The notes under the pieces were generated by a model. The model was not told the origin of the DNA. It did not search any database and was given only the letters and a program-made list of their open reading frames with translations. Position numbers and translations under genes: made by a program. A stretch of 64,000 bases of DNA from Xanthobacter autotrophicus (GTDB lineage: Bacteria > Pseudomonadota > Alphaproteobacteria > Rhizobiales > Xanthobacteraceae). Shown here in pieces: positions 1-64,000 of the stretch. Location of the stretch: assembly GCF_005871085.1 (NCBI RefSeq), contig NZ_VAUP01000035.1, positions 1 to 64,000 on the forward strand, written 5' to 3'. Numbering within the stretch: position 1 is the stretch's first letter; each line of letters begins with the position of its first letter.

Positions 1-23
1 TTGGCGTCGATAAGCACGGACAT
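1..23 (-). CDS. sucD: Succinyl-CoA ligase alpha subunit, N-terminal start only (cut by window edge)
   Basis: Only the first codons are inside the window (M-S-V-L-I-D-A). The ATG at 23..21 overlaps the sucC stop by one base (TGATG), which is the translational coupling normally seen between sucC and sucD. SucD carries the phosphohistidine and CoA site of succinyl-CoA synthetase. The assignment rests on position after sucC and on the start residues, because the rest of the gene is outside the window. Confidence 0.75.
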
Positions 24-1225
24 CACGCAGCTTCCTTCTTCACGGCCGCGACGATCTTCTGCGCCGCGTCATCGAGGTCATCCGCCGGGATCACGTTCAG
101 ACCCGACTCACGGATGATCGTCTTGCCTTCTTCCACATTGGTGCCTTCGAGGCGCACCACCAGGGGCACCTGGAGACCCACCGCCTTCACCGCCGCCAGC
201 ACGCCGCGCGCGATCACGTCGCACTGCATGATGCCGCCGAAGATGTTGACGAGGATGCCCTTCACGTTCGGATCGGCAGTGATGATCTTGAAGGCGGCCG
301 TCACCTTCTCCTCATTGGCGCCGCCGCCCACGTCCAGGAAGTTCGCCGGGCTTTCGCCGTAGAGCTGGATGATGTCGAGGGTCGCCATGGCGAGGCCCGC
401 GCCATTCACCATGCAGCCGATGGTGCCATCGAGCGCGATGTAGGCGAGGTCGTACTTGGAAGCCTCGATTTCCTTCGCGTCCTCTTCCGTCAGGTCGCGC
501 AGCTCGGCGAGCTCCGGGTGGCGGAACATGGCGTTGGAATCGAAGGTGACCTTGGCGTCGAGCACGCGCAGCTGGGCATCCTTGGTGATGATCAGCGGGT
601 TGATCTCGAGCATCGCCATGTCGGTGTCGACGAAGGCGGTGTAGAGCACCTCGGCGAGCTTGCCCGCCTGCTTGGCCAGATCGCCCGTCAGGCCGAGGGC
701 CTTGGCGATCTTGCGGCCGTGGAAGCCCTGCACTCCGGTGACCGGATCCACCGAGAAGGTGATGATCTTCTCAGGATGGGAATGGGCCACTTCCTCGATG
801 TCCATGCCGCCTTCGGTGGAGACCACGAAGGCCACGTGCGAGGTGGCGCGATCCACCAGCAGGGAGATGTAGAACTCCTTCTCGATGTCGGAGCCGTCTT
901 CCAGATACAGGCGGTTCACCTGCTTGCCGGCGGGGCCGGTCTGGATGGTGACGAGGGTGTTGCCCAGCATCTGCGAGACGAAGGTCTTGACCTCGTCGAT
1001 GGACTTGGCGAGGCGCACGCCGCCCTTGTCGCCTGCTTCCGGCTCGACGAACTTGCCCTTGCCGCGCCCGCCGGCGTGGATCTGGGACTTCACCACCCAG
1101 AGCGGACCGCCGAGTTCCTTGGCCGCCGCCTCGGCGTCTTCCACCTTCAGCACGGGCACGCCGCGCGAGACCGGCGCGCCGTACTTCTTCAGCAGCGCCT
1201 TGGCCTGGTACTCGTGAATATTCAT
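23..1225 (-). CDS. sucC: Succinyl-CoA ligase (ADP-forming) beta subunit
   Basis: This is the beta subunit of the TCA-cycle enzyme that converts succinyl-CoA to succinate with nucleotide triphosphate formation. The 400-residue protein begins M-N-I-H-E-Y-Q-A-K and has the ATP-grasp N-terminal half and the glycine-rich segment G-G-G-A-N near residue 315 typical of SucC. An in-frame ATG 108 bases further upstream exists, but the family start at 1225 is clear. It is coupled to sucD downstream, with mdh upstream on the same strand, the usual alphaproteobacterial mdh-sucC-sucD order. It is housekeeping sequence flanking the nif island. Confidence 0.97.
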
Positions 1226-1461
1226 CTCTGCGTCCCTCAGGGTTGCGAAACGCCCCTCCCCCCGCCCCGGACGGACCGCGCCTCGCAAAATGCGGGGCCA
1301 GATGGTCCGCGCCGCTTCCACCGCAGATGGCACCCTGAACCGCGACAGCCCTCAGGCCGCCGCGCGGGTACCCGGAAGGGGAGCATTCGTCTCCTTCACC
1401 TCGCCGGTCGTTCCGCCGGCACGAAAACGGCGCACCTTGCGGCGCGCCGTCACTGTCGAGA

Positions 1462-3322
<1,861 letters not shown>

Positions 3323-3664
3323 TCAGCTTCCCGTCTTCAGGGAAGTCAGGGGCACGAAAGCGGGCTTCGGGCCGGGCTCGGGCGGGCGGCTCGGATCGTG
3401 CTCTTTCAGCACCTTGAACACGCGCTCGGCCATCGGATTAGACTTGATGAAGTCTTCATAGGCCTGACCCAACATGGACTGGGCTGCCGAAAAGATCTCA
3501 TCCTCGCTCATGCCATCGAACTCGGCGGAGACGAGGTATTGACCCATGCGCCGCAGAATGTGGAGGCGCAGGACCTGGAGCACTTCAGGCTGATATTCCA
3601 CCTGAAGCAGCTCAAAAAACTCTTCCGCGCTGTGCAGGGACTTCAGCTTGTCGACAACCGACAT
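3323..3664 (-). CDS. nifW: Nitrogenase-stabilizing/protective protein NifW
   Basis: NifW associates with the MoFe protein and helps keep nitrogenase active under oxygen stress. The 113-residue product has the family core F-F-E-L-L-Q-V-E-Y near residue 17 followed by the L-R-L-H-I-L-R-R-M segment and the C-terminal Y-E-D-F-I-K. The ATG at 3664 has a strong AAGGAGGT site just upstream, so it is chosen over an ATG 45 bases earlier. It is the last gene of an iscA-like/nifV/cysE/nifW set. Confidence 0.93.
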   Translation of the reverse strand: MSVVDKLKSLHSAEEFFELLQVEYQPEVLQVLRLHILRRMGQYLVSAEFDGMSEDEIFSAAQSMLGQAYEDFIKSNPMAERVFKVLKEHDPSRPPEPGPKPAFVPLTSLKTGS

Positions 3665-3705
3665 CGCGACCTCCTTGTTGTCACTCTTCCCGAATACCAC
3701 CGGCG

Positions 3706-4482
3706 TCACGCGGCCTCATCGGCCGTGGCGCCGCGGCCGCGCGGACGTTCGCTCTGCAAGTGCGCAAGGCGCGCCTCCAGGAATTCGATCCGGTCGAGCA
3801 GCGAGACGATGGCCTCGCCCACCGGGTCCGGCATCAGGTGATGCTCCAGGTCGATGCGGCCGTCGCCGACGCGGCGGCGGTCGGCCATGGGCTTCACCAC
3901 CCGGCCGGGAATCCCCACGACAGTCATGGCCGGAGGCACATCCTCGATCACCACAGAATTGGCGCCGATGCGGCAGCCCGCCCCCACCGTGATGGGGCCC
4001 AGGATCTTGGCGCCCGCACCCACCAGAACACCGTCACGCAGGGTGGGGTGACGCTTGCCGGAGGTCCACGAAGTGCCGCCCAGGGTGACCCCGTGATAGA
4101 GCGTCACGTCGTTGCCCACCTCGGCAGTCTCGCCGATCACCACGCACGCGCCGTGATCGATGAAGAAGCGCCGGCCGATGGTGGCGCCGGGATGAATGTC
4201 GACGTTGGTCAGGAAGCGGCCGAGCCAGGACAGAAAGCGGGCGGGGAACTTGATGCCCCGGCGCCAGAGCCGGCTCGCCAGCCGGTGCCAGATCACCGCA
4301 TGGACGCCGGGATAGGTCAGCACGATCTCGACCGTGTTGCGGGCCGCCGGATCGCGCGACTTCACGCAGTCCACGTCCTCGCGGATGAGGCGCCACACCG
4401 ACAGGGCGGACGCCGTCTCAGCCTCCGCCGCGCCGGCGAGCGGAACGTCGGTTCCCTGCCATTTCGGGCTTCCCATGATCAT
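3706..4482 (-). CDS. cysE: Serine O-acetyltransferase (nif-linked CysE)
   Basis: CysE acetylates L-serine with acetyl-CoA to make O-acetylserine, the precursor of cysteine. The 258-residue protein has the helical N-terminal SAT domain and a left-handed beta-helix of hexapeptide repeats (I-H-P-G-A-T-I-G-R near residue 145, [12 protein letters not shown] after it, and [11 protein letters not shown]). It sits 3 bp after nifV and 41 bp before nifW on the same strand. In nif clusters such a copy is thought to boost cysteine supply for NifS-driven cluster assembly. A second housekeeping cysE elsewhere is likely. Confidence 0.93.
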
Positions 4483-4485
4483 GGG

Positions 4486-5733
4486 TCAGGCTCCCATCAC
4501 TGCGGCGTGGCGGCGCTTGAGCGCCTCTTCGGTGAAGCTGTCCTCGTAGAAGCGCCTGAGCACGTCCGGAGAGACCGAGTTCTTCGACCGGATGGCGAAG
4601 TCGCGCACCCGGGCAAGGATGGCGCGGCCGCGCGCCTCGTCCACTGCCAGCCCCTGGTCCGACAGGGCCTTGAGAATGGCGGCAAGTCCCGAATGCTTGC
4701 CCAGCACCACCCGGTGCGAGCGGCCCAGCATTTCCGGGCTCAGCGCCTCGTAGGTGCCACGGTCCTTCAGCAGGCCCGAAACATGGATGCCGGATTCATG
4801 GGTGAAGATGTCCTCACCCACGATGGCCTTGGTGCGGGGCATGGGGCGACCGGCCGCCTCCATCACCTTCTGCGCCAGCGGCCGCAGCGCTTGCGGGTCG
4901 ATACCGGTCTCCGAGCGCGCGGTCTGGCGCAGGGCGATGGCCACTTCCTCCAGCGCCGCGTTGCCCGCTCGCTCGCCGAGGCCGGCCACCGTCACGCTGG
5001 CATGGCGCGCCCCGCCGGTGACGGCGGCGAGCGTGTTGGCGGTGGCGAGGCCAAGGTCGTCATGGGCGTGGAACTCGATCTCGAGGTCCGTCGCATTGGC
5101 GACGCGCCGCACCAGCGCATAGGCAGAAAAAGGATCGAGCACGCCCAGCGTGTCGGCGAGGCGCAGGCGGAAAGCGCCCGCCTCCTTCGCCACCTCGGCC
5201 ACCTTGCACAGGAAGTCCGGATCGGCGCGGGAGGCATCCTCGCAGCCGACTGCGGCCGTAAAGCCGAGCTTGGTCGCCAGCGTCACCACATGACGCACGG
5301 CCCCCAGCGCCCAATCCCGATCGCGGTTGAGCTTGCCCTTCAACTGGCGGTCGGAGGTGGGGATGGAGAGATTGACGTAGTTCACCCCGGCGGAGACCGC
5401 GGCGAAGAGGTCTTCCTCGCTCATGCGGCACCAGGCGGCGACGCGAAGGGGCAGCTTGAGGGAAACGATGGAGCGCAGCGTCTCGATTTCCTCGTCGCCC
5501 ATGGCCGGGGTGCCGGCCTCGATCTCGGGCACGCCGGCCGCAGCCAGTGCTTCGGCGATCTCGATCTTCTCCCGGCGGGTGAATGCGACGCCCGGCGCCT
5601 GCTCGCCGTCCCGGAGCGTGGTGTCGTTCAGGAAAACCGTACGGGCCGGCACCGTCCCCGCGGCGGCGCCGCTCGCATCCACGGATGCCCGGCTGGAGCG
5701 CGCCAATATGGCCGATGGTGACTTCGCGAGCAT
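4486..5733 (-). CDS. nifV: Homocitrate synthase
   Basis: NifV condenses acetyl-CoA with 2-oxoglutarate to give homocitrate, the organic ligand of FeMo-co. The 415-residue protein has the family signature N-D-T-T-L-R-D-G-E-Q near residue 36, the acidic I-E-A-G-T-P strand, and the H-A-H-D-D-L-G metal-binding motif near residue 225. About 30 residues precede the conserved core. The start at 5733 is kept because a GGAAGGGA site lies just upstream. It is preceded by the iscA-like gene and followed by cysE and nifW. Confidence 0.96.
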   Translation of the reverse strand: MLAKSPSAILARSSRASVDASGAAAGTVPARTVFLNDTTLRDGEQAPGVAFTRREKIEIAEALAAAGVPEIEAGTPAMGDEEIETLRSIVSLKLPLRVAAWCRMSEEDLFAAVSAGVNYVNLSIPTSDRQLKGKLNRDRDWALGAVRHVVTLATKLGFTAAVGCEDASRADPDFLCKVAEVAKEAGAFRLRLADTLGVLDPFSAYALVRRVANATDLEIEFHAHDDLGLATANTLAAVTGGARHASVTVAGLGERAGNAALEEVAIALRQTARSETGIDPQALRPLAQKVMEAAGRPMPRTKAIVGEDIFTHESGIHVSGLLKDRGTYEALSPEMLGRSHRVVLGKHSGLAAILKALSDQGLAVDEARGRAILARVRDFAIRSKNSVSPDVLRRFYEDSFTEEALKRRHAAVMGA

Positions 5734-5807
5734 GGGTCCCTTCCGATCTACCCCCGCCGCATCGGCCGGGGATGAATGAACTCCACCGGGCTGGGCCCGG
5801 ACCCTCG

Positions 5808-6125
5808 TCAGTTCCGCAAGCCCCCGCCTGCCATCATCAGTGCCGCCGGATCGTCCTCGAACACGAAGCCACGCGCCGTCTCCGATTCCACGAAATCGAT
5901 GACGATGCCGCGCGCGACCGAACGGGATGCCCCATCGATGAAAACCTTGAGGCCGCCCTGCTCGAGAATCAGGTCACCGTCGCGCGCCCGGCTGTCGAGA
6001 TGCATCAGGTAGTTCACGCCATCGCCGGACCCGGCCTTGGCGACCACACGCAGGCCATCCGCCTGCGCTGAGCACGACAGGGCCGCCTTGATTGCCGACA
6101 GAGCATTGGTCGTGAGCGTGATCAT
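5808..6125 (-). CDS. HesB/IscA-fold protein lacking the A-type cysteines
   Basis: The 105-residue protein has the size and outline of A-type Fe-S carriers, including the G-L-R-V strand at about residue 25, G-L-K-V-F-I-D at about 58 and V-I-D-F-V near 75. The three cysteines that bind Fe or a cluster in IscA, HesB and SufA are absent: G-G-C-S-G is replaced by A-G-S-G-D, and the terminal C-G-C-G by A-G-G-G. The only cysteine is an unrelated one near residue 18. The ATG at 6125 was chosen because the family start M-I-T-L-T matches. It is first in the nifV operon, directly behind a NifA/sigma54 promoter. Function is unknown. Confidence 0.8.
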   Translation of the reverse strand: MITLTTNALSAIKAALSCSAQADGLRVVAKAGSGDGVNYLMHLDSRARDGDLILEQGGLKVFIDGASRSVARGIVIDFVESETARGFVFEDDPAALMMAGGGLRN

Positions 6126-6168
6126 CAGTCCGTCCACCTGCGCCTGAGCGCCCCCTGCCGAAGCTACT

Positions 6169-6184
6169 GGCAAGGCCCGTGCCA
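6169..6184 (-). promoter_or_regulatory. Sigma54 -24/-12 promoter for iscA-like/nifV/cysE/nifW
   Basis: Read on the minus strand this is TGGCACG-GGCC-TTGCC, nearly the consensus TGGCACG-N4-TTGCW. It ends 44 bases before the ATG at 6125 and lies downstream of two NifA sites. Confidence 0.85.
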
Positions 6185-6231
6185 CCTGATCAAGTCATTG
6201 AAATCAGATGGAAAAGACAGACTCGAGTGGT

Positions 6232-6247
6232 TGTCACGAATGCGACA
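6232..6247. promoter_or_regulatory. NifA upstream activator site (TGT-N10-ACA)
   Basis: This is an exact TGT-N10-ACA palindrome (TGT CACGAATGCG ACA) about 50 bp upstream of the -24/-12 element at 6169-6184. Confidence 0.75.
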
Positions 6248-6258
6248 GCGTCACGGCT

Positions 6259-6274
6259 TGTGTGATGTTCGACA
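6259..6274. promoter_or_regulatory. Second NifA upstream activator site
   Basis: This is an exact TGT-N10-ACA (TGT GTGATGTTCG ACA), 27 bp from the neighbouring site and upstream of the same sigma54 promoter. Confidence 0.75.
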
Positions 6275-6462
6275 GGTTCGTGACAGAGAAGCCCCACGCT
6301 ATAGGTGCGCGAGCCTCCGTATAACTACGTAGTCATTGTCGGGTCGCTGCGGACTTTTTCTTGCCCGCCAACCCGAACAACCGCATTCACGCGGACAATG
6401 GCACCACGGCCGAGCCGGAAAATCAGTTTCTGGCCTGTGAAACGCACCGGCCCGCGAGCACG

Positions 6463-7305
6463 TCAGGCCGGCGAGATCACCACCTTCACATCGGCCGGCT
6501 TCGCCCAATAGGGGGCGGAAGTGACGAGCACATGGGCGCCGGCGGCGGCGTAGGCTGCGGCATTGGCGAGGTTCACGCCGCCAGCCGCCGCCACCTTCGT
6601 TTCCGGCGCGCGGGCGGCCACCCGGCGGGTCACCTCGGCGATGTCAGCGGGGGTCATCTTCTCGCACTGGAGCACGCCGGGGTGGGCCGGCAGCACCGCG
6701 TCCACCTCGTCCAGCGTCTTCACCTCCACCACCACCTTCTTCTCCGGCGCGGCGCGGCGCAGGGCGGCGACGCCGGCGGCGGGGTCGGTGAGGAAGGCCT
6801 GGTGCTCGGGAAACAGCAGGAGCGTTTCCGACAAGCCGAGCCGGTGGGGAAAGGCGCCGCCGGCGCGGATGGCGGCGATCATCTGCGCCTTGGCGCCAGG
6901 CAATGTCTTGCGCGTGGTCACCACCGCGATATCCGGCGCCACGGCGCGGGCAGCGGCCACGATGTCGGCGGTCAGCGTGGCGATGCCGGAGAGGTACTCG
7001 ACCAGCGTCTGCGCCACCTTCCACGCGCGAAAGATGGGGCCAGCCGTCCCCTGCGCCATCAGGATGGTCTCACCCGCCGGTGCCCGCGTGCTGGTGACGG
7101 CGAGCACGTCGGCCTCGGCCCCGGCGGTCAGGAACAGGTCCCGCGCCAGTTCGACGCCGCACAGGGTGGCATCCGCCCGCATGGCCATGGTCAGGCGGGC
7201 CTTGCGTCCTGTGAGGGCCAGCGATTCGGTGGTGAGGTCGCCATAGGGCGCGTCCTCGGCGAGAAGGGCATCCACGCTCGCCTGCGTCCACCATTTGTAG
7301 GTCAT
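6463..7305 (-). CDS. modD: ModD, nicotinate-nucleotide-pyrophosphorylase-like molybdenum protein
   Basis: The 280-residue protein has the QPRTase fold: E-D-A-P-Y-G-D-L-T-T near residue 16, T-T-R-K-T-L-P-G near residue 140 and the C-terminal A-A-G-G-V-N segment. ModD is the NadC paralogue found with molybdate transport (mod) and nif genes. Its exact reaction is unsettled. The start M-T-Y-K-W-W fits family members. It is the last gene of the leftward block that begins with the pseudo-receiver at 10778. NadC itself is the alternative, but the length and the nif context favour ModD. Confidence 0.85.
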   Translation of the reverse strand: MTYKWWTQASVDALLAEDAPYGDLTTESLALTGRKARLTMAMRADATLCGVELARDLFLTAGAEADVLAVTSTRAPAGETILMAQGTAGPIFRAWKVAQTLVEYLSGIATLTADIVAAARAVAPDIAVVTTRKTLPGAKAQMIAAIRAGGAFPHRLGLSETLLLFPEHQAFLTDPAAGVAALRRAAPEKKVVVEVKTLDEVDAVLPAHPGVLQCEKMTPADIAEVTRRVAARAPETKVAAAGGVNLANAAAYAAAGAHVLVTSAPYWAKPADVKVVISPA

Positions 7306-7419
7306 GCGCCGCCCCCGCCTATGCCGGATCCGATACAGCTGGCAGGCTTATAACGCTCGGGCGGGACGGTCTACGGGACAAAGACGCGCTTCCTCGGCAG
7401 CGCCTGCTCACCAAAGCCC

Positions 7420-8211
7420 TCATGCCGGCGCCGCCTCGCGCCTTGTGGCGGCGCGCAGCAGCTTGAGGCATTCGATATTGGCTGCCAGATCCAGCGCGCA
7501 GAAGCCGTCCTGCGTCTCCAGGCGGGGGTCGGCGCCACGGGAGAGCAGCTTTTCCACCGCCTCCACCTTGCCGGCGGAAGCCGCATACATCAGCGAGCTG
7601 GCGCCGGTGTCGTTGAGGCTGTCGATGGTGATACCAGCATCCACCAGCAGGTCGATGATGTGGGGGTGATTGCCGACGCAGGCGAGCCACAGGGCGGTGT
7701 TGCCATCGCCATTGCGGGTGTCCAGCGCCGCACCGGCGGCAATGAGGCCCGCCACCACCTCGGCGAGCCCCTCCTGGGACGCCTTCATGAGCGGGGTCAT
7801 GCCATTTTCCGCCGTCGCATTCACCCCATCGGCGGGAAAGCCGAGGCCGACGAGCCAGCCGGAAAGGGCGGCATCGAGCGTCGCCGTCGCGCCGCGCGCG
7901 CTTTCGAAAGCCCGCCACGCCTCATATCCGCCATCCACGCTGAACACTTGGGCGAAGCCAAAATCCGACAGGGTCTGGGCATATTCGCGGCTGGCGTTGC
8001 CGTGGTAGCAATAGATCACCACTGGCTGCGCCTTCGGCGTCGTACCGATCACCTCCGAAAGGGCCGAATAGGCGAGGTTGCGCGCACTCTCCACATGGCT
8101 GGCGGCGTAGGAATTGGCGTCGCGCACGTCGAGCAGCAGGGCCCGGCCTTCGCCGACGATGGATGCGGCCTCCTCGACGCCGATGCAGCGGAAGGGAATG
8201 CGCTCTCTCAT
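7420..8211 (-). CDS. Rhodanese-ankyrin repeat fusion protein
   Basis: The 263-residue protein joins an N-terminal rhodanese domain (residues about 1-100, with active-site loop C-Y-H-G-N-A-S near 75) to four or so ankyrin repeats (for example G-M-T-P-L-M-K-A and G-N-T-A-L-W-L-A). A rhodanese with its catalytic cysteine can carry persulfide sulfur, and the ankyrins suggest docking on a partner. The ATG at 8211 has an AGGAG site upstream and begins M-R-E-R-I-P. The frame extends further up but that part has no domain. It lies 20 bp after the nitroreductase gene and probably shares its transcript. Confidence 0.88.
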   Translation of the reverse strand: MRERIPFRCIGVEEAASIVGEGRALLLDVRDANSYAASHVESARNLAYSALSEVIGTTPKAQPVVIYCYHGNASREYAQTLSDFGFAQVFSVDGGYEAWRAFESARGATATLDAALSGWLVGLGFPADGVNATAENGMTPLMKASQEGLAEVVAGLIAAGAALDTRNGDGNTALWLACVGNHPHIIDLLVDAGITIDSLNDTGASSLMYAASAGKVEAVEKLLSRGADPRLETQDGFCALDLAANIECLKLLRAATRREAAPA

Positions 8212-8231
8212 GGCGTGCTCCTGAACATCCC

Positions 8232-9902
8232 TCAGGCCGAGCGGCCCGGATAGGCCGGCTCGGTGGTGATGCGGGTGTCGATGGCGGGGCGCCCCACCGT
8301 GAAATGATAGAGGGACTGGAACTCCAGGCTTTCCAGCCCCACCAGCCGGTGCAGGTCGTCGTCGAAGAAGCAGCCGATGCCGGTGCCCCGGAACCCCGCC
8401 GCCTCCGCTTCCAGATAGAGCACCTGGCCGATGAGACCTGCCTCCCAATGCAGCTGGCGATAGCGCCACGGGTCCGCCGCCACGGTGGCCTCGAACTCGC
8501 TGAGCATGGCCAGGGCGAAGCTGCTGTCGCTGGCGATGGCCTGATGGCAGCTGATGGTGCGGGCGATGCCCCGGCAGTCAGTCTCCACCAGCCGATAGAG
8601 CGGCAGGTGGTCGGGGCAGCCCTCCGGCGTCACCCACTGGAAATCGGGACGCAACGCGGCCTTCAGCGCGTCCGCGATCCCCGCGCGCCGCGGCAGCGCG
8701 TAGAGGCCGGGGGCAAGGCCCTCCACCCGGTGCACGAACAGCAGCGGATGGATGCGCGGCGTAAACCCCCAGGCGTCGAAGGGAGCGACATTCCGGGGCA
8801 GAAGCGCATCCAGCATGCCGAAGAAGACCTCCTGCGGCATGATGCTGTTCTTCGCCTCGAAGCGCTGGGCGCTTCGGCGGCCGAGGATGACGGAGGAGGC
8901 CTTAACCTCGTTCGTCACCGCGCGGGCCGGCAACTCCGGGCCGGCGGCCGGAGCCGGATCGGGCGCGCCCGCGCCACCGTGGGTGGCGGCGCTCACCGCA
9001 TCGATCACCGGCCAGCGATAGAGCTTGTGCCGGTCCAGCACATTGGCCTTGCCCGTCCACCCGCGCGTGTCCGGATCGGGCGGCGGCGCGACGAGGGAGG
9101 GTCCCGGCGTGATCTGGATGAGGATATCGGGATCCTCCCGCTCGGCCCCGTCAAAATCCGCCTCGCGATCGAAGCCGCCCAGGCGCGCGATCTGGGCGCT
9201 GCCCACGCCCTCCACCATACGCGCGCTCCAGCCGAGGCAGGCGGCGGCATAGCGCACGGCGGCAAGGGCGTGGCCGAGATCGAGCTGGCAATAGCGGAAC
9301 GCCCGCTCGCCGTATTTCCAAGCCTCCCGCCAGTGGATGGAGGAGAGTGCCAGATGAAGCCGCGCCGGCCCCGCTGCGGACCGCGCGAAGCTACGCTCCA
9401 TCACGAAACCCGACGCGCTGGCAAAGGCGACCGAGGTCGAAGTCCGCGCGGCAAAGCGCTGCTCCAGCACGTGGTCGCGGCTGACATAGTGATGACCCCC
9501 GTCGGGCACGCCGGCGACGTTGGACGCCAGCACATAGGCCTCGGTTGGGTGCAGATTGCCGCTGGAGGGATTGCAGCGCACCGCCCAGCGGTCCGGTCCA
9601 TATTGCTTCCAGCCGGCCAGGCCGAAGGACAGTTCCAGCAGCAGCGCAACACCGGCCAGATCGAGCGGCGCCGCCGGCACCGCGCCGGGCGTGACCATCT
9701 CGCCATAGGTGATGGCCAGCCCCTCCGCCGCCAGCGGCAGGGCCAGGCGCGGGCAGCCCTCGAACTCCCGGAACGGGTTGGGCTGGGCGTCCCAGTCCAG
9801 GGTTTCCGGCCCCGCCGCATAGGCCTTGAGGCTGTGTTTGGTGCGCGCGTGATAGGCGAGCGCCGTATCAGCCGGACGGGCAATGGGCGGGGCAGCATTC
9901 AT
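8232..9902 (-). CDS. SagB/ThcOx-type double nitroreductase-family oxidoreductase
   Basis: The 556-residue protein contains two nitroreductase-like halves. The first includes N-P-S-S-G-N-L-H-P-T-E-A near residue 112, the signature of the SagB/ThcOx branch. The second begins near residue 335 with I-L-G-R-R-S-A-Q-R-F and contains the G-T-G-I-G-C-F-F segment near 515. The family uses FMN to oxidise azolines or reduce small substrates. The substrate here is unknown. It starts 3 bp after nifO and is followed by the rhodanese-ankyrin gene. No RiPP precursor or cyclodehydratase is visible, so a biosynthetic SagB role is not supported. Confidence 0.85.
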   Translation of the reverse strand: MNAAPPIARPADTALAYHARTKHSLKAYAAGPETLDWDAQPNPFREFEGCPRLALPLAAEGLAITYGEMVTPGAVPAAPLDLAGVALLLELSFGLAGWKQYGPDRWAVRCNPSSGNLHPTEAYVLASNVAGVPDGGHHYVSRDHVLEQRFAARTSTSVAFASASGFVMERSFARSAAGPARLHLALSSIHWREAWKYGERAFRYCQLDLGHALAAVRYAAACLGWSARMVEGVGSAQIARLGGFDREADFDGAEREDPDILIQITPGPSLVAPPPDPDTRGWTGKANVLDRHKLYRWPVIDAVSAATHGGAGAPDPAPAAGPELPARAVTNEVKASSVILGRRSAQRFEAKNSIMPQEVFFGMLDALLPRNVAPFDAWGFTPRIHPLLFVHRVEGLAPGLYALPRRAGIADALKAALRPDFQWVTPEGCPDHLPLYRLVETDCRGIARTISCHQAIASDSSFALAMLSEFEATVAADPWRYRQLHWEAGLIGQVLYLEAEAAGFRGTGIGCFFDDDLHRLVGLESLEFQSLYHFTVGRPAIDTRITTEPAYPGRSA

Positions 9903-9905
9903 GGT

Positions 9906-10337
9906 TCAGGACGCCTTGCGTTGCACCGGGTCAGGACACGGCACATGCGGGCTGGAGCAGCCTTCCAGCGGCCGCGCCGCCGGATCGGACGGCCCCAGCA
10001 GGGACAGGACGGGCTCGCGGTCGAAGCCGGCGCAGCGCCCGCTCTCCGTCTCCACCAGCGGGCGGCGGATGAGCAGGGGCTCGGCCAACATCAGCGCGAT
10101 GGCGGTCTCCGCGTCGACGGCGGAGGGGTCCACCGCGCCGGACTTCACCTTGGGCGCTGCCGGGTTGAACCAGGCGGCGACCGGGGTGTCACCGAAGAAG
10201 CCGCGCAGGCGCTCTGCGGTCCAGGGCTCGGTCAGGAGGCTGCGGACCTCCAGCGTGTGACCGGCATTGGACAGGGCGAGCTTCTGCCGGGCATTGGTTC
10301 CGCAGCCCGGCTTCTCGTAGAAAGTGACGATGGCCAC
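9906..10337 (-). CDS. nifO: Nitrogenase-associated ArsC-family protein NifO
   Basis: The 143-residue protein has the thioredoxin-like ArsC fold, with M-A-I-V-T-F-Y-E-K-P-G-C at the N terminus and L-L-I-R-R-P-L-V-E near residue 88. It matches the nif-linked ArsC branch that includes Azotobacter NifO, which affects nitrate/molybdenum interplay. The single N-terminal active-site cysteine is present (K-P-G-C-G-T-N), and further cysteines near the C terminus are a feature of this branch. It is 6 bp from the upstream pseudo-receiver gene and 3 bp from the nitroreductase gene, which implies one operon. Confidence 0.88.
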   Translation of the reverse strand: MAIVTFYEKPGCGTNARQKLALSNAGHTLEVRSLLTEPWTAERLRGFFGDTPVAAWFNPAAPKVKSGAVDPSAVDAETAIALMLAEPLLIRRPLVETESGRCAGFDREPVLSLLGPSDPAARPLEGCSSPHVPCPDPVQRKAS

Positions 10338-10343
10338 GAGCGG

Positions 10344-10778
10344 CTATTTCATCACGGTGAGCTGGACCAGCGGGGCGGCGCCGCCACGGCCGAGCACGGT
10401 GTCCACCTTCTTGCGCACAGCTTCCAGCGTGAGCGGCTTCACCACCGCGCCATGAGCGCCGGCCTTGAGCCCTCCCACCGCGACAGCCTCGCTGGCTTTG
10501 TCGGTGACGATGAGGATCCGCACGTCCGGGAACTTCGCCTTCATCTCGGCGATCAGGCCGTCGCCGCGCGTCTGGAGCAGGGAGACGCCGAGCAGGATCA
10601 CGTGCGGCACCAGCCAGCCCGTCCCTTTCTCATAGGCTTCCTCGGGGGTGGCAAGTTCGTGGGTCTCGATCTCGTCGTGCAGCATGAACTGGAGCGCCGC
10701 GCGCGTGATCTCGTCCTCGTCCACCACGAAGACGCGCCGCTGGTCCACCGCCTTGGAAGTCTCAACGCCGATCTGCAT
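10344..10778 (-). CDS. Receiver-only response-regulator-like protein lacking the phospho-acceptor Asp
   Basis: The 144-residue protein is a single CheY-like receiver with no output domain. The acidic pocket (V-D-E-D-E near residue 20), the conserved Thr (I-V-T-D near 90) and Lys (V-K-P near 112) are present. At the end of beta-strand 3, however, the sequence is H-V-I-L-L-G-V-S, so the usual Asp is Gly64. The ATG at 10778 is preferred because the extra upstream codons are arginine-rich leader-like sequence. It is the first gene of the nifO/nitroreductase/rhodanese-ankyrin block and is divergent from nifH1. The family assignment is firm and the function is unknown. Confidence 0.85.
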   Translation of the reverse strand: MQIGVETSKAVDQRRVFVVDEDEITRAALQFMLHDEIETHELATPEEAYEKGTGWLVPHVILLGVSLLQTRGDGLIAEMKAKFPDVRILIVTDKASEAVAVGGLKAGAHGAVVKPLTLEAVRKKVDTVLGRGGAAPLVQLTVMK

Positions 10779-10871
10779 TTTAACCCTCGCTCGTCTTCCC
10801 CTCGCCGGGGTGTGCACCCGTTCGCTCGCCGGCATGCAAACATGCGGGCCGGGCGCGCAATGAACGCATCA

Positions 10872-10887
10872 AGCAAGTTCCGTTCCT
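10872..10887 (-). promoter_or_regulatory. Probable sigma54 promoter for the pseudo-receiver/nifO block
   Basis: On the minus strand it reads AGGAACG-GAAC-TTGCT, with the invariant GG and GC at correct spacing and a perfect -12 half. It lies 94 bp before the ATG at 10778. The two NifA sites at 11049-11094 are 160-220 bp upstream and could serve this promoter as well as nifH1. Confidence 0.5.
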
Positions 10888-11048
10888 GAGACCTCAGCGC
10901 GGCCGGCCAGACGCCGGGCGCGGGGCTGTTCACCCTGTGTTTCAACGCCCGCGCACGCGCATGCGCGGGCCTGCGTATCCGCCCGCGCATGTGCGGACGG
11001 ATGCGCGCGAATGTTTTCAGACACCGCAACGTCGGCATGCAGCCCAGT

Positions 11049-11064
11049 TGTTTTAATCCCGACA
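11049..11064. promoter_or_regulatory. NifA upstream activator site 1 for nifH1
   Basis: Exact TGT-N10-ACA (TGT TTTAATCCCG ACA), exactly 30 bp from the second site and about 115 bp upstream of the nifH1 -24 element. Confidence 0.75.
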
Positions 11065-11078
11065 CAACCAAAGGGGGC

Positions 11079-11094
11079 TGTCATGTTCGACACA
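11079..11094. promoter_or_regulatory. NifA upstream activator site 2 for nifH1
   Basis: Exact TGT-N10-ACA (TGT CATGTTCGAC ACA), about 70 bp before the -24/-12 promoter at 11164-11179, the usual distance for NifA. Confidence 0.8.
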
Positions 11095-11163
11095 GCACGA
11101 CGCGGGCGGCCTTGTCGCCGGGATTTTGATGCAAATCAAAGATTTGGGGGCGCCGATGGCGAG

Positions 11164-11179
11164 TGGCACGCTGGTTGCT
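11164..11179 (+). promoter_or_regulatory. Sigma54 -24/-12 promoter of nifH1
   Basis: TGGCACG-CTGG-TTGCT is a perfect match to the consensus. The predicted transcript has a leader of about 160 bases before the ATG at 11351. Confidence 0.93.
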
Positions 11180-11287
11180 CCTTCCTTTGGCGCAACAGCG
11201 AGTGAGGGCTGAGTGCACGCCTAGGCCATCTGCCAGCGTAGCGCTCCTTCCCGTAACCCGCGGGGCGTTTCCGACCGATATTGCTGA

Positions 11288-12240
<953 letters not shown>

Positions 12241-12245
12241 ACTTC

Positions 12246-12272
12246 GATGGGCCGGCCGCACGCCGGCCCATC
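12246..12272 (+). terminator. GC-rich hairpin after nifH1
   Basis: An 11-bp perfect stem (GATGGGCCGGC pairing with GCCGGCCCATC) starts 14 bases after the nifH1 stop. It lacks a T-run, so it may stabilise or process the 3' end rather than terminate on its own. Confidence 0.55.
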
Positions 12273-12397
12273 ACCCCGGACGCCGAGCCACGTGACAAGC
12301 CGCACCGGTTTTGCCACGAATATTTCAGATGGCTCCGCGTGACCTTTTCGATACGCGTTATTCATGCAGCTTAGGCGCAAGACTTCTCAGACGTCCC

Positions 12398-12427
12398 GGT
12401 CCCTCGCCCTCGGGCGAGGGACCTTTT
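12398..12427 (+). terminator. Intrinsic terminator downstream of nifH1
   Basis: A 12-bp stem, GGTCCCTCGCCC paired with GGGCGAGGGACC around a 2-base loop, is followed by TTTT. The stretch 12233-12894 holds this hairpin, the one at 12246 and the fixA regulatory sites, with no gene. Confidence 0.75.
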
Positions 12428-12714
12428 GCTGAACGGGGCGCCTTTGGCTGGACGAGGCAGTTGCCGGCCGATCGCCGGACGTGCCCGCGAGAATTCCCTC
12501 TCCCCATCTCTTCTTTGCGCGCCCATCCCTCGCGTCTGGCATAAGCGCGACAACTCCCGCACACGCGGCCACGTCAGTTCGCACGCCTCGTCTGCCTCCG
12601 GACAGACCGCCCGAAACCCAGGCCGGCCTTACGTCGCAATTGCGACGCGCCATCGCGAAGCGCTCGCAATACGACAGCCCTCGATCCAACACATGCACGC
12701 ACGCTCCCGGCCGC

Positions 12715-12730
12715 TGTCGCCTTCCTGACA
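12715..12730. promoter_or_regulatory. NifA upstream activator site for fixABCX
   Basis: Exact TGT-N10-ACA (TGT CGCCTTCCTG ACA) about 107 bp upstream of the fixA -24/-12 promoter. Confidence 0.8.
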
Positions 12731-12836
12731 CGATTTCAAGGTCGCCATGAAGAGTGGCGCAACAATCGCGTCGCCGTTTCGCGACAATACTGCTCAAGTC
12801 CTTGCCATTGCGAATGATTCACAGATGACAGCCGCT

Positions 12837-12852
12837 TGGTACGCGGTTTGCT
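12837..12852 (+). promoter_or_regulatory. Sigma54 promoter of fixABCX
   Basis: TGGTACG-CGGT-TTGCT matches the -24/-12 consensus with one change. It ends 42 bases before the fixA ATG. Confidence 0.88.
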
Positions 12853-12894
12853 AGTCACTATCCGAAGCCGTGGTGAAGGGCTCGGAGCGAATTC

Positions 12895-13743
12895 ATGCAC
12901 ATTGTCGTCTGCATCAAACAGGTCCCGGACTCAGCTCAGATCCGTGTCCACCCCGTCACGAACACGATCATGCGGCAGGGCGTGCCGACGATCATCAACC
13001 CCTACGACCTGTTCGCGCTGGAAGAGGCCATGCGGCTGCGCGACAAGTTCGGCGGCGAAGTCACCGTGCTCACCATGGGTCCGCCCTCGGCGGAAGATTC
13101 CCTCCGCAAGGCGCTGACCTACGGCGCCGACCGCGCGGTGCTGCTGACCGACCGCTTCTTCGCCGGCTCCGACACCCTGGCCACCAGCTTCGCCCTCGCC
13201 ACCGCCATCACCAAGATCGGCGAAACCTATGGCGTGCCGGACCTGGTCTTCACCGGCAAGCAGACCATCGACGGCGACACCGCGCAGGTCGGTCCTGGTA
13301 TCGCCAAGCGCCTTGGCCTGATCCAGGTGACCTATGTGGCCAAGGTCGCCGACTTCGACCCCGCCGCGCGCACCATCACGCTGGAGCGCCGCGCCGAGGG
13401 CGGCACCCAGGTGCTGAAGAGCAAGCTGCCCTGCCTCGTCGCCATGCTGGAGGCAACCAACGAGATCCGTCGCGGCTCCATGGAGAACGCCCTGCGCGCC
13501 GCCCGTGCCGAGGTCGTGAAGTGGAGCGCCAAGGATGCCGGCGTCCAGGACATGAGCAAGTGCGGCCTGAAGGGCTCACCCACCATCGTGAAGCGGGTGT
13601 TCGCGCCGAGCGCGCGCGCCGAGAAGGCGAAGTTCATCGAGGCCCCCGAGGGCGGAAACCTCGCCGACGCCCTGATCGCGGAAGTGTTTGCCCGCCAGCC
13701 CAATCTCGAAGCCGATTTGACCGCGCTCGCGCGCGGCTTCTGA
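12895..13743 (+). CDS. fixA: Electron-transfer flavoprotein beta subunit FixA
   Basis: FixA pairs with FixB as an electron-bifurcating flavoprotein that, with FixC and FixX, uses NADH to reduce quinone and ferredoxin or flavodoxin for nitrogenase. The 282-residue protein begins [12 protein letters not shown] and has the ETF-beta G-K-Q-T-I-D-G-D segment near residue 121. It leads the fixABCX operon behind a NifA/sigma54 promoter. Confidence 0.97.
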
Positions 13744-13777
13744 CGGCCGACGACCCAGGAACAGAGAGCCGACCATC

Positions 13778-14887
13778 ATGAGCGAGCCCAAGACCCCCCC
13801 AGCCCCCGCCGCCGGTGGACGCGCGTCCACCAAGAAGGAACTGCCGGAGCACTTCAAGGCGTACAAGCACGTCTGGGTGTACATCGAGCAGGAGCGTGGC
13901 CAGGTCCATCCCGTCTCCTGGGAATTGATGGGCGAAGGCCGCAAGCTTGCCGATAAGCTGGGCGTCGAGCTCGGCGCCGTGGTGCTCGGCGCCGAGGGCG
14001 AGACGGTGCGCGGGGCGGTGGCGGAAGCCTTCTGCTACGGCGCCGATATCGCCTACGTGGTCGCCGACCCGGTGCTCACCGACTACCGCAACGAGGCCTA
14101 CACGTCCGCGATGACGGACCTCGTGAACACCTACAAGCCGGAAATCCTGCTGCTCGGCGCCACCACCCTCGGCCGTGACCTCGCCGGCGCGGTGGCCACC
14201 ACCCTGCTCACCGGCCTCACCGCCGATTCCACCGAGCTGGACGTGGACGCCGACGGCTCGCTGGCCGCGACCCGCCCCACCTTCGGCGGCTCCCTGCTCT
14301 GCACCATCTACACGCTCAACTACCGTCCGCAGATGGCCACCGTGCGCCCCCGCGTGATGTCCATGCCCATCCGGGTGGAAAAGCCGGTCGGCCGCGTGGT
14401 CGAGCACAAGCTCGGCGTGGTGGAAGACGACATCATCACCAAGATCCTGAGCTTCCTGCCCGACCGCGATTCCAACAAGGCGAACCTCGCCTATGCGGAC
14501 GTGGTGGTGGCCGGCGGCATGGGCCTCGGCTCGCCGGAGAACTTCCAGCTGGTGAAGAACCTCGCCGCCTCCATGGGCGCCGAATTCGGCTGCTCGCGCC
14601 CGCTGGTGCAGAAGGGCTGGGTGGCCTCGGATCGGCAGATCGGCCAGACCGGCAAGACCATCCGTCCCCGGCTCTACATCGCCGCCGGTATTTCGGGCGC
14701 GATCCAGCATCGCGTGGGCGTGGAGGGTGCCGATCTCATCGTCGCCATCAACACCGACAAGAACGCTCCCATCTTCGACTTCGCCCATGTGGGCATCGTG
14801 ACCGACGCCGTGCGCTTCCTGCCCATGCTGACGGAAGCCTTTTCCAAGCGCCTGTCCGCTCACTCCCGCGACAAGCTCGCCAGCTGA
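13778..14887 (+). CDS. fixB: Electron-transfer flavoprotein alpha subunit FixB
   Basis: This 369-residue protein is the ETF-alpha partner of FixA. The C-terminal FAD domain shows the conserved G-Q-T-G-K-T run near residue 290, [10 protein letters not shown] near 305 and the [10 protein letters not shown] motif near 325. The first 25 residues are alanine/proline-rich and precede the conserved domain, but an in-frame ATG and a GAGAG site support the chosen start. It sits 34 bp after fixA. Confidence 0.97.
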
Positions 14888-14899
14888 AGGATTGCTCCG

Positions 14900-16207
14900 A
14901 TGATCGACGAAAAATTCGATGCCATCGTCGTTGGCGCCGGCATGGCCGGCAATGCGGCGGCCTACACCATGGCCAAGCGGGGCCTCAAGGTGCTCCAGCT
15001 GGAGCGCGGTGAGTATTCCGGCTCCAAGAACGTTCAGGGCGCCATTCTCTACGCCGACATGATGGAAAAGATCATTCCCGACTTCCGGGAAGACGCTCCT
15101 CTGGAGCGCCATCTCATCGAGCAGCGCTTCTGGATGATGACGGACAATTCGCACACCGGCCTCCAGTACCGGTCTGACGAATTCAATGAGGAAAGCCCGA
15201 ACCGCTACACCATCATCCGGGCGCAGTTCGACAAGTGGTTCTCCAGCAAGGTGCGCGAAGCCGGCGCCCTCGTCGTGTGCGAAACCACGGTGACCGAGCT
15301 GGTTCAGGACGCCTACGGCAAGGTGATCGGCGTAAAGACCGATCGCGGCGGCGGCCAGATCCATGCGGACGTGGTGGTGTTGGCGGAAGGCGTCACCGGC
15401 CTGCTCGGCACCCGCGCTGGCCTGCGCAAGATCCCCAAGCCGACCGAAGTCGCGCTCGCCGTCAAGGAAATGCACTTCCTTCCGCAGGAAGTGATTGAGC
15501 AGCGCTTCAACCTCAAGGGCAACGAAGGCGTCGTGATCGAGGCCGCCGGCACCATCTCCAAGGGGATGACCGGCATGGGCTTCATCTACACCAACCGGGA
15601 GTGCATTTCGGTGGGCCTCGGCTGTCTGGTGTCGGACTTCCAGTCCACGGGCGTCTCGCCCTACCAGTTGCTCGAGAAGTTCAAGAGCCACCCGTCCGTC
15701 GCACCGCTGCTGGAAGGCTCCGAGGTGAAGGAATATGCCGCGCATCTCATTCCCGAGGGCGGCTACAAGGCGATCCCCCAGTTGTATGGCGACGGCTGGG
15801 TGGTGGTGGGCGACGCGGCGCAGCTCAACAACGCCATCCATCGCGAAGGCTCGAACCTCGCCATGACCTCGGGTCGCATCGCAGCCGAGGCGGTCTTCCA
15901 GGTCAAGTCCCGCAAGGACCCCATGACCGCCCAGAATTTGTCGCTCTACAAGAAGATGCTGGACGACAGCTTCATTATGAAGGATCTTAAGAAGTATAAA
16001 GATATGCCGAAGCTCCTGCATATCCAGTCGCAGAACTTCTTCCTCACCTATCCCCAGCTGGTCAACAAGGCCATGGAGAACTATCTGCGTGTCGATGGCA
16101 CGCCGAAGAAGGAGAAGCAGAAGTTGACGATGAAGTCCTTCGTCTCCGCACGGTCGTGGGCGGGCCTGTTCGGCGACGCCTTCCGTCTCGCGCGCGCCTG
16201 GCGCTGA
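14900..16207 (+). CDS. fixC: Flavoprotein-quinone oxidoreductase FixC
   Basis: FixC is the ETF-quinone-oxidoreductase-like subunit that receives electrons from FixAB. The 435-residue protein has an N-terminal FAD motif ([11 protein letters not shown]) and the second FAD contact G-D-A-A-Q-L-N-N near residue 310. It starts 12 bp after fixB. It is soluble, as for other FixC proteins, and depends on FixX for the Fe-S site. Confidence 0.97.
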
Positions 16208-16303
16208 CGTCCTTTTCGGTCAGCCGTCTCAAGCTCGGACTCAGATTTGCTCGAACCCAGGTGGCGGATGTCATCCGCCACCGCCAACCTTCGGGAGTTT
16301 CCC

Positions 16304-16603
16304 ATGGCCACTACCGAAACCGCCGTTCGCGTCGAAGACAAGCTCTTCCAGAACCGCTACCTCGTGGATGCCGGCCGCGCCCATATCAAGGTGCGCCCGC
16401 ACACCACCCCCTCCCCGGCCCTCAAGGCCCTGCTCACCACCTGCCCTGCCAAGTGCTACGAGATGAACGACAAGGGTCAGGTGGAAATCACCGCCGACGG
16501 CTGTGTCGAATGCGGCACCTGCCGCATCATCGGCGAGCCCTCCGGCGACATCGAGTGGAACTATCCGCGCGGTGGCTACGGCGTGCTGTTCAAGTTCGGC
16601 TGA
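16304..16603 (+). CDS. fixX: Ferredoxin-like protein FixX
   Basis: FixX supplies the Fe-S domain of the FixABCX complex. The 99-residue protein has the cysteines T-C-P-A-K-C-Y and C-V-E-C-G-T-C-R that hold one 4Fe-4S cluster. The ATG at 16304 follows a GGGAG site, while the earlier in-frame ATG is not supported. It is 96 bp after fixC, and a GGCATCTTCC inverted repeat follows the stop at about 16612. Confidence 0.95.
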
Positions 16604-16844
16604 CACCCCGGGGCATCTTCCGCCCGGTCGTTTTCAAGGAAGATGCTCCCTCCATTTTTCATCGAATTTTGATCGCGCAAGCGAACAGCATTTCGTTCAA
16701 GCATGGTGAGCCGCCTCCGGAACGATCCCACGGGTCGCGCCGGAGGCGGTACTACTTTGCCAATCTAACGGCGTGCGCTCGTCGTCCGACGCCCTCTGGA
16801 ACAGTTCCACCTTCCCTCCTAGATTAGGGACGGGAGGACGATCC

Positions 16845-17612
16845 ATGTCCGCACATGTGGCCGAAGAGCCAGATACCGCTATTGAAGCCCTCGACTGGCA
16901 GGGGCGCCCATTGCGCTGCCAGGATTGTCCGCATGAGGACATCCACGCCGAAGGTCGCTGCGACCTGGGCAAGGTCTGCGTGGCCGACCGCCGGCGCAAG
17001 CGCATCGACCGGTTCTTTTCCCAGAACGCGACGCTGGCCGCCCGCTATCTGGACCACCCCTATTTCGAAGTCCGGGCGCTCGCCGCAAAGCATGCCAGCG
17101 TCTTCCTGCTGGCGCCGCTGAAGGACGATCCGGAGCCGGACGTACGCGTGGTGGCCGCTGCCCGCCTGCCAGCGGCTCGGGTGAAGGAGATGCGCTTCGA
17201 CGCCGAGCCGCGAGTGCGGATCGCGGTCGCGGAACGGCTGGAAGGCAGCGACCTCGTCGCCCTGCTGGCAGATGGCGATTATCAGGTTCGCATCGCCGCG
17301 GCCCGACGCGCCCCGCCGGACGCGCTCGTCTATCTGATGCACGACCCCGAAACCGACGTGCGTCGCGTGGTGGCGCGCCGGTTGCCGCAGGCTCAGCTCA
17401 CCCGCATGGCCAGCGATGAGGATCCTCTGGTCCGCGTTGTGGTTGCCGAGCATCTCGATCCGGACCGGCTCGCGCCCCTGGTGTCCGATCCCGACATGCG
17501 GGTCCGCTTTGTCGTTGCCGAGCGAATCGATCCGCGCTTCCTTCCCCAGCTCACTGAGGACAGCGTGCCACCTGTGGCCGAAATCGCACGCCAGCGCCTC
17601 GCTTCACCCTGA
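16845..17612 (+). CDS. LRV repeat protein with N-terminal 4Fe-4S domain, copy 1
   Basis: The 255-residue protein begins with a short cysteine domain (C-x2-C-x10-C-x5-C, residues about 24-44) followed by leucine-rich-variant repeats of about 24 residues with the D-P-D/E-x-x-V-R pattern (for example D-D-P-E-P-D-V-R-V-V-A). This is the architecture of the Azotobacter LRV protein, whose gene lies near nif. The role is unknown. The ATG at 16845 has GGGAGGA upstream. A paralogue lies at 30411-31190. Confidence 0.9.
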   Translation: MSAHVAEEPDTAIEALDWQGRPLRCQDCPHEDIHAEGRCDLGKVCVADRRRKRIDRFFSQNATLAARYLDHPYFEVRALAAKHASVFLLAPLKDDPEPDVRVVAAARLPAARVKEMRFDAEPRVRIAVAERLEGSDLVALLADGDYQVRIAAARRAPPDALVYLMHDPETDVRRVVARRLPQAQLTRMASDEDPLVRVVVAEHLDPDRLAPLVSDPDMRVRFVVAERIDPRFLPQLTEDSVPPVAEIARQRLASP

Positions 17613-17642
17613 CGCGACACGCTCCACACACGAACGAGCGCT

Positions 17643-17680
17643 AAGGCCGGCGGACTCATACGCCGGCCTTTTTCTTTTCT
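17643..17680 (+). terminator. Intrinsic terminator after LRV gene
   Basis: The stem AAGGCCGGCG/CGCCGGCCTT with an 8-base loop is followed by a long T-rich tract. Confidence 0.85.
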
Positions 17681-17877
17681 TCCTGCCCATAATGACACGC
17701 ATTCGCGGCCGAATACGTCGAACCTCAGCATGTCGGCGGCAATATCCGTAATATTCCGGAATGGACAACAGGCCCAACACTGATTCTGGCATCCTAACTG
17801 CATGGCCATGGCGTTGATGAATGGCAGAGCGAGCGCCACTGCCCCGTTCGAGAAGACGCTCGAGAACCGAGGATGCC

Positions 17878-18636
17878 ATGATCGAAGTCACAGCGAATGA
17901 AGTGAAATTCTCCGCCTACCGGGCGGATCCCGAAGGCACGCCCAAGGGCGCTGTCGTGGTCCTGCAGGACGTGTTCGGGGTGAATGCCGACATCCGGAAG
18001 ATCGCGGACGACTTTGCCGCCGCCGGCTATGTCGCGGTCGCGCCATCCTTGTTCGACAAGGTGAAGTCCAATATCGAGCTCGACGCTTCGGCCGACGCCG
18101 AGGGTCGCTCGCTGACTGCCGAGTTGGGCACGGAATGGCCCATCGAGGCGATCCAGGCCACCGTGGACACGGTGAAGGGCGCCGGCAAGGTCGCCCTCGT
18201 GGGCTATTCCTGGGGCGGCTACCTCGCCTATCTCGCCGCCAACAAGGTGACGGGCCTCGCCTGCGCCATCGGCTATCACGCCGACGGGCTGCTGGAGGGC
18301 GTCATGGAAAAGCGCCGCATCCCGACCCTCATTCATTTCGCCGAGCAAGACCCGCTGGTGTCCGAGGAGGACCGGATCCAGTTCCGCGCCCGCCGTCCGG
18401 ATGTGTCCGCCTTCTCCTATCCGGACGCGACCCGTGGCTTCGGCTATCCAGCCGGCCCCGCCTATCAAGCCGAAGCGGCGGAAAAGGCGCAGGAGCGCAC
18501 CTTGTTCTGGATCTCTCAATACGTGGTTGGCCAAGGGCCCGTGCTCTTGAAGAATGCCGGCGCCTATGCCCAGGCCAAGACGGAAAAGAAGGGCAAGAAG
18601 AAGGCTGACGACGACATGGGCCCGCCCGTCGACTGA
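17878..18636 (+). CDS. Dienelactone-hydrolase-family protein with altered catalytic triad
   Basis: The 252-residue alpha/beta-hydrolase has the DLH layout: nucleophile elbow G-Y-S-W-G-G (Ser111 where DLH has Cys), an acid at about Asp158 (E-Q-D-P-L-V), and the final strand-loop Y-P-D-A-T-R-G-F-G-Y. In DLH the last motif is normally H-G-F, so Arg186 takes the place of the catalytic His. The C terminus is lysine-rich. The start at 17878 was chosen by family start, but an ATG at 17821 is possible. It is a nif-island accessory gene of unknown role. Confidence 0.82.
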   Translation: MIEVTANEVKFSAYRADPEGTPKGAVVVLQDVFGVNADIRKIADDFAAAGYVAVAPSLFDKVKSNIELDASADAEGRSLTAELGTEWPIEAIQATVDTVKGAGKVALVGYSWGGYLAYLAANKVTGLACAIGYHADGLLEGVMEKRRIPTLIHFAEQDPLVSEEDRIQFRARRPDVSAFSYPDATRGFGYPAGPAYQAEAAEKAQERTLFWISQYVVGQGPVLLKNAGAYAQAKTEKKGKKKADDDMGPPVD

Positions 18637-18746
18637 GCGCCTTTGACGTCAACATTATCCGCGAAAATCTGTTTTCCGGAATATAAACTCCCTTTCTGCT
18701 GGTCCACACTGACTTTGGCCGGCAGGACTCAGCTTCATCGCCCCTT

Positions 18747-18785
18747 GCATTCACGCATCCCGCTTCACGCGGGATGCGTGAATGC
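18747..18785. repeat. Perfect 17-bp inverted repeat with 5-base loop
   Basis: GCATTCACGCATCCCGC and its exact complement flank TTCAC. It lies 111 bp after the hydrolase gene and 233 bp before the next ATG. No T-run follows. It may be a strong 3'-end hairpin or a mobile palindromic element. Confidence 0.85.
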
Positions 18786-19017
18786 GGTCCCTTTCCAGGC
18801 CGACCCGATCGAGACCTTGTCGGGGAGGCTGGCGGGGACATGGCACCAAGCGGGCACGACCTCAGGAAACCGGCCGGCGCGCCCAAGTCTCCGGCTTCGC
18901 GAGCACGGCACATTGGTGTTTTCCGGCGATAAGGGATGGAATTATTTGCCGACTTGAGCCAAGCTTAAGGACGTTTCATCGGATACACCTACGCGGAAGC
19001 CCATCAGGGACGCCACC

Positions 19018-19347
19018 ATGAGCGTGATCGAGCACGATTTTGGCGCTGGCAAGCGGCGCAAGGAGAAGCGCTTCCGGGATCTGCTGAGCCTCGACGCCCT
19101 GCATGAGCAAAACATCCGGGCAAATCCGCTGCCCTATCTGGAGCGCGCCAGCGAGCGCATCTTTCAGCTGGAGAAAACCCTGTTCGAGGCGGCCCTTGCA
19201 GGCCGACCGCCCAGCGAGGGGGACCCACCTGGCGCCACCGTCACCATCAGCGATGCGGAATATCAACGCCTTGTGGCGTGCCGCGCGGTCGTAGACGCCG
19301 CCTTTGCGGAAATCCAGGCGCGGACCGAGGGCGACGACACAGTCTGA
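19018..19347 (+). CDS. Unknown 109-residue protein
   Basis: I do not recognise this family. The product is charged at the N terminus (G-K-R-R-K-E-K-R) and largely helical, with an A-S-E-R-I-F-Q-L-E-K stretch near residue 44, and has a single cysteine near residue 87. A CAGGGA site precedes the ATG. It lies between the hydrolase-like gene and a convergent acetyltransferase-like gene. No sigma54 promoter with correct spacing was found upstream. Confidence 0.6.
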   Translation: MSVIEHDFGAGKRRKEKRFRDLLSLDALHEQNIRANPLPYLERASERIFQLEKTLFEAALAGRPPSEGDPPGATVTISDAEYQRLVACRAVVDAAFAEIQARTEGDDTV

Positions 19348-19571
19348 CCTCTCTTGAACGCGTGATGTTCTTGACGTCCGAAATACTGGGGCTCCGAAAG
19401 AACGGAGCAACGTCACTCCCGCAATTCAACAGTCGCATCGGGGTGTCAGATCAGCGCTGGCGCGCTTTGGCGCTCGTGGGAGAGAAACACCGGGCGGAGC
19501 GCCCCTTCCATGGGGAAACAACCATGGAGAGCCGAGCGATTGCAGCCGAGCGGAGGGTTCGATCCGTTCCC

Positions 19572-19607
19572 ACCAATGGCCCACGAGTTGGCTCATGGGC
19601 CATTGGT
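19572..19607. terminator. 12-bp inverted repeat between convergent genes
   Basis: ACCAATGGCCCA pairs with TGGGCCATTGGT around a 12-base loop. It lies in the 317-bp gap between genes converging from 19347 and 19665, so it may act as a bidirectional end signal. No T-run is present. Confidence 0.45.
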
Positions 19608-19664
19608 CAAGCCCGCGCCGGAGGCTACCGCTTGGCCACGGTCAAAGGCAAAAGGCCGACGGGG

Positions 19665-20150
19665 TCAGTTGTGGACCGAAGCCGGCGGCGTCCACTGATA
19701 GAGGTCGCCCCAGCCACTGCCGGCCTTGAATTCGTGAGTGAAGCCGAGTTCTCCGAGGGCGACGGCAAAGCCCAGTTGCTCTCCGCTCTTCACGCTCGCG
19801 AGCAGCGGAACCTTCTTGTCCTGGAGCTCCCCGAGGAGAGCGGGCAGGACCTTGTCCTCACGCACCGCCGGCGCCACGGCGGCATAGGCCACGTGGATGG
19901 CCTCGCTGTTGCGGAAACCCCACTCGAAATCATCGCGGCGGGCAAGAAGGGCGCCGACGATGCCCTTTTCATTGTCCACCAGCACCGGCGACAGGCCGGA
20001 AGTGCAGCAGGCCACCAGCTCGGACAGAAGGCTTTCCTGCTCCAGTTCGTCCTCGACCTTGAAGGGGATGTCGGACGACACTTGGCGCAGCAGCCCCCAG
20101 ATGCCCTGCACGTCGCTCAGTGACGCCATGCGTCGGGTCAATTCGGCCAT
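19665..20150 (-). CDS. GNAT acetyltransferase-like protein
   Basis: The 161-residue protein has the shape of a small GNAT fold, with an N-terminal helix pair (S-L-S-D-V-Q-G-I-W-G-L-L), a central strand V-L-V-D-N-E-K-G-I-V-G-A-L-L, and a C-terminal L-G-F segment. The acetyl-CoA R/Q-x-x-G-x-G/A loop is not clear, so the activity is uncertain. The ATG has a GGAGAG site. It is divergent from the NifA-controlled gene at 20408. Confidence 0.55.
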   Translation of the reverse strand: MAELTRRMASLSDVQGIWGLLRQVSSDIPFKVEDELEQESLLSELVACCTSGLSPVLVDNEKGIVGALLARRDDFEWGFRNSEAIHVAYAAVAPAVREDKVLPALLGELQDKKVPLLASVKSGEQLGFAVALGELGFTHEFKAGSGWGDLYQWTPPASVHN

Positions 20151-20296
20151 AACATCTCTCCAGCGAAATCAAAAAAGAACTTGCGCATTCTAGATGATCC
20201 GTCAGAATTTTCAATATTCGTGATGACATTGGGTGCGAAAATCGGGATGTCGCGAAGCACACGCGGTTCTTTTTTATGATGTTGGATGCGCGACAC

Positions 20297-20312
20297 TGTC
20301 GCCTCTCCGACA
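20297..20312. promoter_or_regulatory. NifA upstream activator site
   Basis: Exact TGT-N10-ACA (TGT CGCCTCTCCG ACA), only 22 bp before the -24 element at 20335. Confidence 0.7.
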
Positions 20313-20334
20313 CGGAAATCCGTGTTTCCGCGTC

Positions 20335-20350
20335 TGGCAAGAACCTTGCT
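20335..20350 (+). promoter_or_regulatory. Sigma54 promoter of the unknown gene at 20408
   Basis: TGGCAAG-AACC-TTGCT matches the -24/-12 consensus with one change. It ends 57 bases before the ATG. Confidence 0.82.
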
Positions 20351-20407
20351 CACCCTCAACGAGCGGGGCCTTGAAGGCGCGCTCCGCCTTATCTGCTGGA
20401 GCAAGGC

Positions 20408-20653
20408 ATGTCAGAGAGTGAAGGGTTTTTCATCGATTGGGACGGCAACGCCCGCAGCGTCTCCGATCCCGGCGGCGGATATGTGTGCGACATCGACATG
20501 GTTGCCAAATACGTGGCGGTGAACACCAAGACCGGCGCGCTGGTGCATGAAGGCACCTATTACAAGACCATCGAAGCCATCGCGAAGGCCGGCATCAAGG
20601 CATCCTTCGTGCCGGGCTCCCACCCGTGGGGCTCGAAGAAGGACGGCTTCTGA
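20408..20653 (+). CDS. Unknown small protein under NifA/sigma54 control
   Basis: The 81-residue protein is acidic at its start (M-S-E-S-E-G-F-F-I-D-W-D-G) and ends with an aromatic/glycine tail (P-G-S-H-P-W-G-S-K-K-D-G-F). I do not recognise the family. The strong NifA site and -24/-12 promoter directly upstream make it part of the nif regulon. The next small gene at 20784 is probably in the same transcript. Confidence 0.75.
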   Translation: MSESEGFFIDWDGNARSVSDPGGGYVCDIDMVAKYVAVNTKTGALVHEGTYYKTIEAIAKAGIKASFVPGSHPWGSKKDGF

Positions 20654-20783
20654 GCAGGCGGGCGGGCACCGCGCCCGCCCCTTGCCGCCCCCCCTTGCCG
20701 CCGACCGCCGCATCAGATCTGGACGACCAAACGCAATCCACGCAGCATGCGACACGCAACAGACGCGAAAAGGAGACTCGGCG

Positions 20784-21023
20784 ATGGTCCCGACGACGAT
20801 TCTCATCGATGAGGCCCCTCGGTGCGTCGTTCGCCCGAACGACACGAAGGACCTCAACCGCTTCCTGCGCAACGCGAAATCATACCTTCTGGCGGAGCAG
20901 CCGGAGGGCAAGATCACCCACCGCAACGCATCGGAGGAGGAGTTAGCGAAGTGGCGCAGCGCCTTGGCCTTGCACCAGGCCTGGGGCGGCTCGGACGAGG
21001 AGTTCTTCGGCGTTCCGCTTTAG
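20784..21023 (+). CDS. Unknown 79-residue protein
   Basis: No family was recognised. The product has a D-T-K-D-L-N-R-F-L-R segment near residue 20, a helix rich in E-E-E-L-A-K-W-R, and the tail G-G-S-D-E-E-F-F-G-V-P-L. The ATG has a strong AAAAGGAGA ribosome site at 5-12 bases. It follows the NifA-controlled gene at 20408 by 130 bp with no obvious terminator between them. Confidence 0.72.
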   Translation: MVPTTILIDEAPRCVVRPNDTKDLNRFLRNAKSYLLAEQPEGKITHRNASEEELAKWRSALALHQAWGGSDEEFFGVPL

Positions 21024-21132
21024 GTCCCTCGCGGACAAAGCGCTGGTAAAACGCCGTAGACCAATGCCGGCAAAGCCGGCACGGCGGAACTCGGCGCGGC
21101 CTGTCCGGGCCGTGACGGACCGCACCGCGAAA

Positions 21133-21567
21133 TCAAGGCCGCGCCGCGTGACCCGCCGTATCGTGGGGATTGCCAGCCGTGTTGCGCATCCAATCGGCGA
21201 GCTTGGCCATGGCGCCGTAGACCTCATCCCGCGCCGCCGCGTCCGCCACGGTCTCCTCCAGCGCCCCACGCATGCACAGGAGCCATGCGTCCCGCTCGCT
21301 GTTGCCGATGGCAAAACCCATGTGGCGCTGGCGCAGGCGCGGATGGCCCTTCTCCACCGAATAGAGCTTGGGACCGCCGGTCCATTCGGTCAGGTAGCGC
21401 TTGAGCACGTGCTTGGTCTGAGACAGGTCGTCCGCGTGCATGTTGCGGATGCCCTCGGCCTCGGCCAGCGTATCCATGCGGCGGTAGAAAGCCTCGACCA
21501 GCCGGTCGATGACCACAGCGCCGCCCAGGCGCTCGAACATGGGTACCACCTCGACCGTGTCGGACAT
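21133..21567 (-). CDS. Truncated (2-on-2) haemoglobin, group II type
   Basis: The 144-residue globin has the features of TrHbII: Y at B10 in E-A-F-Y-R-R-M, the loop G-P-K-L-Y, the proximal-His segment H-P-R-L-R-Q-R-H-M, and W at the G-helix (D-A-W-L-L-C-M). Such proteins bind O2 or NO. In a nif island a role in oxygen buffering or NO removal is plausible but not shown. It is the last gene in a minus-strand row starting with the Rieske gene at 22672. Confidence 0.88.
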   Translation of the reverse strand: MSDTVEVVPMFERLGGAVVIDRLVEAFYRRMDTLAEAEGIRNMHADDLSQTKHVLKRYLTEWTGGPKLYSVEKGHPRLRQRHMGFAIGNSERDAWLLCMRGALEETVADAAARDEVYGAMAKLADWMRNTAGNPHDTAGHAARP

Positions 21568-21627
21568 GGGTCAACCTCACGCAAAGGGTTGGAACAAAGA
21601 CGTCGGCCGATAGGACGTAGAAACCGC

Positions 21628-21795
21628 CTATTCGTCCATGTTGGGCAGAAGGATCACCTCGGCCGGGGCGCCGGCGCCCTGGGCCTCGACGAAGTCAAGC
21701 GCCGAGACGAGGGAGAGCCCGCCGCCGCTTTCCATCAGCACCACAGCGTCCGGCGGAAGCTTGCCGAGCGCCTCGAGGAGTTGCGCCACCGTCAT
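21628..21795 (-). CDS. Unknown 55-residue protein
   Basis: A small acidic protein beginning M-T-V-A-Q-L-L-E-A-L-G and ending L-P-N-M-D-E. The central V-V-L-M-E-S-G-G-G strand-turn is similar in outline to small proteins that report a parameter or bind an effector, but no family is recognised. The ATG at 21795 is preceded by GAGGGA, and the frame upstream of it overlaps the neighbouring gene. It lies between the 107-residue unknown gene and the globin gene. Confidence 0.6.
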   Translation of the reverse strand: MTVAQLLEALGKLPPDAVVLMESGGGLSLVSALDFVEAQGAGAPAEVILLPNMDE

Positions 21796-21853
21796 GACCG
21801 TCCCTCGTTCCTCTTGCCGGAGAGCGTCGATGCAGATCCCGCCATGGCGATGC

Positions 21854-22177
21854 TCAGGCGGGACCAAGCGGCGCGCCCGCCTCGTCGAAGGCGAGCACGA
21901 CCGTTTCTTCGTCCATGGTCACCTCGGCCCGGCGCAGGGCGCCATTGCCGTGATACGCGTAGCGGTGCGCCAGCTCGACCTCGCCATAGACCATCTTGTC
22001 GAAGCCCGCCAACAGCCCGTCCGCATCGAAAAAGGCGCGGATGAAGGTGTTGCGATGGGTCAGCTGCGCCTCCGGAATGGCTTCCACCAGCCGGAAGGGC
22101 AGCTTCACGCCCGTATAGGTGGTGTAGAAGCGGCATTCTCCCGCTTCCACGCCCGCCGTCTCCAAATCGCCCGTCAT
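21854..22177 (-). CDS. Unknown 107-residue protein
   Basis: No firm family. It carries the segment F-Y-T-T-Y-T-G-V-K-L-P-F-R-L-V near residue 17 and M-D-E-E-T-V-V-L-A-F near 88, and is mostly beta. It lies 45 bp after the Rieske gene on the same strand and is followed by the 55-residue gene and the haemoglobin, so these four are likely co-transcribed. Confidence 0.65.
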   Translation of the reverse strand: MTGDLETAGVEAGECRFYTTYTGVKLPFRLVEAIPEAQLTHRNTFIRAFFDADGLLAGFDKMVYGEVELAHRYAYHGNGALRRAEVTMDEETVVLAFDEAGAPLGPA

Positions 22178-22222
22178 GCCGTCTCCACCCTGGACATGTC
22201 CTGCTACTCGATGCCGCCGTCA

Positions 22223-22672
22223 TCAGTCCGGCGAGATCATGATCTCCATGGTGTCGTCGAAATCGTCATACGGGAAGGGCCGCGGCTCCTCTTCCACCAA
22301 CCGGACGCCGCACAGGCACACATCACGGCCCACCACTGCCAGGGCGATGGGCTCCAGGTGCTTGCCCTCGCAGGCGCCTTCCACACAAGCCCCGCTCTCG
22401 ATGTCGAACAGCGATCCGTGGCGGCCGCAACGCAGTCGCGTGCGATCCGCATTGAAGAATTCGCCGCCGCCGATGTTCAGCCACGTCCCCTGGTGCGGGC
22501 ACGCATTCACATAACCCGCGAACTCCCGGACCCCGGTACGGATCACCACGATGCGGAAGGGGCGCGCCTCGCCGTCATCCATGACACGGGAGAGGTCGAA
22601 GGCCTTGGCCGCGCCGGGGGAAATCTGTTCAATCTCGCAGATGGCATAAATATCGATCTCGTCGGCAGACAT
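22223..22672 (-). CDS. Rieske 2Fe-2S protein, copy 1
   Basis: The 149-residue protein contains a complete Rieske motif: C-P-H-Q-G near residue 66 and C-G-R-H-G near 93, the two Cys and two His ligands of a 2Fe-2S cluster. There is no N-terminal membrane helix, so it is a soluble ferredoxin-type Rieske. An extra cysteine-rich stretch (G-A-C-V-E-G-A-C-E) follows the second motif. The ATG at 22672 begins M-S-A-D-E-I-D-I-Y, and the longer upstream frame looks non-coding. A related gene is at 39191-39649. Confidence 0.9.
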   Translation of the reverse strand: MSADEIDIYAICEIEQISPGAAKAFDLSRVMDDGEARPFRIVVIRTGVREFAGYVNACPHQGTWLNIGGGEFFNADRTRLRCGRHGSLFDIESGACVEGACEGKHLEPIALAVVGRDVCLCGVRLVEEEPRPFPYDDFDDTMEIMISPD

Positions 22673-22725
22673 CCCCGTCCCGCTCCCGTCCTGCCAGAAC
22701 CGCGCCGGCGAAAAATGCCGACCCC

Positions 22726-22741
22726 TGTCGCATATGAAACA
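22726..22741. promoter_or_regulatory. NifA-type site between Rieske and GST genes
   Basis: Exact TGT-N10-ACA (TGT CGCATATGAA ACA) in the divergent gap. Possible -24/-12 matches nearby are weak (22681-22696 on minus reads TGGCAGG-ACGG-GAGCG), so which gene it serves is unclear. Confidence 0.4.
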
Positions 22742-22883
22742 GACTGTCGGGACTTCCGGCCGCTGCGGCGGCGGGAGACCGAACTGCCCCGATATTTGCA
22801 TGAAGCATGCCGACTGCCGCCCTCCCCCCGGGGGCGACGCACGATGATGCGCGCGACGGATGGCACAGGATGGATGGCACACG

Positions 22884-23543
22884 ATGGCCGCGATGAAGTT
22901 CTACATGACGCCCGGCTCCTGTTCGACAGGCATCCACATCATCCTGGAGGAGCTGGAGGAGGTCTTCGAGGCGCACATCGTGAATCTGCCGGCCGGCGAC
23001 CATTTCAAGCCCGAATACGTGGCGGTGAACCCGAAGTCCACGATCCCGGCGCTGGTGCGGCCGGACGGCAGCGCGCTTACCGAGGTGGTTTCCATCGCCT
23101 ATTGGCTGGCGCGCAGCCGGGGACGGGGCCGGCTGTGGCCCGCCGACGCAGATGCGGAAGCCCGAGCCCTCGAAGCCATGGTCTATGTGGTGGGCACCGT
23201 GCACGGCCAGGGCTTCGCCCGCATCTTCTCCACTCCGACCTTCGCCGCCAGTCCCGCCGACCGCCCGAAGGTGGAAACCCTAGGCCGGGACATCGTGAGC
23301 CAGGGCTTCTCCATTCTCGATACTGCGCTCGCCGGTCGCGACTATGTTGCGGGCAGCTTTTCCGCCGCCGACCCCATCCTGTTCTACGTGGAATTCTGGG
23401 CGGAAAAGACCGGCATGGATCTGCCGCCCAACCTCGCCGCCCACTACCGGCGCATGCTGGCCCGGCCGGTGGTGCAGCGCGTGCTGCGTGAGGAAGGCTA
23501 CAATCTCGCCCTGCTCGGTGTGACGCAAAGCCTTCCCAACTGA
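22884..23543 (+). CDS. Glutathione S-transferase family protein
   Basis: The 219-residue protein has a thioredoxin-like N-terminal half (M-K-F-Y-M-T-P-G-S-C-S, then N-P-K-S-T-I-P-A-L-V near residue 50) and the helical GST C domain (S-A-A-D-P-I-L-F-Y near 166). This matches the GST branch that often lies near nif genes, whose substrate is unknown. ATGs at 22860, 22884 and 22893 are all possible, with no strong ribosome site to decide between them. Confidence 0.85.
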   Translation: MAAMKFYMTPGSCSTGIHIILEELEEVFEAHIVNLPAGDHFKPEYVAVNPKSTIPALVRPDGSALTEVVSIAYWLARSRGRGRLWPADADAEARALEAMVYVVGTVHGQGFARIFSTPTFAASPADRPKVETLGRDIVSQGFSILDTALAGRDYVAGSFSAADPILFYVEFWAEKTGMDLPPNLAAHYRRMLARPVVQRVLREEGYNLALLGVTQSLPN

Positions 23544-23580
23544 CACAACTTGCCACTCACAGCCCAGAAGGAGAGTGCCC

Positions 23581-23865
23581 ATGGCTGACATGTTCGTGGT
23601 GACCGAGGAAAACCGGGATGACATGTCCCGCAAGGCGGGCATCTTTCTCTATTCGGAAACCAGGCTCTGGCTGGAGGACGCGTGCGTCCATCGGACCGAT
23701 GGCCCCGCCGTCATTTCCCCCGACGGAGTGGAGCGCTGGTATGTCCGCGGAACGGAAGTGACGCGGGGGGTCAAGGCCTTGTTTTCGGAGAACAAATGGT
23801 CGCTCGCGAAAGGCCTCGACACGGACGAGAAGCGGGCCCGCTTCGCCGCGCAGTTCCTCGGCTGA
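23581..23865 (+). CDS. Unknown 94-residue protein
   Basis: No named family. The middle has a short motif of the kind H-R-x-D-G-P-A-V-I-x-x-D-G-x-x-x-W-Y (residues about 40-58), which occurs as a repeat in several uncharacterised proteins. Here it is present once. The ATG has an AAGGAGAG site. It follows the GST gene by 37 bp and probably shares its transcript. Confidence 0.68.
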   Translation: MADMFVVTEENRDDMSRKAGIFLYSETRLWLEDACVHRTDGPAVISPDGVERWYVRGTEVTRGVKALFSENKWSLAKGLDTDEKRARFAAQFLG

Positions 23866-23914
23866 GGCGCGCCGGGGTGAGGGTGTCTGGCGGAGGCTGC
23901 CAGGCGCCGAAACG

Positions 23915-23943
23915 GGAATGGCCGGCACAGGGCCGGCCATTCC
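23915..23943. terminator. Bidirectional hairpin between convergent genes
   Basis: GGAATGGCCGGC pairs with GCCGGCCATTCC around a 5-base loop, midway between genes converging at 23865 and 23968. Confidence 0.7.
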
Positions 23944-23967
23944 TAAAGATCGTACACCTCAATATGA

Positions 23968-24363
23968 TCAGATGAGGCCGAGTTCCAGCTGGACCTCGTC
24001 GCTCATGCGCGACTTGTCCCATGGCGGATCAAACACAAGCCTCATCTTCACGTCCGAAACGCCTGGAACCACGCCCACTGCTTGCTGCACCCAGCCAAGC
24101 ATCTGCCCAGCGACCGGGCAACCCGGAGCGGTAAGCGTCATGTCAATCTCAACAACGCCTTCGTCCTTCACCTCGATACGATAGATCAAGCCGAGATCGT
24201 AAATATTAACGGGAATTTCAGGGTCCGTCACCGTGCGCAAGCCGGCGATGATGGCTTCCATCAAGGCCGCTTCATCTTCCGCAAACTCTTCAATGCTCCG
24301 CACCTCACCATGGAGGATCATCGTGGTCGGAGCGGCAATGCCGTGATCACTTGGCTGAGTCAT
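23968..24363 (-). CDS. MIP18/DUF59 (SufT-like) Fe-S assembly protein
   Basis: The 131-residue protein has the family signature V-T-D-P-E-I-P-V-N-I-Y-D-L-G-L-I near residue 47, the active-site-like T-A-P-G-C-P-V-A near 82 and D-P-P-W near 116. SufT/PaaD proteins help Fe-S cluster maturation. It starts at 24363 after an AGGAGG site. It ends a minus-strand set with a TPR protein and a YqeB-like protein. Confidence 0.88.
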   Translation of the reverse strand: MTQPSDHGIAAPTTMILHGEVRSIEEFAEDEAALMEAIIAGLRTVTDPEIPVNIYDLGLIYRIEVKDEGVVEIDMTLTAPGCPVAGQMLGWVQQAVGVVPGVSDVKMRLVFDPPWDKSRMSDEVQLELGLI

Positions 24364-24462
24364 TTGCCGATTGCCTCCTGCCCCCTCGTCATACAATTCC
24401 GTAGCAAGGGCGATGCCAACGGCAAGACCATGCCACTGTGCGATCAGGTCCGCCTCGGCCGG

Positions 24463-24942
24463 TCAATCGAGACCTTCCGCAAGAGCGGCCACCACGGGCC
24501 ACCCCACAGCACCGGTGGGGTCGAGCACCTTGAGCGCATCAAGCTTTTCCGCGGCCTCGTCCGGCCGGCTCTGGCGCAGATGGATGAAAGCCAGTGCCTT
24601 CAGCGTGTAAAGGGCAAATCGCCCCGGTCCTTCGGGCAGGATGTCGTGAGGCTCCCACTTGTGCCAGTCGAGGTCCCACCCCGCCTGGCTCGCCGCCTCT
24701 TTTAGCCCGCCCTCGGCCGCCGCTTCCGCCTCGTCCAGGTTGCCCTGGTAGGTGTGGATCTTGTAGAGGCAGAAATAGACCGGCAACTCGGCCGGCGCCG
24801 TGGCGAGCGCCTGACGGAACAGTTCGTCCGCGCGCTGGCGATCCCGGCGATAGGCGATGACGCCCTGCTGGAGCAGCGCGTTCACCGCATCCGACACCTC
24901 GCCGAAATTGATGACATCCGTATTGGGCAGCAGGTCGATCAT
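24463..24942 (-). CDS. TPR-type nif-associated protein, copy 1
   Basis: The 159-residue helical protein has tetratricopeptide-like helices (for example A-L-L-Q-Q-G-V-I-A-Y-R-R-D and A-L-A-F-I-H-L-R-Q). A paralogue at 31180-31719 shares the layout and the F-x-L-Y-T-L-K-A-L/Y-A segment. The role is unknown, with protein-protein contact likely. It sits 42 bp after the YqeB-like gene. Confidence 0.75.
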   Translation of the reverse strand: MIDLLPNTDVINFGEVSDAVNALLQQGVIAYRRDRQRADELFRQALATAPAELPVYFCLYKIHTYQGNLDEAEAAAEGGLKEAASQAGWDLDWHKWEPHDILPEGPGRFALYTLKALAFIHLRQSRPDEAAEKLDALKVLDPTGAVGWPVVAALAEGLD

Positions 24943-24984
24943 GACTTCGGCCCTTCGATGGGGCTGGCGAAAGCCTTCAGTGGG

Positions 24985-25848
24985 TCATTTCACCAGATAG
25001 GGATGGGACGGCGCATCGGCCGTCCGGGCATTGCGAAACGTCAGCGCGCGGCTCACCGCCTGGGCAATAACCAGGGCCCGGGCGTCGAGCCCGGTCCAGT
25101 CGGCGCCCCGGCCGCGAGGATCGATCTCCAGGAGCTTGACACCGGCCGGCACCTCGGTGCCGTCGCGAACGACGCCGCGAACGATGCCATCGAACGGCGC
25201 GCAAATGGATTCGCCGCCGAGATAGCCGATGTGGAAATCCTTGAAGGCGCGGGCGCCAATCTCGATGGCGGTGTGCCAGCGGCCCGGCACCTTCGCATGA
25301 ACGAAGCGGTCGGAGGTGGCGCTTCCGAGGGGGCGGGCGATGCCGTCGGGCGCGTCGGTGGGGCCGTGCTGGATGATCTGGCCTTCCTTGCCCGGGCGCG
25401 TCTCAATGGCCAGGTCGCAATTGGTGCCGCCGCTGAAGCCCGGCCCAAGGCCAATGGTGAGCTTGGCGAGGCGCCGCAGGTCCGGGGTCACCTGATATTT
25501 GTTCATGCGGGCATCCACCAACAGGTCGATTGTGCCGAGCACGATCAGGTCCAGCAGGCCGAGACTGGTGACAAGGACCGTGTTGCGCGCAAGACCGGCG
25601 CGAATGTGGACGCCCGTGTCAGCGCGCTCCGCCTTCACTCCGTCCACACTCACGTCGTCCTCGTACAGGGCGTCGTGGAACGCCATCTTGCGGCGAATGA
25701 CCGGCGGCATGGGATCGTGGGAGAGGACGATGTTGTAGCCGCCTCGATGCAGTTCGACCGCGACGGCCGAGGCAATCTCGTTGGTCCCCAGAATCGTTGC
25801 GAACGCGCGGCGCCCGCGCGTTCGGCCCTGCTGTTGCAATTCGCTCAT
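24985..25848 (-). CDS. YqeB/XdhC-like molybdenum-hydroxylase maturation-type protein
   Basis: The 287-residue protein resembles the YqeB (EF2563) family linked to molybdenum hydroxylase maturation, with an N-terminal Rossmann turn (T-I-L-G-T-N-E-I-A-S-A-V-A), P-P-V-I-R-R-K-M-A-F near residue 50 and the central G-L-G-P-G-F-S-G-G-T-N-C-D motif near residue 143. The ATG at 25848 is the family start. It heads the TPR and SufT-like genes and is divergent from bolA. In the nif context a role in molybdenum handling is possible. Confidence 0.8.
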   Translation of the reverse strand: MSELQQQGRTRGRRAFATILGTNEIASAVAVELHRGGYNIVLSHDPMPPVIRRKMAFHDALYEDDVSVDGVKAERADTGVHIRAGLARNTVLVTSLGLLDLIVLGTIDLLVDARMNKYQVTPDLRRLAKLTIGLGPGFSGGTNCDLAIETRPGKEGQIIQHGPTDAPDGIARPLGSATSDRFVHAKVPGRWHTAIEIGARAFKDFHIGYLGGESICAPFDGIVRGVVRDGTEVPAGVKLLEIDPRGRGADWTGLDARALVIAQAVSRALTFRNARTADAPSHPYLVK

Positions 25849-25882
25849 GACCGGTCTCGTTTCCGTGGGGCGACACTTCGTA

Positions 25883-25898
25883 AGCAAGAGCCGGGCCG
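25883..25898 (-). promoter_or_regulatory. Probable sigma54 promoter of the YqeB-like gene
   Basis: Minus strand: CGGCCCG-GCTC-TTGCT, with invariant GG/GC at N10 spacing. It is 35 bp before the ATG and about 105 bp from the NifA site at 26003. Confidence 0.55.
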
Positions 25899-26002
25899 CT
25901 TGGAACATCTTCAGGCTCCAGCCTGAAATGGCACCCCGGACGCCACCGGGCAGATCCTGCACGCCATGCCTCGGCCGGTTCTGAACCAGGCCGTGTCAAC
26001 CC

Positions 26003-26018
26003 TGTCGGCTTTGCGACA
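26003..26018. promoter_or_regulatory. NifA site shared by divergent YqeB-like and bolA genes
   Basis: Exact TGT-N10-ACA (TGT CGGCTTTGCG ACA). It lies between two opposite-facing -24/-12 candidates at 25883 and 26060. Confidence 0.7.
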
Positions 26019-26059
26019 GGATGTTACCTTTGAAGGGCCGAGCGGCGGCGTGGTGGACT

Positions 26060-26075
26060 TGGTTTCGACCTTGCA
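26060..26075 (+). promoter_or_regulatory. Sigma54 promoter of bolA-grx
   Basis: TGGTTTC-GACC-TTGCA has the invariant GG and GC and a perfect -12 half, 29 bases before the bolA ATG. The -24 half deviates from consensus. Confidence 0.55.
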
Positions 26076-26104
26076 TGGCACCGCGCGAAACAAGGAGACA
26101 ATCA

Positions 26105-26338
26105 ATGGCTATGGCCGCAGAGGAAATCGAGCGCCTCGTGAAGGAGGCACTTCCCGATTCGCAGGTGGTGATCGTCGATCTTGCCGGCGACGGCGACCAC
26201 TACGCCGCCCGGATCACCTCGGAAGCATTCCGGGGCAAGAGCCGGGTGCAGCAGCACCAGATGGTCTATGCCGCGCTTCAGGGCCACATGGGCGGCACGC
26301 TCCATGCCCTGAAGCTGGAAACTCTCTCCCCGAAGTAG
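26105..26338 (+). CDS. bolA: BolA-family protein
   Basis: The 77-residue protein has the BolA domain, with the segment [10 protein letters not shown] near residue 47 containing the conserved His. BolA proteins bind a 2Fe-2S cluster together with a CGFS glutaredoxin, and such a glutaredoxin gene is the very next one. The ATG at 26105 follows AAGGAG. Confidence 0.93.
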
Positions 26339-26411
26339 GGCGTCCCGGTTCGGCCGCCCTGCGGCGGCCCTGTTATTTGCTTCAGTTATTCTTCAAACCG
26401 GAGTTCTTCCC

Positions 26412-26744
26412 ATGGCCAGTTCAGCTGAACGTATTCAGGACATCATTTCTTCCGCCGACGTGGTCCTGTTCATGAAGGGCGTGCCGGCGGCGCCGCAGTG
26501 CGGCTTTTCCTCTGCCGTGGTTCAGGTGCTGGCCCAGGTGGGCGTGCCCTATCGCGCGGTCGACGTGCTGCAGGACCCCTTCGTGCGCGAGGGAATCAAG
26601 GCATTTTCCAACTGGCCGACCATTCCCCAACTCTACATCAAGGGCGAATTCGTCGGCGGCTGCGACATCGTGCGCGAAATGTTTCAGGCGGGCGAATTGA
26701 CCGCCCTGCTGGCCGAGAAAGGCGTCGCCGCCCCCGTGGCCTGA
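26412..26744 (+). CDS. grxD: Monothiol glutaredoxin (CGFS type)
   Basis: The 110-residue protein has the C-G-F-S active site at residues about 31-34, the W-P-T-I-P-Q-L-Y segment and G-G-C-D-I-V. Grx4/Grx5 proteins carry and transfer 2Fe-2S clusters and pair with BolA. Its position in a NifA-linked transcript suggests a dedicated copy for nitrogenase Fe-S supply. It is followed by an intrinsic terminator. Confidence 0.95.
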
Positions 26745-26829
26745 ACACGCTTGGCCGCGGTGCCCTCGGGCCACCCGCGTTTCATGCCGGCGGCCCGGCC
26801 TTCGCCCGGCGCCGCACAAAAATCGTTCC

Positions 26830-26866
26830 ACGGCCCGCCCGGCAAACCTGTCGGCGGGCCGTTTTT
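26830..26866 (+). terminator. Intrinsic terminator of bolA-grx
   Basis: The 10-bp stem ACGGCCCGCC/GGCGGGCCGT is followed by TTTTT. The rest of the gap to 27099 holds no gene. Confidence 0.88.
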
Positions 26867-27099
26867 CGATCCGGCATCCTTCGGGCTCGGCCGCAGCTAA
26901 TCGAACGCTGAATTTCTCGCTCCTCCATATGAAAAAAACTCCGGCGAACCGAGGCTCACCAGAGGACAAGACACAAAACGCACAGCGACAGATCAAAACC
27001 TCATCCGCCTCGCCCGGAATAATGCGAGCGAGGCGGATGACTACGTAATCGCCCGGATTGCGCGACCCGCTACGGGCCCCTTAAATACGGATCAATTGA

Positions 27100-27324
27100 T
27101 CAAGCAGCCTTGGTGGTGGCTTCGATCTTCAGCGCATCGACCGCGGTGCGCGTGAGGCGGAAGACGCCACGGCCGCCGGCCAGCGCTTGGTAGCTGTCCG
27201 CTGCCTGGTAGGAGAGAAAGTTGAACCAATCCTGCGGGTCGAGGCCCGTCGGACGTTCGCTGATCTCCACGATCGTGCCGTTGGGAGCGAACCGCGAGTG
27301 AATGATAACCGTTTCCGCGTCCAT
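27100..27324 (-). CDS. Unknown 74-residue nif-island protein
   Basis: Starts M-D-A-E-T-V-I-I-H-S-R-F and has G-G-R-G-V-F-R-L-T-R near residue 53. No family was recognised. It is separated from the nifB operon by a strong terminator at 27509-27546 and so needs its own promoter. I see no -24/-12 element with correct spacing in the gap. Confidence 0.6.
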   Translation of the reverse strand: MDAETVIIHSRFAPNGTIVEISERPTGLDPQDWFNFLSYQAADSYQALAGGRGVFRLTRTAVDALKIEATTKAA

Positions 27325-27508
27325 CGTGCTTCTCCACTTTGACCTCGCCGCGAACCGGCAGATCCCCATCCCCTCTTCGCGACGACCTTAAAAACAGAAA
27401 CGCTTACCGGCGGCACGGCTAGCCGTTGCCAATCCGGCATCTCCCGATCCGTCTTGCCGTGCCAGCGGCAGGGCGGATTTTCTTTTGTCCTGCGCGCAGG
27501 ACAACTGG

Positions 27509-27546
27509 AAAAGGGGCGCCCCGCGACCCTGCGGGGCGCCCCTTTT
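27509..27546 (-). terminator. Terminator of the nifB operon
   Basis: A perfect 16-bp stem (AAAAGGGGCGCCCCGC and complement) around GACCCT, with A- and T-runs on the two sides. It follows the cysteine-free ferredoxin gene by a few bases. Confidence 0.9.
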
Positions 27547-27550
27547 GTAC

Positions 27551-27865
27551 TCAGAGGCCGGAGAACTCGCCGAGGAGTTCCACCGTCACGTTCTCGGTGC
27601 CGAGAACAGTGATGTACTTCGCGAGACGCGACTTCGAGCCCACGCCCACGATCGCGTCGAGCAGCTCGTTCTCCTCACGCGAGGTCTTCGAGAGGCCCTT
27701 GCGACCCTCTTGGACGAAGACGTGGGACGCGCTGCCGTCCTTGTCCGACGCCTGCCGCGCGGCGAGGCCCGGCTCGACGGTGATGAGCGCTTCGAGCAGG
27801 TTCGTCCCCTCCGCAACCTCAATGGTCTTTCCGGCGGGCATAACCTTCAACGTAACCGTGGACAT
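27551..27865 (-). CDS. Cysteine-free 2Fe-2S ferredoxin-fold protein
   Basis: The 104-residue product aligns with adrenodoxin-type and Shethna-II-type ferredoxins: E-G-T-N-L-L-E-A-L near residue 19, G-R-K-G-L-S-K-T-S-R-E-E-N-E-L-L-D-A near 54, and V-G-S-K-S-R-L-A near 75. All four cluster cysteines are missing, and there is no Cys anywhere in the protein. The usual C-x5-C-x2-C loop reads R-Q-A-S-D-K-D-G-S-A-S-H-V, and S-R-L-A-C reads S-R-L-A-K. It cannot hold a 2Fe-2S cluster in the normal way. It closes the nifB operon, 52 bp after the aminotransferase-like gene. The ATG at 27865 has AGGAG at six bases. Confidence 0.85.
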   Translation of the reverse strand: MSTVTLKVMPAGKTIEVAEGTNLLEALITVEPGLAARQASDKDGSASHVFVQEGRKGLSKTSREENELLDAIVGVGSKSRLAKYITVLGTENVTVELLGEFSGL

Positions 27866-27917
27866 CATAAGCTCCTGTCGTTTCAACTTTTGTGGTTGGA
27901 TGCGATATTATGTGCCT

Positions 27918-29120
27918 TCAGTAGATGGCGGCTCCCGCCCCTACGTTGATCGAGGCATCCTTCATCGTTGCGACGATGAACTCGATTTCGTCCTCGGACA
28001 GGTGCGTGTGGAACGGCAGGGCGATTGCCCGGTCGGCCACCTTCTCGGTCACCAGGAAGTCGCCCTTGCGATACCCGAGGTCGAAGTAATGGCGCTGCAG
28101 ATGCAGCGGCGCGCTGTAGGCCGCCGATTCCACCTTCTCCACCTTCAGGTCGTCGACGATGGCGTCGCGGCTCGACTTGGAGAAGCGGGTGCCCAGATGC
28201 ACCACGTAGAGGAACCAGTTCACCTCTGTCACATCCGGCCCGATGAAGGGATCCTTGATCCCCTCGAAGGACTGGACATACTTTTGATAGAGATGCTCAA
28301 CCGTATGCCGCTGCTCGAGAATCTCCTCGAGCCGTCCCAGTTGGGCGAGGCCAAGGGCGGCGGTCACGTCGCTCATGGCGCCCTGGTAAGGCGCGCTCAT
28401 GGAGACCACCACCGAAGATCGCTCATCCAGCCGGTGGGCACGGAAGCGCCGCAACCCCACCGCCACATCGATGTCGTCGGTCACCACCATTCCACCCTCG
28501 CCGCACACCAGCGGGAAGGGCTGTGAGAAATCGAACACGGATGTGTCGCCGAACGACCCAACCAGCGCGCCCTTGTAGCGCGAGCCGATGGCCTCGGTGG
28601 AATCCTCAATGAGGGCGAGCTTATGCGTCCGCGCCAACTCCTGGAAGGCGGTCCACGGCGCCGGATGGCCGTTGGAATTGCCAGCAACGATGGCCTTGGT
28701 CTTCTCGGTGATCTTGGCCGCGGCCTTTTCCGGAACCAGCGTCCCCGCCCAATAATCGATGTCGGCGAAGACCGGCCGCGCGCCCGAGAGACTCACGGCG
28801 TGGACCGTCTCGCGGAAGGAGTGGGGCGAGCAGATCACCTCGTCCCCGGGACCGATCCCATAGGCCTTGAGGGTGTAAAGCAGGCCCAAGGTGCCGCTGG
28901 GCACGGCCACCGCATATTTGCGGCCGAGATAGCCGGCGAACGCCGCCTCGAAAGCCTCTGCGGTCGGTCCGCTGGACAGGCGCGGTGCCTGCAGCGCCTC
29001 GGCCACGGCCTGAAGCTCAATGACGGTGATATCGGGATCCGACAACAGGATCGATGCGCCCTCGCCGCCGTCGTCGGCCGACAGGTCAGCGTCGTCGAAG
29101 AGATCCATGTCGCTCATCAC
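27918..29120 (-). CDS. DegT/DnrJ/EryC1-fold protein lacking the PLP lysine
   Basis: The 400-residue protein is a fold-type I aminotransferase of the DegT/DnrJ family: V-P-S-G-T-L-G-L near residue 73, I-E-D-S-T-E-A-I-G near 171 and G-E-G-G-M-V-V at 207. The lysine that binds PLP in this family sits in F-S-F-x-x-x-K-x-x-x-x-G-E-G-G. Here the segment is F-D-F-S-Q-P-F-P-L-V-C-G-E-G-G and Phe202 occupies the lysine position. It is in the nifB operon and overlaps the upstream small gene by 4 bp. Function is unknown. Confidence 0.85.
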   Translation of the reverse strand: MMSDMDLFDDADLSADDGGEGASILLSDPDITVIELQAVAEALQAPRLSSGPTAEAFEAAFAGYLGRKYAVAVPSGTLGLLYTLKAYGIGPGDEVICSPHSFRETVHAVSLSGARPVFADIDYWAGTLVPEKAAAKITEKTKAIVAGNSNGHPAPWTAFQELARTHKLALIEDSTEAIGSRYKGALVGSFGDTSVFDFSQPFPLVCGEGGMVVTDDIDVAVGLRRFRAHRLDERSSVVVSMSAPYQGAMSDVTAALGLAQLGRLEEILEQRHTVEHLYQKYVQSFEGIKDPFIGPDVTEVNWFLYVVHLGTRFSKSSRDAIVDDLKVEKVESAAYSAPLHLQRHYFDLGYRKGDFLVTEKVADRAIALPFHTHLSEDEIEFIVATMKDASINVGAGAAIY

Positions 29121-29380
29121 GCGCTCCGCCGGGCAAGGATGACACCCGTGGCGCTCGCCGGATCTAGCGTGATGTGCGCGCAGTGATCGGCGGTGTCGAG
29201 CAGGTGGATGTCGTATGTCGAATAGGTGCGGAATGGCGCTTCCGTGACATCGGAGGCGTCACATTGGGTCCAGGACAGGGCCGGAAACCGGCGGCGCAGC
29301 TCGGCAAAGACGGGCGCGGAGGCGTCCTCGGCCGTGAGGACCTGCTCAATCTCGGTGAGATCGCTGTCGCTGAGGGCCAT
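29117..29380 (-). CDS. Unknown 87-residue protein
   Basis: Begins M-A-L-S-D-S-D-L-T-E-I-E-Q-V-L and ends G-V-I-L-A-R-R-S-A. It has a D-A-S-D-V-T-E-A-P-F-R stretch near residue 40. It was not recognised. It overlaps the aminotransferase-like gene by 4 bp (ATGA), so the two are translationally coupled and probably act together. Confidence 0.65.
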   Translation of the reverse strand: MALSDSDLTEIEQVLTAEDASAPVFAELRRRFPALSWTQCDASDVTEAPFRTYSTYDIHLLDTADHCAHITLDPASATGVILARRSA

Positions 29381-29468
29381 AACTAACTCTCCCTTGCCGA
29401 AGATGAGACACGCCCGCGTCTTCTGTCGCGGGCCAAAGTCCCCCATGCAGGATCATTGCCAAATTAGA

Positions 29469-29798
29469 TCATTGCCAAAATTTGCGTTCGCTATCGTCGT
29501 TGAGGAGATCGAGGACCTCCTTCAGCCGGTCGTGCGTGCTGTCCAGCTCCCACAGCCGCGTGCCGTGGTTCTTCCGGAAGAGCTGCCAGGCGCCCTCGTC
29601 CGCGTCGAACAGCAGGAGGGCGATGTCCACAACGCCGCCCTCCGGATCGATATTGCGCGAGCAACACGCGCTTTCGATGCGATAACCGCCCTGGGTGGCC
29701 AGCACCCGGGGCGTGACATAGCGATAGCGCTTGCGCGCCTTGATGGCACGCTCGATGCGCTTCTTGTCGAGATCGTTCGGATGAGCGGGCAGCCTCAT
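29469..29798 (-). CDS. DUF3024-like protein
   Basis: The 109-residue protein has the features I associate with DUF3024: the N-terminal R-I-E-R-A-I-K-A-R-K-R-Y-R-Y-V-T-P segment, the S-A-C-C-S-R-N-I-D-P-E-G-G motif near residue 43 and a D-S-E-R-K-F-W-Q tail. No function is known. It lies 47 bp after the second nifZ gene in the nifB operon. The ATG at 29798 was chosen over a longer arginine-rich frame. Confidence 0.75.
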   Translation of the reverse strand: MRLPAHPNDLDKKRIERAIKARKRYRYVTPRVLATQGGYRIESACCSRNIDPEGGVVDIALLLFDADEGAWQLFRKNHGTRLWELDSTHDRLKEVLDLLNDDSERKFWQ

Positions 29799-29845
29799 CG
29801 TCTCGTCTCTTTCCCGGCCGAGGCCGTTGCGGCTTTGGTTCAGGA

Positions 29846-30091
29846 TCACTCGAGCGGGGATATTTCTTCCTCGAGGCACCCCACCACCAGACGCTCCGTG
29901 AACTCGATCAAATAGATGGGCGTGTCGGTGTCAGTGTGGGTTCCCACCTGCACAATCTCGCCGGTGGTGCCAAGGCCCACCAGCAGCGCCTCTTCCGGAA
30001 AATCCGGATAGGAGCCATCATTATACAGGTCGATCAGCGTCTTGACCTTCTGGCCCCACTGGTACTTGGGGTTGCGCGGCTCGAGGATCAT
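29846..30091 (-). CDS. nifZ2: NifZ-domain protein, second copy
   Basis: The 81-residue protein has the NifZ signature N-D-G-S-Y-P-D near residue 24, L-L-V-G-L-G-T-T-G-E-I-V-Q-V near 36 and Y-L-I-E-F-T-E near 60. NifZ acts in maturation of the MoFe protein P-clusters. It overlaps nifZ1 by 4 bp (ATGA). Confidence 0.92.
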   Translation of the reverse strand: MILEPRNPKYQWGQKVKTLIDLYNDGSYPDFPEEALLVGLGTTGEIVQVGTHTDTDTPIYLIEFTERLVVGCLEEEISPLE

Positions 30092-30414
30092 GCTCTGGGT
30101 GCTCCGGGCACGGGGGGCAGGGGAATGTCTTCTTCGTCGCGCGGGATCGCGCTCTCGAGTTCCTTGCGCTTCATGCCCACGCGATTACCGCTTTCGGTAA
30201 ACTCGACGCCGTAGATATAGAATTGCTGCAGGAATGTGCCGATTGAAACCACATAGCCGATCTCGCCCTTCTTCGCGAGGATCTCACCGATTTCCTTACC
30301 GGCATAAGTTCCGTCATTGCGAATGACGCGCTTGGCCTTCACCTTTTCGCCGAAATTGAAGTAGGGCGGCTCTGAGACTTCGACCACATCACTGTCACGG
30401 ACAATGTTGCTCAT
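30088..30414 (-). CDS. nifZ1: NifZ protein, first copy
   Basis: The 108-residue protein carries the NifZ core F-N-F-G-E-K-V-K-A-K-R near residue 19, N-D-G-T-Y-A-G-K near 33 and K-G-E-I-G-Y-V near 49, close to the Azotobacter NifZ N-terminal part. It overlaps the LRV gene upstream by 4 bp and nifZ2 downstream by 4 bp. Confidence 0.93.
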   Translation of the reverse strand: MSNIVRDSDVVEVSEPPYFNFGEKVKAKRVIRNDGTYAGKEIGEILAKKGEIGYVVSIGTFLQQFYIYGVEFTESGNRVGMKRKELESAIPRDEEDIPLPPVPGAPRA

Positions 30415-31190
30415 AGCGGCATCTCCCTCAAAAGCTCCCCGCCCGATTTGGCGCGGGACCGGGCGACCTCGCGCACGAAGTCGTCGTCATCGTCGATCAG
30501 CTGGGACACCTGGGTCGGCGCAATGCGGCTTGCCACCTCGTAGCGCACCCGCCAGTCCGGATCGGCGACGAGCGCGGAGAGCAGATCGGGCGCGAGACGT
30601 TGAGCCACCTCCAGGCGGACCTGCGGACTCCTGTCGTTGACCATGCACATGAGCCATTCCGCCGGCAGCCGCTGGGCGACCACGCGCCGGACCTCGGCCT
30701 CGGGGTCCTCCACCATGCGTGACAGCAAGGGCGGTGCGATGCGCCGCGCCACGACGAGGCGCACATAATAGTCCTCGTCCGCCATCATGGGCGAAAGGTC
30801 GGCGTCCTCCAGCAGCGAGACGATGCGGATGCGGACCTCCCGGTGGGGGTCCTTGCGCAAGGGGAGAATCTTGTTCTTCGGCAGGCGGCGCGCCGCGTTC
30901 CACCGCACCGTTTCTTCCGGATCGTTCAGCAGCGCCGGCAGGACGAACACGTCCGCGTGCTTGGCCGCGATGGCCCGCACCTCGAAATGCTCATGTCGCA
31001 CATAGGAATTGGCGAGCGACGGGTTCCAATTGAAGAAGCGGTCGATGCGCCGGGCATAGCGATCATTCACGCAGGCCCGTCGCAGACGGCATTTTCCCTC
31101 CGCCAGGAGGTCCTGGTGGGCGCACGAGGAGCACTCGACGTCTTCCCCGAGCCAGTTCTTGGCCTCGTCGATGTCGTCTTCAGTCATCAT
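30411..31190 (-). CDS. LRV repeat protein with N-terminal 4Fe-4S domain, copy 2
   Basis: The 259-residue protein repeats the architecture of the gene at 16845: C-x2-C-x10-C-x5-C at residues 20-40, then LRV repeats (for example D-P-E-A-E-V-R-R-V-V-A-Q-R-L). It is paralogous to copy 1. It overlaps the TPR gene by 11 bp upstream and nifZ1 by 4 bp downstream, so it is tightly coupled in the nifB operon. Confidence 0.9.
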   Translation of the reverse strand: MMTEDDIDEAKNWLGEDVECSSCAHQDLLAEGKCRLRRACVNDRYARRIDRFFNWNPSLANSYVRHEHFEVRAIAAKHADVFVLPALLNDPEETVRWNAARRLPKNKILPLRKDPHREVRIRIVSLLEDADLSPMMADEDYYVRLVVARRIAPPLLSRMVEDPEAEVRRVVAQRLPAEWLMCMVNDRSPQVRLEVAQRLAPDLLSALVADPDWRVRYEVASRIAPTQVSQLIDDDDDFVREVARSRAKSGGELLREMPL

Positions 31191-31719
31191 CGTCCTGACC
31201 CGCCCTGTTCAGCACATCGAGCAAAAGCTTCGCACCGATCTTGTCGGTGGGGTCCAGCTCGAGCAACTTCATCACTGCGGCCCGCCCCTCCTCGAGATCG
31301 CCGAGGCGCATGTTGAGGTAGGCGTAGCCCTTCAGCGTAAACAGGAAGAACCGCGGCATCAGCCGGTCGTAGCGCGAGAATTCAGCATCCTGCGCACACA
31401 CGTCCCGCCAGTCGGCCGGCAGATTGGTTTCCCGCTGCGCCTTGGCCAGACACACCCGGGCCACCTCCAGGCATTCCCGAAGACGGCCCTTGTAGAAATA
31501 GAAGCGGTAGAGGCCGATCAGCACCGCGGCGTGACCGGGCGCCAGCGCCTCGGCCTGTCGCAAATGGGCTTCCGCCACTTCATCCTGCTGGTAGGAGAGG
31601 CCGGCTTCCCACAGATGATACTGTGCGTCCTCCGGCAGCCCTCCCCCCATGACGGCGCTCGCAAGGAGCCCCTCGGGGGTGAGAAAATCCGGTTCGCCCG
31701 AAACCTGCGAGCCTTCCAT
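31180..31719 (-). CDS. TPR-type nif-associated protein, copy 2
   Basis: The 179-residue protein contains TPR-like helices (Q-A-E-A-L-A-P-G-H-A-A-V-L near residue 53 and F-L-F-T-L-K-G-Y-A-Y-L-N near 128). It is a paralogue of the protein at 24463. The ATG at 31719 follows GAGGGA, and the frame upstream of it overlaps iscA and looks non-coding. The gene is in the nifB operon. Confidence 0.78.
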   Translation of the reverse strand: MEGSQVSGEPDFLTPEGLLASAVMGGGLPEDAQYHLWEAGLSYQQDEVAEAHLRQAEALAPGHAAVLIGLYRFYFYKGRLRECLEVARVCLAKAQRETNLPADWRDVCAQDAEFSRYDRLMPRFFLFTLKGYAYLNMRLGDLEEGRAAVMKLLELDPTDKIGAKLLLDVLNRAGQDDDD

Positions 31720-31811
31720 TCCCGTCCCTCGTTTCCGGTTCCATCCGCAGCCGACCCGGACCCGAGCCGCGGCAGCTCCGGAGCGGACGCGCCGCCCCGG
31801 ATGGTCACAGC

Positions 31812-32126
31812 TCAGTGGGCGTGCGAACTGCAGGTGGTCGCCTTGGGATCCTGGAACACCAGGCCCGTCTTGGCAGCCGTGTCGGTGAAGTCGATGGTGA
31901 CGCCATCGAGCAGCAGACGGCTTTCGGCCGGCAGGAACAGCTTCAGGCCGTCCTTCTCGACCACCGCGTCGCCCGGCGCGGGCTCCGGCAGAACCGCGAT
32001 CTCGGCATTGAGCCCGGAGCATCCACCGGGGGTCACATGCATCCGGAAGCCGGCGCTGGGACCGCCGTCGGCCATGATCATCATGCGGATGAAGCGCTGG
32101 GCCGAACGGGTCATCGTGAAATTCAT
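31812..32126 (-). CDS. Nif-type HesB/IscA protein with reduced cysteine set
   Basis: This 104-residue A-type Fe-S carrier homologue keeps the first cysteine in T-P-G-G-C-S-G-L-N near residue 36, but the C-terminal C-G-C-G motif reads C-S-S-H, so two cysteines rather than three remain. It is between the nifB-linked ferredoxin and the TPR gene. Three such paralogues occur in this window (5808, 31812 and 37305). Confidence 0.9.
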   Translation of the reverse strand: MNFTMTRSAQRFIRMMIMADGGPSAGFRMHVTPGGCSGLNAEIAVLPEPAPGDAVVEKDGLKLFLPAESRLLLDGVTIDFTDTAAKTGLVFQDPKATTCSSHAH

Positions 32127-32137
32127 CGCGTCTCTCC

Positions 32138-32362
32138 TTACGCGGTGGGCTGATAGCGCGGATACGCGTTGTCGATGACGCAGGTATCATCCACCGGGCA
32201 GACCGCAGCGCACTGGGGCACGTCGAAGTGACCAATGCACTCGGTGCACTTCTTGGGGTCGATCACGAACGTCCCGTTCTTCTCGAAGATGGCCACGTTG
32301 GGACACTCCGGTTCACAGGCCGAGCAGCTCGTGCACTGCGACGCCACGATTTTCAACGTCAT
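32138..32362 (-). CDS. 2[4Fe-4S] ferredoxin of the nifB operon
   Basis: The 74-residue ferredoxin has [12 protein letters not shown] and C-x2-C-x8-C-x3-C-P, the Allochromatium/FdxN type with an inserted loop. The ATG at 32362 follows an AGGAG site. It is directly after nifB and probably serves as an electron donor in FeMo-co synthesis or to NifH, as for FdxN next to nifB elsewhere. Confidence 0.93.
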
Positions 32363-32482
32363 GGGATGCTCCTTTGATGCCGAGCGCGCGATCTGATCGG
32401 CAGGACGGTCGTTTGCTTGAACGTGGAGGCAGATCCGCCCAGGCTGCTTCAACCTGAGCGGATCCGGCTTTGAGGGGGCGGT

Positions 32483-34045
32483 TCAGGCCGCGTTGGTGAG
32501 CGCGCCCTGACGGATCTCGGCGTCGCCGCGCTCCGCATGGACGATCTCGCCGGTCTTCACCTTGTTGAGGTATTCCTTGAACCAGGTGATGGCCGACTTC
32601 TCGATGAACTCGTGGGCGAAGCCGTCCACCGGCTCGATGCCGGCCTTGACGAGGTCAGCCTTCGGGCAGCCGCCGATCTTGGCCACGAAGACCGCATGGC
32701 AGTCGTTGATGGCACGGATGATGGTCTCGAGGCTGTCCTCCTCGCCGTAGCCGCCCTGGCAATACAGGTCGACGCGGCGATGGCCGACGAACTTGGCGCC
32801 GCCGGTGGAGAGTTCCCACACCTGGAACTCCTTGGCGTGGCCGAAGTGCTCGTTGATGAGGCCCGAGCCCTTGGTGGCCACGGCCACGAGCAGCTTGATG
32901 TCGCTCTGCTCGCCGGCGAGGGCTTCCATCTCTTCCTGCTTCGCGGCGACCTTCGCCACGCGCTCTTCCTCAACCAGGGCCTGGTAGGCCTTGCGGCTGT
33001 CGAGGTCGTAATTGACCTCCATGGCCATGATCTTGTCGGTGGTGAACTCGGCCGAGCGATCCTCGCCGAGGAGACCCACGGCGTCGGCGCGGCACTGGCG
33101 GCAATGCCGCATCATGTTCATCTCGCCTTCGCACGAATCCTGGAGCGCCTTCAGCTCCTGGGCCGTCGGGCCGCGCTGGCCGTTGAGGCCGAACACGGTG
33201 CCGTGCTCGGGTGCCGAGATGAGCGGCATGATGTTGTGCAGGAACGCGCCGCGGGACTTCACCGCCCGGTTCACTTCGACAAGGTGCTTGTCGTTGATGC
33301 CGGGGATCATCACCGAGTTGACCTTGCAGAGAATGCCACGCTCGGTGAGCATCTCGAGGCCCAGCATCTGCCGGTCAGTGAGGAGCTTGGCGGCCTCATA
33401 GCCGGTGTAGCGCTTGTGCTTCCAGAACACCCACGGATAGATCTTCGCGCCTACTTCCGGATCCACCATGTTGATGGTGATGGTCACGTGGTCCACGTTG
33501 AAGCCGGCGATGGTGTCCACATGGTCGGGCAGGGCCAGGCCGTTGGTGGACAGGCAGAGCTTGATGTCGGGGGCAGTCCGGTTGATCAGCTCGAAGGTCT
33601 GGAAGGTCTTCTCGGGATTGGCAAGCGGGTCGCCGGGGCCGGCGATGCCCAGCACGGTCATCTGCGGAATCGTGGAGGCGACCGCAAGCACCTTCTTCGC
33701 CGCCTGCTGGGGCGTCAGCTTCTCGGACACCACGCCAGGGCGGGATTCATTGGCGCAATCATACTTGCGATTGCAGTAGTTGCACTGAATGTTGCAGGCC
33801 GGGGCGACCGCAACGTGCATACGAGCATAGTGGTGGTGGGCTTCTTCGGAATAACAGGGATGGTTCTTCACCTTCTCCCAGATCTCGGTGGGCAGGTCAC
33901 CCTGGCCGGCGGACGAACCGCAGCTGGCCTTTCCGGAACCACCGGACGTACCGCAACCCTGGTGCTCCGCCTTGGCCTGCAGGGCCTCGGCCAGCTTATC
34001 GGCCACTGCCGCTTCAGTCGTCTCGTGCTGTGTCGACGCGTGCAT
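32483..34045 (-). CDS. nifB: FeMo-cofactor core synthase NifB
   Basis: NifB is the radical-SAM enzyme that fuses 4Fe-4S clusters into NifB-co, the core of FeMo-co. The 520-residue protein has the SAM motif C-N-I-Q-C-N-Y-C near residue 82 and a C-terminal NifX-like domain (about residues 395-510, with H-F-G-H-A-K-E-F). The ATG at 34045 follows GAGGAG, and the longer frame is not supported. The NifA/sigma54 promoter lies 53 bases upstream. It leads a long operon reaching 27551. Confidence 0.98.
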
Positions 34046-34097
34046 GAAACTGCTCCTCGCTTCCAGCAGGATCCAAAAAAATCCTTGGACAGGGATG

Positions 34098-34113
34098 AGC
34101 AACTGCCGTGCCA
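34098..34113 (-). promoter_or_regulatory. Sigma54 -24/-12 promoter of nifB
   Basis: Minus strand TGGCACG-GCAG-TTGCT, a perfect consensus match. Confidence 0.93.
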
Positions 34114-34207
34114 GCGGCGCTACGGATAAATACGTAATGAATTTCAAATGCTTATAAATTGGCGCCCAGCTGTCGGCTTAACAACACGCACCGCGCGGGG
34201 AACGACA

Positions 34208-34223
34208 TGTTGGGAAAGTTACA
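34208..34223. promoter_or_regulatory. NifA upstream activator site of nifB
   Basis: Exact TGT-N10-ACA (TGT TGGGAAAGTT ACA), about 95 bp from the -24/-12 element. Confidence 0.82.
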
Positions 34224-34296
34224 TCGTCGTACGTTCGGTTTCGTCCGCTCTGTTGATCTGGATCAATGCGCCTTCAAAGTCCCGGAAATGACGCTG

Positions 34297-34335
34297 AAAA
34301 AACAAAGAGAGCATGTCCCGGTGGGACATGCTCTC
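34297..34335 (-). terminator. Terminator of the hesB-nifU-nifS-nifT-sir2 operon
   Basis: A 13-bp perfect stem (GAGAGCATGTCCC) around GGT, preceded on the plus strand by an A-rich run, gives a T-rich tract after the hairpin on the minus strand. Confidence 0.88.
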
Positions 34336-34359
34336 CAAAGATCTCAACGACAAGGACGA

Positions 34360-35232
34360 TCAGGCGGCGACCGACATGATGATGTCCAGCGCCTTGGGCA
34401 ACGGCATGGCAATGGGCGTGATGGCGTGGGTCAGAAGGAAGCGCAGCTCGTTCTTGGTGAGCGACGCTTCGTCCACGATGGCGAAGTGCGGCAGGCGCGA
34501 ACGCTTTGTCACCTGCCGCGCATAGGTGCGCAGCATCTGGTCGTGGAAGCGACAGCCAAGGAACAGGAAGCTGCGCTCGGTGCGGCGGTTCTTCACCACG
34601 TCCGGGATCGGCGTCTGGATGTCGATCTCGGTCAGGACCTCCACATAGTCGGCGTCGGAGATCAGCCAGTTCTTGGCCGGCGCCACGCTGCCGTGGGGCT
34701 TGTAGAGCACCGTCGTCCAGGTTTCGGCCGCGGCACGGTCAGTCTCGTTACCGGCAGCATCATAGAAGCGATACCAGCGGTCCTCACCGATGCCGGCGCG
34801 GGTGATGCCCTGCGCCTCGCCCCAGCCCTCGCGGCCCTCCAGCGCTGAGCGCATGGCGCCATCGTACCAGGTGTCCACGATCAGCGGCAGGTTCAGGCCG
34901 GCGAGAAAGGTGTGGAACGGCAGCGGCGGCACCGGCGGGGCGAACGCATCGGCCATGAGAGCCGACACGGTGGACCGGTGCTTCATGCTCTCGATGTGCT
35001 GGGCGGCGGCCCAGGCGTTGCCCTTGGCGCGCTTGGGCAGCGCCACCTTGGTGCCGAAGAAGGCCGCAAGGCCCTCCGGTGTCACCGGGATGGCAGGCGA
35101 GGACAGCTCCAGGAGGCCGGGCCCCAGATAGGGCGCGGCCTTCCCAGCGACAAGCTCCGCCGCCACGTCCTTCAGGACGGCTTCGGCGTCGGCGAGCTTC
35201 AGCGTCTCAATATTGGCGACGGAAATATTCAT
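34360..35232 (-). CDS. SIR2-like (NAD-binding) protein linked to nif
   Basis: The 290-residue protein resembles SIR2-type NAD-binding proteins: Y-L-G-P-G-L-L near residue 35 in place of G-A-G-I-S, and L-Y-K-P-H-G-S-V near 183 with the catalytic-type His. No Zn-binding cysteine pairs are visible (a single Cys near 234), so it is in the SIR2_2-like branch. It ends the hesB-nifU-nifS-nifT set, just before the terminator, 6 bp after nifT. The function is unknown, and NAD hydrolysis or deacylation is possible. Confidence 0.82.
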
Positions 35233-35238
35233 GTCAGA

Positions 35239-35454
35239 TCACTCCTCCTCGCCGCGCTTCTTCGCGTTCACGGTGATGGGGAGGGTCGTACCCTCGGCCA
35301 TCTCCGGCAGGTCAAGCACCCAGCCGTTGGCGATCTTGATCCAGCCGCCCCACAGGGTCTCGTGCTCGGTCTCGACGATCGGCTCCTCAAGGTCCTTTTT
35401 GGGAACGTAGATGGAGAGGCCCATCTCCGGAGAACGGCGAATCATAATCTTCAT
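35239..35454 (-). CDS. nifT: NifT/FixU protein
   Basis: The 71-residue NifT has M-K-I-M-I-R-R-S-P, L-S-I-Y-V-P-K-K-D-L-E-E near residue 13, and W-G-G-W near 35. The role in nitrogen fixation is unknown and it is often dispensable. An AGGAG site precedes the ATG. It lies 186 bp after nifS, and that gap holds no gene or NifA site with correct spacing. Confidence 0.95.
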   Translation of the reverse strand: MKIMIRRSPEMGLSIYVPKKDLEEPIVETEHETLWGGWIKIANGWVLDLPEMAEGTTLPITVNAKKRGEEE

Positions 35455-35640
35455 ACAACTGGCTCCTCGATCGGCCTGGACTCGCCGCTGTTACCCGCGC
35501 CGACATCTGTGCGATGTCGTTCGTGGACGTCCGTGATGCGCCCGCCGACCGCTGCTATGGTCGGCATCAAGCATGCATTTCCTGTGGTGAAGGCGACGCG
35601 CGGCGGGGCGCATGCGCCAATCTCGCGCCCCGGATGAAGG

Positions 35641-36843
35641 CTAGACATGGCTGGCCACGGGTGCGCTGTCGGCACCCTCCCGCGCGAGCCAGGCCGGCGA
35701 CATGGCGCGCAGGCGGGTGACGATCTCCGGCAGCGCCTCCAGCACCCGATCCACGTCTTCGCCCGTGTTCTCGCGGGAGAGCGACAAGCGCAGGGCGCCG
35801 TGCAAGGCGTTGGCCGGCAGGTTCATGGCCCGCAGCACATGGGACGGCTCGGTGGAGCCGGAGGTGCAGGCCGAGCCTGTGGAGGCGGCGACGCCGGCCT
35901 TGTTGAGATTGTGCAGCACCGCTTCACCGTCGAGATATTCGAACGCGATGTTGGCGGTGTTGGGCAGGCGGTTCTCGCCATCGCCATTCAGCAGGGTGTT
36001 GCTCACCTGCTGGAGGATGCCCTGTTCGAGCCGGTCGCGCAGCGCCTTCACGCGAGTGCGCTCGTCCTCCATGTGCTGGAGCGCGAGATCTGCCGCAGCG
36101 CCAAGACCGATGATACCCGGCACATTTTCGGTGCCGCCCCGGCGTCCGCGTTCCTGATGGCCGCCACGAATAAGGGGGCGAAACTTCACACCCTTCCTCA
36201 CATAGAGCGCGCCGATGCCCTTGGGTCCGTGCAGCTTGTGGCCGGACAGGGACAGCATGTCGATGGCGGTGGATTTCAGATCGATGGCCACCTTGCCCGC
36301 CGCCTGCACCGCATCGGTGTGGAACAGCGCACCGACCGCCTTCGCCTGTTCGGCGAGCGCCGCCACGGGGAACAGCGTGCCGGTCTCGTTATTGGCCCAC
36401 ATCACCGAGGCGATGGCGGTCTTCGGTGACAGCGCCTTGGCATAGGCATCAAGATCGAGCCGGCCGTGACGGTCCACGCCGATGAGGTGGACCTTGATGC
36501 CGCGCGTCTTTTCGAGATGCGCGACAAGGGTCAGGATGGCGGGATGCTCCACCGAGGTGGTGACGATCTCGTCCCGCCCGTCCTGCGTCTCCAGCGCGGA
36601 GAGGATGGCCGCATTGTCGGCTTCCGTTCCGCCGGAGGTGTAGATGATCTCGTGGTCGAACGCGGCGCCGAGCAGCGCCTGGAGCTGCTTGCGCGCCTTC
36701 TTCAGTGCCTCGCCCACATGCTCGCCGAAGGCGTGGGTGGATGAGGCATTGCCGAAGTGCTCGCTGAAGAACGGCAGCATGGCCTCGACCACAGCGGGGT
36801 CGGTCCGTGTCGTCGCGTTATTGTCGAGATAGACAGGCCGCAC
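35641..36843 (-). CDS. nifS: Cysteine desulfurase NifS
   Basis: NifS releases sulfur from cysteine for nitrogenase Fe-S clusters. The 400-residue PLP enzyme has the lysine motif S-L-S-G-H-K-L-H-G near residue 200, and the active Cys in T-G-S-A-C-T-S-G near residue 323. It starts 39 bp after nifU on the same strand. Confidence 0.97.
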   Translation of the reverse strand: MRPVYLDNNATTRTDPAVVEAMLPFFSEHFGNASSTHAFGEHVGEALKKARKQLQALLGAAFDHEIIYTSGGTEADNAAILSALETQDGRDEIVTTSVEHPAILTLVAHLEKTRGIKVHLIGVDRHGRLDLDAYAKALSPKTAIASVMWANNETGTLFPVAALAEQAKAVGALFHTDAVQAAGKVAIDLKSTAIDMLSLSGHKLHGPKGIGALYVRKGVKFRPLIRGGHQERGRRGGTENVPGIIGLGAAADLALQHMEDERTRVKALRDRLEQGILQQVSNTLLNGDGENRLPNTANIAFEYLDGEAVLHNLNKAGVAASTGSACTSGSTEPSHVLRAMNLPANALHGALRLSLSRENTGEDVDRVLEALPEIVTRLRAMSPAWLAREGADSAPVASHV

Positions 36844-36882
36844 GGCATCACCCCTTCGATCGTCTAAGCCTTGGCGCGCCCC

Positions 36883-37239
36883 TCAGCGCGTCGGCGAGGG
36901 GACGGCAGGTGCAGGAGCCACCGGCGCGGCGGGCGCGATGCTCTTCAGGCTCACCAGCGGCTTATTCTGCGCGCCGGCCACCGGGATGAGGCGGATGAGC
37001 TCGCCCAGGCGCTCGACGATCTTGGTCTGGATGCCCTCGATGGTCTCGCTCGCCAGCTTGCAGAACACGCAGGCGCCGGTCATCTTCACCATGACCTTGT
37101 TGCCATCGATCTCGACAAGCTCGCAGTCGCCGCCGTCGCGCTTGAGGTTGGGACGGATCTCCTCGATCACCTCGCGGATGATCGCCTCACGCTTGGCTTG
37201 CTGGGTGAGCGGCGCGCGCTCTTCGGTCTCGGCCAACAT
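36883..37239 (-). CDS. nifU: NifU, Nfu-domain-only form
   Basis: The 118-residue protein is only the C-terminal Nfu domain of NifU, with the cluster motif C-V-F-C near residue 57. The IscU-like scaffold and the central 2Fe-2S ferredoxin domain of the full Azotobacter NifU are absent, as in several rhizobial NifU proteins. The C terminus is proline/alanine-rich. It lies between hesB and nifS. Confidence 0.92.
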   Translation of the reverse strand: MLAETEERAPLTQQAKREAIIREVIEEIRPNLKRDGGDCELVEIDGNKVMVKMTGACVFCKLASETIEGIQTKIVERLGELIRLIPVAGAQNKPLVSLKSIAPAAPVAPAPAVPSPTR

Positions 37240-37304
37240 CGCTCTGTCCTCTGTGTAAGTGAGTTCAATCCGTGCGTTCAGGTCCGGCTTTCGGCAAAAG
37301 CCGC

Positions 37305-37625
37305 TCAGCCGAAGGACTTGCCGCAGGAGCAGCTCGAGGTGGCATTCGGGTTTTCGAAGGTGAAGCCGGAGCCCTCCAGGGCCACGACGAAGTCAATGAC
37401 GGTGCCGGCGAGCAGCTCGTGGCTCTGATTATCCACGAACACCTTGACGCCCTCGCGCTCGACCACCGTGTCGTCGGGCTCGGCGTCGCTGACGAGACCC
37501 ATCTTGTACTGGTAGCCGGCGCAGCCACCCGTCTCGACCATGATGCGCAGCCCGCTGACCGGCTGATCGGCGCCCAGGATCGCATCCCGGACCGCATGCA
37601 AGGCGCTGTCGGTCAAATTGATCAT
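37305..37625 (-). CDS. hesB: HesB/IscA A-type Fe-S carrier with full cysteine set
   Basis: The 106-residue protein has T-G-G-C-A-G-Y near residue 33 and S-S-C-S-C-G-K near 98, giving the three A-type cysteines. It is the only one of the three paralogues in the window with a complete set. It is the first gene of the nifU-nifS operon behind a NifA/sigma54 promoter. Confidence 0.95.
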   Translation of the reverse strand: MINLTDSALHAVRDAILGADQPVSGLRIMVETGGCAGYQYKMGLVSDAEPDDTVVEREGVKVFVDNQSHELLAGTVIDFVVALEGSGFTFENPNATSSCSCGKSFG

Positions 37626-37666
37626 CGCTCGACCTTCGCTTGAGAGGTTGCTTCGGCCCTCTGTCC

Positions 37667-37682
37667 AGCAAGCGCCGTGCCA
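37667..37682 (-). promoter_or_regulatory. Sigma54 promoter of hesB-nifU-nifS-nifT-sir2
   Basis: Minus strand TGGCACG-GCGC-TTGCT, a perfect match, 42 bases before the hesB ATG. Confidence 0.92.
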
Positions 37683-37742
37683 GACGGCAACGGACTGATT
37701 TGCCTGAATTTTCAGGATTCGAGCTGTTGCCTTTGCGACGCG

Positions 37743-37758
37743 TGTCTGATTCCGGACA
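37743..37758. promoter_or_regulatory. NifA site between hesB and the gene at 38102
   Basis: Exact TGT-N10-ACA (TGT CTGATTCCGG ACA), 61 bp from the hesB promoter. It could also serve the opposite-facing promoter at 37940. Confidence 0.78.
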
Positions 37759-37939
37759 ACGCCCGCAGCGGGTGCCGGCGCGACTTTCCCTCCGCTCCTG
37801 CGCCGCCGTGCCCCGCGCCGACATTCCGGGCCGGACCTTGAATTTGCGTCATCGGGCGCGGGGACGGGGCCGGTCTCGGCAGCCCGGGGGATGGCCGATT
37901 GTCGCGCTTCGCCGGTGCGCCGGCTGCAATGACGCGGCG

Positions 37940-37955
37940 CGGCAAAGGGCTTGCA
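37940..37955 (+). promoter_or_regulatory. Probable sigma54 promoter of the unknown gene at 38102
   Basis: CGGCAAA-GGGC-TTGCA has invariant GG/GC and a perfect -12 half, 146 bases before the ATG. Confidence 0.6.
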
Positions 37956-38101
37956 TGGGGGACGCGCCTGCCCCCTTGCGCGGGCGGCACGCCGAACGGG
38001 GTTCGGCGGAGAGCGGCGCCTTCGAGCCCACGAAGGTGCGCCCCTGCTCGCGCCCGTCTTAGACCGTCTGAGAGTTGTGTGCTGAACCGGAGACTTTTTT
38101 G

Positions 38102-38689
38102 ATGACTGCGATCGAGAACACCCCCCTGGGCCGGCTGGATAAAGAGGGGCGCCTCCTGAATGCCGTGCTCAAGCAGCCGACCAAGCCTGGCCGCTTCGAC
38201 TTCCGCGGCGACATCGCCCTGAAGTTCCAGCAGCAGGTGGCCGACGAGAAGCGTCCGCCGGAATACACCATGGAACAGGTCATCACCTTCGCCGAGGATG
38301 GCAAGTCCACCATTCCCGTGCTGGCCGGCTACCTGCAGAATTTCGCCTACCTCTCCGACGTGGCGGACGTGTTGGGCGATGCCCTTGCCCCCGACGGCAA
38401 GTACTTCATCTTCTGCAACAATATCGACCTGCTGGCGAAGTATCGCGTCACCTACGGCGAAAAGATCTTCTACGTCCTGCCTTGCGATGAATCCACGGTG
38501 TGGAAGGAGATGACTGACCTCCTGAGCATCGACAAGAACGACATCAAGAAGCTGGACACCGGCGGCAAGACCGACAAGGTGCTCGACGCCGCCCTCGGCT
38601 GGCACGAGGACTACGAGACCATCACCTATGAAAAGGGCGTCTCCATCATGGAGCCGGTGAAGAACCGGAACGCGAATCGTCCGGTCTGA
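38102..38689 (+). CDS. Unknown 195-residue protein, nif regulon candidate
   Basis: No family was recognised. It begins M-T-A-I-E-N-T-P and has the segments D-F-R-G-D-I-A-L-K-F near residue 37, Y-F-I-F-C-N-N-I-D-L-L near 101 and L-P-C-D-E-S-T-V-W near 122. It has no signal peptide or membrane segment. A probable sigma54 promoter and a NifA site lie upstream, and it is divergent from hesB-nifU-nifS. Confidence 0.75.
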   Translation: MTAIENTPLGRLDKEGRLLNAVLKQPTKPGRFDFRGDIALKFQQQVADEKRPPEYTMEQVITFAEDGKSTIPVLAGYLQNFAYLSDVADVLGDALAPDGKYFIFCNNIDLLAKYRVTYGEKIFYVLPCDESTVWKEMTDLLSIDKNDIKKLDTGGKTDKVLDAALGWHEDYETITYEKGVSIMEPVKNRNANRPV

Positions 38690-38710
38690 TCCACCCCTCG
38701 ACCCTGAATC

Positions 38711-38740
38711 GGACCCTCGCCGGCCTCACGGCGAGGGTCC
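38711..38740 (+). terminator. Hairpin after the 38102 gene
   Basis: GGACCCTCGCC pairs with GGCGAGGGTCC around 8 bases, 21 bases after the stop. There is no T-run. Confidence 0.6.
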
Positions 38741-39094
38741 GGGCTCTTGAATGTCGGGCCGTCCCGGATGTCGGTGCCGGAAGCCGACATCGGGAGAGTT
38801 CGGGATAAACTGTTCGGTGCCGGGTGTTCCGTAGCTGGTGTTCGGTACCGAATGCCGGCGCGACCCGGCAGGGTGATCCCTTTTTTGGGACATGTCGTGA
38901 GGGGTCGGTCTCGCGACCAAACGCCCGCCCCCTATTCCTCCAAGACGCGCAAGACGCGCGACCGGAATGACGCGCGACCGGGATGCTGGTCCCTTATCTG
39001 CCGAGCCGCGTCGCTTGAGCGACTCCCGCTCGGGACCAGCCAAAGACCGGGGCCGCTCCTAACATCGACATGCCTGAGACACACTCCAGATGAC

Positions 39095-39135
39095 GTGTCC
39101 CAGATAGCCTGTCCCAAGTGGCCTGTCCCAAGTGG
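39095..39135. repeat. Short tandem repeat of about 14 bp
   Basis: The unit CCTGTCCCAAGTGG occurs twice in tandem (39108-39121, 39122-39135), with a diverged unit before it. It lies in the 500-bp gap 38690-39190, which otherwise holds no convincing gene, and which also carries other short repeats (GACGCGCGACCGG-like near 38955). Confidence 0.6.
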
Positions 39136-39190
39136 CCCGTCCGCAGGTGACGTGCCACCTGATGACAGGCCGCCGGAAGCCGCAGTCGGC

Positions 39191-39649
39191 TCAGACGCCG
39201 CCGCCCTCGTCGGAGCACGAGGTGATTTCGTCGTCGTCGTCCTCCTCCTCCTCGGCCAGGGTCACGCCGGTCACGCAGATGTCGTTATCGATGACGCTCA
39301 AGGCCACCGGCGTCAGGCTGCGGCCCTTGCACGGCCCGTCGATGCACACGCCGGTGCCCAGCTCGAACAGGGCGCCGTGCTTGCCGCACATCAGGCGGAT
39401 GCCGTTGGGGTCGAGGAACTGGTTGCGTTCCCAATCCAGCTTCACCCCGTCATGGGGACAGAGGTTGACATAGCCGAACACCTGCCGGCCCCAGCGGACG
39501 ACGATCAGGTTGAACGGCTTCTCCACGCCGTCCTCGACCTTCATCAGCTCGAAGCCGCGCGCGCGCTGGCTCGGAATGTCGCTCATGGAGCAGACGACGT
39601 AGGCGGTGCCGACCTCGGGCACGTTTTCTTCCGCGATGCTCGGTTCCAT
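39191..39649 (-). CDS. Rieske 2Fe-2S protein, copy 2
   Basis: The 152-residue protein has C-P-H-D-G near residue 74 and C-G-K-H-G near 103, so both Rieske ligand pairs are present. Like the copy at 22223 it has an extra cysteine pair (V-C-I-D-G-P-C) and an acidic tail. The ATG at 39649 is preferred because GAGGA precedes it, whereas the ATG at 39664 has no ribosome site. It lies 11 bp after the flavin oxidoreductase gene, which suggests an electron-transfer pair. Confidence 0.88.
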   Translation of the reverse strand: MEPSIAEENVPEVGTAYVVCSMSDIPSQRARGFELMKVEDGVEKPFNLIVVRWGRQVFGYVNLCPHDGVKLDWERNQFLDPNGIRLMCGKHGALFELGTGVCIDGPCKGRSLTPVALSVIDNDICVTGVTLAEEEEDDDDEITSCSDEGGGV

Positions 39650-39660
39650 CTTGTCCTCGT

Positions 39661-41307
39661 TCACGATGCACTGGTCAGGATCGGGCCCTTGCGGGGACCC
39701 GCGCCAGGGGGAAGACCGTCAACCGCGGCCAGGCCGGCCTCCGCCTTGGCGAGAAGGCGGCGGTTGGCGGCGAGGCAGAAGTCGCGCCAGGCCGCCGCCA
39801 CGTCGCGCAGGATGGTCTGCACATAGTCCTTCGCCAGATGGTGCTCGCCCGGGAAGTTGGACAGGGCGCAGGACGTGCGGTTGAAGGCGACGATGTCGTC
39901 GAGCAGGGTCTGGATGAAATCGCGGAACGGCAGTTGCACGTCGCTCATCAGCGCCGAGCGGCCCTTTTCGACCGGCACGTCGCGCAGATCGAAGGGCAGC
40001 GTGTCCAGCATGTCCACGGCGCGCTCGTAGATGTCCTCGATGGCGCCGAGCATGGCCCGCTGGGTCAGTTGCTCGCGCTGCTGGGTCGCCAGCGCGCGGT
40101 TGAGCCGCACCCGATAGGCCTCGAAGGCCGCATCGTTCAGCGTCGCCACCCAGGCCGAGAAGCGCGCGAGGCTCGCCGCGTTGATCGAGAGCCCCTCGGG
40201 CAGGACCATGTCGTCCTCTTCGCTCCGCGCGCGGGCCAGCGCCCGGTCGATGCGCCGTGCCGCCTCCAGCGCACCCTCCAGATAGCCGGCGCCCTGGGTC
40301 GCGGTCTCCGAGCCGCCCAGATAGAGCCGGCCGTCCCACAAGGGCCGGCGCAGCAGGGGATTGGAAAAGGCCACATGCTCGCCCTGCGGCTCGGCGCGGT
40401 CGCGGGCGGAACAGGTGAAGGGCTCCAGCGCCCAGTCCTGATACAGCTGCTCCGCGCCCTCGGCGGCACTGCCGAACACCTGAGCCATCTGGCTGTCCAT
40501 GAGCATGGGCAGGCCGGCCACGAAGGCCTCCCGCAGGTCCGGCGGGAAGCTCAGGAAGCCGCCCAGCGCCGCCTTGGTGCCGGAGGCATCGCAGGCGTCG
40601 AAGATCTCACCCACCACCGCCTGCTCATGGGTGACGAAGGCGTTGCCCGACTGGCCAGCCTCCCGCCAGAACGGCGCGGTGAAGGCCATCACCACCTTGG
40701 CCTGCGCCGCCATCCAGGTGGGAGCGGCGCCCATGGCATCACGGGTGGCCGAATCCAGATCCGGAGAGAAGCGCACGGTTTCCGCAACGAGGCGCGGCGG
40801 CAGGGCGATCACCACATGGCGCGCCTCAACCGTCAGGAAGGCGTCGTCGACCCGGAAGGTCAGCACCACGTGGTCGCCCTTGTCCTCCACCTTCTGGAGC
40901 ACATGGCCGAGCCGGATTTCATCCTCGCCAAGCCCGTCGGCGAGCGTCGCGACCATCCGCGCCATGCCGCCGGCGATACGCCGTGCCCCGCCATGGACCT
41001 GCTGCGCGAAGCCCTGGGGTGCCTTGTCCGCCTCGGTCAGGTGCAGCACCGCGCCCTCGTCGTGCTGGGCGAAGGTGGACAGGCCCAGCTCCGAGACGAA
41101 GGCGGTGATGAGCGGCTGGGTGTCGGGCCAGAACCAGGTGGGGCCAAGATCCAGCGCCTCCCCGGTGGTGGCCGGGACGGCGGAAAGGATGCGACCGCCG
41201 AGACGGGCGCGCGCCTCGAACAGGGTCAGGCTGCGGTCGGCCTTCTTGAGGCTCCGCGCCAGGGCGAGGCCGCACAGCCCGCCGCCGATGATCGCCGTGT
41301 CCAGCAT
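39661..41307 (-). CDS. FAD-dependent amine-oxidase-family protein
   Basis: The 548-residue protein starts with the FAD motif M-L-D-T-A-I-I-G-G-G-L-C-G-L and L-F-E-A-R-A-R-L-G-G-R, typical of the flavin monoamine oxidase/phytoene desaturase fold, and has the C-terminal FAD contact Y-L-G-G-S-E-T near residue 325. About 200 residues after that are extra and helical. The substrate is unknown. The start at 41307 begins the FAD motif. It is followed directly by the Rieske gene. Confidence 0.85.
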   Translation of the reverse strand: MLDTAIIGGGLCGLALARSLKKADRSLTLFEARARLGGRILSAVPATTGEALDLGPTWFWPDTQPLITAFVSELGLSTFAQHDEGAVLHLTEADKAPQGFAQQVHGGARRIAGGMARMVATLADGLGEDEIRLGHVLQKVEDKGDHVVLTFRVDDAFLTVEARHVVIALPPRLVAETVRFSPDLDSATRDAMGAAPTWMAAQAKVVMAFTAPFWREAGQSGNAFVTHEQAVVGEIFDACDASGTKAALGGFLSFPPDLREAFVAGLPMLMDSQMAQVFGSAAEGAEQLYQDWALEPFTCSARDRAEPQGEHVAFSNPLLRRPLWDGRLYLGGSETATQGAGYLEGALEAARRIDRALARARSEEDDMVLPEGLSINAASLARFSAWVATLNDAAFEAYRVRLNRALATQQREQLTQRAMLGAIEDIYERAVDMLDTLPFDLRDVPVEKGRSALMSDVQLPFRDFIQTLLDDIVAFNRTSCALSNFPGEHHLAKDYVQTILRDVAAAWRDFCLAANRRLLAKAEAGLAAVDGLPPGAGPRKGPILTSAS

Positions 41308-41563
41308 GGATTCAGATCCCCTGCGTGTCGCCTTTTTGGAGCCCTTGCAAGATTCGCGCACAGCCGGAATGGACCGGTTTGTGGCGTCCGTAGCGGGGTC
41401 CACGTCGCATTTCCCGCGATGTGCGACGCATTTCCGACAAGCCCGTGGAAACCTCCGACACGACCGGCCAGCACCGACAGGCCGGCCGGGAAGCGCTTGC
41501 GGACAAGGCTTTGCGGCACCCGGCCGGTACGCGAGGAGGGAGAGCAGGGGACACGACAGCGAC

Positions 41564-41579
41564 TGGCACGAAAATTGAT
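41564..41579 (+). promoter_or_regulatory. Candidate sigma54 promoter before the gene at 41628
   Basis: TGGCACG-AAAA-TTGAT has a perfect -24 half, but the -12 GC is GA. A similar TTGAA variant occurs in front of fdxN at 59840. No NifA site was found nearby. The 320-bp gap 41308-41627 holds no gene. Confidence 0.4.
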
Positions 41580-41627
41580 CAACCAAGGGGACCGTTCGTC
41601 ACACCTGATTGTCTAGTGGAGATTGCC

Positions 41628-42089
41628 ATGATCGTCGCGTCGGAATTCGCAAGCCGCTCCCTCGAGGAGATCAAGGAGCTGCTGGCGGGGGGCACCCTCA
41701 CCGTCTATTCCGTGGCCCGTCCCGTGACCGCCGACCATGCGGTTGACCGCAGCGGCAAGCTCGTCGCCTTCACCTTCGCCACGCCGGCCTTCGGCACCCC
41801 GTCCGAGGACGGCTCCGAGGTGGCGAGCTTCGTCGCCGACGTGGTGAACGCCTCCGACGTGGGCACCCCGGGCTTCGCCCGCGCGGTGACCGCCGACGGC
41901 AAGGTGGTGGCCGACTTTTCCGCCGGCCCCGGCGACCGTGAGATCAAGTTCTCGGAAGTCTCCTTCTCCGCCAACGCGCCTGTGAAGGTGGTGAAGTTCA
42001 AGTTCAACCCCGAAGGCGGCTGGCCCGAGCGCGTCGACTACTACGACGCCCACCCGCGCCCCGGCTACAGCCTGCCCAAGGTGCGCTGA
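41628..42089 (+). CDS. Unknown 153-residue protein
   Basis: Begins M-I-V-A-S-E-F-A-S-R-S-L-E-E-I-K-E-L-L and contains a strand-rich middle (V-A-F-T-F-A-T-P-A-F near residue 45) and the end P-R-P-G-Y-S-L-P-K-V-R. No family was recognised. It is followed by a sulfurtransferase gene 119 bp downstream. A -24-like element lies 48 bases upstream. Confidence 0.65.
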   Translation: MIVASEFASRSLEEIKELLAGGTLTVYSVARPVTADHAVDRSGKLVAFTFATPAFGTPSEDGSEVASFVADVVNASDVGTPGFARAVTADGKVVADFSAGPGDREIKFSEVSFSANAPVKVVKFKFNPEGGWPERVDYYDAHPRPGYSLPKVR

Positions 42090-42208
42090 GCGCTGCGTTT
42101 CGGGCGGCCACAGCGCGCCGACCGTTCCAGGATCGTCTGCCGGGCGCCCTGCCCGGCAGACATTGACAGTACCCGATGTCCGAACCTCGACAGGGAGAGA
42201 CTTGCGTC

Positions 42209-43069
42209 ATGTCCACCGTTCTTCCCGGACCGTTGGTGAGCACCGAATGGCTGGCCGAGCATCTCGAAGCGCCGGATGTGAAGATCCTGGACTGCACCTG
42301 GCTGCATGAAAGCAGCAACATGGACGGGCGCACCCAGTATCGCGGACGCCACCTGCCGGGCTCCGTGCATTTCGATATCGATCACGTGGCCGACAAGTCC
42401 AATCCCCTCCCCCACATGCTCCCCCCGGCCGCCGAATTCGCCAAGAAGGTCGGCCTGCTTGGCATCTCGAACGGTGACAAGATCGTGGTGTATGACCGCC
42501 TGTGTGGCGGCGCGGCCGCAGCCCGCGTGTGGTGGATGTTCCGCATCTTCGGCTATGACGACGTGGCCCTGCTGGACGGCGGCTACGGCAAGTGGGTGAA
42601 GGAAAAGAAGCCGTCCGACATGTCCCCGGTACGGCCGGAGCCCAAGACCTTCACCGCCTCCTTCAATCCCGCCCTTGTCCGCAATCTCGGCGACATGCTG
42701 GCCAATGTGGCCAGCGCGGCCGAGCAGGTCATCGACGCGCGGGGCCCGGCCAAGTTCGCCGGCAGCCAGGACGACGTGTTCCCGGTGAAGAAGAAGGGCC
42801 ACATTCCCGGCTCGGTGAACCTGCCCTGGGGCGACCTCATCGTCGAGGAGACCGGAACGCTGATCGCGCCCGACGCGCTCGCGGCCCGGTTCACCGCCGC
42901 CGGCATCGACATCACCAAGCCGGTGATCGCCACCTGCGCCTCGGGCACCATCTCGGCCGTGGTGCTGCTGGCGCTGTTCATCCTCGGCAACAAGACAGCG
43001 GCGCTCTACGACGGCTCTTGGGCCGAGTGGGGCCTGGCCGAAGACACACCGACGGCGGCCGCGGCCTGA
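42209..43069 (+). CDS. Two-domain sulfurtransferase (thiosulfate/3-mercaptopyruvate type)
   Basis: The 286-residue protein has two rhodanese domains. The second has the active loop A-T-C-A-S-G-T-I-S-A near residue 237, and the first contains C-T-W-L-H and D-R-L-C-G-G near 96. Transfer of sulfur from thiosulfate or mercaptopyruvate to thiols is the family function. The ATG at 42209 has AGGGAGAG upstream. In the nif island it may feed Fe-S or persulfide demand. Confidence 0.9.
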   Translation: MSTVLPGPLVSTEWLAEHLEAPDVKILDCTWLHESSNMDGRTQYRGRHLPGSVHFDIDHVADKSNPLPHMLPPAAEFAKKVGLLGISNGDKIVVYDRLCGGAAAARVWWMFRIFGYDDVALLDGGYGKWVKEKKPSDMSPVRPEPKTFTASFNPALVRNLGDMLANVASAAEQVIDARGPAKFAGSQDDVFPVKKKGHIPGSVNLPWGDLIVEETGTLIAPDALAARFTAAGIDITKPVIATCASGTISAVVLLALFILGNKTAALYDGSWAEWGLAEDTPTAAAA

Positions 43070-43082
43070 CCGGGAGACACCC

Positions 43083-43334
43083 ATGGCCGACCTTCTGCCC
43101 CTCATCAGCGATGGCGAGGAGTTCACGCTCCTCGCCTCGGACGACAACACGCATTTCGTACTTCGGTTCAAGCCGGACGGCCTCACTGCGGATCTTTCCG
43201 GAGAGGACGCGGAGCGCTTTCGCGGTGATTATGAAACCGTGAAGTCTCAATTTCCGGACTGGAGTTCGGATCAATTACTGGCGCAGCTCTGGGACCAGGG
43301 CGGTTACAGTTGGCTCGCAGCTCAGGACGGGTGA
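43083..43334 (+). CDS. Unknown 83-residue protein
   Basis: Starts M-A-D-L-L-P-L-I-S-D-G-E-E-F-T-L-L-A and ends Y-S-W-L-A-A-Q-D-G. It is acidic and not recognised. It lies 13 bp after the sulfurtransferase gene and 5 bp before the next gene, so it is probably in one operon. Confidence 0.62.
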   Translation: MADLLPLISDGEEFTLLASDDNTHFVLRFKPDGLTADLSGEDAERFRGDYETVKSQFPDWSSDQLLAQLWDQGGYSWLAAQDG

Positions 43335-43339
43335 CGCAA

Positions 43340-43657
43340 ATGGCTACCACGCTCATCAAGACCACTTCGGACGGGCGCAAGCTCGAAGTTTCGGGCCTCG
43401 CCATTCTCCTCGACGGCCAGCTTGAATCCTTCGACCTCACCGAGATCAAGCTTCATCCCAACTGCCGCAAGATCTGGTCGGTCCACCCGGAGGCAACCCA
43501 TCTCGCCGGCCGCGTGACCCTGACCAAGGAAGAGGCCGAGCTGGTGGAAAAGGCCTTCAAGGAGGCCGAGGCGGAAATCCTCGCCAGCCCCGCGGCCATC
43601 AACGAGCGGTTCCGCATCGCCATGATGTGGCGCGCCCGCAGCGAAGGCATCGAGTGA
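43340..43657 (+). CDS. Unknown 105-residue protein
   Basis: Begins M-A-T-T-L-I-K-T-T-S-D-G-R-K-L-E-V and is largely helical in the C-terminal half (K-E-E-A-E-L-V-E-K-A-F-K-E-A near residue 64). The single cysteine is in H-P-N-C-R-K near residue 41. No family was recognised. It is followed by a good terminator. Confidence 0.62.
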   Translation: MATTLIKTTSDGRKLEVSGLAILLDGQLESFDLTEIKLHPNCRKIWSVHPEATHLAGRVTLTKEEAELVEKAFKEAEAEILASPAAINERFRIAMMWRARSEGIE

Positions 43658-43694
43658 CGGCATCCGCCGCCGCGTTTGCCACCACTGCATGAGC

Positions 43695-43726
43695 AGCCCG
43701 GCCCGATCTTCGGTGCCGGGCTTTTT
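43695..43726 (+). terminator. Intrinsic terminator of the sulfurtransferase operon
   Basis: AGCCCGGC/GCCGGGCT stem with 12-base loop, followed by TTTTT. Confidence 0.88.
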
Positions 43727-43850
43727 CGTCGGGGCAGGAGCGACTTGTTCCTGAGGCCCAGCAGGGGCCGCACCAGCGCGTTTGCCCGCGCGCCGGCCGG
43801 ACTGATGGGCTGCGATGGGAAGGCGACGAGATCGGGAACCCGATTGGGGG

Positions 43851-43883
43851 CGATGCGACTTGGCCCCCCGATGCGACTTGGCC
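43851..43883. repeat. Two direct copies of a 15-bp unit
   Basis: CGATGCGACTTGGCC is present twice with an 18-bp period, downstream of the nifQ stop. The significance is unknown. Confidence 0.6.
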
Positions 43884-43910
43884 GCCTCAGGGCCGACGCG
43901 GGTCCGGGCC

Positions 43911-44579
43911 CTATTCGGCGGCCTCGGGAAGCGCCGCGCCGTGGATCTGACCGAGCGGCGCGTTGCCGTTGGCGGCGGCGTTGCGGTTGCGGGCGAGGCG
44001 CGATTCCCCGTCCTCCGCACCGAAGCAGACGTGGAATTCGTCGCAATCGGAGCACACCGGCGCCGCGCACAGGGTGAAGCCCTCCGAGCCGCACACCATG
44101 CGGTAGAGGAACTTCTTCCACTTCATGTCCTGCCGGTTTTTCAGCGCCAGCGGCGCGAAACGGCGCGTCATGAGCGCCCGTAGTTCCGCGCGGTCCCTGA
44201 GCCCCAGGTCCTGCCACAGGTGGTGAGGCGACTGACAGCGCCGCGCGATCATGGCGATGAAATGGGTCTGAAGCCGTCCGGCATCGGACGAATAGATGCC
44301 GAGAATGTCGCGGATCGACTGCTCTTCCGCCTCGACGGTGGGCGAACGCCCGTCCATGCGTCGATCGAGCGTATCCACTGCATTGGGAAACAGGATGCGG
44401 GCGAGGTCGAGGAAGGCAGACTTCTCAAGGCCGAGAGCCTCGAGGCAATGGCGCCCGTCCTCTTCCGCCTCCGCAAAGGCGACGGCGACGATGGAGGCCG
44501 CCACATGCGCGTCGAAGGGGTCGCCGGCCGAAGCGGTCGATGAAGCAATCAACCAGTCATAGACCTCTTCGGCGGCCAT
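43911..44579 (-). CDS. nifQ: NifQ, molybdenum-delivery protein
   Basis: NifQ supplies molybdenum to NifEN/NifH during FeMo-co synthesis. The 222-residue protein has the C-terminal C-x4-C-x2-C-x5-C motif (L-C-A-A-P-V-C-S-D-C-D-E-F-H-V-C near residue 175) that binds a Mo-Fe-S cluster, and the M-K-W-K-K-F-L-Y-R segment before it. It is the last gene of the nifH2-D-K-E-N-X operon. A hairpin at 44655-44691 separates it from fdxB. Confidence 0.95.
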   Translation of the reverse strand: MAAEEVYDWLIASSTASAGDPFDAHVAASIVAVAFAEAEEDGRHCLEALGLEKSAFLDLARILFPNAVDTLDRRMDGRSPTVEAEEQSIRDILGIYSSDAGRLQTHFIAMIARRCQSPHHLWQDLGLRDRAELRALMTRRFAPLALKNRQDMKWKKFLYRMVCGSEGFTLCAAPVCSDCDEFHVCFGAEDGESRLARNRNAAANGNAPLGQIHGAALPEAAE

Positions 44580-44654
44580 GGACCCACTCCTTCAACCAAC
44601 GACACCGGCCTGAGACCGGTGCCGAATGGATTTGGCTCAAGCGCCGTGCGGGCC

Positions 44655-44691
44655 GCGGAAGGCCGATGAGCAAAGCCCATCGCCCTTCCGC
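44655..44691 (-). terminator. Hairpin between fdxB and nifQ
   Basis: A 13-base-pair stem with one mismatch around GCGGAAGG/CCTTCCGC. It may attenuate transcription into nifQ. No T-run directly follows on the minus strand. Confidence 0.5.
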
Positions 44692-44722
44692 TTCAAAACA
44701 AATCCGCTATCGGCGGTGGCAA

Positions 44723-45019
44723 TCAGGCCGCAGCCTGCTCATGACCATGAACCTGGCAATTGGCCGGGCAGACGCGCGCGCACGCACCGCAACCGATGCA
44801 GGCGCCCGTGTCGTTCATGACCATCACCTTCTTCTCGACCTCATCGTCCTCGTCATCATCGAGGGAGACGACTTCGCCGTCCTCGTTGATGCCTTTCAGC
44901 GTCATCACGTCCCGGCCGCAGACCTTGAAGCAGCGCCCGCAACCGATGCACTTGCCGGCATCGATATCGAGCAAATAGTCTGGCTGCCAGGCTCGACCAT
45001 CTCGGGTTTCGTTGGACAT
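44723..45019 (-). CDS. fdxB: Nif-specific ferredoxin III (FdxB)
   Basis: The 98-residue ferredoxin has C-I-G-C-G-R-C-F-K-V-C near residue 24 and C-I-G-C-G-A-C-A-R-V-C-P near 74, giving two 4Fe-4S sites separated by an acidic insert (D-D-D-E-D-D-E-V). This is the FdxB type found in nifENX operons, a likely electron donor for cofactor assembly. Confidence 0.96.
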   Translation of the reverse strand: MSNETRDGRAWQPDYLLDIDAGKCIGCGRCFKVCGRDVMTLKGINEDGEVVSLDDDEDDEVEKKVMVMNDTGACIGCGACARVCPANCQVHGHEQAAA

Positions 45020-45037
45020 TTCGAAAAAGCCTTCAGG

Positions 45038-45238
45038 TTAGGCGGCCTCAAGTGCTTTCAGGTCCGCGCGCTTCTTTTCCAGCTCGGCGAAGGCGCTGTG
45101 CGCCCTCTTGGCGACATCCATGATCGTCTCCCAGCTGATGGGGAGTTCCTCGGACAGATCGTGGAGGTCCATTTTTGCCTGCGTCGCCTTGGCGGACAGC
45201 TTCTTGATTTCGGCCTTGAGTTCTTCCACGTCGCTCAT
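45038..45238 (-). CDS. CCE_0567-family (DUF683) nif-associated metalloprotein
   Basis: The 66-residue helical hairpin protein has E-E-L-K-A-E-I-K-K-L near residue 5 and is typical of the small DUF683/CCE_0567 family encoded between nifX-DUF269 and fdxB in many clusters. The family is thought to bind metal. It lies 15 bp after the DUF269 gene. Confidence 0.9.
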   Translation of the reverse strand: MSDVEELKAEIKKLSAKATQAKMDLHDLSEELPISWETIMDVAKRAHSAFAELEKKRADLKALEAA

Positions 45239-45253
45239 GGGTGCACCTGATCT

Positions 45254-45724
45254 TCAGTAGTTGGCCACTTCCGGGAACTTCCGGATCATCTCGACGCCCG
45301 AGGCGACGAACTTCGTCCCCTCCTCGGCGAGCTTGCCGAGATTGTCGAAACCATAGCGGTGAACGTCCCGCAGCTGCTTGTTGACCACGATCAGCCGGCC
45401 GCCGATGAGCACCATGCGGCCGAAGCCCTCGTGGCTCATCTTCAGCATGGGGGTGATCATCACCTTGGTCTCACGCTCGATCAGGAGACACACGGCGTTG
45501 AAGAACAGCTCCATGCGCCAGATGGTCTCGGGATCGGGATCGCCGATGATGGGGAGAGCCCGACGGGCTTCCTTGTCCACGATGTATTCGGCGATGAGAT
45601 CAAGATCCGCCTTGCCTTCCCACGCTCCATGGGTGTCCTGGGCGCGCCAGACCTTGATGAGTTGCTTGATGAACGGATTGTCTTCGGCCGATACCGGCTC
45701 GATCACTTGCGCTGCTTCGGACAT
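45254..45724 (-). CDS. NifX-associated protein (DUF269)
   Basis: The 156-residue protein is the DUF269 partner found next to nifX, with [13 protein letters not shown] near residue 19 and F-N-A-V-C-L-L-I near 72. The function is unknown but it is conserved in nif operons. The ATG at 45724 is the family start, 8 bp after nifX. Confidence 0.94.
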
Positions 45725-45732
45725 GTCAATCC

Positions 45733-46128
45733 TCATTCATCAAAATCGAAAGTACGTTCCTGGCCCTTCGACATAACCTTGCGCAGCCAGGGCGGAGGCG
45801 TGCCGCGCAGCACCGTGGCCAGCTTCTCGATGAGGTCTTCGATCTCCTCGGGCTGGTTCACCTTCATGGGGTGGATGTTGTTGGCCACCACCCGCGCCGC
45901 GCCGGAGCCGCCGATGGCAGCCACGTAGAGGATCGCGCAATCCTTGATCGCCTCGATCTTCGGGGCGAGCTTGTCCTCATTGCCGTCTTCCTTCAGGTCG
46001 CCGTCGAACTCGATGGCTTCCACGAAATGATGGCTTTCCGGACCCACCTCGTAGATGGCGATGTTCTTGGCCCACCCGAAATGGGCATCGACCCTTTTGA
46101 GGTCCTGGGTTGCAAATGCGACTTTCAT
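45733..46128 (-). CDS. nifX: NifX, FeMo-co/NifB-co carrier
   Basis: NifX binds NifB-co and FeMo-co intermediates during assembly. The 131-residue protein begins M-K-V-A-F-A-T-Q-D and has V-D-A-H-F-G-W-A-K near residue 13, which holds the ligand His. It follows nifN by 24 bp. Confidence 0.96.
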
Positions 46129-46152
46129 GGGAGGGTGCGCCTCTGCTCGTTC

Positions 46153-47580
46153 TTAGTGGTGGGAGGTGCTCACGACGGTGCCGTGGGTGGGCGTCGTCGC
46201 AGGGGCGTGCGAATGGCCGTGACCATCCCCGTCCCACGGATTTTTCCAGGTGTCGGGCGTCACCTCATGGTTCGCCTCGTGATCGGCGATGCAGAGGTTC
46301 GCCAACGTGAAGATCAGTTCGCGCGTGCCGCGATAGCCGACAATCATCCGGTGCCCGGCGCCGATGCGGTCGAACATGGGAATGCCGATGCGGTGGAACG
46401 GAATGTTCAGCCGCTCCGCCGCCTGCCGGCCGTGGGAATGGGTCAGCAGCAGGTCGCAGCCGCGTTCTTTCGCCAGCGTCTCCAGATCCTCGAGGTCGCC
46501 GAGCAGCACCTCTTCCGCCTGGAGCTTCTCGAACACCGGCGACTGGGTGGTGGTGACCGCCGTAGTGATGTGCGTGCCCATCTCGTGGAGCATGGACGCC
46601 ACATCGAACAACAGGTCCGGCTCCGCCCCGATGGCGAGCTTGCGCCCGCCCAGGTGGAAGTGGGCATCCAGCATGGCATCCACCAGCTGGCCGCGCTGCC
46701 GGCGATACTTCTTCGGCACCTCGCGCCCCGAGATTTCGCTCAGGAACATGAAGAATTCATCGTTGGGCCCAAGCCCGCACAGCCGCTCGAACAGCCGGTA
46801 GGGAACCCCGGTCTTCTTCTCCATGGCCTCGGCCGCGCGACGCATCTGCGCGCCGATGGCGATGGTCCAGGAGGCCTCGCCCATGGTGGCGATCTCCTCC
46901 ACCCCGATGCCGCCGATGGTGGTGGGCGTGAAGTCGTCCGGGATGTGCCCGTCCAGCGAACCCGCCAGGTCCGGCAGGAAGGAGGGCTCCAGACCGAAAT
47001 CCTCGAAGATGGAGCGCAGTTCGTCGAGATCGCCGGGCTGCAGGTGGGAGCCCGGCAGCACGTTGACGCGCCTGGGATCGCGCTTGGCGTCCGGCTCCGG
47101 CGTCTTCACCAGAACCTCGACCATCTTGGCGACCGTCTTCTCCCAGCCGTCCTGGAAGGCGTCCTTGAAGTCGGGCGTGGAGACATAGACCATGGGGAAG
47201 TCGGCGAGCTGCGGATACTTGGCGCGGATCAGCTTGATGTAGCCGTCCACGTCATCGCCCTTGGTCTCGGTGACGCCGGTGGAGCAGATGCCGATGATTT
47301 CCGGCTTGGTCCGGTTGTAGATGTTGAGAACCGCCTGCTCCACGTTGTCGAGGCCGCCGAGCACGGTGGCCACCTCGCTCATGGCGGTGGTCTGGAGCGG
47401 GATCGCCTCCTTGAAGTGGCGCACGAACAGCACCAGGCCGAATGAGGTGCAGCCCTGCGAACCGTGCAGCAGCGGCATGGCACCGCGAAGCCCCATGAAG
47501 GCGAGCGCGCCGCCGATGGGCTGGCTCATCTTCAGGGGATTGACCGCGCAGGCCTTCTTGCCCGTGACGAATTTCGCCAT
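46153..47580 (-). CDS. nifN: FeMo-cofactor assembly scaffold subunit NifN
   Basis: NifN with NifE forms the scaffold on which NifB-co becomes FeMo-co. The 475-residue protein is related to NifK and has C-A-V-N-P-L-K-M-S-Q-P near residue 11 and G-S-Q-G-C-T-S-F near 40. The C-terminal tail is His-rich (H-G-H-S-H), a possible metal-binding stretch. It starts 9 bp after nifE. Confidence 0.97.
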   Translation of the reverse strand: MAKFVTGKKACAVNPLKMSQPIGGALAFMGLRGAMPLLHGSQGCTSFGLVLFVRHFKEAIPLQTTAMSEVATVLGGLDNVEQAVLNIYNRTKPEIIGICSTGVTETKGDDVDGYIKLIRAKYPQLADFPMVYVSTPDFKDAFQDGWEKTVAKMVEVLVKTPEPDAKRDPRRVNVLPGSHLQPGDLDELRSIFEDFGLEPSFLPDLAGSLDGHIPDDFTPTTIGGIGVEEIATMGEASWTIAIGAQMRRAAEAMEKKTGVPYRLFERLCGLGPNDEFFMFLSEISGREVPKKYRRQRGQLVDAMLDAHFHLGGRKLAIGAEPDLLFDVASMLHEMGTHITTAVTTTQSPVFEKLQAEEVLLGDLEDLETLAKERGCDLLLTHSHGRQAAERLNIPFHRIGIPMFDRIGAGHRMIVGYRGTRELIFTLANLCIADHEANHEVTPDTWKNPWDGDGHGHSHAPATTPTHGTVVSTSHH

Positions 47581-47589
47581 GCCGGCCTC

Positions 47590-49485
47590 CTATTCCGCTG
47601 CCACGAGGGTGGCCGGCGTGTTCGCCGCGGCCGCGTCCAGCATGTCCTCGATGCGCTCGGCGCAGCCGCCGCAGCCGCCGGTGGCCTTGGTCTGCGCCTT
47701 CACTTCGGCGAGGTTGCCGGCGCCGGCCTGGATGGCATCCTCGATGGTGCCCACATCCACGCTCATGCAGTTGCACACCTTCTTGGCGCGCCGCTTGGCT
47801 TCGGCCGCGACCGGATCAAGCTCCGGCTCTTCCGCCGGCACCAAGCCACGGGCCTCGAAGATCTCCTCGATGCGACCGGCACAGGCGCCGCAGCCGCCGG
47901 AGGCATTGGTGTGGGTCTTCACGCCTTCCACGGTGGTGAGGCCGTGGGCCGCGATGGCGTCCTCGATGGTGCCGAGGTCGACGCTCTTGCAGTTGCAGAT
48001 CTTCTTGGCCCGGCGCGCCTTTTCGGCGGCCACCGGATCGGCGGCGAGGGCTGCGGCTTCCGCCTCCATCTCGGCGATGGCGCGGTTCTGCCAGTTGTTG
48101 GCCGGGTTGTCCCACGGGGCGGGCTTGCGCACCTGCTCCCAGATGGGGTTGTAGAGCGCCTTGTCGATCTCCTCGACCAGCTTCACCATGCCCACATAGC
48201 CCATGTAGGCGTGGTGGCGCTCCTGGTTGATGTCGAGCCACGGCATGGCCGCCTTGAGCGCGATGAACTGCGACCGGCCGCCCGAGAGCATGATGTCGGC
48301 CTTCGCGTCCTTCAGCATCTTGTACATTTCGCGGGGCGTCATGTCGTCGATCATGTGGGCGTCCTGCCCCATGAGTTCCTTGATGCGCTCCTTGTCCTCG
48401 CGGGTCGACTTCTTCACCGAGGTGCCCACCAGCTCGAGGCCGGCTTCCTGCAGCGCCGCCACCACCGACCAGGACTTCACGCCGCCGGTGATGAGCAGCA
48501 CCTTCTTGTCCTTGAAGCGGGGCTTGTACTTGGCGATGGCCGCCCAGGCGTTCGCCTCCTCGCGCTCGATGAGGGCTTCGGTACGGTCCATCAGCTCGGG
48601 ATCGGCGCCGCGCTCGATGAGCATGCGGGCGATCTCGCGGAGCGAGTCGGACGAATCCTGGATGCCGTAGAACGAGCCCTCGAAGAAGGGGATATCGTAG
48701 CGCTCCTCCATCTTGCGGGCCACGTTGATCATGGCCTTGGAGCACACCATCATCGCCGCCTTGGCGCGGTGCGACGAGGCCACATCCTTGTAGCGCCCGT
48801 CGCCGGAGATGCAGGCCATGATGCGGATGCCGAGCTCGTCGAGCAGCGGCTTCACCTGCCACAATTCACCGGACAGATTGTATTCGCCGATGATGTTGAG
48901 GTCATAGGGCGTGGTGTACTCCGGCTCCTCGGTGCCGATGACGTGCTGGAGGATGGCCTCGCCGGCGAGCTTGTTGCCGAGATTCTTCGGACCCACGAAG
49001 CCGGGCGAGTTCACCGGGATCACCGGCGTGCCGAACTTCTCCTTCGCCGCCTTGCAGACCGCGTCGATGTCGTCGCCGATCATGGCGGGCACGCAGGTCT
49101 GATAGACGAAGACGGCGGGGGGATTGTACTTTTCGATGATTTCCTTGATCGACTTGAACAGGCGCTTCTCGCCGCCGAACACCACGTCGGTCTCGTTGAT
49201 GTCCGTAGTGAAGCCGGTGCGCCAGATCTGCGAGCCGGACGATTTCGCGCCGCGATTGTCCCAGCTGTTGCCCTCGCAGGCGATGGGGCCATGCACGAGA
49301 TGGGCGACGTCGGTCAGGGGCTGGAGGGCGATCTTGGCGCCGTCGAAGGCGCAGCCGCCGGCGGCACCGCCAGGCTGGAGCTGCTTGGTGCACCCCTTTT
49401 TCTTTTCCGCTTCCGATTTGTTCTGGTTCTTCGCGCAGCTTGGCTCGTTGAAGACTTCCTGGATCGTGGCGGAAACCGAGCTCAT
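47590..49485 (-). CDS. nifE: NifE scaffold subunit with two C-terminal BFD-like [2Fe-2S] domains
   Basis: Residues 1 to about 470 are a normal NifE, with H-G-P-I-A-C-E-G-N-S-W near residue 64 and G-G-R-S-Q-F-I near 415. After this come two tandem copies of a BFD-like 2Fe-2S domain: K-I-C-N-C at 495 with C-G-A-C at 532-535, and K-V-C-N-C at 569 with C-G-G-C at 605-608. The whole protein is 631 residues against about 470 for usual NifE. BFD domains accept electrons and bind 2Fe-2S clusters, so the fusion may bring electrons or Fe-S directly to the NifEN scaffold. Confidence 0.95.
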   Translation of the reverse strand: MSSVSATIQEVFNEPSCAKNQNKSEAEKKKGCTKQLQPGGAAGGCAFDGAKIALQPLTDVAHLVHGPIACEGNSWDNRGAKSSGSQIWRTGFTTDINETDVVFGGEKRLFKSIKEIIEKYNPPAVFVYQTCVPAMIGDDIDAVCKAAKEKFGTPVIPVNSPGFVGPKNLGNKLAGEAILQHVIGTEEPEYTTPYDLNIIGEYNLSGELWQVKPLLDELGIRIMACISGDGRYKDVASSHRAKAAMMVCSKAMINVARKMEERYDIPFFEGSFYGIQDSSDSLREIARMLIERGADPELMDRTEALIEREEANAWAAIAKYKPRFKDKKVLLITGGVKSWSVVAALQEAGLELVGTSVKKSTREDKERIKELMGQDAHMIDDMTPREMYKMLKDAKADIMLSGGRSQFIALKAAMPWLDINQERHHAYMGYVGMVKLVEEIDKALYNPIWEQVRKPAPWDNPANNWQNRAIAEMEAEAAALAADPVAAEKARRAKKICNCKSVDLGTIEDAIAAHGLTTVEGVKTHTNASGGCGACAGRIEEIFEARGLVPAEEPELDPVAAEAKRRAKKVCNCMSVDVGTIEDAIQAGAGNLAEVKAQTKATGGCGGCAERIEDMLDAAAANTPATLVAAE

Positions 49486-49554
49486 GGATCTCTCCTTCGA
49501 GAAGCGGGCTGTGTAAAGATCAGAACTTCCGAAAAGGGCAGGCTCCCGTTCGGG

Positions 49555-49580
49555 CCGGCCCGGGCGGGGCCCCGGGCCGG
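49555..49580 (-). promoter_or_regulatory. GC hairpin between nifK and nifE
   Basis: CCGGCCCGGG pairs with CCCGGGCCGG around 6 bases. It is placed after nifK and before nifE and could reduce read-through from the structural to the scaffold genes or stabilise the nifHDK message. Confidence 0.6.
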
Positions 49581-49605
49581 ATCGATTTTCGTCAGACTTC
49601 TGCGA

Positions 49606-51165
49606 TCAACGGATGATGTCGAACGAGTAGTCGGTCTTGGCGGGGACGATGGTGTTCTGGTCGATGGTGTCGAAGATCTTGTCCAGGATCCACACCAGAA
49701 CGTTCATGCCGCCCTGATAGCCCCACACCGGGTAGCGGTGGTGGTGGTGACGGTCGAACACCGGGAAGCCGATGCGGATCAGCGGGGTGCCCGTGTCGCG
49801 CTCGAGATACTTGCCGTAGGTGTTGCCGATGAGGAAGTCGACCGGCTCCGTGAAGAGCAGCGACCGCATGTGCCAGAGGTCACGCCCGGGATAGACGTTG
49901 CAGTTCTGGCCGAACGGCGACGAGTCGAACAGGGCCTGCACCTTGTCGGCCCACTTCTTGTTGCCGTTGGTGGCAAGCACGTGGGTCGGCTCGGCACCGA
50001 GCTCGAGCAGGAAGGCCGCGAGGCCCAGGCACAGGTCCGGATCGCCGTAGATGGCGAACTTCTTGCCGTGGATGTGGGCGTTGGAGTCCGCAATGGCGTC
50101 CACCAGGCGGCCACGCTCCTTGGCGAGAGCTTCCGGGATCGGCTTGCCGGAGATCCGGGAGATCGCCATCAGGAACTCGTCGGTGCCCTTCACGCCCACA
50201 GGGTGGTTGAAGGCAACCACTTCCTGGCCATGGCTGGCGATGAGCGGCAGGGTCTTCTCGGTGCAGTATTCCTGCATGGAGATGGTGGCCTTGGCGTGCA
50301 GCGCGTCGGCTGCCTCTTCCAGGGTCGTGCCGCCGTCATACATGCGGAATTCGCCGTCGGTGGGGGTGTCCCACACTTCGGAATTGTCGGCGAGGATGGT
50401 GTATTCCACGTCCATCAGGCCGAACAGGCGCTTGACTTCACGCAGGTTGCCGACGGTGTAGCCGTCGAAGCCGCCGATGAAGTTGATCTTCTCGTTCGGG
50501 ACGCGCTCCAGCTTCGGCGCGGTGCCGGCCTTGCCGTCCCAGAAGTGCTCGAAGATGCCCTTCATGACGTTGTCGTAGCCGGTGATGTGGCTGCCGACGA
50601 ACGCGGGGGTGTGAGCGAAGGGGACGTCGTATTCCTGCGGAACCGAGCCCTTTTCCTTGGCAGTCTTGATGAAGGCGTTCAGGTCGTCACCGATGACTTC
50701 CGCCATGCAGGTGGTGGAGACCGAGATCATCTTCGGCTTGTACATGCTGTAGGTGTTGGCGAGGCCGTCAATCATATTGTTCAGGCCGCCGAACACCGCC
50801 GCGTCTTCCGTCATGGACGAGGACACGCAGGAGCTGGGCTCCTTGAAGTGACGGGAGAAGTGCGAGCGATAGTAGGCGACGCAGCCCTGCGAGCCGTGCA
50901 CGAAGGGGATGGTCTGCTCGAAGCCGACGGCGGCGAACACGGCGCCGAGCGGCTGACAGGCCTTGGCCGGGTTCACAGTCAGAGCTTCGCGGGCGAAGTT
51001 CTTTTCCTTGTACTCAGGCGTCTTGGCCCACTCGCGGACGCGCTCGACTTCGGCGGGATCGCGGGGGTTCTCGAACAGCTTCTTCTTGTTGGCCAGCATC
51101 TGCTGGTACTCGGGACCGCGGAACAGCTCGAAGTGATCGAGCACGTTATCTGCATTCTGTGGCAT
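49606..51165 (-). CDS. nifK: Nitrogenase molybdenum-iron protein beta chain
   Basis: This is the beta subunit of the MoFe protein, sharing the P-cluster. The 519-residue protein has A-C-Q-P-L-G near residue 69, G-S-Q-G-C-V-A-Y-Y near 94 and T-T-C-M-A-E-V near 152, the three P-cluster cysteines. The length is normal for NifK. Confidence 0.98.
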
Positions 51166-51209
51166 CTCGAACCCCTATGGGTGGGTCAAACGGATCAAGC
51201 CCGCCAGGT

Positions 51210-51234
51210 GCCCCTCCCCGAAAAGGGGAGGGGC
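51210..51234 (-). promoter_or_regulatory. Hairpin between nifD and nifK
   Basis: GCCCCTCCCC pairs with GGGGAGGGGC around 5 bases. There is no gene in the 84-bp gap. Confidence 0.6.
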
Positions 51235-51249
51235 TTCGGGCTCAGGCGG

Positions 51250-52755
51250 TCACTCGGCCGCGAGCAGGCCCGGCTGCGCGGGAGCCTGCTTCCACGGAGC
51301 CTTGGTCATCTTCCAGACGGGGGAGTTGATGGCCATGTCCATGTCGCGGGCGAAGATGGCGAAGCCGTCATAGCCGTGATACGGGCCGGAATAGTCCCAG
51401 GAGTGCATCTGCCGGAACGGCACACCCATCTTCTGGAACACGTACTTTTCCTTGATGCCCGAGCCGACGAGATCAGGCTGGACCTTCTCGACGAACTTCT
51501 CGAACTCATAGCCGGTCACGTCGTCATAGATGATCGTGCCATCCTTGACGTAGTGCTGGGCGGTGCGCTGATAGTCGTCGTTGTGGCCGAACTCGTAACC
51601 CGTGCCGACCACTTCCATGCCGAGGTCTTCGTAGGCACCGATCACGTGACGGGGACGCAGGCCGCCCACGTACAGCATGACGGTCTTGCCCTCGAGCCGC
51701 GGACGGTACTTGGCAATGACCGCGTCCATGAGGGGCTGGTACTTGGCGATGACGCGCTCGGCGCCTTCCTTGATCTTGTCGTCGAAGTAGCCCGCGATCT
51801 TGCGGAGCGACTCAGCGATCTTGGACGGGCCGAAGAAGTTGTACTCGCACCACGGGATACCGAACTTCTCTTCCATGTGACGGGAGATGTAGTTCATCGA
51901 ACGGTAGCAGTGCAGGACGTTCAGCTTCGCCTTCGGAGTCGCCTCGAGCTCGGCGAGCGAGCCGTCACCGGACCACTGGGCGATCACGCGCAGGCCCATT
52001 TCCTCGAGCAGGATGCGCGAAGACCAGGCGTCGCCGCCGATGTTGTAGTCGCCGATGATGGCGACGTCATACGGCGAGGGATCGAAGCGGGGGGCCGCAT
52101 TCGGGTCCATCTTGTCGAACACCCAGTCCCGGATCGCATCGTTGGCGATGTGATGGCCGAGCGACTGGGACACGCCGCGGAAACCTTCGCAGCGGACCGG
52201 CACGATGGTCTTGTTGTCGTATTCCTTGGACTTCGCCTTGGACACGGCCTCGATGTCGTCGCCGATGAGGCCGATCGGGCACTCGGACTGGACGGTGATG
52301 CCGTTGTTCAGCGGGAACAGGTCCTGGATTTCGTCCATGATCTTGGCGAGCTTCTTGTCGCCGCCGAAGACGATGTCCTTTTCCTGGAAGTCCGAGGTGA
52401 ACTGCATCGTCACGAAGGTGTCGATACCCGTCGTGCCGATGTAGTAGTTGCGGCGGGCGGCCCAGCTGTACTGGCCGCAGCCCACCGGGCCGTGGGAGAT
52501 GTGGATCATGTCCTTGATGGGACCCCACACCACGCCCTTGGAACCGGCATACGCGCAGCCGCGGATCGTCATCACGCCCGGGATGGACTTGATGTTCGAC
52601 TTCACGCCGCAATCGGACTTGCCGGACTCGTGGACGTTGAGGTGCTTCGCGCGGCGCTTCGCGGTCTTCTCGGGATAAACCTTGAGAACTTCCGCGATGA
52701 GTTCTTTGTTACGCGCCTTGATTTCAGCAACGCTTTGCGGTTGGGCCAAGCTCAT
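51250..52755 (-). CDS. nifD: Nitrogenase molybdenum-iron protein alpha chain
   Basis: This is the alpha subunit of the MoFe protein, binding FeMo-co. The 501-residue protein has the P-cluster cysteines R-G-C-A-Y-A-G and H-G-P-V-G-C-G, S-E-C-P-I-G-L near 155, the G-H-H-I-A segment (His195 type), the FeMo-co Cys in L-H-C-Y-R-S-M and the His in Q-M-H-S-W-D-Y. This is the Mo form rather than V or Fe-only. It lies 76 bp after nifH2. Confidence 0.98.
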
Positions 52756-52791
52756 TTCGCAATCTCGCTCTCGTTTTGGGTGCCGGATGAA

Positions 52792-52817
52792 GGCCGACCC
52801 CGCAATTGGGGCCGGCC
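52792..52817 (-). promoter_or_regulatory. Hairpin between nifH2 and nifD
   Basis: GGCCG and CCCC pair with GGGG and CGGCC around GCAATT with one mismatch. A stem between nifH and nifD is a known way to set the ratio of Fe protein to MoFe protein. Confidence 0.6.
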
Positions 52818-52823
52818 TCGCTG

Positions 52824-53732
<909 letters not shown>

Positions 53733-53876
53733 TAAGCCGACATTCGGTCCTGCCCGGTCTCTTCGGTGTGCGCCGGCTGGCGATCACACCCCGGGACGTT
53801 GCACTCCGGCGCGGATGCGGACGTGGCCTTTGTAGGGGCCCACAAAGCCAGCAACCTGTCGCCCGCACTAGAAGCT

Positions 53877-53892
53877 AGCAACCAGCGTGCCA
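53877..53892 (-). promoter_or_regulatory. Sigma54 -24/-12 promoter of nifH2DKENX
   Basis: Minus strand TGGCACG-CTGG-TTGCT, identical in sequence to the nifH1 promoter core at 11164-11179. The leader to the ATG is about 160 bases, similar to nifH1. Confidence 0.93.
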
Positions 53893-53960
53893 GCGGACCG
53901 CACTGCAAAAACGCGTTTGAAAACAGCTATTTACTAAATGATTGCCGGCACTTGCGCCCA

Positions 53961-53976
53961 TGTTCAGAACCCGACA
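53961..53976. promoter_or_regulatory. NifA upstream activator site 1 of nifH2
   Basis: Exact TGT-N10-ACA (TGT TCAGAACCCG ACA), about 69 bp from the promoter. Confidence 0.8.
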
Positions 53977-54010
53977 CAGGGTCATTTCGGCCGACACGCC
54001 AGTTTAGGGC

Positions 54011-54026
54011 TGTTTGAAACAGGACA
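54011..54026. promoter_or_regulatory. NifA upstream activator site 2 of nifH2
   Basis: Exact TGT-N10-ACA (TGT TTGAAACAGG ACA), 50 bp beyond the first site. Confidence 0.78.
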
Positions 54027-54335
54027 CTGCCGGAACCCCGTTCGGATCTGGCCGGAAGCCGACACAGGCGGTGCGAAGGTTTTGATGTCGCAAGTTCGAC
54101 GCGCAGCCCGACGCGTCCCGGGACGCGATGTCGGGCCCGCTGGCGTACGTGCGTCTGCGCGTCCGAAAACGCGTGCAGGAAATGGCGAATGGAAGGGGAT
54201 CGGTTCGGGGGCCGATGGGCCCGCATGGCGCCCGCCCCAGGTCGGGCCAGCCAGCAAATACCGCAAGCCGAAGACGGCAGGGTACGGCCAGACCCGGGAG
54301 AAATGGAAGAAAGCAGAAGCTGGGGAGATCGGAAT

Positions 54336-54361
54336 GACCGGGCGGGACAAGCCGCCCGGTC
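54336..54361 (-). terminator. Hairpin after sufS
   Basis: GACCGGGCGG pairs with CCGCCCGGTC around six bases, 28 bases past the sufS stop on the minus strand. The gap 53714-54388 holds this hairpin and the nifH2 control region, with no gene. Confidence 0.65.
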
Positions 54362-54388
54362 TTAAGGATCGCGCAGTGCGCGCGGCCC

Positions 54389-55651
54389 TCAGCCGATCAG
54401 TTCCTGAGCCTTCGACAGCGCCGCGACGAAGCGATCCACTTCCTCGCGGGTGTTGTAGAGGCCGAAGGAGGCCCGGCAGGTGGCGGTGACGCCGAAGCGC
54501 TCCATCAGCGGCATGGCGCAATGGGTGCCGGCGCGCACGGCGATGCCGTCATTGTCGATCAGCGTCGCGAAATCGTGGGCATGCGCGCCCTTGATCTCGA
54601 ACGAGATGATGGCGCCCTTGTCCTTGGCCGTGCCGATGATGCGCACGGAATTCAGCTCGCCGAGCCGCTCCTGCGCATAGCGGCACAGCTCCGCCTCGTG
54701 GGCGCGGATGCGGGCCTTGCCGATGGACTCGATATAATCCAGCGCAGCGCCGAGCCCCGCCGCCTGCACGATGGCCGGCGTGCCCGCCTCGAAGCGGTGG
54801 GGCGGATCACCATAGGTGACGCTGTCCTGCCGCACTTCGCGGATCATCTCGCCGCCGCCGTTGAAGGGCGGCATGGCTTCCAGGTGCTCATACTTGCCGT
54901 AGAGCGCGCCGATGCCGGTGGGCCCATACAGCTTGTGGCCGGTGATGATGTAGAAGTCGCAGTCGAGATCCTGCACGTCCACGTCGAGATGCACCGCGCC
55001 CTGGGACCCGTCCACCAGCACCGGAATGCCGCGGGCGTGGGCGATCTTCACCACCTCCTTCACCGGAACGGTGGTGCCCAGCACGTTGGACATCTGGGTG
55101 ATGGCCACCATCTTGGTCCGCTCGGTGAGCAGGGCCTCGAACTCGTCCATGAGGAAGTTGCCTTCCTCGTCCACCGGCGCCCACTTGATCACCGCGCCAT
55201 GGCTTTCCCGCAGGAAGTGCCAGGGCACGATATTGGCGTGATGCTCCATGATCGAGAGGACGATCTCGTCCCCCGGCTGGATGCGGGCCTTGCCGAAGGT
55301 GGCGGCGACGAGATTGATCGCCTCCGTCGCGCTGCGGGTGAAGATGATCTCCTCCGGCCGCGCGGCATTGAGAAAGCGCTGCACCCGGGCGCGCCCGCCC
55401 TCATAAGCCTCGGTCGCGGCATTGGCGAGATAATGCAGGCCGCGGTGCACGTTGGCATATTCGGAGGTGTAGACCTGCTGGATGCGATCCAGCACCTGGC
55501 GAGGCTTCTGGGCCGAGGCGCCATTGTCCAGATAGACCAGCGGCTTGCCGTTGACCTTCAGGTCGAGGATGGGGAAGTCCGCGCGCACGCGCATGACATC
55601 GTAGCTGCCGTTGGAAACGGCGGGGTGCGGAGCCGGGAGGGGAAGCATCAT
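54389..55651 (-). CDS. sufS: Cysteine desulfurase SufS
   Basis: SufS mobilises sulfur for the SUF Fe-S assembly system. The 420-residue PLP enzyme has the lysine motif I-T-G-H-K-L-Y-G near residue 236 and the active Cys in A-G-T-H-C-A-M-P near 374. It is distinct from NifS at 35641. The gene abuts sufD, which stops at the base after the ATG. Confidence 0.96.
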   Translation of the reverse strand: MMLPLPAPHPAVSNGSYDVMRVRADFPILDLKVNGKPLVYLDNGASAQKPRQVLDRIQQVYTSEYANVHRGLHYLANAATEAYEGGRARVQRFLNAARPEEIIFTRSATEAINLVAATFGKARIQPGDEIVLSIMEHHANIVPWHFLRESHGAVIKWAPVDEEGNFLMDEFEALLTERTKMVAITQMSNVLGTTVPVKEVVKIAHARGIPVLVDGSQGAVHLDVDVQDLDCDFYIITGHKLYGPTGIGALYGKYEHLEAMPPFNGGGEMIREVRQDSVTYGDPPHRFEAGTPAIVQAAGLGAALDYIESIGKARIRAHEAELCRYAQERLGELNSVRIIGTAKDKGAIISFEIKGAHAHDFATLIDNDGIAVRAGTHCAMPLMERFGVTATCRASFGLYNTREEVDRFVAALSKAQELIG

Positions 55652-56992
55652 TCACTCCCGACCCAGGAGCCAGGCCTGGGTCGCATCCGTCAGCGCCGAA
55701 CGCACGCCCTCGTTGCCGATGGCGTCGAGCACCTCGCCCACGAAAGCCTGGATGAGCAGCGCCTCGGATTCCTTGGCGGGAATGCCACGGGACATGAGGT
55801 AGAATTTCAGCTGCTGGTCCAGCGTGCCGGTGGTGCAGCCGTGGCCGCACTGCACGTCGTCAGCGAAGATCTCCAGCTCCGGCTTGGCGCAGGCCTCCGC
55901 CGTCTCGGTCAAAAGCAGCGCGCGGCTGAGCATGCGGGCGTCGGTCTTCTGGGCCGGCTGGCGGACGGCGATCTTGCCCTGGAAGATATCCTGCGCCGAA
56001 CCATCCAGCACGGCACGGAAGGATTCCCGGCTCTCGCCCGCAGGCGCCGCATGGTCCACGGACAAAAGGGTGTCGGCATGCTGCTTTCCGGACAGCAGGC
56101 TCACCCCGTTCATGCGGGCGTGGATGGCTTCGCCGGCGAGATGGGCCAGAAGCTGGTTGCGCACCACCAGGCCGCCCGTGGTGAAGAAAGTGTTGGCGAA
56201 GGTGGCGGTGGCATCGACGCGGGCGAGAACGGTGGCAAGATGCACCGCATCCGATCCTTCCGCCGTGATCTTCACCCGTTCCACAGTGGCGCCGGCGCCC
56301 ACCACCAGATCAAGGGCAGTGTTCACCTGATAGGCAACGCCGGACGGCCCCTCGTGACTTTCGATGAGGGTGAGCGAAGCCCCCTCCTCCACCACCACGA
56401 TGGAACGGGTGAACATGGAAACCGGGGTCGTTTCCGTGGTCACGAACACCAGTTCGACGGGGCGCTCGATGACCGCGCCGGCCGCCACGTGCAACACCAC
56501 GCCGTCGCCCATGAGCGCCGTGTTGAGAGCGAGAACCGCATCCGAAGACGCCACCGTCTGGCCGAGTTGGGCCGTGAGCGTATCACCGGTGGTCAGCGCG
56601 TCCGCCATGGAGCGGATGGAGAGGCCCGCCTCAAGACCCGCGAGGTCCGACAATTCGGGCACCAGGGCGCCGTTGACCAGGACCAGACGACGGAAGCCGA
56701 GGCCCGCCAGCATGGCACCGGCCGTGGCAGCGCGCGACTTGGCTTCGGCATCCGGCGGGGCTGCCAGCGGACGCGCCTCGCGCATCAAAGCGCGCAGGTC
56801 GGTATAGCGCCAGGCCTCCACGCGACGGTGCGGCAGGCCCGCATCGGCAAAGGTGCCAAAGGCAGCGGCGCGCTGGGCCGCCACGTCCGGGCCGCCCGGA
56901 AGGGCGGCGCGGGCAGCGGCGAAGGTTTCGGCCAGCGCCAATTCGGCGCTGGTCTTCATGGGTCGGATCTGGGCAGAGGTCGGGGCGGCCAT
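55652..56992 (-). CDS. sufD: SufD, scaffold partner of SufBC
   Basis: SufD forms the SufBC2D scaffold. The 446-residue protein has the beta-helix core and the C-terminal segment G-H-G-C-T-T-G-T-L-D-Q near residue 385, with H of the H-G-C motif conserved. It is 4 bp after sufC. Confidence 0.94.
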   Translation of the reverse strand: MAAPTSAQIRPMKTSAELALAETFAAARAALPGGPDVAAQRAAAFGTFADAGLPHRRVEAWRYTDLRALMREARPLAAPPDAEAKSRAATAGAMLAGLGFRRLVLVNGALVPELSDLAGLEAGLSIRSMADALTTGDTLTAQLGQTVASSDAVLALNTALMGDGVVLHVAAGAVIERPVELVFVTTETTPVSMFTRSIVVVEEGASLTLIESHEGPSGVAYQVNTALDLVVGAGATVERVKITAEGSDAVHLATVLARVDATATFANTFFTTGGLVVRNQLLAHLAGEAIHARMNGVSLLSGKQHADTLLSVDHAAPAGESRESFRAVLDGSAQDIFQGKIAVRQPAQKTDARMLSRALLLTETAEACAKPELEIFADDVQCGHGCTTGTLDQQLKFYLMSRGIPAKESEALLIQAFVGEVLDAIGNEGVRSALTDATQAWLLGRE

Positions 56993-56996
56993 GGGA

Positions 56997-57758
56997 TCAC
57001 GCTGCCTCGTTCTGGTACTGGGCGTAGCCGGTGGCTTCCAGCTCCAGCGCCAGTTCCTTGCCGCCCGTGTGGACGATGCGACCAGCGGCGAAGACGTGGA
57101 CCACGTCCGGCACGATGTAGTCGAGCAGGCGCTGGTAGTGGGTGATCACCAGCATGGAGCGCTCGGGGGAGCGCAGGGCGTTCACGCCGTTGGAGACCAC
57201 CTTCAGCGCGTCGATGTCGAGGCCGGAATCCGCCTCATCGAGCACGCACAGATAGGGCTCGAGCAGCATCATCTGGAGCGTCTCGTTACGCTTCTTCTCG
57301 CCGCCGGAGAAACCCACGTTCACCGGGCGCTTCAGCATCTCGGCATTGATGCCCAGGGTCTGGCCCAGCTCGCGCACCTTGCGCACCAGTTCCGGCGAGG
57401 TCAGCTCGGTCTCGCCGCGCTTGCGGCGCTGGCTGTTCACCGCCGTGTGCAGGAACGCCATGTTGGAGACGCCGGGGATTTCCAGCGGATACTGGAAGCA
57501 CAGGAACAGGCCCTGCGCCGCGCGCTCGTCGGGGGACAGCTCCAGCAGGTTCACACCGCGGAAGATCACCTCGCCTCCGGTGATCTCATAACCCGGCTTA
57601 CCCGAGAGCACGTAAGACAGAGTGGACTTGCCGGCGCCGTTCGGCCCCATGATGGCGTGAACCTCGCCCGGATTGATCGTCAGGTTCATGCCGTCGATGA
57701 TCTTGCGTCCCCCCGAGATCTCGGCATGGAGGTCCTTGATTTCCAGAAGGGGAGCCAT
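56997..57758 (-). CDS. sufC: SufC, ATPase of the SUF system
   Basis: SufC is the ABC-type ATPase that drives SufBCD. The 253-residue protein has Walker A G-P-N-G-A-G-K-S-T near residue 38, the signature F-S-G-G-E-K-K-R near 148 and Walker B L-D-E-A-D-S-G-L near 172. Confidence 0.97.
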   Translation of the reverse strand: MAPLLEIKDLHAEISGGRKIIDGMNLTINPGEVHAIMGPNGAGKSTLSYVLSGKPGYEITGGEVIFRGVNLLELSPDERAAQGLFLCFQYPLEIPGVSNMAFLHTAVNSQRRKRGETELTSPELVRKVRELGQTLGINAEMLKRPVNVGFSGGEKKRNETLQMMLLEPYLCVLDEADSGLDIDALKVVSNGVNALRSPERSMLVITHYQRLLDYIVPDVVHVFAAGRIVHTGGKELALELEATGYAQYQNEAA

Positions 57759-57814
57759 GGTGAAGATCCTTTGATATGTGGGGCCGGGCGATTTTTGACG
57801 TTTCGAGGAAAGCG

Positions 57815-59311
<1,497 letters not shown>

Positions 59312-59602
59312 TCAACTTGCCAGCGGCGGCGCGCTCACGTTACCGGGCGCAGCACACCGCATATGAAGCCCGCAACGGGCCCTGAAAATACTTCGCCTGA
59401 AACGCTTCCGTCGGATCCCGGCCGGCCCCGCACCCCCTCGGGATGCACGGCCCCCGGAACCGCGCGGGTGGGGATTCATGATCCGCCGCCCGCCATCACT
59501 CGCACCGGGACGCGTCGCCCGCACCCTGGCTTACTTGCGGTTCGGTGACCGGCCCGCACATGCACCCTCGGGCACCATGCGGGCCACCCGCCGCTCAGGC
59601 CA

Positions 59603-59797
59603 TCAGGCCGGGACGCAGGTGTTTTCCACCGGGCAAACCACCGCGCACTGCGGGGTCTCGAAGCTGCCCTCGCACTCGGTGCACTTCTTGGGATTGATGA
59701 TGTAGGTGTCGTTCTTCAGGCTGATCGCGGCGTTCGGGCACTCGAACTCGCAAGCGCCGCAGACGGTGCACTGAGACGTAATAATCTTGTAGGCCAT
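59603..59797 (-). CDS. fdxN: 2[4Fe-4S] ferredoxin FdxN
   Basis: The 64-residue ferredoxin has [12 protein letters not shown] and C-x2-C-x8-C-x3-C-P. It resembles the ferredoxin at 32138 but is shorter. A sigma54-like promoter and two NifA sites precede it, so it is a regulated nif ferredoxin, a likely direct electron donor to NifH. Confidence 0.94.
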
Positions 59798-59839
59798 GGG
59801 CTAGCTCCGCGCTGTGCAGATTGGCAGGCAAGGCTCTCT

Positions 59840-59855
59840 TTCAAGCACCGTGCCA
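59840..59855 (-). promoter_or_regulatory. Sigma54 promoter of fdxN (variant -12)
   Basis: Minus strand TGGCACG-GTGC-TTGAA, with a perfect -24 half and GA in place of GC at -12. It is 43 bases before the fdxN ATG, and two NifA sites lie beyond it. Confidence 0.65.
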
Positions 59856-59910
59856 TCTCATAACCCATTGAATTATTATAAATATTCTTTTGCGCGCCAG
59901 AATAGTGCGC

Positions 59911-59926
59911 TGTCGTGCCCCCGACA
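59911..59926. promoter_or_regulatory. NifA site 1 of fdxN
   Basis: Exact TGT-N10-ACA (TGT CGTGCCCCCG ACA). Confidence 0.75.
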
Positions 59927-59929
59927 ACG

Positions 59930-59945
59930 TGTCGCAAGTGCGACA
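59930..59945. promoter_or_regulatory. NifA site 2 of fdxN
   Basis: Exact TGT-N10-ACA (TGT CGCAAGTGCG ACA), 19 bp from site 1. Confidence 0.75.
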
Positions 59946-60146
59946 GGCCCCATGTCGGTATCAGAGGCCATTGGAGGCCGGCATCGCGGCGACCGCGACA
60001 TCGCTATCGCGTGGGCCGGCATGCCCGCCCGACATCCGCAGCCGGAGAGCAGCGCAGCCGCGTCCGGCCACCGATCGAAGAGGCGGCGCCGACGAATTGA
60101 TCTACGAGTGCAGGACGGCGCGAAGATCATTGGCCACCCGACGCCG

Positions 60147-60180
60147 GAGCCCGAAGTCGGTATCGGCCGACTTCGGGCTC
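60147..60180 (-). terminator. Hairpin after nifA
   Basis: A 14-bp perfect stem (GAGCCCGAAGTCGG) around 6 bases, 52 bases after the nifA stop. There is no T-run. Confidence 0.65.
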
Positions 60181-60231
60181 AAGGCCACGCGACACGGCGC
60201 GGCCGGATCCGGCGATGTTTGGGCGGCGGCG

Positions 60232-62019
<1,788 letters not shown>

Positions 62020-62382
62020 CGTGCTTTCTCCGTCACCTCAGGCTCCCGTCCCAACGTTTTTGTATGATTAGCGACACTTTGATTTAGTTTCATTCTCATG
62101 TCGTGCCCAAGGTAAGGGCAAAAGTTGCCGCCATTTTGAGCATGTTTTGATCAATGTCCGTTTTCGCGCCAAATGCCGCCGTCATCTGGCCCGATGCGAG
62201 CCGACAATTGTTAGAATATGGACGTTTGAGCGCATATGTCGGCAAAAAGATTTCGCACTGCGAAAGGCGTCGCGTCGCTTTTGCCGCAACTTTCCGCACC
62301 CTGCGACGCTGCAGCGCACCATTGATCGGCCGTCCCGCGAAGGCCTCCCGAGGCCGTGGGTCCTCATGCCGCCGGGTCGGCC
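62020..62382. other. nifA upstream region without a clear promoter
   Basis: No -24/-12 element with correct spacing, no TGT-N10-ACA and no full FixK box (TTGAT-N4-ATCAA) was found. A TTGATCAA palindrome occurs at 62147-62154, and TGGCGGC-AACTT-TTGCC-like sequence at 62117-62133 has N11 spacing. How nifA is switched on is not visible. Confidence 0.4.
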
Positions 62383-64000
62383 TCAACCGGCCTCGAACGC
62401 GGCGAGGCGGGCAGCGGCGGCCTCCTCGCCTTCGTTGCGGAGCAGCTCGGTCATCTCCACCCCGTCGAGCGGACGGAAGAAGAAGAAGCCCTGGGCCAGC
62501 TCGCAACGTTTCTCCTTGAGAAAGCGTGCCTGCCCGGCGGTCTCCAGCCCCTCGGCCACCACCCGCATGCCGAGGTTGCGGCCAAGATCGATCACCGCGC
62601 AGACGATGGCGGTGTCGAAGGCGTCGCGCTCGATGTCCTTCACGAAGCTCTGGTCGATCTTGATGGTGTCGATGGGCAGCTGCTTCAGATGGATAAGGCC
62701 CGCATAGCCGGTGCCGAAATCGTCGAGGGCGATGCGCACGCCGGCACGGTAAAGCTCATCGAGGATGGGCGCCACATGGTCGGAGCTGCGGCCGAGGAAG
62801 ACGGTTTCGGTGATCTCCACGTCGAAGTGGATGGGCTCCACCCCCGCCGCGTGGAACTGGCGCAGCAGCGTGGCCGCCAGATCCCCGTCGGCGAACTGGG
62901 CCGGCGACAGGTTGATGGCGATGCGTCCGCACGGATGGCCCGCCTCGATCCAGCCGCGCACGTCGGTGGACACCTTTCGCACCATGCGCTCGCCGATAAG
63001 GACGGCCAGCTCCGGATCGGTGAGGGCAGCCTCGAACGCCGCCGGCGACAGCACGCTGTGCGGCGAGCGGCGCCAGCGCACCAGCGCTTCCAGCCCTTCG
63101 ATGCGCCCGGTCACGAGCGAGACCTTGGGCTGGTAATAGGGAACGATCTCGTCCTCCGCGAGCGCGGCCCGCATGGCGCGATTGAGCGCCACCCGTTCCA
63201 GCACCGCCTGCCGCATGGCCGGGGCGTAGACCACCGCGCGGTTGCGACCCTGCTGCTTGGCCGCATAAAGGGCGAGGTCGGCGTCCTTCATCAGCTCGCC
63301 ATAGCTGCAGTCATGGTCCGGGCAGGCGGCCAGCCCGATGCTGGCGCGGGTCGCGAAATGGCGCCCGGCGTGCAGCACCGGCCGGCGCAGTTCGGCCAGG
63401 ATATTGTGGGCAAGCCGCTGGCCGGCGGCCACGGGCGCCGCGCCCTCCACCACCGCGACAAACTCGTCGCCCCCCAGCCGGGCGAGCAGGCCGTCCTGTT
63501 CCAGCAGGGCATCCAGCCGATGGGCGGTCTCCATCAGCGCGGCGTCTCCGGCGTCATGGCCGAGGGTGTCGTTGACGTCCTTCAGCCCGTCGAGATCGAT
63601 CAGCAGCAGGCAGATCCCGCGCCCCGGCCGGCGCGCCTCCAGGGCGGCGCCGAGACGGGCCTGGAAGGCCGCGCGATTGGGCAGGCCGGTCAGGGCGTCG
63701 TGGGTGGCGGCATAGCGCGCCTGTTCCTCGGCGGCGCGCCGCTCGGTCACGTCAACCAAAGCGGCCACCAGATGCGGCCCGGGATCCATGGGGATGACGG
63801 ACGCCGCCAGCACCACGCGCCGCTGCTCGCCCCCCTCCACCGAGACCGAGGTCTCGAACCCCCTCACCGCCCCCTCGGTGCGCAGGCGTTCCATGAACTC
63901 GGCGGCGGCGTCCGGCGCGAGGCAGCCGTCGCACAGGCTGCCGGTGACCGCGTCCAGCGACCCGCCATAGAGGCGTCGGGCTGCTGCGTTGGATTTGAGG
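62383..64000 (-). CDS. PAS-GGDEF-EAL protein (partial, runs off the window)
   Basis: This is a cyclic-di-GMP enzyme. The frame is open to the window edge, with a PAS-like stretch (N-A-A-A-R-R-L-Y-G-G near the edge), then a GGDEF domain with intact G-G-D-E-F and an EAL domain with intact E-A-L-V-R-W. Both synthesis and breakdown are possible. Internal ATGs, including one at 63894, are not taken as the start, because the PAS coding continues upstream. It is the right flank of the nif island. Confidence 0.85.
   Translation of the reverse strand, partial: LKSNAAARRLYGGSLDAVTGSLCDGCLAPDAAAEFMERLRTEGAVRGFETSVSVEGGEQRRVVLAASVIPMDPGPHLVAALVDVTERRAAEEQARYAATHDALTGLPNRAAFQARLGAALEARRPGRGICLLLIDLDGLKDVNDTLGHDAGDAALMETAHRLDALLEQDGLLARLGGDEFVAVVEGAAPVAAGQRLAHNILAELRRPVLHAGRHFATRASIGLAACPDHDCSYGELMKDADLALYAAKQQGRNRAVVYAPAMRQAVLERVALNRAMRAALAEDEIVPYYQPKVSLVTGRIEGLEALVRWRRSPHSVLSPAAFEAALTDPELAVLIGERMVRKVSTDVRGWIEAGHPCGRIAINLSPAQFADGDLAATLLRQFHAAGVEPIHFDVEITETVFLGRSSDHVAPILDELYRAGVRIALDDFGTGYAGLIHLKQLPIDTIKIDQSFVKDIERDAFDTAIVCAVIDLGRNLGMRVVAEGLETAGQARFLKEKRCELAQGFFFFRPLDGVEMTELLRNEGEEAAAARLAAFEAG

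Follow-up and report, generated by a model that had tools for sequence, protein, structure and literature searches.

A lysine-less DegT-fold protein encoded in nifB operons is a candidate non-catalytic factor of nitrogenase maturation

The window analysed here, a stretch of 64,000 nucleotides from Xanthobacter autotrophicus, is a Xanthobacter nif island; the nearest record among the best 80 of 239 relatives belongs to X. oligotrophicus 29k and agrees with it at 100% over the DegT protein. Our reading of its open reading frames confirmed the first-pass annotation in placing four consecutive ORFs downstream of nifZ on the minus strand (27551-29798). These ORFs end a nifB operon (Table 1) that begins nifB - 4Fe-4S ferredoxin - HesB/IscA-like (as we take this product to be) - TPR - LRV - nifZ - nifZ and continues DUF3024 - DUF6129 - DegT-like - ferredoxin-like, followed by a hairpin and then by a small gene, "t". 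ATG 34045 is preferred as the nifB start because the promoter of the operon sits within the longer ORF, which reaches 34147. The DegT-like gene, whose product we call AT, starts at GTG 29120 or ATG 29117; if the former is correct, its 4-base overlap with the DUF6129 gene suggests translational coupling. Related genes also lie beyond the block, on one side the SIR2_2, NifT and NifS genes directly upstream of nifB (34363-36882) and on the other the small gene t (27100-27324); 71 of the best 80 of 239 loci have a homologue of t downstream of their DegT gene. Identification of t as NifT was rejected, as its product has no Pfam match and the actual NifT is encoded at 35242-35490.

Table 1. Genes and signals of the nifB operon and its surroundings in the window
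Feature	Coordinates	Strand	Remark
Small conserved gene t, no named family	27100..27324	-	3' of hairpin
Hairpin, 16-bp stem, probable terminator	27509..27546	-	directly 3' of block
Cys-less relative of Isc/adrenodoxin-type [2Fe-2S] ferredoxin	27551..27868	-	
DegT/DnrJ/EryC1/StrS-fold pseudo-aminotransferase, Lys-less (AT)	27918..29120	-	core of the finding
DUF6129 protein	29117..29380	-	constant neighbour of the pseudo-aminotransferase
DUF3024 protein	29469..29798	-	Pfam match
NifZ, second copy	29846..30091	-	
NifZ, first copy	30088..30414	-	
LRV protein with LRV_FeS4 domain	30411..31190	-	
TPR protein, start uncertain	31180..31755	-	
HesB/IscA-like protein	31812..32126	-	presumed name
4Fe-4S ferredoxin	32138..32365	-	
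NifB	32483..34045	-	ATG 34045 preferred (read by eye)
-24/-12 (sigma54-type) promoter of nifB operon, TGGCACGGCAGTTGC	34099..34113	-	0 mismatches
Two TGT-N10-ACA (NifA UAS-type) sites, 34171-34186 and 34208-34223	34171..34223	-	
SIR2_2 protein	34363..35238	-	in relatives, belongs to the same gene string
NifT/FixU	35242..35490	-	
NifS-like class V enzyme	35644..36882	-	

The block had been described as lying under the nifB promoter and before a strong terminator, and both signals were recovered. The match upstream of nifB is one of five -24/-12 matches without mismatch in the window, and between nifB and the block the minus strand contains no perfect match and one with a single mismatch (30725-30739). 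Because the -24/-12 pattern at up to two mismatches is not enriched in the window (82 observed, 74 expected), the promoter call rests on its perfect match and its position; the TGT-N10-ACA motif is enriched (22 observed, 4.75 expected). The hairpin directly downstream of the block folds with -36.4 kcal/mol (z -4.4) and was not listed by a consensus terminator scan.

The position of the DegT gene in the nifB operon is conserved, and the string that contains it was found in alpha-, beta- and gammaproteobacteria. In Methylococcus and Paraburkholderia plasmids, as in several other genomes, the string runs nifB - ferredoxin - HesB - TPR - LRV - nifZ - nifZ - DUF3024 - NifS-like - nifT - DUF6129 - DegT and ends with SIR2 and a [2Fe-2S] ferredoxin, either of which may come first; some of these strings are without DUF3024, HesB or the ferredoxin. 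A Bradyrhizobium locus (L118) has NifS, NifT and SIR2_2 upstream of nifB and apart from the DegT gene, as in the window, and at three further loci (L134, L137 and L140) the nifB string includes DUF6129 and lacks the DegT protein.

By sequence profile and fold type I, AT belongs to the DegT/DnrJ/EryC1/StrS family (Pfam DegT_DnrJ_EryC1, 294.5 bits). The column that holds the Schiff-base lysine for pyridoxal phosphate (PLP) is Phe202 in the window protein, in agreement with the first-pass annotation, and none of 97 nif AT rows has lysine there, the residue being S, L, G, F, V, A or Q. These rows comprise 80 loci (L006-L085), 16 from further loci and the window, and leave out matches below 100 bits (the L089 fragment among them) and a single gapped fragment from a gene broken between frames; the number of independent rows is slightly smaller, as L118 seems to repeat the record of L069 and L006 is nearly identical to the window. 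Two ordinary DegT paralogues that belong to the same genome (L002 and L003) have the lysine, as do all 15 ordinary DegT rows of nifH+ genomes in a 56-row tree, in which the 41 Lys-less rows are set apart by a branch supported at 100/100. On the simplest reading, the lysine would have been lost once, before the alpha-, beta- and gammaproteobacterial copies of AT spread.

Other positions of the pocket have changed as well. Residue 197 is Asp in 41/41 nif rows, compared with Ser, that of the FSF motif, in 15/15 ordinary rows, and alignment with 3bn1 indicates a change from Asn to Gln at a further pocket column; we presume that this Ser and the Asn/Gln column are contacts of the PLP phosphate. AT also carries a nif-specific C-terminal tail in which N392, G394, A395, G396 and I399 are invariant and A398 and Y400 are present in 40/41 nif rows. 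Apart from L003, the ordinary rows that score below 300 bits, 14 in number, end 2-9 residues past the matched part and lack the motif, and even L130, the most divergent nif row, has it at its end, so the tail is not an artefact of trimming. An AlphaFold model of AT is of middling quality (mean pLDDT 67.1), with residues 385-400 below 50. Lys-less, altered in its pocket and constrained, AT is by these sequence characters a predicted pseudoenzyme.

Constraint was estimated by the pairwise Nei-Gojobori method on chosen loci: seven from Xanthobacter, eight with a four-Cys ferredoxin, 21 of 28 nodA+ loci that have lost the ferredoxin and all nine nodA- loci in which it is intact. The dN/dS of AT was 0.162 in Xanthobacter, 0.139 in both the nodA- and the four-Cys sets and 0.111 in nodA+ Bradyrhizobium, and that of NifB was 0.106, 0.085/0.082 and 0.117, respectively, such that AT is approximately 1.5-fold less constrained than NifB outside the nodA+ set. 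In the nodA+ set (21/28 loci) the values for DUF6129 and DUF3024 were 0.258 and 0.162. Locus L049 carries a DegT gene divided between frames. These estimates indicate that AT is under purifying selection near that of NifB. Purifying selection cannot separate a scaffold from a catalyst.

Two surveys tie AT to nitrogen fixation. In the order, surveyed with the same settings for nifH, AT and DUF6129 in 249 genomes each (at most 7 candidates scored per genome for AT and 21 for DUF6129), nifH was found in 43 genomes; AT was present in 6/43 nifH+ and 0/206 nifH- genomes, and DUF6129 in 19/43 and 0/206. Among nifH+ Pseudomonadota, we surveyed 79 of 87 genomes with full-length nifH, having dropped eight near relatives (G516, G540, G560, G596, G617, G583, G684 and G663) and excluded two genomes with partial nifH (G292 and G708). 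The AT profile matched at 461 bits or more in 14/79, the next match scored 232 bits, and the looser matches are ordinary DegT proteins in which the lysine is present. AT thus appears to be an old, nif-specific protein that, within the order sample, is found only in nifH+ genomes. Because 65 of the 79 genomes do not have it, AT cannot be essential to nitrogenase generally.

The gene directly before that of AT had been called an 87-residue protein without family. The ORF is real, and its product is a DUF6129 protein (PF19624, 24.7 bits against a gathering cut-off of 23.6) modelled as a compact alpha-beta structure (pLDDT 86.6), for which comparison with the PDB gave no clear match. DUF6129 lies directly before the DegT gene in 80/80 loci (the best 80 of 239). 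Among the 79 nifH+ genomes, it is present in 26, DegT in 14, the nif-type ferredoxin (above 110 bits) in 10 and DUF3024 in 8. DUF6129 accompanies AT in 13 of 14 AT+ genomes, the exception being G715, where it was not detected, and occurs in 13 of 65 AT- genomes (Fisher p 5e-7, for genomes that are not independent); of the near relatives dropped from the survey, G516, G540, G560 and G596 have DUF6129, and none of these four is listed with AT. DUF6129 therefore appears to be the wider gene, which AT nearly always accompanies. DUF3024 (PF11225, 68.4 bits against a gathering score of 24.9), in which C45, C46, S47, R48 and H78 are invariant in 24 aligned members, lies near the DegT gene in 77 of the best 80 of 239 loci (it is absent in L066, L076 and L084) and occurs without AT in one of the 79 genomes.

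The window ferredoxin-like protein has no cysteine, as stated in the first-pass annotation, and hence none of the four cluster ligands. It matches NCBIfam fdx_isc at E 1.8e-10, under the cut-off of that model, and has no Pfam match; 20 of 23 members of its family match Fer2, and the nearest solved structure to the family profile is 1i7h (E 3e-16). A ferredoxin homologue of at least 90 residues lies 3' of the DegT gene in 48 of the best 80 of 239 loci, and four cysteines are present in 36 of these 48 and five in one more. The remaining loci have shorter pieces (17), no ferredoxin (14) or no room for one (1). One of the short pieces, L019, is simply cut by the end of its contig. In a ferredoxin tree that rests on 99 columns, in which Cys-poor rows may attract each other, nine Xanthobacter rows without cysteine group with rows that have one (Methylocystis sp. 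B8), two and three cysteines in a single clade (98/92), most simply read as one stepwise loss; outside that clade, L126 has three and L068, a decayed Bradyrhizobium piece, has none. The view that cysteine loss characterises the block in general is rejected, as the loss is special to the Xanthobacter gene and its near kin. Of the two proteins that had been proposed to have lost their catalytic or ligand residues, then, the description holds for the family in AT, where the loss appears ancient, and for one lineage in the ferredoxin. The dN/dS of the Cys-less Xanthobacter ferredoxin (0.180, versus 0.095 in four-Cys relatives) indicates that it is still selected, less strongly than those relatives. 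Among the 79 nifH+ genomes, all 10 with a nif-type ferredoxin above 110 bits at any place have AT; the matches in G041, G452 and G207 contain an in-frame TGA, and that in G041 is far from its nif string.

In 30 of the best 80 of 239 loci, all of them Bradyrhizobium and all retaining AT, the ferredoxin is decayed (16) or missing (14). Using the presence of NodA as the indicator of a nodule lifestyle (L051 was outside this count), we found that within Bradyrhizobium and near kin NodA is absent from 9 of 10 loci with an intact four-Cys ferredoxin (L075 is the exception) and present in 28 of 30 loci where it is lost or broken (the exceptions are L034 and L085); Fisher's test gives p 2e-6, which is overstated because the rows share descent. 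This pattern fits a need for the ferredoxin in free-living fixation, for which oxygen would be one possible cause. Since DegT, DUF6129 and DUF3024 remain constrained in nodA+ loci, the role of the ferredoxin appears to be separable from theirs, although shared descent weakens the count. The four genes had been proposed to act as one module. Independent occurrence had been named as grounds for refuting this, and in part it is seen (DUF6129 without DegT in 13/79 genomes, DUF3024 in one, and AT-keeping loci without an intact ferredoxin), so that an obligate four-gene complex is not supported; we infer that DUF3024 and the ferredoxin are accessories. A non-enzymatic role in nitrogen fixation, the other half of that proposal, is probable for the DegT protein.

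Our best explanation, to which we assign a probability of about 0.5, is that AT is a PLP-independent pseudoenzyme which, together with DUF6129, serves the maturation of nitrogenase by scaffolding or by binding clients. NifB, NifZ, HesB-like, LRV-FeS, NifS and NifT proteins belong to the pathway of nitrogenase and cluster maturation, and it is from these operon partners that a maturation role for AT is deduced. AT descends from a sugar-modifying enzyme, and because it is Lys-less and yet firmly maintained beside a small partner gene, it is probably a scaffold in the building or handling of nitrogenase and not an enzyme. What was once the cofactor pocket would, like the tail, now bind some conserved partner or ligand in the assembly line of NifB, NifZ, NifT and NifS, with DUF6129 as a near-obligate partner and DUF3024 and the ferredoxin assisting the pair; the Xanthobacter ferredoxin-like protein, which lacks the ligands for a normal cluster and is still selected, would probably act by docking and not by electron transfer. 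A more detailed version is speculative: AT may be the hub of a maturation complex, holding DUF6129 and a client linked to NifB, NifZ or NifS through its emptied pocket and its NxGAGxAIY tail, with the Xanthobacter ferredoxin as a cluster-free docking part.

Alternatively, AT could be a regulatory or sensor subunit whose pocket binds a metabolite (an amino acid, nucleotide sugar or adenylate) and which tunes nitrogenase or NifS, with SIR2_2 and NifS as targets. The proximity of AT to NifS, NifT and SIR2_2 in beta- and gammaproteobacterial and some other clusters would fit this arrangement, and there is a precedent in the Lys-less SPT1, which, according to the available part of the source, pairs with the catalytic SPT2, itself unstable without SPT1 (PMC6148460). 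In the window and L118, however, those three genes lie away from the DegT gene, and the neighbour that is constant is DUF6129, leaving regulation a doubtful, if tenable, reading.

It is rather unlikely that AT is still an enzyme, using pyridoxamine phosphate (PMP) in the manner of ColD and E1, which have His in place of the lysine, or another general base. The old site is conserved and not drifting (D173 and E176 are invariant in 56 aligned rows, and SGT is mostly kept), and ColD and E1, the latter including an H220K mutant, are among the PDB relatives of AT. The Lys column of AT is never His, however, the changes from Ser to Asp and from Asn to Gln argue against binding of PLP or PMP, and among the annotated gene strings of relatives none included a sugar-nucleotide gene.

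That the block forms an oxygen-protection complex, for which the FeSII (Shethna) protein offers a comparison, seems improbable. Survival of a ferredoxin relative without cluster ligands would be compatible with it, and the distribution of the ferredoxin (intact in 9 nodA- loci and 1 nodA+ locus, lost in 28 nodA+ and 2 nodA- loci) is what would be expected if it were needed outside the nodule. Yet those rows are related by descent, the other three genes are selected in nodA+ strains too, such that they do not share the need, the ferredoxin is Isc-like by sequence, and oxygen protection as such gains no support from the present results. Finally, the losses of Lys and Cys resemble decay, and the Bradyrhizobium ferredoxin fragments truly are decayed, but the view that the block genes are relics carried along in the operon is very improbable and was rejected because DegT, DUF6129, DUF3024 and the Cys-less ferredoxin all have dN/dS values well under 1 and because AT, in addition, has new nif-specific invariants.

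In the literature searched, which covered few subscription journals, DUF6129 was not mentioned and nothing pointed to a nif-cluster DegT protein. A query combining DegT, nifH and nifB returned one match, a soil community survey. Transfer of nitrogen fixation to crops needs a full parts list of nitrogenase assembly, and AT, nearly as constrained as NifB, is a candidate for a missing part in one class of diazotrophs. Its pairing with AT makes the function of DUF6129 testable, and the ferredoxin clade, whose members have 3, 2, 1 and 0 Cys, shows ligand loss in natural steps on which working by docking alone can be tested.

Several known systems come close to the one described here. The nifB1-rcc03265-nifZT-rcc03262 operon of Rhodobacter capsulatus exemplifies nifB operons that have NifZ, NifT and SIR2 and appear to lack the DegT protein; it is NifA-dependent, its SIR2 gene follows NifT as in the window and the product of that gene was undetected in a nifA mutant, and a DegT pseudoenzyme is not named in the available part of that report (PMC6925177). 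Isc Fdx and adrenodoxin-type ferredoxins include the closest solved relative of the block ferredoxin family, 1i7h, and differ from the window protein and the eight other Cys-less Xanthobacter rows of the tree, which have 0/4 ligand cysteines. Compared with GDP-perosamine synthase and ArnB, which are DegT/DnrJ/EryC1/StrS sugar aminotransferases, AT is without the PLP lysine, has Asp for Ser in the preceding motif, has an added C-terminal tail and, within the order sample, is nif-exclusive. The constant neighbour of AT is a small unrelated protein, and SPT1/LCB1, a subunit of eukaryotic serine palmitoyltransferase, belongs to another subfamily; nonetheless, as far as the available part of the source describes it, SPT1/LCB1 is, like AT, a Lys-less protein of the PLP family, one that has been retained as a non-catalytic subunit (PMC6148460).

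Occurrence of the DUF6129 gene is not confined to neighbourhoods of the lysine-less DegT-fold pseudo-aminotransferase gene (DegT gene), as several loci (L135, L136, L138, L139 and L142-L146) carry DUF6129 in nifH-type strings that lack the DegT gene. The gene order there is NifT and a weak NifB match followed by DUF6129, and we take the weak match to be, probably, the NifX/NafY-like part of NifB. Remnants of the nifB-operon block (DUF3024, DUF6129, DegT and ferredoxin-like genes) were seen at L089, on a plasmid of Bradyrhizobium sp. 187, where a weak fragment match is left of DegT, and at L131 (genome G305), which is without DegT and has only a weak trace of DUF6129. A block copy of alphaproteobacterial type also lies on a contig filed under a Chitinivibrionia MAG (L076), which is perhaps misbinned.

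Among 80 loci with the DegT gene (L006-L085), 71 have a small conserved gene downstream of it; the window copy gave no match in a Pfam search. At locus L034 (9158-9600), reading by eye showed that the usual place of the ferredoxin after the DegT gene is taken by a Rieske-like protein, with a globin-like gene next in line; the window has a similar Rieske-like ORF. Homologues of the SIR2_2-domain protein lie close to nif genes in many of the fetched clusters.

Features of the window
Feature	Position	Strand	Remark
nifH	11332-12257	+	
Rieske-like ORF	22223-22882	-	read by eye
Small conserved gene	27100-27324	-	Pfam: no match
GATCATTGCCAAA, twice	29451-29479		DUF3024 gene end; direct repeat, 3-base spacing; read by eye
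SIR2_2-domain protein	34363-35238	-	adjoins NifT/NifS
nifH	52810-53732	-	

The two nifH copies of the window, inverted relative to each other, are 99.1% identical over 926 bases, and a third copy is located on a separate contig, C16.
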